From positions 1-32,704 of the forward strand of contig CAMGMU010000019.1 in assembly GCA_946059305.1 (NCBI GenBank): a DNA stretch of 32,704 nt. The letters run 5' to 3'. The notes beneath the pieces are model-generated. The model ran no database searches. It worked only from the letters and a program-made list of their open reading frames with translations, and was not told where the DNA came from. Within the stretch, counting starts at the first letter, position 1. Each line of letters starts with the position of its first letter. The stretch is from an uncultured Bacteroidales bacterium (GTDB lineage: Bacteria; Bacteroidota; Bacteroidia; Bacteroidales; Paludibacteraceae). Below, in pieces: positions 1-32,704 of this stretch. The position numbers and the translations under genes were made by a program.

Positions 1-53
1 ATAACCCCGAAGTAAAAGTGGTAACCTATATCTACAAAGAAGAAACAGAATAA
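1..53 (+). CDS. 3' end of a paralogue of the downstream lipoprotein gene (partial)
   Basis: The first bases read in frame as NPEVKVVTYIYKEETE followed by TAA. This closely matches the C-terminus of the complete protein encoded at 262-693 (NPEVKVATYTYKDEIED). I infer a tandem paralogue whose 5' part lies outside the window. The function is unknown; by analogy it would be a small lipoprotein. Only 16 codons are visible, so nothing can be said about its start or signal peptide. Confidence 0.6.
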   Translation, partial: NPEVKVVTYIYKEETE

Positions 54-138
54 CCTTTATTATTGACCGCTATCGCAGTCCGACCGCTGACGCTGAAAGA
101 CTGATATACAATTAAATAGTGAATAAGTCTGACAGCGG

Positions 139-196
139 AGCGGTCGTTCAGCGAAAGCGGTCAGACAGCGATAGCGGTCGTTCAGCGAAAGCGGTC
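139..196. repeat. 24-bp direct repeat, two copies, in lipoprotein spacer
   Basis: The unit AGCGGTCGTTCAGCGAAAGCGGTC occurs at 139-162 and again at 173-196, identical. It is followed by two small hairpins: TCCCGA-cagt-TCGGGA at 195-210 and GATGC-aa-GCATC at 209-220. The spacer between the partial gene and the lipoprotein gene is built largely from this material and has no plausible ORF. Its role is unknown; it may be a mobile or slippage-derived spacer repeat. Confidence 0.75.
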
Positions 197-261
197 CCGA
201 CAGTTCGGGATGCAAGCATCGGGCAACGAAGTGGTCAAATATAATCAACTAATAATCAATT

Positions 262-693
262 ATGAAGAAACTATGTTTCATTGCGGCTACCGTTGTAGCC
301 ATAGTGCTGGGAATGACCGGCTGTTTCAAGTCTGAGACCTGTGATGCGATTGTCTATTGCCGAGAGGGTTTTGCCGGCGCACTGACCCCCGAAACGGAGG
401 GTTTGAACAGTCAAGAGATGAGAAAGATTTTCAATGCTCACATGTTGGAGTTGGGCGAGTCGTTTGGGGATAACGATGTGATTATCCGCCGCCAAAACAA
501 CGAGAAGTATGTGAAGCAAGCAGTCATTCAAGCCGCCAAAGATGCCGATGCCGAGGTGAAAGAGAAGTACGGCGACCCCGTTCGCGTACAAGAGAGGTAC
601 TCCCACCTGAGTATCGCCATTTATTACCGATTTGGCGGCAACCCCGAAGTCAAAGTAGCAACCTACACCTACAAGGACGAAATAGAAGATTAA
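262..693 (+). CDS. Small predicted lipoprotein of unknown function
   Basis: This 143-residue protein begins with a lysine-containing start and a hydrophobic stretch ending in a lipobox-like GMTGC, so Cys21 would be the lipidated residue and the mature protein would sit in a membrane facing the periplasm or surface. The mature part is hydrophilic and has an ending (NPEVKVATYTYKDE) nearly repeated by the partial gene at the left edge, indicating tandem duplication. I recognise no enzymatic motif. No Bacteroidota-type promoter is evident directly upstream, so it may be read from the preceding gene. The ATG at 262 is the natural start because it places the signal peptide at the N-terminus. The long minus-strand ORF over it is a shadow. 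Confidence 0.7.
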   Translation: MKKLCFIAATVVAIVLGMTGCFKSETCDAIVYCREGFAGALTPETEGLNSQEMRKIFNAHMLELGESFGDNDVIIRRQNNEKYVKQAVIQAAKDADAEVKEKYGDPVRVQERYSHLSIAIYYRFGGNPEVKVATYTYKDEIED

Positions 694-755
694 TAACCGC
701 CAAACAACCAAATGCCGACGCTTTACGGACGATAAGCCGACAATTACGGTAAAAA

Positions 756-788
756 GACGGCAAAAGGACGGCAAAAGGACGGCAAAAG
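756..788. repeat. 11-bp unit in three perfect tandem copies
   Basis: GACGGCAAAAG is repeated three times without a break (756-766, 767-777, 778-788) in the spacer between the two lipoprotein genes. Related GACGG or ACGG words flank it. No gene or promoter is evident within it. It differs in sequence from the 139-196 repeat but lies in an equivalent spacer. Confidence 0.8.
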
Positions 789-854
789 GAGCCGAGACGA
801 AGCGGAGAATAACGCAAGTTCTTGCTATTATAAAACTAATTAAAAAACAAAACA

Positions 855-1172
855 ATGAAAAAGATTCAGTTAGCACTTATGTGCGCAGTAGTGGCAGTGC
901 TTTTTGCCTGCAAACCCGATGGTGTAAGTGTGAAGGACATGGACGCTACCAAGTTAGACAACACCACCGCCAAATGTTGGGCATATACCATCGTTTATTC
1001 CGATGGAAAGACCACAGAAGGCTATTGGTGGGGTACAGAGCAGGAAACCGTGCTCATGTTGCAAACAGTCATCAAGAACGCGGAACACACCGCTGCCAAC
1101 GAGCCCAAGGACATCACCTACCAGGCAGACGGCACCAAAGACGAACAATCCTGCATGGATAAGAATATGTAA
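855..1172 (+). CDS. Small predicted lipoprotein of unknown function
   Basis: The product has 105 residues. It starts MKKIQLALMCAVVAVLFAC, a short signal peptide with a lipobox LFAC and Cys19 as the predicted lipidation site. The mature domain is about 86 residues, with a YTIVYSDGKTTEGYWWG segment that could be beta-rich and one further cysteine near the C-terminus. It has no clear similarity to the neighbouring lipoprotein beyond the signal region. It lies in the same orientation about 160 bp downstream, so the two may be co-transcribed. Function is unknown. The overlapping ORFs in other frames and on the minus strand look like shadows. Confidence 0.7.
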   Translation: MKKIQLALMCAVVAVLFACKPDGVSVKDMDATKLDNTTAKCWAYTIVYSDGKTTEGYWWGTEQETVLMLQTVIKNAEHTAANEPKDITYQADGTKDEQSCMDKNM

Positions 1173-1239
1173 GACCGCAGCAAGACCGCGATCGCTGTCC
1201 TCATCCTCCTCAACGGCGTTACCTACGACATGATGGGCA

Positions 1240-1351
1240 ATAGACGCGCAAGTCTTTAGAGATTTGAGGAGTCTGTAGGATACAAAAATAGGCATGGCGG
1301 CTCTCACGAGTGACCATGCCTATAAAATTTTTGAATGTAATTACTTTTTCT
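1240..1351 (-). ncRNA. Candidate small RNA, copy 1
   Basis: A good Bacteroidota promoter on the minus strand points into this interval. Read leftward, the transcript would contain the hairpin AGGCATGG...CCATGCCT (8-bp outer stem, inner CTC/GAG helix) followed by TATTTTTG, which could act as an intrinsic terminator. A 60-codon minus-strand ORF crosses it. However, four of the five codon differences between the two cassette copies that I compared change the amino acid, which argues against a conserved peptide. Transcript ends are guesses. It may instead be part of a mobile repeat. Confidence 0.4.
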
Positions 1352-1357
1352 AGGCTG

Positions 1358-1389
1358 CAAAGGTACAAAGAATTTTTTACATAGCCAAA
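1358..1389 (-). promoter_or_regulatory. Bacteroidota-type promoter driving the copy 1 cassette
   Basis: On the minus strand the -33 element TTTG (1386-1389) and the -7 element TACCTTTG (1358-1365) are 20 bp apart. This is the same arrangement as the tyrS promoter in this window. Confidence 0.7.
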
Positions 1390-1474
1390 TATTTTGAACA
1401 AAATTTTAAAAATTATCTATGTAGACGGTAAATCCATGGCGGAAATAAGGGTACGATGATTTTTTGGGGGGCAA

Positions 1475-1670
1475 TAGACGCGCAAGTCTTTAGAGAATCG
1501 ATGAGTCTGTAGGATACAAAAATAGGCATGGCGTCTCTCCCGAGTGGCCATGCCTTTAAAATCTAAAAGTTCATATGAGAAACACTTGCAACTTAAAAAA
1601 GTTGCAAGGAGCATTGTAATTATTAGAAAATAATTACAACTTTTTCATCACCAATTTGTCCTTTATTAGG
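1475..1670 (-). ncRNA. Candidate structured small RNA, copy 2
   Basis: Transcribed leftward from the promoter at 1677-1708, this RNA would fold into four successive hairpins. They are GTCCT/AGGAC (1658-1672), a perfect 11-bp stem TTGTAATTATT with a 4-nt loop (1614-1639), a perfect 10-bp stem CTTGCAACTT with a 4-nt loop (1585-1608), and the conserved AGGCATGGC...GCCATGCCT stem followed by TATTTTTG. No minus-strand gene follows, so it is not an obvious mRNA leader. I cannot match it to a named RNA family. Its ends are inferred, not observed. Confidence 0.45.
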
Positions 1671-1676
1671 ACGATG

Positions 1677-1708
1677 CAAAGGTACAAAGAATTTTAGACA
1701 TAGCCAAA
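1677..1708 (-). promoter_or_regulatory. Bacteroidota-type promoter driving the copy 2 cassette
   Basis: On the minus strand TTTG (1705-1708) and TACCTTTG (1677-1684) are separated by 20 bp. The element spacing and surrounding sequence are preserved from copy 1. Confidence 0.7.
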
Positions 1709-1805
1709 TCTAAAAGAACAAAATTAAAAAAAACTCAACGACCTTTGGTCTATGATGTCGAGTAAACGGTAATTTCATAGCGGAAGGCCGTTTTTTTTGT
1801 TGTCT

Positions 1806-1836
1806 TTTGGTGGGCAGGGGAAAAGTGGTAATTTTG
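1806..1836 (+). promoter_or_regulatory. Promoter of the tail/lysis gene run
   Basis: TTTG at 1806-1809 and TAATTTTG at 1829-1836 are separated by 19 bp, a close match to the Bacteroidota consensus. Transcription would begin near 1843, only about 17 nt before the ATG at 1860. This supports the downstream start over the track start at 1797, which lies upstream of the promoter. Confidence 0.7.
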
Positions 1837-1859
1837 CAGCCGACAAAACGTGCAGGATT

Positions 1860-2948
1860 ATGGCAATAAGAATTGATACCCAACTATCGGGCAAAACGTT
1901 TTATTCAAACGCGCTCAATGAGATACGTATTTCCACGACTGCATCATCGGTGCAGGTGCAGCTGAAGGTGAACGAGGAGACGGTCTTTTCGTCGATGTAT
2001 TATGCTGATGGGGTGGTGCAGGTGCGCAACCTGTCGTCTTTCTTCGAGTCGCTGATGGAGGAGCGCGAAGTGTCGCTCCTTGGCTTTACGGTCAAAGCGA
2101 TAGCAGCAGCTGAAGCAGCAGCGGCAGCAGCTGATGAGACTGCCGTGTCGAGCGCGTTCTTCGTGCTGTACTGCCGCGATGCGATCATCGACATACCCGC
2201 GGAGACGTTTCTGCAGGATTATTTTCTCACTACCCACGTCAGTCGGTTCACTACCGCCCAAAGCTGTGAGCATCTGAGTCTCTACCGTCCGGACTCCGCA
2301 GGCAGCGCCCCAATAACGCTACGGGTAAAGATGTGGCTCAGTCTGCCGGACAATAGAGTGGTGAGCCATACGTACCAGACGCAACTCAGCGCAGGGGTGG
2401 GGGTGGTAGGTATCAGCCTGCCGGTGCCGGATGTGCTCCTGCACGCTCGTGCGGCTTATGCCGACTGCCGTTTGCTATCCTTCGAGCTGACGGTGGACAA
2501 ACGGAGGTGTATGTTCTACGTGCAGCCTTGCCCCTCAGCGGAGCTGTTTATGTTTAGGAACAACTTCGGCTGCTGGGAGTCGGTTTCTTTTCCGGCGGAG
2601 AGCCGTTGTGTATTGGAAACGTCGTATTCAGAGTCGCAGGTGGATGGATTGTTGTCGGCATACGATGTACGTCACACGCGCAGGTATGAGTTGGAGTCGT
2701 GCTCATTGGTGCCGAACGCGATGCGCTGGTTGGAGCAGTTTGTTCGTTCCTCTCAGGTGCTGCATGGTCAGGGCGATGCTGCGCAACGCGTGCTGATAAA
2801 GGAGTATAGGTATGAACGGTCGAATGCGGCGGGCGCACCCCACCAGCTGTCATTCAGTTGGCAGTATGCGGATGGCAGGAGGGCGCATGATGTGCTTACC
2901 CTTGATAGCTCCATCTTTACTGAACCCTTTAATGAAACGTATGCCTGA
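1860..2948 (+). CDS. Predicted phage tail-associated protein
   Basis: From the ATG at 1860 (MAIRIDTQLSGKTFYSN) the protein has 362 residues. The track start at 1797 is rejected because a promoter overlaps it. No catalytic motif is visible. The sequence is rich in short beta-like segments, with an unusual alanine-rich run near residue 85 (AIAAAEAAAAAAD). It opens a same-strand run leading to a gp10-like protein, a fibre-like protein and a lysis cassette, so a structural tail or baseplate role is the best inference. It overlaps the next gene by one base (TGATG), suggesting translational coupling. It has no signal peptide. The exact function is not recognised. Confidence 0.6.
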   Translation: MAIRIDTQLSGKTFYSNALNEIRISTTASSVQVQLKVNEETVFSSMYYADGVVQVRNLSSFFESLMEEREVSLLGFTVKAIAAAEAAAAAADETAVSSAFFVLYCRDAIIDIPAETFLQDYFLTTHVSRFTTAQSCEHLSLYRPDSAGSAPITLRVKMWLSLPDNRVVSHTYQTQLSAGVGVVGISLPVPDVLLHARAAYADCRLLSFELTVDKRRCMFYVQPCPSAELFMFRNNFGCWESVSFPAESRCVLETSYSESQVDGLLSAYDVRHTRRYELESCSLVPNAMRWLEQFVRSSQVLHGQGDAAQRVLIKEYRYERSNAAGAPHQLSFSWQYADGRRAHDVLTLDSSIFTEPFNETYA

Positions 2949-3364
2949 TGGAGGAGATGGAGCAAAACGCCCTTGCTGAGCGCGAACGCTACGTGAGGGC
3001 ATGGAACGACACGATGATCCGCATCTGGCAGGAACGCATCACGCTGCTGGAGGTGATAGATACGCACCGGCTCTTGGAGTCGCCTGCCGCATTGCCTATC
3101 CGCGCAGATGGCCGCTTCTATGAGATGACTATCTCTGAAACGTTTTTGGAGTATGGCTTATGGCAGGACTATGGAACGGGTAAAGAAACGCCCCGCGGGA
3201 ACAGCGGCGACCTCGGCAGGCGCAAGATGCGCCAGCGTCGCCCGTGGTTTTCCAAGAAATACTATTCGTCGGTACTTAACCTCAGGGATTTTCTGAGCGA
3301 GAGCATAGGGCGGGAGTTTTGCGGGATCATGGCCGACACCTTTGAGCGAATCAATAAATTATGA
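2948..3364 (+). CDS. Phage tail-completion-like protein (HK97 gp10-like, tentative)
   Basis: This is a 138-residue, strongly charged protein. The central part contains LEYGLWQDYGTGKETPRGNSGDLG followed by WFSKKYYSSVLNLRDF. I associate this pattern with a small protein found near tail genes in Bacteroides-type prophages, resembling gp10-like head-tail or tail completion proteins. That assignment is from memory, not a search. It starts at the ATG overlapping the previous stop (TGATG) and ends five bases before the next start, so translation of the three genes is probably coupled. There is no signal peptide or membrane segment. Confidence 0.55.
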   Translation: MEEMEQNALAERERYVRAWNDTMIRIWQERITLLEVIDTHRLLESPAALPIRADGRFYEMTISETFLEYGLWQDYGTGKETPRGNSGDLGRRKMRQRRPWFSKKYYSSVLNLRDFLSESIGREFCGIMADTFERINKL

Positions 3365-3368
3365 TACT

Positions 3369-3992
3369 ATGACGAAAAACGAAATCCAAACCCTGATTAC
3401 CGCCTTGGGTAATCAAACGCAACCCAAGTCCATTACGCCTACGATGATGGCTGATATCCTACGGAATATCGTAAATGTAATCCCCAGCGATTCGCCAACA
3501 GGCGCATCCAGTTCTGCGGAGTACGTGTATCAACGTGGCCAGAATATTGAGTTCTTTTTTGGGCATACAGTAAAGAGCAGCTCAACTACTGCTGTTGCAT
3601 GCCCCATCGTGCTCGACGATGATACGTTGCAATGTATCACTGGTCAGATTGTTGACATCAGCACGAATGACGATTCTTCACCTATGGTTAAGGCCATTCA
3701 ACCTTGCCTTGTAGAAATCACCGGTTATCTGACTGTCCAAGCAGCAGGAGACTGCTCGTCAAACCGGATCTTTCAAATGTATAAAACAGATGAAAATGGT
3801 GAACGAGCTGATGTGCAAGTAAACGCAGTTCACTTCACAGACACAACGCAAGTCTTCTCCGTGCCCATCAATTATATGGCATTCCTGTTCGCCGGAGAAA
3901 CGTTGCACTTGACCACGTACACCTCGTCAGGTACAACAACTATCTCCGCCAATTCATGGCTGAATATCAAAGCTGTTCTTGTAAAAATGTAA
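3369..3992 (+). CDS. Fibre-like phage structural protein (tentative)
   Basis: From ATG 3369 (MTKNEIQTLITALGNQ) the product has 207 residues; the track start at 3342 would overlap the previous gene. The N-terminal 45 residues look helical, with the segment TPTMMADILRNIVNVI, a style I associate with the attachment region of Bacteroidota phage fibre proteins. The rest is rich in Ser, Thr and Val and likely beta-structured, ending in WLNIKAVLVKM. A head or tail fibre or appendage role is inferred from composition and from its position between a tail-type gene and the holin. No enzymatic motif is seen. Confidence 0.5.
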   Translation: MTKNEIQTLITALGNQTQPKSITPTMMADILRNIVNVIPSDSPTGASSSAEYVYQRGQNIEFFFGHTVKSSSTTAVACPIVLDDDTLQCITGQIVDISTNDDSSPMVKAIQPCLVEITGYLTVQAAGDCSSNRIFQMYKTDENGERADVQVNAVHFTDTTQVFSVPINYMAFLFAGETLHLTTYTSSGTTTISANSWLNIKAVLVKM

Positions 3993-4016
3993 CCACAACC
4001 CCCTAAACCTATAACG

Positions 4017-4298
4017 ATGAAAGAACAAAAACATTCTCTGTCTCCGCAAGGCTGGGCAGGTATCCTCCTTGCGACGATCATCTCCATCTCCTACCTCATT
4101 GGGTTGATAACGCCCCCTCCCGGTGAACTGAAACCAACGCAACTCGAAGGGATGGAATGGATGGTCAAACTGGTGCTCATCTTCTTTGCGTGGGACGCAG
4201 TGAAGAGCGGCCTTAACGCCATCTTTGAGCATGGTAAAACCAAACTGACTATCAGCCAACAGTCTAAACAAACTAAACCCGGAGGTTCCCCCGACTAA
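4017..4298 (+). CDS. Putative phage holin
   Basis: This 93-residue protein has two hydrophobic segments: about residues 12-33 (GWAGILLATIISISYLIGLI) and about 46-66 (WMVKLVLIFFAWDAVKSGL). The C-terminal tail is hydrophilic, with lysines and glutamines. Size, topology and position directly upstream of an amidase gene fit a holin, which would permeabilise the inner membrane so that the endolysin can reach peptidoglycan. Holins are diverse and I cannot assign a family. A GC-rich stretch that can form hairpins (4284-4330) separates it from the amidase gene. Confidence 0.65.
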   Translation: MKEQKHSLSPQGWAGILLATIISISYLIGLITPPPGELKPTQLEGMEWMVKLVLIFFAWDAVKSGLNAIFEHGKTKLTISQQSKQTKPGGSPD

Positions 4299-4344
4299 CG
4301 GGGAAACCGGCTTCCGCCGGAAGGGGCTACTAAACCAAATTACT

Positions 4345-4758
4345 ATGAGAAAAATTTCTGAAATTATCGTGCATTGCACAGCTACCTTCTCAGACCAGAA
4401 GGTGACAATCGACATCCTTCGCAAGTGGCACAAGAAGCATGGCTTCAAGGATGTAGGCTATCACTATCTCATTGATCTCGATGGCAACATTCTCACCGGG
4501 CGACCGGTGGAACAAGTGGGCGCGCATTGTAAGGATCACAACGCGCACTCTATTGGTGTTGCTTATGCCGGAGGCCTGGGCGCTGACGCCCGTCCTGCCG
4601 ACACGCTCAACGAGAAGCAGCGGGCATCGCTCATTCAACTGTTGTCAGAGTTGAGAGAGCAATACCCTGATGCCACAATCCATGGGCACAATGAGTTTGC
4701 CAACAAGGCGTGTCCTTGTTTTGATGTACAACAATTTATAAAGGAGGTGGGCCTATGA
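4345..4758 (+). CDS. N-acetylmuramoyl-L-alanine amidase (endolysin, Amidase_2 type)
   Basis: The 137-residue protein is a minimal T7-lysozyme-like amidase that would cleave the lactyl-amide bond between muramic acid and the stem peptide. Zinc ligands can be placed at His10 (IIVHCTAT), His115 (IHGHNEF) and Cys123 (KACPCFD), with Lys121 two residues before the cysteine as in T7 lysozyme. There is no signal peptide, so export would depend on the preceding holin. Its stop overlaps the start of the next gene (ATGA). The domain is full length and appears intact. Phage origin is supported by the holin and spanin-like neighbours. Confidence 0.88.
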   Translation: MRKISEIIVHCTATFSDQKVTIDILRKWHKKHGFKDVGYHYLIDLDGNILTGRPVEQVGAHCKDHNAHSIGVAYAGGLGADARPADTLNEKQRASLIQLLSELREQYPDATIHGHNEFANKACPCFDVQQFIKEVGL

Positions 4759-5522
4759 AGTCTCACGTCCTTTACAAGTTGCACTCGGTGACCCGCCGAG
4801 TGATACATCTCGCTCTTGGTGTGCTATCTTGGCTGAAGCGAACGGCTGTCCAGGCAGTCGCTTCAATTATGAATACTATATGCATGGTGTTCTTAGTATC
4901 GCTCGTTACTGGTTGCCATATGAATCGCCACGTGGTTACCCATGTGGACGATACAGGTGTCAGCCAGACCGGACATCGAGAACAGGCTGTATCGAGCCGA
5001 CTCGATAGCGTGTTCTCTCAGCTTTCTGCTTCAGCCGATAGCATAACCTTGATTTTGTATGGTAATGCTATTCCCTCCACAGTGCTGAGCAGTTTTGCCT
5101 CCGCTACAGGTTGTGGTGTGACCTCCACCTCCACGTGTAGTGCGACGAGCGCATTACATGTTCCGGCTCCGGACACACTACAATCTTCCGCTCCGGCTTC
5201 GCTGCCCGGCACGGCTCCGGGAACCTTCGCGGGAGTGATGGGCGACCATCCTCCTGCGAAGGCTCGTATTACCATACATTCCCCGCGAATAAACAAGGAA
5301 ATTCGGAGTGGTTCCAGCTCCTGCGTGGCTACCAATGTGGCCGATAGCACAAGGAGCAATACGGAGGCCCACACATCCACCGATGACTCCAAAGAGGTCA
5401 TTGGAGGCGCTGAACCTCCCAAGCTGACTTGGGTGTTCATTGTGTTGGGGCTCGGTATTACACTCCTCTTAATCGGTACTATTTTCGGCTACATATGGCT
5501 GCACAAAAAGGGGCTATTGTAG
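4755..5522 (+). CDS. Candidate single-gene spanin (lipoprotein with C-terminal membrane anchor)
   Basis: The 255-residue product combines two features rarely found together: a lipobox LVTGC with Cys54, and a C-terminal transmembrane helix at about residues 226-248 ending in a short basic tail (HKKGLL). Unimolecular spanins such as T1 gp11 have this layout, linking outer membrane to inner membrane for the last step of lysis. The central region is Ser/Thr/Ala/Pro-rich and low in complexity. An internal ATG at 4869 (MNTICMVFLVSLVTGC) would give a shorter, more typical lipoprotein signal. The ATG at 4755 overlaps the amidase stop. Position after holin and endolysin supports the call; the sequence itself resembles no spanin I can name. 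Confidence 0.6.
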   Translation: MKSHVLYKLHSVTRRVIHLALGVLSWLKRTAVQAVASIMNTICMVFLVSLVTGCHMNRHVVTHVDDTGVSQTGHREQAVSSRLDSVFSQLSASADSITLILYGNAIPSTVLSSFASATGCGVTSTSTCSATSALHVPAPDTLQSSAPASLPGTAPGTFAGVMGDHPPAKARITIHSPRINKEIRSGSSSCVATNVADSTRSNTEAHTSTDDSKEVIGGAEPPKLTWVFIVLGLGITLLLIGTIFGYIWLHKKGLL

Positions 5523-5568
5523 AGAAACATTCCTTTTTCGCTTGTTGGCAAACACCGTCCATTTATAA

Positions 5569-5624
5569 AGGCTTTACTATTAGAAACACTATTGCATGGT
5601 GTTTCAAGTAGTAAGGCCTTTTTT
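5569..5624 (+). terminator. Strong intrinsic terminator after the lysis cassette
   Basis: Two 22-nt arms (AGGCTTTACTATTAGAAACACT, 5569-5590, and its near-complement at 5598-5619) pair with a few wobble positions around a 7-nt loop and are followed by TTTTTT. It ends the transcript that starts at the 1806 promoter, which explains why the tape measure gene has its own promoter-like site. Confidence 0.85.
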
Positions 5625-5712
5625 CTGTTCGCTCTTCCGCATGCGTATAGGCCGACGAGCGGTTTATACACGTGCGTAAGGCTCATTACCGCGCATCCGC
5701 GGATTTTCCGTG

Positions 5713-5975
5713 GGCGAGAGTGGGGACTCTTGCGGTCGCGGTGATGGTGTGGAGACTCCGAAGGCTTTGGGCGAGAGTGGGGGACTCTTGCGGTCGCGGT
5801 GATGGTGTGGAGACTCCGAAGGCTTTGGGCGAGAGTGGGGGACTCTTGCGGTCGCGGTGATGGTGTGGAGACCATAGGCTTTGGGTGAGAGTGGGGGACT
5901 CTTGCGGTCGCGGTGATGGTTGGGAGACTCCGAAGGCTTTGGGAGAAGGTGGAGACTCTTGGCTTTGGTCTTCGC
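5713..5975. repeat. 58-bp minisatellite, about four and a half copies
   Basis: The unit GGACTCTTGCGGTCGCGG...GAGAGTGGG starts at 5724, 5782 and 5840 (58-bp period) and at 5896 (56 bp, after a 2-bp loss), then decays. The gene-free interval 5625-6407 around it holds further GAGACT/GGGACT words up to about 6100. Because 58 is not a multiple of three, all three minus-strand frames stay open and produce proline/serine-rich shadow ORFs. I see no codon-level conservation and do not call a gene. A weak minus-strand -7 match (CAAAATTA, 6160-6167) lacks a good -33. Confidence 0.85.
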
Positions 5976-6222
5976 GTAGTCCAGCACGCGCATTATGTGC
6001 GTGTGGGACATATTGCGCGCGCGTAAGCATTAGAGACTCGCAATGCGCTTGCGTACGTAGAGGGACTTTAGAGGTCAGCGAAAAGGTGAGAGACTTTTGG
6101 GGCATTTTTTTAGGTTGGACTTTTTCAATGTGACCGAGGTGGTCGCTTGACATATAATGCAAAATTATTAGTGCGTATGTGAGTGGCTAAAGCAGGGCGG
6201 ACGGTGGGGCTTGTGACACTAA

Positions 6223-6243
6223 GGAGGGGAAAATTTCCCCTCC
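6223..6243. other. 21-bp perfect palindrome upstream of the tape measure gene
   Basis: GGAGGGGAAA-a-TTTCCCCTCC has 10-bp arms around one base and is followed by CCTCTTTTGTTTTTCC. It may be a weak terminator or a protein-binding site in the gap before the tape measure promoter. There is no further support. Confidence 0.5.
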
Positions 6244-6407
6244 ACCTCTTTTGTTTTTCCAATGTATGCTGAATTTTTGTCCGACGAGGGCCGGAAATTT
6301 TCAAGGACAGTTTGGAAATTTTTCCGATTTTTGGACTTAATTAATTGATTTTACAGGGTTTTACGGGTGATTTGGGCTTTGTCTTTTCGTATGCGTGAGT
6401 TGTTGAC

Positions 6408-6415
6408 TAATTTTG
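6408..6415 (+). promoter_or_regulatory. -7 promoter element for the tape measure gene
   Basis: TAATTTTG matches the Bacteroidota -7 element. The -33 position shows only TTTC (6385-6388), so the match is partial. Its position makes the ATG at 6433 the likely start, with a leader of about 11 nt. Confidence 0.5.
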
Positions 6416-6432
6416 CGGAAAAATTTGATACT

Positions 6433-9400
6433 ATGTCAGACTATTCAACAAACGCTTCCGTCAATCTTCAAGTGAACGGACAACAAGCTCAGGAGACGCT
6501 TATGAACCTTCGCAAGCATGCTCTTGATTTAACAGAGCAGATTGCCAAAGCGGCAGCTGCGGGAGATAAGGTTAGTATGCAAAAACTTCGTAAGGAACTC
6601 AAGGAGACGAACCGACAGATCAAAGAAATGGAGTCGGCAACTCAGCAGGTAGATAATGTGCTTCGCAGGCTGGATAAGGCAACACCTCATGAACTCCAGA
6701 AAGTACTCCAAACGCTCAATAAGCAACTTCAGTATATGGAACGCGGTTCCGATGTGTGGCAGCAGCAGACCCAACGCATCCGGATGGTGAAAGATGAAAT
6801 ATCTCGAGTTAATGGTGAACTCTCTCGTTCCCAATCTTTATTGGAGCGCTTTAACAACAAGTGGCAAGAGTGGCAGACTGTAGCCATGGGTGCAGCAGCT
6901 GCTTTTACCGGTGCCGTCATGGCAGGCCGCTCGGCCGTGAATGCCTATGCAGAGATGGAGCAGGAGATGGCCAATGTGCGTAAGTTTACGGGCATGACTA
7001 ATGATGAAGTGGTAGCCTTAAACAAGGAGTTTCTGAAGATTGATACTCGTTCGGGTCGCGACGAACTGAACAAGTTGGCTCAGGAGGCAGGCCGATTGGG
7101 TAAAACATCGCTTGAGGATGTGCTCGGTTTCGTGAAGGCAGCAGACCAAATCAATGTCGCATTGGACGATCTGGGCGATGGTGCAACGCTGACGCTATCC
7201 AAACTTACGAGTATCTTCGGTGACGAAGCACGTTTGGGTACAGAAAGATCGTTGTTGGCCGTAGGCTCGGTCATCAATGAACTTTCTCAGAACTGTACCG
7301 CTTCAGCTCCTTACCTCGCTCAGTTCGCCAAGCGTCTTGCCGGTGTAGGTGCCCAAGCGGATATGACTATCCCGCAAATCATGGGCTTTGCTGCTGTCCT
7401 TGATTCTCAGGGTCAGGCAGTTGAGATGTCCGCGACGGCCATGTCAAAGGTAATCATGAACATGTTCAAGGAAACCGACAAGCTTTGTGCTGCCACGGGG
7501 CTTAATGTGGAGGAGTTCAATGCTGCCCTCAAACGCTCTACGAACGAAGGTCTGATGATGCTGCTTGACCAGCTGCACAATGCAGGCGGCATTGATGTAC
7601 TCGCTCCGATATTTAAGGATATGGGTGAGAACGGCGCTCGTGCGTCATCCGTGATCTCCGCTCTTGCAGCCAATATTGACATGGTCAAATGGGAGCAGGA
7701 GGAAGCCACGAAAGCCTTTGAAGAGGCAACGTCCATCACCAAGGAGTTTACAGTTCAGAACACCACAGTACAAGCGGGTCTCGATAAGGCCCGAAAGGGC
7801 TTTACAGAGATGTCGGTTGTATTGGGTGAGAAACTGGCCCCTGTCATGAAACATGTGATCACATCTTCATCCGCAACGCTTCGTTTGATGGCAATGATGG
7901 TCGATTTTATCAGTAAGAATATAGCGTCCATCGTAACCATTACGGCAGCCATTATTGCGTACACGATAGCGGCTAACGCAGCTGCCGTTGCGCAAAAAGT
8001 GTATAGTACGGCAGTCAAGGCAGCCACTACGATACAGAAAGCTTTCAATACGGCTATCAAACAGAATCCCCTCGGTCTGATAGCAGCCGCCGTGACGGCC
8101 GCTGTTGTCGCATTGGTGGAGTACCGTAAGCACCTTCGTCAGGTGGCAGCAGAGCATGATGCCGTTGGCCAAGCCGAGAAAGCAGCATACAAGGAGTATG
8201 CTGCATCCAAGGCTAAGGTGGAACAACTGTCAGCAGCAGTACACAACAATGCCTTGTCTCTCAGTTATCGCAAGAAGGCGTTGAAGGAACTGCAATCCAT
8301 CGTGCCCGGTTACCACGCCAGTCTGACGAAAGAAGGCGAGCTGATTAATGACAATACAACTGCCATTCAACAGTACCTCTCGGTACTCCAAAAGAAACTC
8401 CAGTACCAGGCTTATGAGGATAAGTTGGCTCAGCAATACGCAAAGCGTGCTGAAAAGGAGATGGAATTGGACGAAGCGAAGATAGTAGCTCAACAAAGAC
8501 GAGATGAATACACAGTAGAGGTCCGAAATGTCACTCGTGATGTCAATGGTAATATAACTGCGGGTAGTGCAATTAAGATGGATAAGGCGTTGAATAAGTC
8601 GCGCAATGCAGACAAGGCAGTTACCGAATTGCAAGATGAGTTGGCGGTTATTGATGAACAGATTGATAAACTGACAGCAAAGATTGGTAAAACGGATGCT
8701 GTAATACCCGTTACAGTCGAACCTGTGATAGAGGAAGATAAGCCGCTATCGTTGCCGGCTACAACTGAAAAAGCAGATAGTAAGAATAAGTTCCAAGCAG
8801 AAGACGATTGGAAAGAGCGTGAGCAAGCGCTGAACCGCATTGCTTACGCCAAGGGTGAGGCAGACTACGATGCGTACGTCAAGCGCATGCTTGCCATTGA
8901 GGTGGAGTATAATGAGAAGAAGTTAGCTCATACCGATTTGCTAGGCAATGAAGAGGTGACGATTCAAGCAGCTTATGAAGACGCGAAGTTTAAGCAACGT
9001 CAGAATGCCATTGAGGGCACTATTGAGCAGGAGAATGAGGAGAATGACCGCTTACTGGCCATTCTCAACCAGAGATATGTAGATGGTGAACTCTCTGCCC
9101 GCCTGTTCCAGGCGTCCATCGAGATGCAGGAGTTGGAGCACTTACGTCGTGTAGCGAACCTTTATGACGAAGGCAGCAAGGAAAGGCTGAAAGCGGAGAA
9201 GACGTATCATGACACGTCTCTTCGTTATCAGCAGAAGCACCTTCAGGAAGCCAAGCAGATTCAAGAGAAGATGCGCGAGACGTACTTCACCAAGGCATAT
9301 ACGGTAACGGATGAAGAATCCTATAACCGGGATATGAAGAATCTTGAGCTTGTCTATAAGCAGATGCTGGAAGCAGCCGGTCATAGCAATAAGGATCGCC

Positions 9401-10377
9401 TGAAGGTGGAACGAGCTTTCTACGAAGCCAAGTACCAATTGGCCCGTAAGTATAACATCAAGGAAGCTAAGCACCTGTCGAACTCCTTTAGGAGCGCTAT
9501 TGATGATAGCATTGATTGGCTCAATTCGGATGCGGGAAAAGCCATGACCGAGTCTTTCTCCATGATTGTGGAGCAGATGGGTTCCATCTTCTCGGGATTG
9601 AGCGATATCATCCAAGCGGAGCTCGAAATTCAGACGGCCAAAATCGAAACCCGATATGATGCAGAGATAGCAGCCGCAGAGGGTAACAAATCCAAGGAAG
9701 TAGCTTTGGAGCAACAGAAACAAACCGATATAGGTAAAGCCAAGAAGGATGCCAACCGAAAGATGTTTGCCATGCAGGTGCTGCAAGCTATTGCTCAGAC
9801 GGCTATGTCTGCCATCGCAGCTTACAGTTCAGCAGCAGCTATTCCTATTGTAGGTTTTGTGATGGCACCTATTGCAGCCGCCATGGCCGTAGCAGCTGGA
9901 GCCATCCAGATTGCATCCATAAAGAAGCAGCAGCAAGCATCCGATAATATCAGTTATGCAGGTGGTGGTTTCACGAAGCCGGGAAACAAATACGAGGAGG
10001 TAGGTATTGTTCACGCAGGCGAGTGGGTGGCAAGTCAGGAACTCTTGGCAAACCCAACGGCAAGGGCCATGATAAACACCCTTGATTATGCCCAACGCAC
10101 CAATACCATAGGCTCCTTAAACGCTGATGATGTGTCCGCGTCCATCACAGCTCCACAGGTAATTGCCAAGGCTTCGTCTGATGGGCATCTACAGCAGTCG
10201 CTAACGGCAACTGCCGTGACCTTGAAGGAATATAGCCGAGTGATGAAAGACCTGAATGCTCGTCTTAATGAGCCATTTGTAACGGTCAATACCGTAACCG
10301 GTGACGTGGGTATAAAGAAAGCCCAAGATGAGTATGAGCAGTTAATACGTAATAAAACGCCTAAATCCCGCAGATAA
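6433..10377 (+). CDS. Phage tail tape measure protein
   Basis: From ATG 6433 (MSDYSTNASVNLQVNG) the protein has 1314 residues. The track start at 6367 lies before a -7 promoter element. The N-terminal ~150 residues are predicted coiled coil. Next comes a TP901-like tape measure core at about 170-440, recognisable by YAEMEQEMANVRKFTGM, ELNKLAQEAGRLGKTS and ENGARASSVISALAANIDM. Hydrophobic segments follow (IASIVTITAAIIAYTIAANAA and, near the end, AAAIPIVGFVMAPIAAAMAVAA), with a long helical region between. The C-terminal motif GGGFTKPGNKYEEVGIVHAGEWV is typical of Bacteroidota tape measure proteins as I know them. Such proteins set tail length and pass through the tail during DNA delivery. The frame is intact throughout, and the last base overlaps the next ATG. 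Confidence 0.9.
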   Translation: MSDYSTNASVNLQVNGQQAQETLMNLRKHALDLTEQIAKAAAAGDKVSMQKLRKELKETNRQIKEMESATQQVDNVLRRLDKATPHELQKVLQTLNKQLQYMERGSDVWQQQTQRIRMVKDEISRVNGELSRSQSLLERFNNKWQEWQTVAMGAAAAFTGAVMAGRSAVNAYAEMEQEMANVRKFTGMTNDEVVALNKEFLKIDTRSGRDELNKLAQEAGRLGKTSLEDVLGFVKAADQINVALDDLGDGATLTLSKLTSIFGDEARLGTERSLLAVGSVINELSQNCTASAPYLAQFAKRLAGVGAQADMTIPQIMGFAAVLDSQGQAVEMSATAMSKVIMNMFKETDKLCAATGLNVEEFNAALKRSTNEGLMMLLDQLHNAGGIDVLAPIFKDMGENGARASSVISALAANIDMVKWEQEEATKAFEEATSITKEFTVQNTTVQAGLDKARKGFTEMSVVLGEKLAPVMKHVITSSSATLRLMAMMVDFISKNIASIVTITAAIIAYTIAANAAAVAQKVYSTAVKAATTIQKAFNTAIKQNPLGLIAAAVTAAVVALVEYRKHLRQVAAEHDAVGQAEKAAYKEYAASKAKVEQLSAAVHNNALSLSYRKKALKELQSIVPGYHASLTKEGELINDNTTAIQQYLSVLQKKLQYQAYEDKLAQQYAKRAEKEMELDEAKIVAQQRRDEYTVEVRNVTRDVNGNITAGSAIKMDKALNKSRNADKAVTELQDELAVIDEQIDKLTAKIGKTDAVIPVTVEPVIEEDKPLSLPATTEKADSKNKFQAEDDWKEREQALNRIAYAKGEADYDAYVKRMLAIEVEYNEKKLAHTDLLGNEEVTIQAAYEDAKFKQRQNAIEGTIEQENEENDRLLAILNQRYVDGELSARLFQASIEMQELEHLRRVANLYDEGSKERLKAEKTYHDTSLRYQQKHLQEAKQIQEKMRETYFTKAYTVTDEESYNRDMKNLELVYKQMLEAAGHSNKDRLKVERAFYEAKYQLARKYNIKEAKHLSNSFRSAIDDSIDWLNSDAGKAMTESFSMIVEQMGSIFSGLSDIIQAELEIQTAKIETRYDAEIAAAEGNKSKEVALEQQKQTDIGKAKKDANRKMFAMQVLQAIAQTAMSAIAAYSSAAAIPIVGFVMAPIAAAMAVAAGAIQIASIKKQQQASDNISYAGGGFTKPGNKYEEVGIVHAGEWVASQELLANPTARAMINTLDYAQRTNTIGSLNADDVSASITAPQVIAKASSDGHLQQSLTATAVTLKEYSRVMKDLNARLNEPFVTVNTVTGDVGIKKAQDEYEQLIRNKTPKSRR

Positions 10378-12215
10378 TGGAAATTTATGTAGATAAAAAA
10401 CGCGCAGTGCTGAAGAAGGGCACTTCATTTGATTTTGTTTCGGAGAACCGATATTTCTCTGGAGCAGACAGTTATACCATGGCAATCACCTTCCCTCTGA
10501 AGGATTGCCCCGAGAATCTTGCCATCTTCGGGCATATCAACCGAAAAGATGTCATCGCCAAGAAACTGCTGTTTGACTGTGAGCTTCGTAGTCTGACGTT
10601 CTACAAGCGCGGCTCCATCACCATCACCGAGATTACAGATGTGCAGGTGAAGACGCAGTTTTTGGAGGGGAAATCGGTCGCCAATTATTCGGATCAGTTC
10701 GATACGCTCTACATCAATGAGCTCGAATTGGGCTATCCGGATACGTCTCCTTCCAATACAGCAGCCAACGTATATGTTGGCCATAGTATTGATGATGGTC
10801 TAAATTACCTGGCTTTGCCTTGGGTAAATAACCACAGTGGCAACCTACAAAATCGATCGGTTTATGCCTCCATGTCCACTGCCATTAAAGGGCCTGACAG
10901 TTGGCATAGCAGTGTCAACAAACTCTCTTTCCAGCCGTATTTGCTGTATGTCTTGGAGTTGATTTGCAATGCCATCGGTTACACGTACGACTTTACAGCC
11001 CTTCGTAATAGCCCATATCGTTATCTGATTATCTGCAACACACTGCCATCTGCATGGGATACCACGAACTTTGCGCTTGCTTTGCCGCATTGGACGCTGA
11101 CAGAGTTCTTTGAGCAGCTGGAGTATTTTCTTAATGGAGAGTTTGATATCAACCAAGCAGAACGTAAGATAAGGTTTGGATTCTCCTCTGTCGCCATCAA
11201 GGCTGCCGGAGCAATAGAGATTAAGACTGTGGTCGATGAGTTTTCTGCTACCATTGAAGACGCAGGAGCTTGCAAATATCGAGAGTTTGTCAATCTGAAA
11301 TTTGCTGACTGCAATCATCGTATGTGGAAGTATTACTCCTGCAAATGGTTTGTAGATATGATGAAGAACACCGACGTGGTGCTTTCGTCTGGTTTAGGGT
11401 CATATAACTATGGCAAGTTCTATCGAGAGGTTAATGGTGCGCAGGGCTTATATATCCAGCTCAGAGATGCTGCTGATTTTGTGGAGTCGGAGTATAGCGG
11501 ATGGAATCCGGAGTATCTTTATTATTGTAAGTATGAAGATACGTACTTCATCTTGCGCAACTATGGTTCGTACATAGTTGATTCCTCGAAGCCTGAGAAT
11601 TTGGAGGGTAATAAGCGGTATAAGAACTTGCTTGAGCCAATCAATATGTTTGGCGATTCTATTGTTGATGAGGAAGCAGACACTATTGAACTTAAGATAG
11701 TGCCCGCATGGATTGATGAAGCGTATGCCGACGGCACGCTCCAGGGTAAGTCTTTGTTTCTTGATTGTGGAGAGTACCACAATGGCGTTGAAAACATAAT
11801 TCCGTGGAACTACTCGCAGCAGAAGCTCGACGCTGGAGAACAAGAACGTTCTGTGGAATACTTTGATAAGTTGTACATGGGATTTTGGAGTGGTACTCTG
11901 TACCCTTGTATGATGGGCACGTTGGCTTATCCAGTCATCGACCGCATCATCACGTACCCCAATGAAATGAACTATAATGAAACTCCTTTCACTATGCGTC
12001 TGCGTGCAACAGAATATGGAACGTACACGAAAACGTATAAGATTAGCAGCAAGAAGAAATATACGTTCAAGTTCCTTGCAGACAAACTCCCGAATGTACG
12101 TAGTGTGTTTATCATTCATGGGCAGCGATATCTTTGCGAAAAGTTGACAACCAACTTCACGGAGGATGGTATGTCGCAACTTGTTAAGGCCGAGTGTTGG
12201 CTGGTCGAGGATTAG
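10377..12215 (+). CDS. Large phage tail protein following the tape measure gene
   Basis: This 612-residue protein starts MEIYVDKKRAVLKKGTSFDF, with its ATG sharing one base with the tape measure stop (TAATG), so the two are translationally coupled. Composition is rich in Tyr, Phe and Trp and largely beta, without signal peptide, membrane segment or enzymatic motif. The C-terminus (KLPNVRSVFIIHGQRYLCEKLTTNF) resembles the style of proteins that follow tape measure genes in Bacteroidota prophages. A distal tail or hub role is inferred from position only. The frame is intact. It converges on the integrase gene 20 bp away. Confidence 0.65.
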   Translation: MEIYVDKKRAVLKKGTSFDFVSENRYFSGADSYTMAITFPLKDCPENLAIFGHINRKDVIAKKLLFDCELRSLTFYKRGSITITEITDVQVKTQFLEGKSVANYSDQFDTLYINELELGYPDTSPSNTAANVYVGHSIDDGLNYLALPWVNNHSGNLQNRSVYASMSTAIKGPDSWHSSVNKLSFQPYLLYVLELICNAIGYTYDFTALRNSPYRYLIICNTLPSAWDTTNFALALPHWTLTEFFEQLEYFLNGEFDINQAERKIRFGFSSVAIKAAGAIEIKTVVDEFSATIEDAGACKYREFVNLKFADCNHRMWKYYSCKWFVDMMKNTDVVLSSGLGSYNYGKFYREVNGAQGLYIQLRDAADFVESEYSGWNPEYLYYCKYEDTYFILRNYGSYIVDSSKPENLEGNKRYKNLLEPINMFGDSIVDEEADTIELKIVPAWIDEAYADGTLQGKSLFLDCGEYHNGVENIIPWNYSQQKLDAGEQERSVEYFDKLYMGFWSGTLYPCMMGTLAYPVIDRIITYPNEMNYNETPFTMRLRATEYGTYTKTYKISSKKKYTFKFLADKLPNVRSVFIIHGQRYLCEKLTTNFTEDGMSQLVKAECWLVED

Positions 12216-12224
12216 CCCTCGACC
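12203..12224. terminator. Hairpin between convergent tail and integrase genes
   Basis: GGTCGAGG (12203-12210) and CCTCGACC (12217-12224) form an 8-bp GC-rich stem with a 6-nt loop that contains the tail gene stop codon. There is no strong T-run on either side, so termination is plausible but weak. Confidence 0.5.
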
Positions 12225-12235
12225 GCCATACTCGT

Positions 12236-13447
12236 TTATTCTTCAATATTTTTCTCTAACTTTACAAGTTTCTTCTTACCCAAAGAGACGTTTGCCCCTC
12301 GGACTGCTTCAATCATCTTCCCTGTATCCTTTCCAATATATTTGTTAGTCGTGGAGATATCCGCATGTCCGGCAGCCTCTTTTACTTGGTTGATACTTAC
12401 ACCTGCCTCCAACATCTCTGTAATACCGGAGTCTTTGAGAGAGTAGAGTTGCATCTCATCCGGCAGACCGCATTCCTTACGAATTTTCATCCAATGCTTT
12501 TTGAACATAGAATGGTAACAAGGATCTGGGCCACACTCATAATTGGAGTTTATGAGATACCATGTCGGCAAAATCCCCGGCTTGGAAAGAAGCGGTATGA
12601 GCATTGCTATACACGTGTCACTTAGTGCAGCATCTCTATCCTTGTGGGTCTTCGCTTTATTGGCAGGGATGTGTATGCACTTGTTTATGAGGTCAACATC
12701 ACGAACTTGTAGACGCTCGATTTCGCTTGGTCGGATGAGAGAGGTGAACACCAGGTGCATCACGATCTCATAATTGGGGTGCTTGGATGAGCGCACGTAA
12801 TTAATTACTTTATCGCGCGCCTCAGGTGGAATTAATCCACGAATCTTCTCTTGCTTCTGGAGTGTCTTAATTTGATCAAAGGGATTGTCATTTACAAACT
12901 CATGTTCTTTTAGCCAGTTAAAAGCAGCACGATACTTCTTTAGATAGGTGTTGTATGTATTGTTGTTGAACTTGGGTCGGTTACGTAAATCTTCCATGAA
13001 CTGACGGGCGATGCTCACATTGAATTTGATGCAGGCTATTTCCCCGATTCCCTTCTCAACAAGCCAATCTTTGAGTATTTTGGCTACTGATGTATAGGAA
13101 ACCATGGAAGCTTCACGAAGGTCGCGTCCCTTATCCGTTATGTATGCATCTAAACCATAGGATAGGGTCTGTAATTGCTTCGTATTCTTCGAACCATCTG
13201 TAAACGGATTCCAACCGGAAGCCAGTTTGATGTTGATATCGCATAACACTTTATTAGCCGCTACCTTGAACTCCATGAGAGTCCGGCATCGGTTTTTGAG
13301 GGCATTGAGGCGAAAGACCTTTCGCTCTAATTTTGATGTTACGGGATTGAGTACGTGATACTCTACGAAGTAGCCACTCTTGTACGCCTTCAGTGTGGCG
13401 GGAAGGTACGTTACGAAGTTGAACGTTGAAAGTTGCGATTCAAACAT
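12236..13447 (-). CDS. Tyrosine recombinase / phage integrase
   Basis: This is a 403-residue protein with a N-terminal arm-binding region (about 1-90), a SAM-like core-binding domain (about 95-190) and a catalytic domain (about 200-390). Catalytic positions can be assigned: Arg239 (SLIRPSEIERL), a Lys in KAKTHK (264/266), His361 (AAGHADI) and the nucleophile Tyr370 (TTNKYIG). The usual HxxR box is replaced by YSLK (335-338), so its arginine is a lysine. The variant is not obviously inactivating; I believe related Bacteroidota integrases share it, but did not check. The 5' end faces tRNA-Gln 140 bp away, as expected for an integrase at a tRNA attachment site. The second strand's ORFs are shadows. 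Confidence 0.9.
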   Translation of the reverse strand: MFESQLSTFNFVTYLPATLKAYKSGYFVEYHVLNPVTSKLERKVFRLNALKNRCRTLMEFKVAANKVLCDINIKLASGWNPFTDGSKNTKQLQTLSYGLDAYITDKGRDLREASMVSYTSVAKILKDWLVEKGIGEIACIKFNVSIARQFMEDLRNRPKFNNNTYNTYLKKYRAAFNWLKEHEFVNDNPFDQIKTLQKQEKIRGLIPPEARDKVINYVRSSKHPNYEIVMHLVFTSLIRPSEIERLQVRDVDLINKCIHIPANKAKTHKDRDAALSDTCIAMLIPLLSKPGILPTWYLINSNYECGPDPCYHSMFKKHWMKIRKECGLPDEMQLYSLKDSGITEMLEAGVSINQVKEAAGHADISTTNKYIGKDTGKMIEAVRGANVSLGKKKLVKLEKNIEE

Positions 13448-13512
13448 TTTTTTTTCTTCTTTGAGTTGACTTTCAAAGGAGAATTTTTTTGAAACGGCTT
13501 ATTTTAACGTGA

Positions 13513-13563
13513 AGACTGCTAAAAAAAGTTGCGACGTCTTTGCGACACTTTTTTTAGCAGTCT
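13513..13563. repeat. 17-bp perfect inverted repeat between integrase and tRNA-Gln
   Basis: AGACTGCTAAAAAAAGT (13513-13529) is exactly complementary to ACTTTTTTTAGCAGTCT (13547-13563), around a 17-nt centre containing the direct repeat TGCGAC twice. A smaller hairpin GCTGA-tta-TCAGC lies at 13573-13585. It may terminate the tRNA transcript, or be part of the attachment site with recombinase-binding repeats. The remaining sequence of the 13448-13766 gap holds the tRNA and its promoter. Confidence 0.75.
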
Positions 13564-13589
13564 CTGTAAGTTGCTGATTATCAGCCTTG

Positions 13590-13660
13590 TTGCTTAACCA
13601 GGACTCGAACCCAGACAGACAGAACCAGAATCTGTAGTGCTACCATTACACCATTAAGCA
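13590..13660 (-). tRNA. tRNA-Gln (CTG)
   Basis: The minus strand reads TGCTTAA...TTAAGCA as a 7-bp acceptor stem with discriminator A. It has a D arm containing AATGGTAGC, an anticodon stem ACAGA/TCTGT with loop TTCTGGT (anticodon CTG), and a T arm with TTCGAGT. CCA is not encoded. The 3' end faces the phage-derived element, the usual geometry for integration into a tRNA 3' end. Confidence 0.95.
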
Positions 13661-13682
13661 ATGCGCTTTCTTAAAAGCGGTG

Positions 13683-13713
13683 CAAAATTACTGCTTTTTT
13701 TTGAAACAGCAAA
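13683..13713 (-). promoter_or_regulatory. Promoter of tRNA-Gln
   Basis: The minus strand carries TTTG (13710-13713) and TAATTTTG (13683-13690), 19 bp apart, placing initiation about 16 nt before the tRNA. Confidence 0.7.
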
Positions 13714-13766
13714 ATTTTTTTCGAAAAAAATGCAGAAAAAATGCGTTTTTGGTTGTTTTTGATAAG

Positions 13767-14666
13767 TTAAGTGCGCAAATTGTCGATCATCATGCGGAAA
13801 ATGCGTATATACTCGGGTGTGGTACCGCAGCATCCTCCTACCATGTTCAGCATCCCTTCGCGTATCATCGTTTGGATCACCTGAGCCATCTCATCGGGCG
13901 TATGCTCGTATCTGCCCTCCGCATTGGGCAGACCGGCATTGGGATAGCAGCAGAGGCAACATCGCTGGTTCACCGCCTCTTGCATCTGCTTCAGGTAAGG
14001 CAACATAGCGCGTGCGCCGTATCCGCAGTTGAGCCCCACGGCAAGGGGCTGGGCCGCCAAAGCCGTTTCCACAAACATCGGGATCGTATGTCCTGACAGC
14101 ATGCATCCGCTCTCGCCTGCCACCGTCATGCACACGATCATCGGCGGCATGGCTCCCGCACGCTGCGCCAGTTGTTCGGCTGCCAAGAGTGCGGCTCTCA
14201 GGTTGCGTATGTCGGTTACCGTTTCGATAAGCAAAGCATCCGCCCCTCCCTGCAAGAGTGCCTCCATCTGTATGCGGTATGCCTCTGCGAGCATACGGAA
14301 AGCGCGTTCCCCATCATCGGGCTGGGCGCAATGCATCGTGGAGAGCATGTACTCGGTAGGCCCTACATCGCCGAGCACGAAGCGCTGCTGCCCAGTGGTG
14401 ACGGTGTATTGGTCGGCAACTTGTCTGGCCAATCGTGTCGCATAGAGATTGATTAGTGGGTTGCCATGGCTGCTGAAAGTGCAGGTAGTGATGCAGTCAG
14501 CCCCTGCCGCAAGATAGGCGCGATGGATCTGCGCAATCTCTTGGGGCTGGTCGATAACGAGCGCATCGGCGAGCCCTCGGTAATGGGGTAGGCGGCTCTG
14601 CAGGAGCGAACCCATGGCACCATCAAGGAGGAGGATACGCTGGGATATGGCTTGGGTGATAGTCAT
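13767..14666 (-). CDS. Homocysteine S-methyltransferase (stand-alone Hcy domain)
   Basis: From the ATG at 14666 (MTITQAISQRILLLDGAMG) the protein has 299 residues; the track extension to 14780 overlaps the upstream gene. It is a single homocysteine-methyltransferase barrel. The zinc cysteines are Cys214 (GLNCG) and Cys279/280 (GGCCGTTP), which activate homocysteine thiolate in MetH and BHMT-type enzymes. The LDGAMGS motif near the N-terminus is like MetH. The pterin- and cobalamin-binding parts of full MetH are absent, so it either uses a donor such as S-methylmethionine or SAM (MmuM-like), or forms part of a split MetH system. It follows the GtrA-like gene by 8 bp and probably shares its transcript. 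Confidence 0.88.
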   Translation of the reverse strand: MTITQAISQRILLLDGAMGSLLQSRLPHYRGLADALVIDQPQEIAQIHRAYLAAGADCITTCTFSSHGNPLINLYATRLARQVADQYTVTTGQQRFVLGDVGPTEYMLSTMHCAQPDDGERAFRMLAEAYRIQMEALLQGGADALLIETVTDIRNLRAALLAAEQLAQRAGAMPPMIVCMTVAGESGCMLSGHTIPMFVETALAAQPLAVGLNCGYGARAMLPYLKQMQEAVNQRCCLCCYPNAGLPNAEGRYEHTPDEMAQVIQTMIREGMLNMVGGCCGTTPEYIRIFRMMIDNLRT

Positions 14667-14674
14667 CGCAGGGG

Positions 14675-15079
14675 TTAACGTTCGTCGATTTTCCCGCGAT
14701 ACACCACAAAGCGCTGCCAGAGAAACTCGGTGATGAGGTTGAGGAGCATGTTGATGGCCGTAACCAGATAGGGATTCCACGCAACGGGTTCGGCCGTGAG
14801 CGCGTGTTCAAGCCACGTGGTGGATGGGGTAAAGAAGGCATAATAGAGCGCCACAAGCGCCATGGCTCGGGGCACGTTGGCATACGAGCGAAAAGTGAAG
14901 CGGCGGTTGAGGGTGAAATTCCAGAGCACCGACAGCACCAATGCAATCAGATAACACAGCCAATGCGGCCAATGGAGCGCCTCCTCCATGAGGGCGAATG
15001 AGCCCATCTGGATGACTCCCGCCGAAGCCGAGAAAAGCAGGAACTTCAGCGCACGTACAGATTCGTTTTTCTTACTCAT
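14675..15079 (-). CDS. GtrA-family membrane protein
   Basis: Starting at ATG 15079 (MSKKNESVRALKFLLFS) the product has 134 residues and four predicted transmembrane helices. The pattern SVLWNFTLNRRFTF between helices two and three is characteristic of the GtrA-like family, and the ending FLWQRFVVYRG also fits. Members are thought to help move lipid-linked sugars across the membrane for surface polysaccharide or glycolipid synthesis. The track start at 15127 is rejected because the promoter at 15088-15119 overlaps it. With that promoter, transcription would begin almost at the ATG. It is the first gene of a two-gene run with the homocysteine methyltransferase, a pairing with no obvious functional logic. 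Confidence 0.85.
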   Translation of the reverse strand: MSKKNESVRALKFLLFSASAGVIQMGSFALMEEALHWPHWLCYLIALVLSVLWNFTLNRRFTFRSYANVPRAMALVALYYAFFTPSTTWLEHALTAEPVAWNPYLVTAINMLLNLITEFLWQRFVVYRGKIDER

Positions 15080-15087
15080 AACTGCCG

Positions 15088-15119
15088 CAAAATTACAAAA
15101 AAACGCGCATTCTGCCAAA
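15088..15119 (-). promoter_or_regulatory. Promoter of the gtrA-like / methyltransferase pair
   Basis: On the minus strand TTTG (15116-15119) and TAATTTTG (15088-15095) are 20 bp apart. Initiation about 7 nt later would be at 15081 or so, one or two bases before the ATG at 15079, implying a leaderless or nearly leaderless mRNA. Confidence 0.65.
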
Positions 15120-15164
15120 TTTTGCATAAGAAATGCCCCGAAAATGAAAAGAATTTACACTTTT

Positions 15165-15196
15165 TTTGCATAATTCAGAAAAACTTTGTACCTTTG
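15165..15196 (+). promoter_or_regulatory. Promoter of tyrS
   Basis: TTTG (15165-15168) and TACCTTTG (15189-15196) are separated by 20 bp. The leader would be about 90 nt and contains an alternating CG run (GCGCTCGCGCGCGCG) and the 18-bp tandem repeat. Confidence 0.75.
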
Positions 15197-15246
15197 CATG
15201 CCCATTAGTGCGCTCGCGCGCGCGTCCAGCACGTGCGGTAATGAAT

Positions 15247-15282
15247 TATGTATCATTTATAAAATATGTATCATTTATAAAA
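15247..15282. repeat. Perfect 18-bp tandem duplication in the tyrS leader
   Basis: TATGTATCATTTATAAAA occurs twice back to back, ending 10 bases before the tyrS ATG. Each unit contains an ATG that does not lead into a long ORF. It may be a recent slippage event or affect translation initiation. Confidence 0.85.
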
Positions 15283-15292
15283 TTCAGATAAG

Positions 15293-16588
15293 ATGAAAAA
15301 TTTCGTAGAAGAACTCCGTTGGCGCGGCATGCTGCACGATATCATGCCGGGCACGGAAGAACAGCTAAACAAAGAAATGACGACCGCCTACTTAGGCATC
15401 GACCCGACCGCCGATTCACTCCATATCGGTCACCTCTGCGGCATCATGATGCTGCGTCATCTGCAGCGTTGCGGGCATAAGCCCATCGCCCTGCTGGGTG
15501 GCGCTACCGGTATGATAGGCGACCCCTCGGGTAAGTCGGCCGAGCGTAACCTGCTCACCGAAGAGGTGCTCCGACATAACGTTGCCTGCATTCAGGCGCA
15601 GCTCGAGCATTTCCTCGATTTCCATTCTACCGAACCCAATGCGGCAGAGCTCGTAAACAACTACGACTGGATGAAAGACTATACGTTCATCGACTTTGCG
15701 CGCAACATCGGCAAGCTCATCACGGTCAATTACATGATGGCCAAAGACTCGGTGAAGAAGCGTTTCAACGGCGAGTTTTCGCAGGGTATGTCGTTTACGG
15801 AGTTTACCTATCAGCTGCTTCAGGGGTATGATTTTGCGTATCTTAATGAGCATAAGAACTGCAAGCTTCAGATGGGCGGCTCGGATCAGTGGGGTAATAT
15901 CACGACCGGCACGGAGCTCATTCGCCGCATGACGGGCAACGAGGCGTATGCGCTCACCTGTCCGCTCATTACTAAAGCCGATGGCGGTAAGTTCGGCAAG
16001 ACGGAGAGCGGCAACGTATGGCTCTCCAAGAAATACACCAGCCCGTATAAGTTCTATCAGTTCTGGATGAACGTGTCAGACGACGACGCCAAGCGGTATA
16101 TCAAGATCTTCACCTCGTTGGAGAAAGAGGAGATCGATGGGCTGATAGCGGCGCACGATGAGGCTCCGCATCTGCGTGTGCTGCAGAAGCGTCTGGCAGA
16201 AGAGGTGACGGTGATGGTGCACAGCCGCGCGGATTACGAGGCGGCCGTAAGCGCGAGCAATATCCTCTTCGGCAACGCCACCGCCGAAGCGCTTCGCAGC
16301 CTCGATGAGGAGACGTTCTTGCAGGTGTTTGAGGGCGTGCCGCAGTTTGAGGTGAGCCTGAGCGAGCTGGAGGCGGGCATCCCTGCTATGGACTTGCTGG
16401 CCGTGAAGACGCAGATCTTCCCCTCCAAGGGCGAAGCGCGCAAGATGATGCAAGCCAACGGATTCTCGATGAACAAAGAGAAACTGACGGATATCAATGC
16501 CGTTATCTCAACCGATGCCCTCCTCAATGGTAAGTATATCCTTTGCCAAAAGGGCAAGAAGAATTATTTCCTCGTAGTAGCCAAATAA
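15293..16588 (+). CDS. tyrS: Tyrosyl-tRNA synthetase
   Basis: This 431-residue class I aminoacyl-tRNA synthetase activates tyrosine with ATP and charges tRNA-Tyr. The HIGH signature is at residues 44-47 (LHIGHLCG), the KMSKS-equivalent KFGKT at 233-237, and the tyrosine-binding segments YDWMKD and [10 protein letters not shown] lie between. The C-terminal ~90 residues form an S4-like RNA-binding domain ([17 protein letters not shown]). Length is normal for bacterial TyrS. It has its own promoter and is followed after 9 bp by the nuclease gene on the same strand, so the two are probably co-transcribed. Confidence 0.97.
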
Positions 16589-16597
16589 AAGCCGCGT

Positions 16598-17734
16598 ATG
16601 AAGAAAGCAGCATTTTTCTGCGCCTTTCTGCTGAGCGCTCTGATAGGCTACGCAGAGGTGCCAGACGACTACAAGCAGAAGTATGCCTCGCTGAGCGGCA
16701 AGGCAGGCGAGGCGCTGTTTGATGCGCTCTCCGCCATCGCAGCCGAGGGCTATCAGGCGCATTCGTACAACGACTTATGGGCGTTTTTCAGCACGACCGA
16801 CGTGACGGCTGACAGCTTGATATGGGATATCTATTCCAACTGCACGTTTATCCCCGGCACTAACCAATGCGGCAACTACTCGAAGGTGTGCGACTGCTAC
16901 AACCGCGAACATTCGTTGCCGAAATCATGGTTCGGCGGTAGCACGAACAACGCGCCGGGCAATGACCTTTTTCACCTCTACCCCACGGACGGCAAGGTGA
17001 ACGGTCAGCGCAGTAGCTACCCGTATGGCGAATGCGCCGAGGGTGAGTCGCTGGGCGGTCAGGCGCTGGGCAGGTTAGGCAACAGCACGTTGGCAGGGCA
17101 TGAGCAGGCCGGGATGGTGTTTGAGCCGAACGGGCAGTACAAAGGCGATCTGGCTCGTTCGTACTTCGGTATGCTGGTGCGCTATGGCCGCACGTTTGCT
17201 TTCAATCAGGCCGCAGGCGGGGTGGTGATGTTCAGCAACAGCGGTGGTAGCATCAGCGCTGCCAACCATTTCGGCTTTACGCCTTATTCGGTGGCGCTGC
17301 TGATGGGCTGGGATGCGGCCGACAGCGTGAGTGAGAAAGAGCAGGCTCGCAACGATGCCATTCAGCTCACGCAAGGTAACCGCAACCCGTTTATCGACTG
17401 CCCGGTCTTGGCGCAATACCTCTGGGGGCAGAAAGCAGGGCAGGCGGTGGCGCTGCAAGACTTGGTGGACTGCGGCTGCGCCGATGCAGGCAGCGAGCCG
17501 AGCGGGGTGGAGCAGGTGGCTTTTCCATCGCTCACGCTCAGCTCAACCGCGGAAGGGTGCACGTTCACCTGCCTGCCTGCGGGCGCTACGATAGCGGTGG
17601 TGAGCGCCAGCGGTCAGCTGATGCAGCTGCTCGCCGCGAGCGGCCCCGAACAGACGATAGCCCTACCAGCTGGCTTCTACTTGCTGATCGTGCGCGCAGG
17701 CGCACAGCAGCAGGCATTTAAGGTAGTGAGGTAG
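16598..17734 (+). CDS. Secreted endonuclease I family nuclease
   Basis: This 378-residue protein has an N-terminal signal peptide (MKKAAFFCAFLLSALIGYA). Its endonuclease I (EndA/NucM) domain is marked by CYNREHSLPKSWF, with the catalytic histidine near residue 106, and by DLFHLYPTDGKVNGQRSSYPYG. Such His-Me finger enzymes cut DNA non-specifically outside the cytoplasm. After about residue 295 comes a small beta-rich tail ending LPAGFYLLIVRAGAQQQAFKVVR, which resembles a type A sorting signal of the type IX secretion system. If so, the enzyme is exported to the surface or medium. It follows tyrS closely and is ended by the terminator at 17821-17842. Biological roles could be nutrient or phosphate recovery, or degradation of extracellular DNA. 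Confidence 0.9.
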   Translation: MKKAAFFCAFLLSALIGYAEVPDDYKQKYASLSGKAGEALFDALSAIAAEGYQAHSYNDLWAFFSTTDVTADSLIWDIYSNCTFIPGTNQCGNYSKVCDCYNREHSLPKSWFGGSTNNAPGNDLFHLYPTDGKVNGQRSSYPYGECAEGESLGGQALGRLGNSTLAGHEQAGMVFEPNGQYKGDLARSYFGMLVRYGRTFAFNQAAGGVVMFSNSGGSISAANHFGFTPYSVALLMGWDAADSVSEKEQARNDAIQLTQGNRNPFIDCPVLAQYLWGQKAGQAVALQDLVDCGCADAGSEPSGVEQVAFPSLTLSSTAEGCTFTCLPAGATIAVVSASGQLMQLLAASGPEQTIALPAGFYLLIVRAGAQQQAFKVVR

Positions 17735-17742
17735 GGAATTTT

Positions 17743-17952
17743 ACGCAGATACTATCTGCTACTAAATGAACGATACGGGGACGCAGATAATATCTGCTAC
17801 CAACGAACAATACGAAAAAAAGCCGTAGCGGAAGCTACGGCTTTTTGCGCGATTTTCGGGGGCCCTATGGGGAGGGAAGGGACGCAGATAATATCTGCTA
17901 CCAATGAACAATACGGGGACGCAGATAGTATCTGCTACTAAATGAACGATAC
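17743..17952. repeat. Four copies of a palindrome-bearing 34-38 bp repeat
   Basis: Units start at 17743, 17781, 17882 and 17919, each ACGCAGATA-n-TATCTGCTAC followed by yAA...GAACrATACG. The core GCAGATA-n-TATCTGC is a perfect 7-bp-arm palindrome in every copy, while the central base varies (C, A, A, G). Copies 1 and 4 share one tail type and copies 2 and 3 the other, so the pairs mirror each other around a terminator. It looks like a REP-type dispersed element; the minus-strand ORFs here are shadows of it. Confidence 0.85.
17821..17842. terminator. Bidirectional intrinsic terminator after the nuclease gene
   Basis: AGCCGTAGC-ggaa-GCTACGGCT is a 9-bp stem with a tetraloop, preceded by an A-run and followed by a T-run, so it can act in both directions. 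It would stop tyrS/nuclease transcripts on the plus strand. Confidence 0.9.
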
Positions 17953-17958
17953 ACAAAA

Positions 17959-17982
17959 AGCCTCGAGCCGAAGCTCGAGGCT
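17959..17982. terminator. Intrinsic terminator after tRNA-Asp
   Basis: AGCCTCGAGC-cgaa-GCTCGAGGCT is a 10-bp stem with A-rich left flank (CAAAAAG). On the minus strand this gives a T-run after the hairpin, three bases past the tRNA-Asp 3' end. Confidence 0.85.
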
Positions 17983-17985
17983 TTG

Positions 17986-18059
17986 CGGTGCGGACGGGAC
18001 TCGAACCCGCGACCTCCGGCGTGACAGGCCGATATTCTAACCAACTGAACTACCGCACC
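17986..18059 (-). tRNA. tRNA-Asp (GTC)
   Basis: The minus strand reads GGTGCGG...CCGCACC as acceptor stem with discriminator G73, as usual for tRNA-Asp. The D arm is AGTTCAGTTGGTTAGAAT, the anticodon loop CTGTCAC gives GTC, and the T arm carries GGTTCGAGTCC. CCA is not encoded. Confidence 0.96.
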
Positions 18060-18093
18060 AAGGGTGTTCGTACTTCCTTTTCGAAAGCGAGTG

Positions 18094-18124
18094 CAAAGGT
18101 ACTGCTTTTTTTTGAATTGACAAA
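18094..18124 (-). promoter_or_regulatory. Promoter of tRNA-Asp
   Basis: On the minus strand TTTG (18121-18124) and TACCTTTG (18094-18101) are 19 bp apart, giving a leader of about 28 nt before the tRNA. Confidence 0.75.
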
Positions 18125-18265
18125 ATTTTTCGGAAGAAAAATGCAAAAAAACATGCATTTTTTTGATTTTTGCTTCGTTTTTGAGTATTACACTATGCAA
18201 ATATGACGGTTTTTGTGTTTTTCTATATGGCAGATGCTTTTCTCTAAGCAGTTGCTTATCGGGCG

Positions 18266-18312
18266 AAAAACAGCAGCTGCTCATGCCGAATGATGGCGCC
18301 AAGCAGCTGCTG
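18266..18312 (-). terminator. Intrinsic terminator of the ftsQ...GH3 run
   Basis: CAGCAGCTGCT (18271-18281) and AGCAGCTGCTG (18302-18312) are perfect 11-bp complements around a 20-nt loop. On the minus strand the hairpin is followed by TTTTTC. A related palindrome TAAGCA-gt-TGCTTA lies at 18245-18258. The rest of the 18060-18345 gap holds the tRNA-Asp promoter and AT-rich sequence. Confidence 0.7.
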
Positions 18313-18345
18313 AGATTCTTACACCTTAATTTATATATATAAGGC

Positions 18346-18480
18346 GAGATTATTTAACGGTATAGGGCACTTGCGTGCGGATATACGGAGGGAGATTATT
18401 TTACGGTATAGGGCACTTGCGTGCGGATATACGGAGGCGAGATTATTTTACGGTATATGGCACTTGCGTGCGGATGTCAG
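18346..18480. repeat. Triplicated 3' end of the GH3 glucosidase gene
   Basis: Three tandem copies of a 46-47 bp unit (GAGATTATTTTACGGTATAGGGCACTTGCG...) start at 18346, 18392 and 18439. The third contains the last codons and stop of the GH3 gene (...RTQVPYTVK). The two downstream copies preserve the same codons and the TAA in the same relative place, though they are untranslated. Confidence 0.85.
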
Positions 18481-20767
18481 CGGAAGAAGCGCCAATGAGG
18501 ATGGTGTATGCGCCCTTGTCGGTTACGAAGGCATGTTGCTGTTCGCTGAAATACTGGAACATCTCTTCGGTGAGGGTGAAGGTGATGGTCTTCGTTTCGC
18601 CGGGCTGCAGGGCTACTTTGCTGAATGCTTTGAGCTCTTTCACCGGTCGCTGCACGGACGGCTTCTTAGGCGCAACGTAGAGCTGCACTGCCTCTTTACC
18701 CGCTACCTTTCCGGTGTTGGTGATTGTAAGGCTGACTTGATTGCCGCTGATGGTAGCTTTGCCATATTCGAAAGTGGTGTAAGAGAGTCCATGTCCGAAT
18801 GGGAAGAGCGGCTGTGCTTTGCAGGTTACGCCAGTGAGCGCCTTGCGTGCTTTAGGCGAGAGGTCGGCATAGCGATAGCCTACGAAGATATCCTCTCGGT
18901 AGTATTCTTCCATGAGTTCGGGCTGCTCCTTGGTTCGTTTATCCGAAGGCACACCGGGATACACCTCTTCTCCCATCTGATGAGCGGGGTAGTCGGTGAG
19001 TGCGGGCATGATAGTGAAGGGAAGTTTGCCGGATGGGTTGACATCTCCGAAGAGCACGTCAGCAATCGCATTTCCGGCTTCTGAACCGAGGAACCACGCT
19101 TGCAATACGGCCGGCACCTTGTCGAGCCACGGCATAGCTACGGCATTGCCGCTGATGTTTACGAACACCATGTTTTTATTGACAGCAGCAATGGCTTCAA
19201 TCACCTCGTTTTGTCCGTACGGCAGTTCGTATGCCAAGCGATCAACACCTTCGCAGTCTTGGTGTCCTTCTTTGTTGAGTCCGCCAATGAAGATGACGAT
19301 ATCGGCTTTTTTAGCTGCCTCAACGGCTTCTGCTCGCACTTCTTCAGCCGGCCGATGATCTTCCAGTTCAGCTCCAACGATCATGCCGTCTTGCTGGGTA
19401 GCGCCGGTGCCTACGTATCCGCGCACCCATTCCACGTTAGCTTCTTTTCCTGCACGCATGCGGATGCCTTCCAGCGGAGAGATTTCGTAGAGCGTCTTGA
19501 GGGAGGATGAACCACCGCCTACGGTGAGCGGCTTCTTGGCATTCTCGCCCACTACAAGGATGGTAGGAACGACGTATTGGAGGGTCATGATATCGCCCTG
19601 CTTGCAGCGGTCGGTAGCGAGTTTGGCAGGATTGATGGGGAGGACGTTATCTCTGTTTTGGAGCAATACGATTCCTTCGTCAGCCACTTGTCGAGCTGTA
19701 GCACGATGCTCATCGGAGCAGAGGTTGCCGAAGCCCTGGCGTTTAGCCATCGTAGTGCGGAAAATGAGGCGGAGGATATTGCGGCATTTGTCGTCGAGCT
19801 CTTTTGTTCCATATTTGCCCTCTTTGATGAGGTTGTAATACGGCTGCGCGAGGTAGTAGGAGTCATAGGCATTGGATAATCCCCATGACAGTCCATTCGT
19901 CCACGATCCATACTCCAGGTCGAGGCCGTATTTGATGGCATCGTCGGTATCGCAGCATCCGCCCCAATCGGATACTACGGCACCATCAAAGCCCCATTCG
20001 CCTCGCAGGATATCCACGAGCAGGCACTTGTTGTGGCAGCAGAATTGGTCGTTGTAGCGGTTATACGACCCCATAATCGACCATGCTCCACCTTCTTGAA
20101 CGGCAGCCTTGAAAGCAGGTAGGTAAATCTCGTAGAGTGCGCGATCCGACACGTGTACGTTGGTCGTGTGGCGGTTTACTTCCTGATTGTTGAGGGCGAA
20201 ATGCTTCACGCAAGCCGCTACACCATTTTTCTGTACTTCTTGGATATAGGGCACTACCATACGGCTCGCGAGGAGCGGGTCTTCGCCCATGTATTCGAAG
20301 TTACGGCCATTGAGGGGTGTGCGGTAGATATTTACGCCGGGGCCGAGTAAGATGGTTTTGCGTCGGTAGAGTGCTTCTTCTCCAATGGCTTTTCCATAGA
20401 TAGCCGACATATCGGTGTTCCAAGTGGCAGCCAAGCAGGTGAGTGCAGGGAAAGCAGTGATGGAGTCGTTCGTCCAATTGGCGGTGTTCCATTCATCCCA
20501 CAGCACTTCTGCTCTAACGCCGTGCGGGCCGTCGGTGCACCAAATCTCGGGTATTCCGAGACGCGCAACGCCAGCAGATGAGAATTTGGATTGCGCGTGG
20601 AGCATCTTCACTTTCTCTGCCGTAGTCATTCGGCTGAGTGCGTCTTCTACGCGCTGCTCAATAGGCGCATTTTCATCGAGATAAATGGGAGTAGCCGTGT
20701 TGCTGACTTGCGCTTGGATAGTAAGCACAGTCAGAGCAATAGTCATTGTTGATACAATTCTTTTCAT
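18443..20767 (-). CDS. Secreted GH3-family beta-glycosidase
   Basis: The 774-residue protein has a signal peptide (MKRIVSTMTIALTVLTIQA) and the architecture of BglX-like GH3 enzymes: a TIM-barrel domain (about 35-340), an alpha/beta sandwich domain (about 370-590) and a fibronectin III-like domain (about 650-760). The catalytic nucleophile is Asp267 (VVSDWGG); the substrate-binding KHF is at 188-190 (ACVKHFALNNQE) and the DGPHGVR motif at 79-85. Such enzymes release terminal beta-linked glucose or xylose from oligosaccharides in the periplasm; the exact sugar cannot be told from sequence. It lies 22 bp after the Wzz-like gene on the same strand. Its last 40 bp are duplicated twice downstream. 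Confidence 0.93.
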   Translation of the reverse strand: MKRIVSTMTIALTVLTIQAQVSNTATPIYLDENAPIEQRVEDALSRMTTAEKVKMLHAQSKFSSAGVARLGIPEIWCTDGPHGVRAEVLWDEWNTANWTNDSITAFPALTCLAATWNTDMSAIYGKAIGEEALYRRKTILLGPGVNIYRTPLNGRNFEYMGEDPLLASRMVVPYIQEVQKNGVAACVKHFALNNQEVNRHTTNVHVSDRALYEIYLPAFKAAVQEGGAWSIMGSYNRYNDQFCCHNKCLLVDILRGEWGFDGAVVSDWGGCCDTDDAIKYGLDLEYGSWTNGLSWGLSNAYDSYYLAQPYYNLIKEGKYGTKELDDKCRNILRLIFRTTMAKRQGFGNLCSDEHRATARQVADEGIVLLQNRDNVLPINPAKLATDRCKQGDIMTLQYVVPTILVVGENAKKPLTVGGGSSSLKTLYEISPLEGIRMRAGKEANVEWVRGYVGTGATQQDGMIVGAELEDHRPAEEVRAEAVEAAKKADIVIFIGGLNKEGHQDCEGVDRLAYELPYGQNEVIEAIAAVNKNMVFVNISGNAVAMPWLDKVPAVLQAWFLGSEAGNAIADVLFGDVNPSGKLPFTIMPALTDYPAHQMGEEVYPGVPSDKRTKEQPELMEEYYREDIFVGYRYADLSPKARKALTGVTCKAQPLFPFGHGLSYTTFEYGKATISGNQVSLTITNTGKVAGKEAVQLYVAPKKPSVQRPVKELKAFSKVALQPGETKTITFTLTEEMFQYFSEQQHAFVTDKGAYTILIGASSADIRTQVPYTVK

Positions 20768-20789
20768 GATGCATATAGGAAATTAGGGA

Positions 20790-21758
20790 TTAACTTCGTA
20801 ACCAAGCGAGGATGTTTTTTCGGTCTTCAATCAGCCATGCGAGCACTGCACCGGCAATCCACCCTGCGAGCATAAAGAGGATCCTCCAAATGTGCGGGTT
20901 TCTTACGGGCGCGGGATTGAGTGCGAAATTGGAATCAAGCACAACGGGTGCTGTCATTTGGCTTAACTCATGGGTTACCTGCTTTCGGCGCTCCATCAGT
21001 TCGAACATATCGTTGTGCATAACCTGCACCTCTCTCGAACCAACCACCAATCCGGGTGACCACGGTCTAACTTTCGTTTGCGTGCTGATGCCTTGATTGA
21101 AATAAAACTCGGTGATGAAACTGTCGAGCACTTCGGTTTGCACGCGGCAGAATTCCGCATATCGTTCGATGTCAGCTTTCTTGGCTTCAAATGCCGCTTG
21201 GATTTGCGGCTGTGAATTGAGGTATTGCAGCAGATTCTGCTGAACGGTAGGCACGCTATTGATGTTCTTGGTACGGAATCTTACGGCGATGCGGTTGTCC
21301 ATAACAATGTCGAGCGTATCGGAGCGCTTGTGCGAACGCTTGTAGTCAATCATGTCTGGCACCGAATCACGCCGAAAATCAATAACAGGAAAGTGCTCAA
21401 AGCGGGTGGTGACGCGTGCAATTCCCGGGTCGAGCTGCAAGAGATTCTGCAAGTTTTGGGTTTCGCTCATGTTGGCATCTACTGCAAATTCTATCGGCAT
21501 CAACGCTTGTGCAACATCAAATTCCGTAGGGCCATTAAGAATCAAAACGGCTTCCACTTTGTATTTTCTGTTGTCGGGCCTCGTCCAATATATACCGGCT
21601 GCGAGTCCGAGAATGAGAATGGGTAAAACGATGTAGGCTTTGCGCCAACTGAGCCGAATCATTTGGCTCAGCAGGCAGATGATTCGGTTGATTCCTCTTC
21701 CGCAGGCTTTGCATGCGGCATAAATGAGATCAAATAGCGATGTTTCTTTGTGTTCCAT
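20790..21758 (-). CDS. Wzz-like chain-length determinant protein
   Basis: This 322-residue protein has a basic N-terminal cytoplasmic segment, a transmembrane helix at about 40-59 (AYIVLPILILGLAAGIYWT), a long periplasmic region with coiled-coil character, and a second helix near the C-terminus (ILFMLAGWIAGAVLAWLIE). This two-helix layout is that of Wzz/polysaccharide co-polymerase proteins that control O-antigen or capsule chain length. The Pro/Gly-rich second helix typical of classical Wzz is not clear, and there is no C-terminal tyrosine kinase domain. It lies 20 bp after ftsZ and 22 bp before the GH3 gene on the same strand. No other polysaccharide assembly gene is nearby. Confidence 0.8.
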   Translation of the reverse strand: MEHKETSLFDLIYAACKACGRGINRIICLLSQMIRLSWRKAYIVLPILILGLAAGIYWTRPDNRKYKVEAVLILNGPTEFDVAQALMPIEFAVDANMSETQNLQNLLQLDPGIARVTTRFEHFPVIDFRRDSVPDMIDYKRSHKRSDTLDIVMDNRIAVRFRTKNINSVPTVQQNLLQYLNSQPQIQAAFEAKKADIERYAEFCRVQTEVLDSFITEFYFNQGISTQTKVRPWSPGLVVGSREVQVMHNDMFELMERRKQVTHELSQMTAPVVLDSNFALNPAPVRNPHIWRILFMLAGWIAGAVLAWLIEDRKNILAWLRS

Positions 21759-21778
21759 TATGTTTAAATTATCTTATC

Positions 21779-23161
21779 TTATCTTCTACGTCTCCAAGAA
21801 GGGATATCCTCAAGGGCTTGTTCGTCGGAATCATTGAGGTCAAATATTATTTCAATGGGCTCAGAAGCATTTCCGTCGTTTACAATCTCAACGGCATGTT
21901 CTTCTTCGACTTCCAGAGAGGTGGTATCAACGGCATGTTCTTCTTCGACTTCCAGAGAGGTGGTATCATCGGCATGTTCTTCTTCGATTTCCAGAGAGGT
22001 GGTATCATCGGCAGGATGCGGCTCTTCAGTCTGCGGTTGATTATCTGCTTCTTGCGTATTTTGAGCCGTTTCTTCAGAATCTGAAGGAGCGTTATTGTCA
22101 TCGTAGAATTTCTTAATGGCTTCCTCAATAGTAGGTTTTTCAGCAGGAGAAATCTCTACTTTGGGCTTTTCTTCGCAGTCTTCAATGCCCGGGATATCAT
22201 TCACTCTATATCCTGTAGCTATTACTGTAACGCGGACTTCATCACCGAGCGTGTCATCGTAACTGGCTCCCCACTTTACTTCCACTTCATCGCCCACTTC
22301 GTCAATAAATTTATTGATTTGATCGAGTTCCTGCATGCGTATAGCATTTTCTTTCGAACAATAGAATGTGAGTAGAATACGGCTTGCTCCGTGAACGTCA
22401 GTGGTATTAACGAGCGGCGAATTCAGCGCGTCGCGAATAGCCTTGGTAATGCGCTGCTCCGGATCTGAAGAACGGCCTACATTCATGATGGCAACGCCGC
22501 CATCTTTCAGTGTGTTATAGACATCCTGGAAGTCGGTGTTGATATATCCCGGTACAGTGATGATTTCAGCAATGGCTTTGGCAGCATTGCTGACCACTTC
22601 ATCCGACTTATCGAAGGCATTGGGCAGGTCGAAGTCAGGGAAAAGCTTTTTCAGTTTCTCGTTGTTTATAACGAGGATAGCATCGGTATGTTCGGCGAGT
22701 TTAGCCACTCCGCGTAGGGCTTTGCGGATGATTTTCTGTCCCTCAAACTGGAACGGTATCGTGACGATACCCACTGTGAGTATTCCCATTTTTTGTGCTA
22801 TTTCCGCCACAACGGGTGATGCCCCCGTACCGGTACCGCCTCCCATACCGGCCGTGATGAATACCATCTGCGTGCCATCTGACAGCGCTTCTTGTATGTG
22901 CTCTCGGCTTTCGTTGGCGAACTCTTGTGCGCGTTCCGGACGTCCGCCTGCCCCAAGACCAGGGCCGAGTTGCAACTTAGCGGGCACAGGCGATTTCGTG
23001 AGCGCTTGACGATCGGTGTTGCATACAAGGAAACTAACGCCCTCTACGCCTGTTCTATATAGATAATTCACTGCGTTGCAGCCACCGCCGCCTACGCCCA
23101 TTACTTTGATGATACTGCTTTCTGCTATTTCCAAATCAATTGGCAATAATTCGTCTTCCAT
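21779..23161 (-). CDS. ftsZ: Cell division protein FtsZ
   Basis: The 460-residue tubulin homologue polymerises with GTP into the Z-ring. The GTP-binding region shows KVMGVGGGGCNAVNYL near residue 20 and the tubulin signature GGGTGTG at 107-113; the T7-loop region lies in the conserved globular part ending around residue 325. The C-terminal linker is long and acidic, and residues about 385-424 consist of three copies of a 13-residue repeat (DTTSLEVEEEHAV). It ends in QALEDIPSWRRRR, a recognisable FtsA-binding C-terminal peptide. It follows ftsA by 14 bp. Confidence 0.97.
   Translation of the reverse strand: MEDELLPIDLEIAESSIIKVMGVGGGGCNAVNYLYRTGVEGVSFLVCNTDRQALTKSPVPAKLQLGPGLGAGGRPERAQEFANESREHIQEALSDGTQMVFITAGMGGGTGTGASPVVAEIAQKMGILTVGIVTIPFQFEGQKIIRKALRGVAKLAEHTDAILVINNEKLKKLFPDFDLPNAFDKSDEVVSNAAKAIAEIITVPGYINTDFQDVYNTLKDGGVAIMNVGRSSDPEQRITKAIRDALNSPLVNTTDVHGASRILLTFYCSKENAIRMQELDQINKFIDEVGDEVEVKWGASYDDTLGDEVRVTVIATGYRVNDIPGIEDCEEKPKVEISPAEKPTIEEAIKKFYDDNNAPSDSEETAQNTQEADNQPQTEEPHPADDTTSLEIEEEHADDTTSLEVEEEHAVDTTSLEVEEEHAVEIVNDGNASEPIEIIFDLNDSDEQALEDIPSWRRRR
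21892..22008. repeat. 39-bp in-frame tandem repeat in ftsZ
   Basis: The unit CGGCATGTTCTTCTTCGAC... starts at 21892, 21931 and 21970, with two or three differences between copies, and encodes the acidic 13-residue repeat of the FtsZ linker. A degenerate fourth start (CGGCAGGATGCGG) follows at 22009. The high identity suggests recent expansion. Confidence 0.9.
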
Positions 23162-23175
23162 ATATTTTTTGATTG

Positions 23176-24489
23176 TTATTCTGTTGGTGGTGTAAATAAA
23201 TCAGTCAGTTTGGCAATGAATTGTTTTCCCACGGGAATTTTGGTAGTGGGTAGTTTTTGCCCTGGATGTTCTCTTCGGAATCGTGCTCCGAGTAGCATTG
23301 CTCCTACTGTAGCAGAGAACTCGGGGCCATAGAAACGTGAATCCGTTTGCTCGTCGAGCCAATCCGCATGACTGCCGTATTCTACAGGGAGTGAAGTGTG
23401 TGCTCTTACGTAATCCAGCATATTCGCCATTCGGCTTGCACCTCCGGTAATATACACTTGTCCGATTTGATTTTCATATTTTTTCAACTCTCCAAATATG
23501 GGTAACATTATTTCTTCCAAACGCGAAGTAATAATTTCTGAAAGGAAAGTAGTATTGACCAATATCGGTTCCGCGTTGGGTTGTGCATTTCGGATGCGGA
23601 TTGTTTTAGGCGCTTTTGTTTGAGCAATGGCGCTACCAAACCGTACTTTCAGTTTCTCCGCATCTTCAATCGTAATACCCAAATGCTGGATATCGAGTGT
23701 GATATTATATCCACCAAACGGTAGCACTTTAGTAGAGAGAAATGATCCTCCCTTGTATATACTGATGGTGGTCGTTTCTGCTCCCATGTCAATGATGGCG
23801 AGCCCCACAAGTTCGTCTTGCTCAGAAGCGAGCGCTTCAAGTAGAGCGGAAGGACGCGCAAAAGCCTGCTCTATCGACTTGCCGGCGCGCTCAAACGAAC
23901 CAACAACCTTCTCTTTTAAATCGGTAAAACCATAGAATGTAGAGTAAGTAGCCGTAACGCTATTAATGATTGAGTCGGGTTTAATGGTTTCAACCAACTG
24001 TTCTCCATCAATGAGGAACGAAGCCGGACGAGCATCTAATCCTACTATAGGCTGAGCCGTCTGCGCGCGACTGATTTTGATGATACTCTCGTTTCTCATT
24101 TCATCAAGGAGCGACTGTCTTATTGGTCCTCTGTAGCCCAAATTGCGTAGTACTTTAACGGGCGTGCATTGCATGGATTTGCCCCCTAAAACGCAAAAAG
24201 CAGTGGGCAGTGGGTGCTCCAAATGGAGCCGGTTACTCATCAGTAGCATGGACTCACGAATCATGTAGCTCGCTTCTGAAGAATTGACGATGATTCCCTT
24301 CTTAACACAGCGGTATTTGCTTGATTCATCGGCTGCTACAATCCGCAACTGTGACCCATATGGGTTGGTGGGATCGGTTTCTTCTGCAGCCAGCATCTTG
24401 AAACTGCTGCTGCCCATGTCAATACCTACGAGCGGAAGCCCCTCAGCGGTATGCTCTGGTTCTTTCTTAGAATGTCTGAACTTTGCCAT
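23176..24489 (-). CDS. ftsA: Cell division protein FtsA
   Basis: From ATG 24489 (MAKFRHSKKEPEHTAEG) the protein has 437 residues; the track start at 24555 would overlap ftsQ. It is an actin-like ATPase that tethers FtsZ to the membrane. Phosphate-1 motif VGIDMGSSSFKML, phosphate-2 motif LAIIDMGAETTTISIY and adenosine motif VYITGGASRMANM are all visible. The end is LTDLFTPPTE; a clear amphipathic membrane-targeting helix is less obvious than in E. coli, as is common in this phylum to my knowledge. It lies 4 bp after ftsQ and 14 bp before ftsZ. Confidence 0.95.
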   Translation of the reverse strand: MAKFRHSKKEPEHTAEGLPLVGIDMGSSSFKMLAAEETDPTNPYGSQLRIVAADESSKYRCVKKGIIVNSSEASYMIRESMLLMSNRLHLEHPLPTAFCVLGGKSMQCTPVKVLRNLGYRGPIRQSLLDEMRNESIIKISRAQTAQPIVGLDARPASFLIDGEQLVETIKPDSIINSVTATYSTFYGFTDLKEKVVGSFERAGKSIEQAFARPSALLEALASEQDELVGLAIIDMGAETTTISIYKGGSFLSTKVLPFGGYNITLDIQHLGITIEDAEKLKVRFGSAIAQTKAPKTIRIRNAQPNAEPILVNTTFLSEIITSRLEEIMLPIFGELKKYENQIGQVYITGGASRMANMLDYVRAHTSLPVEYGSHADWLDEQTDSRFYGPEFSATVGAMLLGARFRREHPGQKLPTTKIPVGKQFIAKLTDLFTPPTE

Positions 24490-24493
24490 ATCG

Positions 24494-25222
24494 TTATCTG
24501 CATACGACCTGATTCTTGAATCGGAGGTCAATTTCTTTATATTCTTTCCAACCAAATTTTGAGAATCCGTCTTGGTAGAGGATTTTGAGTTTTTTTAGTT
24601 TCTGCTCGTACTCTGCCAGTGAACCAAGCAGAATGACACCTGAACCGACGCGAGGAATGAGCTCTATTCTACGAGGTCCTGCGATATGAATTTGCTCGAT
24701 TTGAGCCGCCCAAAAATTGTCATCTTCTAGCCATTCAATAAAGTCAAATAATTCCTCTTGTGCCATTCGCTGTGAAACATGTCCGGTCACCACCGGCACG
24801 TCTGCTGCCGTAGTGCTCCTCACCTGCATCACGCGGCGATCAGAATCAATATAATAGTTGTCAGCTCCGAGTACCCTTAGTTTGGGTTCTCGCTGCTTGA
24901 TGCGCACCATGATATTGCCATTTGGTGTAGGGAAAACGCATGCTTGCCGAACCATAGGGTGCTGCAATGCGAGTTCTTCAAGTTGGCAACACATTTTTTC
25001 TGAGATGGGTTCTCCTTCAGGGTTGAGCCCTGATCGAAGGATAAATTGCCTCATCTCGTGAGCTGTAGTGAACTGCTTTTTAGCAGAATCAGCAATCTCG
25101 ATGTGGAGCTGCTGACATAAGGGTTGTTCTCGCCTTGGCGAAAAGCACAAAAGGCTGCAAAGGAAATACGTTCCTGACAGCCCCAGCACAATGCCAATGG
25201 TAATTTTCTTCCAAAGTTCCAT
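24494..25222 (-). CDS. ftsQ: Cell division protein FtsQ (DivIB-like)
   Basis: This 242-residue bitopic membrane protein has a short cytoplasmic N-terminus and a transmembrane helix at about 6-27 (KITIGIVLGLSGTYFLCSLLCF). A periplasmic POTRA-like part (LHIEIADSAKKQFTTAHEMRQFI...VRIKQREPKLRVLG) is followed by the FtsQ beta domain. It links FtsB/FtsL to the divisome. Identity is supported by its place directly ahead of ftsA and ftsZ. Unlike the usual dcw order, no murC or other mur gene precedes it; the upstream neighbour is divergent glyS and ftsQ has its own promoter. Confidence 0.9.
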   Translation of the reverse strand: MELWKKITIGIVLGLSGTYFLCSLLCFSPRREQPLCQQLHIEIADSAKKQFTTAHEMRQFILRSGLNPEGEPISEKMCCQLEELALQHPMVRQACVFPTPNGNIMVRIKQREPKLRVLGADNYYIDSDRRVMQVRSTTAADVPVVTGHVSQRMAQEELFDFIEWLEDDNFWAAQIEQIHIAGPRRIELIPRVGSGVILLGSLAEYEQKLKKLKILYQDGFSKFGWKEYKEIDLRFKNQVVCR

Positions 25223-25288
25223 AGCAGGTTTTAATTTTCAATTAAATGAGTCATATGTAGAATTGTCGTTTTTCTGCACAATACGATG

Positions 25289-25320
25289 CAAAATTAGTAT
25301 ATTTTTTTTATTTCAGCAAA
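25289..25320 (-). promoter_or_regulatory. Promoter of the ftsQ-ftsA-ftsZ run
   Basis: On the minus strand TTTG (25317-25320) and TAATTTTG (25289-25296) are 20 bp apart. The leader to the ftsQ ATG would be about 60 nt. Confidence 0.75.
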
Positions 25321-25355
25321 TATTTTGCATTTCTACAAGAAAAAAAATGGTTTTT

Positions 25356-25387
25356 CTTGTGTATTTCAGAAAAAAAGTGTACCTTTG
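25356..25387 (+). promoter_or_regulatory. Promoter of glyS
   Basis: CTTG (25356-25359, one mismatch to TTTG) and TACCTTTG (25380-25387) are 20 bp apart, giving a leader of about 20 nt. It is divergent from the ftsQ promoter, with only about 35 bp between the two -33 elements. Confidence 0.7.
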
Positions 25388-25414
25388 CAGCCAATTTTGT
25401 AAATTCGTATAAAA

Positions 25415-26965
25415 ATGGCTACACAAGAAGAAACTTTCAAGAAGATTGTTGCCCACTGCAAGGAATATGGCTTCGTCTTTCCTTCGTCAGAGATTTACGA
25501 CGGCCTTGGCGCAGTGTATGACTACGGCCAGAATGGCGTAGAACTGAAAAACAATATCAAGCGTTATTGGTGGGATTCGATGACCCTGCTCCATGAGAAT
25601 ATCGTAGGTATCGATGCTGCCATTTTCATGCATCCCACAACGTGGAAAGCATCTGGCCACGTAGATGCTTTTAACGATCCTCTGATAGATAATCGTGACT
25701 CGAAAAAGCGCTATCGTGCAGACGTTCTGATAGAAGATCATCTTGGTAAGATTGAAGAGAAAATCAATAAGGAAATTGAGAAAGCTCGTAAGCGTTTTGG
25801 TGAGCAGTTTGACGAAGCGCAGTTCCGCTCAACCAATGGTCGTGTACTTGAGCATCAAGCCCATTTTGACCAACTCCATACGCGCTATTCAGAGGCAATG
25901 AATAAAATGGATTTGGCCGAGCTGAAGCAGATTATTCTTGATGAAGAGATTGTGTGCCCAATCAGCGGTACGCGTAACTGGACCGATGTGCGTCAGTTCA
26001 ACCTGATGTTCTCTACCGAGATGGGCTCAACTGCTGATGGTGCAATGAAGATTTATCTACGTCCGGAGACTGCTCAAGGCATATTTGTTAATTACCTGAA
26101 TGTGCAGAAGACGGGGCGTATGAAGTTGCCGTTTGGTATTGCTCAGATTGGTAAAGCATTCAGAAATGAGATTGTTGCACGCCAATTTATATTCCGCATG
26201 CGCGAGTTTGAGCAGATGGAGATGCAGTTTTTCATTAAGCCCGGTACGGAACTTGAATGGTTTAATCATTGGCGTGAATTCCGCCTGAAATGGCACAAAG
26301 CACTCGGTTTGGGCGATGAGAAATATCGCTTCCATGATCACGAGAAATTGGCTCATTATGCTAATGCAGCTACGGATATTGAATTTCAAATGCCATTTGG
26401 CTTTAAGGAGGTTGAAGGCATTCATAGCCGTACGAATTTCGACCTCTCGCAACATGCGAAGTTCTCAGGAAAGAAGATAGAATATTTTGATCCTGAAACC
26501 AACACCTCATATACTCCTTACGTAATTGAGACGTCAATCGGAGTAGATCGTATGTTCCTTTCTATCATGTGCTCAGCTTATAAAGAAGAGCAGCTTGAAG
26601 GAGGTGACAGCCGTGTTGTGCTTGCGCTTCCGCCGGTGTTGGCTCCCGTAAAAGCATGTGTGATGCCGCTTGTAAAGAAAGATGGTCTGCTAGAGAAAGC
26701 ACGTGAGATTCAAAACATGCTTAAGTTTGATTTTAAGACCAATTACGACGAGAAGGATTCTATTGGTAAGCGTTATCGCCGCCAAGATGCTATAGGTACA
26801 CCATTCTGCATCACCGTGGATCATGATACGCTCACGGATGGTTGTGTTACGGTGCGTTATCGCGACACGATGGCGCAAGACCGAGTAAAGATTGATGACC
26901 TTCATGCGTTGATTTATAAAGCATGTGATATGAAGCAATTGTATCGCAAAATTGTAGCTCAGTAA
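25415..26965 (+). CDS. glyS: Glycyl-tRNA synthetase (alpha2 type)
   Basis: The 516-residue class II enzyme charges tRNA-Gly. It belongs to the single-chain homodimeric (archaeal/eukaryotic and Gram-positive) type, not the alpha2beta2 type. Visible motifs include FPSSEIYDGLGAVYDYGQNG near the N-terminus, motif 2 (FRNEIVARQFIFRMREFEQMEMQFF), the glycine-site segment MGSTADGAMKIYLRPETAQG and motif 3 (SIGVDRMFLSIM). The C-terminal ~110 residues form the anticodon-binding domain (VLALPPVLAPVKACVMPL). Length is normal. A strong hairpin follows 28 bp after the stop. Confidence 0.96.
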   Translation: MATQEETFKKIVAHCKEYGFVFPSSEIYDGLGAVYDYGQNGVELKNNIKRYWWDSMTLLHENIVGIDAAIFMHPTTWKASGHVDAFNDPLIDNRDSKKRYRADVLIEDHLGKIEEKINKEIEKARKRFGEQFDEAQFRSTNGRVLEHQAHFDQLHTRYSEAMNKMDLAELKQIILDEEIVCPISGTRNWTDVRQFNLMFSTEMGSTADGAMKIYLRPETAQGIFVNYLNVQKTGRMKLPFGIAQIGKAFRNEIVARQFIFRMREFEQMEMQFFIKPGTELEWFNHWREFRLKWHKALGLGDEKYRFHDHEKLAHYANAATDIEFQMPFGFKEVEGIHSRTNFDLSQHAKFSGKKIEYFDPETNTSYTPYVIETSIGVDRMFLSIMCSAYKEEQLEGGDSRVVLALPPVLAPVKACVMPLVKKDGLLEKAREIQNMLKFDFKTNYDEKDSIGKRYRRQDAIGTPFCITVDHDTLTDGCVTVRYRDTMAQDRVKIDDLHALIYKACDMKQLYRKIVAQ

Positions 26966-26992
26966 CTTGTTACGTATTACGCAGGTGCCCCT

Positions 26993-27018
26993 ACATGCCG
27001 CTCTTTGGGGCGGCATGT
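26993..27018 (+). terminator. Terminator hairpin after glyS
   Basis: ACATGCCGC and GCGGCATGT form a perfect 9-bp stem around an 8-nt loop, followed by ATTGTTGTT, a weak T-rich tail. Confidence 0.75.
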
Positions 27019-27072
27019 ATTGTTGTTAACCAATTTTTTCTTCAAGGTTTAGCATTGTGAAGACTTCTTAAG

Positions 27073-28230
27073 ATGGCTATTGTTTTATCGGTCATATTGT
27101 TCGGAATTGCAGCATTTTGGATGTATCGTGTTTCTCAAAAATCCCTGGATGCACGTAAGCAATTGATATGTTTTTATGGTGCTGAAATAGTGTGTCTTTG
27201 GTTATCAATGTGCTTTTTTGTGCATGCATTTTCCACAGAAAGGGTGATGCAGTCTACGTATGACCACATTATTTACGTATCGGCTCTATTCCTTTTCCCT
27301 TTTTTACACTTAGTTTTTCTTTGTGCGATGAAAGGCAAAACGTTGATGCGAACAACCATCATGAAGCACACGCTTCCACATATTGTAATTGCTTTACTTA
27401 CTTTGGCAATTTATTTTGCAATAGAGCAAGGCCTTCGAATACCGGATTCTGTTTCTCGCGTACTGATTATTGTATTTAAAGGCTTATTGTTTTGCAGTGT
27501 AATGGTTTATTCGAGCTTATTCGTGTTTCGGTATGCTTTTTATCGCCGATTGGTGAAGCGAATCTTCTCGGATGCCACCCAAACAGATTATCCGATAGTA
27601 TCTCGGATTGGTGGCATTGCAATGGCAGAGGGGGTAGTGATGTACATGATGCTATGCCGTGGTTTCTTAAATTTGGAGGGTGATTGGTTGGCTTTGCTCA
27701 TTTTGTGTGGTACTTCTTTGGCTGTCGTTGCTTTATTGGGGTGGCATATCTCATTATTGCGCGGAACATCCGTTCCCAGTTTGGTACAATGGAGCGATAT
27801 ACACCTCTCCGACGAAGAATTGCAGGCTGCAGAGTATCGACTTCATTTGATAGACTCAGTAAAAGCTGCAGAGGATGCAACTGTAAATATTGCCCATACA
27901 TTGGAAAGATGGTTAACAGATGCCAGCAAACCCTATCTTCGTCAAGGTTTGACAATCAGTGATGTAGCAAACGCTACTTGTATTTCACCCAAGTTGCTTT
28001 CGGCTTATCTTAATAGAACCCTGCAGATGAATTTCAATCAGTGGATAAACCAATATCGTCTTAAAGAGGTTAAACTACGTTTACTTTCTTCCGATTTGTC
28101 GCTTGATGAGATTGCGTATGAATGCGGTTTTGGAGATCGAAGTGTGTTGTCGCGCGTGTTTAAAACATCGGAGGGAATTTCGCCATCCGAATTTAGGAAT
28201 CAAGCCATAAGTAATAATAATGTAGAATGA
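27073..28230 (+). CDS. Membrane-anchored AraC-family transcription regulator
   Basis: The 385-residue protein has about six or seven hydrophobic helices in residues 1-225, then a linker and a C-terminal AraC/XylS-type DNA-binding domain (about 275-380). In that domain the two helix-turn-helix units are visible: LTISDVANATCISPKLLSAYLNR and SLDEIAYECGFGDRSVLSRVFKTSEGISPSEFR. This layout is found in Bacteroidota regulators that sense a membrane or envelope signal; the ligand cannot be inferred. Its stop overlaps the start of the next gene (ATGA), whose product has a similar plan, so the two are probably made together. No clear promoter is seen upstream. Confidence 0.88.
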   Translation: MAIVLSVILFGIAAFWMYRVSQKSLDARKQLICFYGAEIVCLWLSMCFFVHAFSTERVMQSTYDHIIYVSALFLFPFLHLVFLCAMKGKTLMRTTIMKHTLPHIVIALLTLAIYFAIEQGLRIPDSVSRVLIIVFKGLLFCSVMVYSSLFVFRYAFYRRLVKRIFSDATQTDYPIVSRIGGIAMAEGVVMYMMLCRGFLNLEGDWLALLILCGTSLAVVALLGWHISLLRGTSVPSLVQWSDIHLSDEELQAAEYRLHLIDSVKAAEDATVNIAHTLERWLTDASKPYLRQGLTISDVANATCISPKLLSAYLNRTLQMNFNQWINQYRLKEVKLRLLSSDLSLDEIAYECGFGDRSVLSRVFKTSEGISPSEFRNQAISNNNVE

Positions 28231-29276
28231 TTAGTAGCTCTCATTTGTGTTTTGTTATTCATGGCACTGGTTGTTTGGTGCTATCGATAGTTCTTCTCTC
28301 ATATAAAGTATCGGGAGTGCCAGCTGCAAGCAATTATAAGTATTTCTTGCGGATGTTGGCGCTATTGATGTTTGTACAATTTTCGGCTGATTTGATTGGT
28401 TACTTGGGTTATGACCATACGTATTTCCCAATTTTTCGTCAGCTGCTGTACCCATCCTTATTATTTTTGCAGGTTTGCATATATTCATCCATGTGTCATA
28501 TGCTGCTTCATACTCCTACTGAACAGCGAAGAGTAGCGCATTTTTTGAGATTGGTATTTTTTGTATTGGTGCTTTTTTATCCCGTATTGCTTGCTACGAT
28601 GCATACCCATGAGCTTTCTCCGTTTACGATGCAAGCATTTTTGGATAGTTCGGTAAGCAGTTTTATTGCATATTATGGACAGTTGCTTCGTTTGGTAGCA
28701 ATTATTTTGATAGTGTTTGGGTTGATGCTATTGATGAAAGATTACCAGGTGTATAAGAAAGTGATAGAGGAGCAAAAATGCTTTGGTATCTATTTCCCGT
28801 TTCTCTTGATATTATTCATTTTTGTAGTGGCCCTTATTTCGTTTGTTCTTAGCAGTTTTGCACTGGAGTCTCATTGTTTGGGTTTGCTCTTTTGGCTGAT
28901 TTTCAGTATATGGTTGTGTGTATTTTCTCTTAATAATCAAGATGAACTTATTCGCGTAGAATATGCAGCTACACTCGCTCAAATTGAAGTGGAATTGGAG
29001 CGTACGCGTAAACGTTTTTCTGCATCGGCAGAGCAACGTGAATTGCGCGAGCGAGAGGTTGTAATGCGTGCGCTTCAAATATGGTCGCAGCGCCCAGATA
29101 AGCCCTATATGCGTGAGGGCATCACGCTGATGGATGTGGCAGAAGAATTAGACTTGCCTCCTGCTGCGCTTTATCTATACGGTATTCATCCGCATGGATT
29201 GGATTTTGAGGAGTATATTCTATATCTTAGAGCCAATTCCTCAGCAGGTATGAATACGTCGTTAGCTAAGAAATAG
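28227..29276 (+). CDS. Membrane protein with a shortened AraC-like domain, partner of the preceding regulator
   Basis: The product is 349 residues, with about seven hydrophobic helices in residues 1-235, then a charged helix (QIEVELERTRKRFSASAEQRELREREV) and a C-terminal region RPDKPYMREGITLMDVAEELDLPPAALYLYGIHPHGLDFEEYILYLR. This corresponds to the KPYLRQGLTISDVANATCISPKLLSAYL part of its neighbour, followed by the linking helix. The second helix-turn-helix, present in the neighbour, is missing; the protein simply ends in ANSSAGMNTSLAKK. I infer a diverged paralogue that may dimerise with or antagonise the full regulator. The frame is intact and shows no obvious frameshift. It overlaps the upstream gene by four bases. 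Confidence 0.75.
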   Translation: MISSSHLCFVIHGTGCLVLSIVLLSYKVSGVPAASNYKYFLRMLALLMFVQFSADLIGYLGYDHTYFPIFRQLLYPSLLFLQVCIYSSMCHMLLHTPTEQRRVAHFLRLVFFVLVLFYPVLLATMHTHELSPFTMQAFLDSSVSSFIAYYGQLLRLVAIILIVFGLMLLMKDYQVYKKVIEEQKCFGIYFPFLLILFIFVVALISFVLSSFALESHCLGLLFWLIFSIWLCVFSLNNQDELIRVEYAATLAQIEVELERTRKRFSASAEQRELREREVVMRALQIWSQRPDKPYMREGITLMDVAEELDLPPAALYLYGIHPHGLDFEEYILYLRANSSAGMNTSLAKK

Positions 29277-29333
29277 GATTTTAAAATAGCGATAGATAAC
29301 CATCAATGTTAATTATATTTTTTAAAAGATAAG

Positions 29334-29358
29334 AAAATCGTCACTGTGACGATTTTTT
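29334..29358 (+). terminator. Intrinsic terminator after the AraC-like pair
   Basis: AAAATCGTCA-ctg-TGACGATTTT is a 10-bp stem followed by TTTT, a canonical terminator about 55 bp after the second regulator gene. Confidence 0.85.
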
Positions 29359-29394
29359 TTGTTATTTGTCACGTTTATATATGAAATTTTTATG

Positions 29395-29402
29395 TATTTT
29401 TG
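29395..29402 (+). promoter_or_regulatory. -7 element upstream of the XRE regulator
   Basis: TATTTTTG fits TAnnTTTG. A TTTG at 29365-29368 is 26 bp away, wider than in the other promoters here, so the -33 assignment is uncertain. The element overlaps the track's TTG start at 29400, arguing for a later start codon. Confidence 0.5.
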
Positions 29403-29429
29403 CGGAATAAAACACAAATTCTTTACGTT

Positions 29430-29663
29430 ATGGTTATGTCAAATGTAATTCTGGAAAAGGCCTATGCTCAAATAGGCCAGCGTATTCGAGAAATTCGCAT
29501 GAGTATGAAAATCTCTCAAATAGAGTTGGCTACGCGATGTGGTGTTGAGCCTTCTAATCTTAATCGCATAGAGCACGGAAAAGCCAATCCTACGTTGCGC
29601 ACACTTCACTTGATTGCTGTAGCTTTAGGCGTAGGATTGGCCGAATTGGTGAAAGATGCTTGA
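29430..29663 (+). CDS. Small XRE-family helix-turn-helix regulator
   Basis: This is a 77-residue protein if it starts at ATG 29430 (MVMSNVILEK); ATG 29436 is equally possible. The track's start at 29400 is TTG and overlaps a promoter element. Nearly the whole protein is a Cro/C1-type domain: IGQRIREIRMSMKISQIELATRCGVEPSNLNRIEHGKANPTLRTLHLIAVALGV, with the recognition helix around PSNLNRIEHG. It probably binds DNA as a dimer. No toxin or phage gene is adjacent, so it is a free-standing regulator of unknown target. Its stop directly abuts the stop of the convergent dedA-like gene with no spacer. Confidence 0.85.
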   Translation: MVMSNVILEKAYAQIGQRIREIRMSMKISQIELATRCGVEPSNLNRIEHGKANPTLRTLHLIAVALGVGLAELVKDA

Positions 29664-30392
29664 TTATTTCTTTCGCACAAATTTCTTAATAACTATCCAG
29701 CAGATGGCTAATGCCAGGATGGCAAGAATAATATAACCGATTTCATGGCTGTATTTGGTTATGAGGTCGGATTGTCCTTGGAGTATGTATCCCAATACGG
29801 CAAGGATAGTATTCCATAGTGTAGCGCCGAGGAAAGTGTAGCCAAGGAAAGCACCAAAATTCATTTTCGCCAAGCCGGCAGGAATAGAGATAAGTTGGCG
29901 AATTCCAGGCACCATACGGCCGATGAACGTAGCTATGTTTCCATGCTCGCAGAAATAATCTTCAGCTCGCTTGATTTTTTCACCGGATAGCAGACATAGA
30001 TGCCCAATTTTGGAGTCTGCAAATTTATATATAATTGGGCGTCCGAGCCACATGCTGAGCAGGTAGTTGATAATTGCTCCTATCATAGCTCCAAGCGAAG
30101 CAAATAGGATAATGATTAATACATTGATAGGATAACTCTCTGTGGCATAAAGCGGGCTTTCTGGATCGTTGGCAACATACGCAGCAGGTGGAACAACTAC
30201 CTCGCTAGGGAAGGGGATAAAGCTTGATTCGATGGCCATTAGGGCCGTAATTGAGGCATAGTTCATGTTGGCACTATACCAATCTACGATTGTTTGAACG
30301 AAGCTTTTGTCTTCTTGAATATCGTTGGTAGTTGCTTTTGCACTCGCGCATACACACGCGCTCACGCACATTATTAATAGGAGTTTCTTCAT
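29664..30392 (-). CDS. DedA-family membrane protein (VTT domain)
   Basis: The 242-residue protein carries the DedA/SNARE-associated signature: ESSFIPFPSEVVVPPAAYVA near residue 55, and GRMVPGIRQLISIPAGLAKMNFGAFLGYTFLGATLWN at about 160-195. DedA proteins are membrane transporters, some of which recycle undecaprenyl phosphate or flip phospholipids. It has a signal-peptide-like N-terminus (MKKLLLIMCVSACVCASAKA) followed by a hydrophilic stretch before the first re-entrant region; this is less usual for the family. About five further hydrophobic segments follow, with a basic tail (KKFVRKK). Upstream lies a cluster of short repeats and no recognisable promoter. Confidence 0.9.
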   Translation of the reverse strand: MKKLLLIMCVSACVCASAKATTNDIQEDKSFVQTIVDWYSANMNYASITALMAIESSFIPFPSEVVVPPAAYVANDPESPLYATESYPINVLIIILFASLGAMIGAIINYLLSMWLGRPIIYKFADSKIGHLCLLSGEKIKRAEDYFCEHGNIATFIGRMVPGIRQLISIPAGLAKMNFGAFLGYTFLGATLWNTILAVLGYILQGQSDLITKYSHEIGYIILAILALAICWIVIKKFVRKK

Positions 30393-30443
30393 ATGGAAGT
30401 ATAGTTGTTTAAAAAAATTCTATAACATTTTTTTACGACTGCT

Positions 30444-30580
30444 CGAAAGTGATCGGAGAAATATTACGAATGTGATCTTAGAGAAAATTTTTTACGATTG
30501 CTCGAATGTGATCTTAGAGAAAATTTTTTATGACTGCTCGAAAGTGATCGGAGAGTATTACGAATGTGATCTTAGAGAAA
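30444..30580. repeat. Five copies of a GTGATC-containing repeat upstream of the dedA-like gene
   Basis: The unit CGAAwGTGATCkkAGAGAAA starts at 30444, 30467, 30503, 30539 and 30561, with spacings of 23, 36, 36 and 22 bp. Two subtypes occur (GAAAGTGATCGG and GAATGTGATCTT), with TTTTTTACGAyTGCT linkers. The plus-strand ORF 30325-30792 runs through it but looks like a repeat artefact. It fills most of the gap between the dedA-like and TPR genes. Confidence 0.8.
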
Positions 30581-30582
30581 AT

Positions 30583-30616
30583 GCCAAAAATAGCGATGCT
30601 ATTTTTGGCTTTTTTT
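30583..30616. terminator. Terminator hairpin at the 3' end of the TPR gene
   Basis: GCCAAAAATAGC-gat-GCTATTTTTGGC is a perfect 12-bp stem followed on the plus strand by eight T. On the minus strand it contains the TPR gene's stop codon and is followed by ATTTTC, so it is formally stronger in the plus direction, where no gene precedes it. Confidence 0.7.
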
Positions 30617-32023
30617 TCTGCAATTATTTTCTTGCAAGAGGATGTATGCTTGACGTTCGCGCTCGAGTTGTTCGAAGAATCCCTGTTCGGACATTTGATT
30701 ATACATATCCGGATGTATGGCCTTCATCAGCATGGGTGCTTCGTCGGGGCAGAGTGCGTATGCATAACGGAAATCTTCTTCCATCTTTTTGAAATGCTTT
30801 AACTCGGCATCGCATACGGCCATCAAGACGTATGTCTGCCAAAGCTCTTCACATTCGTTGGCTTTCTTGAAGAGGTTGTAAGCTTTCTGCACTTTTCCGA
30901 GCGACATCATCGTGCCGCCCCAAAGACTAAATATAGCAGCAGAAGGCTCTAAGATGCTCAGTTTTTCGTATGTAGCTGCAGCTTTTTCGAATAATTGACA
31001 GTTGCTATAAGCGTCGGCTAATGGTATAAGTGTTGCGGTGTCATCAGGCTGTACCTCATTGGCTGCTTCCAGCATCGTAATGGCTTCTGCATTATACCCA
31101 AGTTGGAGGAAGGTGATGCCCGCATTGTGCAAAACAGCATTGTCTCTTGGTTGTGCTTGCACGCTTAACCAAAGGGCTTCAACCGCAGCATCTGTCTCCT
31201 TATGCTCAATGTGAATATTTGCCAAAATCTGCGCGATGGAGCTTCGCTGCTTCCCTTCTGCTTTGTCAGCTGCTTCTTTAAGTGATTGAACGGCTAAATC
31301 ATGTTGGTCAGTCTCTTCATAGCATTGCGCTTTCATCACGAGATAGTCGAACTCTTCGGGGGCGATGGCTGCGGCATAATCGTAGGCATCTATTGCTTCC
31401 GTATATCGTTTGTTGGAAGAAAGATAGTTGCCTTTAGCCATCCATGCATCGTAATTAAACGGATCGGCAGCCAGAATTTTCTCCGCAATAGGCATTGTGT
31501 CTTCGAGATGTGTCATCTGCTCATGACAGTAGAGCATTCCAGAGAGGGTACGAACATCGTCGGGATGATTCTTCAGACTGTGCTCGTAAAAATGCAAGGC
31601 TGTAATAAAATCGCCTGCATTCATGAAGCCAAGGGCAATATCATAGGCTACGTATTCGTTAGGGTTTTCGTCGGTCAGAGCCAAATCGGCCATCTCCAAG
31701 GCTTCTGTTTTTCTTCCGAGCATAGCCAATGCGGCCGAACGGAGGATGCAAAGGAAGGTGTTGTTGTCTTGAAAAATCGCATCGATTTTCTTCAACGCTG
31801 ATTCTCCGTCATTGGTCATGAGCGTGTATTCGGCATCGAGTTGTATGATGGTAGGGTCATCGGGATGCAGATTAAGGCCCAAACGCAGGATTTCTTCCAA
31901 TTTGTCCACCTGATTCCGGTCTGCATAATAACGGAAAATCTGGTCTATCTCAATAGGGTCGAGATAGACGGATTCTCCGGCTTTGAGCATAGCTTCGTAT
32001 TTGTTGACGATATCTGGTGTCAT
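30599..32023 (-). CDS. Tetratricopeptide-repeat protein
   Basis: The 474-residue protein is almost wholly built of helical TPR-like repeats from about residue 40 to 430. Examples include AYDIALGFMNAGDFITALHFYEHSLKNHPDD, WMAKGNYLSSNKRYTEAIDAYDYAAAIAPEE and LHNAGITFLQLGYNAEAITMLEAANEVQPDD. There is no signal peptide, so it is probably cytoplasmic and acts as a protein-interaction scaffold; the partner is unknown. The C-terminus is basic (NNCRKKSQK). Its ATG overlaps the yqeY stop by one base (TGATG), so the two genes are translationally coupled, which may hint at a link to the same process. The stop lies inside a hairpin. Confidence 0.88.
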   Translation of the reverse strand: MTPDIVNKYEAMLKAGESVYLDPIEIDQIFRYYADRNQVDKLEEILRLGLNLHPDDPTIIQLDAEYTLMTNDGESALKKIDAIFQDNNTFLCILRSAALAMLGRKTEALEMADLALTDENPNEYVAYDIALGFMNAGDFITALHFYEHSLKNHPDDVRTLSGMLYCHEQMTHLEDTMPIAEKILAADPFNYDAWMAKGNYLSSNKRYTEAIDAYDYAAAIAPEEFDYLVMKAQCYEETDQHDLAVQSLKEAADKAEGKQRSSIAQILANIHIEHKETDAAVEALWLSVQAQPRDNAVLHNAGITFLQLGYNAEAITMLEAANEVQPDDTATLIPLADAYSNCQLFEKAAATYEKLSILEPSAAIFSLWGGTMMSLGKVQKAYNLFKKANECEELWQTYVLMAVCDAELKHFKKMEEDFRYAYALCPDEAPMLMKAIHPDMYNQMSEQGFFEQLERERQAYILLQENNCRKKSQK

Positions 32024-32475
32024 CAGTTGTTGAGTAGTTCTTTAACTTTAGCAGAAATGATTTTTCCGTCGGCTAAACCGGCAAGTGCTTTGGTAGCAGT
32101 GCCCATGACTTTACCCATATCTTTAGGGCCCTGCGCACCGAGTTCAGCGATGATGTTTTTGAGTCGTTCCACAAGTTCTTCTTCGGAGAGTTGCTTGGGC
32201 AGATACTGCTCAATCACACGCATCTGCGCCAACTCCTCTTCTGCGAGTTCATTACGTCCGGCAGCGGCATACATTTCGGCCGCCTCCTTACGTTGTTTGC
32301 AGAGCTTCTGCATGCAGCGAATAGCTTGGTCGTCGTGGAGTTCGCCATCGCCACCTTTGGCCGTTTTCGCTTCAAGAAATTCCTTCTTTACACCGCGGAG
32401 CGCATCGAGCGCCACCTTATCTTTAGCGAGCATCGCTTTCTTGATGTCTTCGCTTATTTGATCAAATAGAGTCAT
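32023..32475 (-). CDS. YqeY-family protein (GatB/Yqey domain)
   Basis: This 150-residue protein matches YqeY: MTLFDQISEDIKKAMLAKDKVALDALRGVKKEF at the N-terminus, an all-helical central part, and the compact GatB/YqeY tail (GPKDMGKVMGTATKALAGLADGKIISAKVKELL). The tail domain is shared with the amidotransferase subunit GatB, where it contacts tRNA; free-standing YqeY has no settled function. Length is typical for the family. It is the first gene of a coupled pair with the TPR protein. Four tandem repeats lie upstream in the presumed promoter region, where I find no convincing TAnnTTTG element. Confidence 0.92.
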   Translation of the reverse strand: MTLFDQISEDIKKAMLAKDKVALDALRGVKKEFLEAKTAKGGDGELHDDQAIRCMQKLCKQRKEAAEMYAAAGRNELAEEELAQMRVIEQYLPKQLSEEELVERLKNIIAELGAQGPKDMGKVMGTATKALAGLADGKIISAKVKELLNN

Positions 32476-32546
32476 AGTTTTGCGAATAATGGAAACCGAT
32501 TCGGAGAAAAAATCGAAACAGTATCCTAAACATTGTAAAATATTAA

Positions 32547-32655
32547 TTATTGTCAGTTGTACAAACGATTTAAATGAATATCAGTTGTACAAACATTTAA
32601 ATGAATATCAGTTGTACAAACATTTAAATGAATATCAGTTGTACAAACATTTAAG
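32547..32655. repeat. 27-bp tandem repeat, four copies, upstream of yqeY
   Basis: AATATCAGTTGTACAAACATTTAAATG repeats with TCAGTTG starting at 32553, 32581, 32608 and 32635 (periods 28, 27, 27). Each unit has two palindromic cores, TTGTACAA and ATTTAAAT. There are no variable spacers, so it is not a CRISPR array. It lies within the 229 bp between the yqeY start and the right edge of the window. Confidence 0.9.
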
Positions 32656-32704
32656 GTAATTTCTAATAATTACTAGTTTTCAAGTGGAAGCCACTCCGCA
32701 ATCA

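Follow-up and report, generated by a model that had tools for sequence, protein, structure and literature searches.

Two similar units lie in tandem beside a small lipoprotein gene in a Bacteroidales genome, and they raise the question of whether such a locus specifies a pair of small RNAs (sRNAs), a peptide, a dispersed repeat or only the end of a transcript. The window, by which the whole analysed stretch of 32,704 nt is meant, is contig 19 of this 2.18-Mb genome. The first-pass annotation had described two diverged copies, at 1235–1447 and 1469–1788. Two copies are indeed present, comprising a 94-nt direct repeat with 93% identity (1235–1328 and 1469–1562), which contains the hairpin and what comes after it, and a second repeat block with 79% identity, which contains the promoter (1356–1412 and 1675–1731). 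The outer part of the two units can also be aligned, and the similarity runs further than the ends first given, so the units are delimited as follows.

855..1172, plus strand: small predicted lipoprotein gene, convergent to the units (ORF list and Pfam scan, the latter without a match)
1235..1468, minus strand: tandem unit, copy 1 (direct repeats and alignment)
1469..~1800, minus strand: tandem unit, copy 2 (direct repeats and alignment)

Each copy possesses a minus-strand promoter of the Bacteroidota −33/−7 type with the same spacing, as the first-pass annotation had proposed.

1358..1389, minus strand (reads 1389–1358): copy 1 promoter, TTTG-N20-TACCTTTG, Bacteroidota sigma-ABfr type (pattern; common before the genes of this genome)
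1677..1708, minus strand (reads 1708–1677): copy 2 promoter, TTTG-N20-TACCTTTG (pattern)

The chance expectation of this pattern in the 688-bp region is 0.035 on both strands together, and its density in the window (0.14 per kb per strand) corresponds to approximately 0.03 expected matches per 250 nt. The promoter block is ordinary by itself, since it has more than 30 matches across this genome, mostly ahead of genes. Judged by sequence pattern, both copies have the promoter of their own that is looked for in an intergenic sRNA.

Downstream of the promoter, both copies form a strong minus-strand hairpin followed by TATTTTTG, again in agreement with the first reading. The folding energy is −21.6 kcal/mol for copy 1 (z-score of −6.5 against shuffles) and −20.3 kcal/mol for copy 2 (z-score of −5.0). 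Copy 2 contains two additional hairpins placed from promoter to terminator, one of which is shared with the related copy C63.

1288..1323, minus strand: copy 1 terminator hairpin, with an 11-bp stem, an internal loop and a CUC-GUGA-GAG cap, then UUUUUG (folding and covariation)
1524..1555, minus strand: copy 2 terminator hairpin, with a 9-bp stem and a CUC-GGGA-GAG cap, then UAUUUUUG (folding and covariation)
1585..1608, minus strand: copy 2 upstream hairpin CTTGCAACTTTTTTAAGTTGCAAG, terminator-like, also present in the C63 copy (alignment and terminator scan)
~1613..1640, minus strand: copy 2 A+U-rich hairpin of 12 bp (folding)

The combination of a stable stem and an immediate U-run on the same strand, which defines an intrinsic terminator, is found in both copies, and the U-run is likewise present in relatives. 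A generic terminator scan left the hairpins at 1288–1323 and 1524–1555 unlisted, probably owing to a capped loop that exceeds the loop limit of the scan.

Taken together, we consider it probable that each copy is a short protein-free transcription unit, extending from its promoter to an intrinsic terminator of a genus-specific type, with transcription and function predicted from the DNA. From the TTTG-N20-TACCTTTG promoter, RNA polymerase would copy a 5′ part of approximately 30 to 115 nt, which differs between the copies. Transcription would then stop at a Rho-independent terminator with a variable, compensated stem, a 2×2 internal loop and a CUC-GNRA-GAG cap. The products, of approximately 70 nt (copy 1) and 90–150 nt (copy 2), would be intergenic sRNA candidates converging on the lipoprotein gene.

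1284..1351, minus strand: predicted copy 1 transcript, ~68 nt, start and end inferred
1518..1670, minus strand: predicted copy 2 transcript, ~153 nt, which may stop earlier, near 1580

It had been suggested that the transcript is partly antisense to the lipoprotein region; at most this would apply to the 3′ UTR, but not to the gene itself, as the predicted end at ~1284 lies 112 nt short of the stop codon (1172).

The hairpin belongs to a wider family. On contig 65 of the same genome, a promoter precedes a hairpin with an identical cap and another stem (C65), and a covariance model detected strong copies in approximately 16 of the 178 genomes of the genus. The family cap is constant (CACUC-GNGA-GAG, with a GNRA loop), and CUCG-N-GAGAG is invariant in 20 sequences, an invariance that is partly by construction, as the sequences were retrieved via the cap. 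For each of the five consecutive stem pairs 7–11, both sides have changed in 2 to 12 sequences, with pairing kept in all 20; these are the compensatory changes for which the first-pass annotation had proposed a covariance-model search. The covariation score of 0.359 in the 20 sequences compares with 0.135 for shuffled alignments (none of 500 shuffles reaches it) and with at most 0.130 for slid controls. The outer stem pairs (columns 3–5) are mostly unpaired outside the type present in the window. There is thus good evidence, from sequence covariation, that the capped hairpin is selected as a hairpin; this conservation alone is not proof of an sRNA, because terminators are selected as hairpins too.

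As to its wider spread, the family was detected in 4 of 393 genomes of the order, two of them outside the genus, and there were weak matches in 2 further genomes of the phylum among 396 (E-value up to 0.001). The cap-plus-T-run pattern occurs in 15 of 295 order genomes, compared with 3 for reversed controls. A genome of another family (L118, L122; G313 contig 43) contains four terminators whose cap is similar and whose stem is identical, CTCGTGAGAGGCGCGCAG; this appears to be an expansion that arose independently. A literature search turned up no paper on the CUCGNGAGAG cap, which is weak evidence of absence.

The hairpin is found in two genomic contexts. At the 16 strong loci from other species of the genus, no promoter occurs within 250 nt of the hairpin, and a same-strand stop codon lies 26–162 nt upstream of the hairpin in 13 of them; there, by its position in the sequence, the capped hairpin is mostly an ordinary gene-end terminator. 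At many of these loci another hairpin and then TTTTTCATAATATTTTTATAT come before the capped hairpin and its T-run, a layout that suggests two terminators in tandem where an operon ends. At five loci (L104, L105, L106, L109 and L110), this tandem terminator, with a CCCTCC-GGAGG-type first hairpin, is located approximately 50–60 nt past the stop codon, and many species of the genus conserve it at the ends of apparent operons for secreted or surface proteins.

In the window genome and its sister, five of six hairpins (copies 1 and 2, C65, and C50 and C72 of the sister) lie 32–117 nt downstream of a canonical promoter; these five lack a same-strand ORF stop within 200 nt, and the interval between promoter and hairpin is gene-free. 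They are not independent, as copies 1 and 2 and sister C72 represent one locus, and C65 and sister C50 another. The exception is C63, in which a −7-like TACTTTTG is present but a −33 element is not clearly recognisable. Free-standing cases are few: in the two sister genomes a full promoter is present at two independent loci, to which the partial C63 and perhaps one case in G120 can be added. Interspersed intergenic repeats of the GGAAC...CTGGAACAGC type (L031 2020–2960, L032 1–360) adjoin the C63 copy and a fragment of the unit, C3.

The sister genome was identified by a pattern scan of 85,462 genomes, which returned one other contig, JALFZG010000010.1 of MAG SUG1147. This contig is colinear with the window, comprising the lipoprotein end, a single copy of the unit at the position of copy 1, tRNA-Gln and the same genes beyond. 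The single copy consists of the copy-1 side of the unit joined to the outer part of copy 2; it follows that either the duplication in the window is newer or SUG1147 lost a copy by recombination between the repeats. From the −7 region to the terminator inclusive, C65 and its sister counterpart show no difference, so that the whole predicted transcript is identical; upstream of the promoter they are unrelated. This identity lends moderate support, because the coding sequence near C65 is also very similar between the two genomes. The tail CTCTAAAGACTTGCGC, considered as a wider element, is confined to this genome and its sister.

In its 5′ part, copy 1 differs considerably from the sister copy at the equivalent position, and the two window copies also differ from each other there. 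A conserved 5′ seed, as sought in intergenic sRNAs, was found only in C65 and its sister copy and was not found in the window copies. Conservation of the 5′ seed is not demanded of every sRNA. The lack of conservation in the window copies argues against a shared base-pairing seed or a trans-acting role.

In the window, approximately 11.7 kb of phage genes that are absent from SUG1147 lie between copy 2 and tRNA-Gln. This phage-derived region (1800–13575) includes an amidase (4345–4758), a tape measure protein (6367–10377) and, beside tRNA-Gln, a tyrosine integrase (12236–13447); head and packaging genes were not recognised in the portion scanned. A tandem repeat of approximately 58 nt, in four copies, lies upstream of the tape-measure gene (5691–5961). 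An attachment repeat that would link the duplication to the prophage was sought at the left side of the region, and none was found. A phage or plasmid origin of the units themselves was rejected: there was only a short match to one crAss-like phage (two records), no match to plasmids, and one chance match, inside a coding gene, in viral pattern scans. Further along, a segment containing a homocysteine-methyltransferase-like gene (13575–15203) has 83% identity to SUG1147, compared with 91–95% in its flanks, which is a possible local replacement.

Each copy also contains an open minus-strand ORF, which was judged not to be a gene.

1219..1401, minus strand: copy 1 ORF, 60 aa (ORF list and substitutions)
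1417..1614, minus strand: copy 2 ORF, 65 aa (ORF list and substitutions)

That the cassette encodes a small peptide (MVTRESRHAYFCILQTPQISKDLRVYCP...) is hardly credible, even though the frame is open in copies 1 and 2 and in the sister. The first-pass annotation had noted that the shared ORF differs mainly by amino-acid-changing codons, and the counts bear this out, with 2 synonymous and 5 non-synonymous differences between the copies and 0 and 3 between copy 1 and the sister, against a neutral synonymous share of 0.22. The selection test that it had suggested thus detected no purifying selection, although the numbers are small enough that weak selection is possible on these counts alone. Moreover, C63 has lost the second half of the ORF, the conserved cap falls in another reading frame in C65, and the hairpin copies of other species sit in 3′ UTRs; at the sequence level, the cap is kept as nucleotides and not as amino acids. 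A search with peptide patterns across the 85,462 genomes and viral contigs found no relative. The substitution pattern, the frame change of the cap and the lack of relatives led us to reject the peptide and to regard the units as non-coding, and with the compensatory stem changes they uphold the earlier view that RNA fits better than peptide.

A possible, though doubtful, alternative is that the hairpin is an intrinsic terminator only, on the minus strand and perhaps on both, where it would end the lipoprotein mRNA too, with the promoter and the duplication incidental and the short RNA a non-functional by-product. It is consistent with this that in other species the same hairpin type occurs just past stop codons, where a second hairpin and TTTTTCATAATATTTTTATAT often precede it; so are the convergent genes that face the free-standing copy 1, C63 and C65 at a distance of 19–108 nt. 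However, the promoter–hairpin arrangement is seen again at independent loci as well as in the sister, the predicted transcript of C65 is conserved over its full length, and no T-run directly follows the stem on the plus strand. It is decidedly improbable that the unit is a small dispersed repeat (MITE- or REP-like) that moves or recombines with the promoter and hairpin as its parts: the tandem duplication and the position of C63 and C3 amid interspersed repeats would fit, but terminal repeats, target duplications and fixed ends were not seen, the copies are few, and the shared piece varies from pair to pair. We also regard as unlikely a more elaborate scheme, in which the CUC-GNRA-GAG-capped hairpin would be a protein- or RNA-recognised 3′ module of this genus that marks the mRNA ends of surface-protein operons, possibly with 3′-UTR-derived sRNAs; in one lineage it would have been combined with stand-alone promoters to give a paralogous sRNA family.

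What speaks for the sRNA reading is that promoter and terminator are paired in this genome and its sister and that the predicted C65 transcript is conserved throughout. The two copies are best regarded as candidate small-RNA units whose terminator is of a genus-specific type; the initial preference for RNA over peptide stands, but the hairpin is not particular to the pair, being a recurrent 3′-end terminator type of the genus. If the RNAs act, a local role makes the least assumption, given the lack of conservation in the presumptive seed regions: each copy would supply a terminator and a short transcript where convergent units meet, and might do so for both strands. For the window copies, such a local role or no role is possible.

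In Bacteroides thetaiotaomicron, intergenic sRNAs are assigned with high confidence when a start site and an intrinsic terminator are both present; of 11 tested intergenic candidates, 9 were detected on Northern blots, 8 of the 9 having both features, and many such RNAs are strain-specific (PMC7366714). The candidate units share with these sRNAs the canonical TTTG / TAnnTTTG promoter, the short non-coding unit and the intrinsic terminator; they are alike in layout and not in sequence. The FopS paralogous family and GibS, whose members are intergenic, antisense or 3′-UTR-derived, are similarly multicopy and promoter-driven with a 3′ terminator hairpin; FopS conserves its 5′ seed, whereas the units conserve the terminator cap and not the 5′ part (PMC11697453). 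Membership of a known RNA family was rejected, as an Rfam search gave no gathering-level match and its best weak matches are unrelated; the Rfam copy used may or may not hold a FopS model. Like ordinary intrinsic terminators, the hairpin has a stable stem and a U-run and, in the other species of its genus, lies past stop codons, but it differs from them in its near-invariant CUCGNGAGAG cap, its freely changing stem and its promoter-linked, free-standing copies in two genomes.

The object is of an ordinary kind, and its members are new. If transcribed, the units would be new small-RNA genes in a Bacteroidales genus known mostly from MAGs, and they would illustrate how a terminator type of mRNAs can be recruited into a free-standing RNA gene. 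That the cap is near-invariant on a freely covarying stem raises the separate question of why one loop sequence is preferred at the gene ends of this genus.
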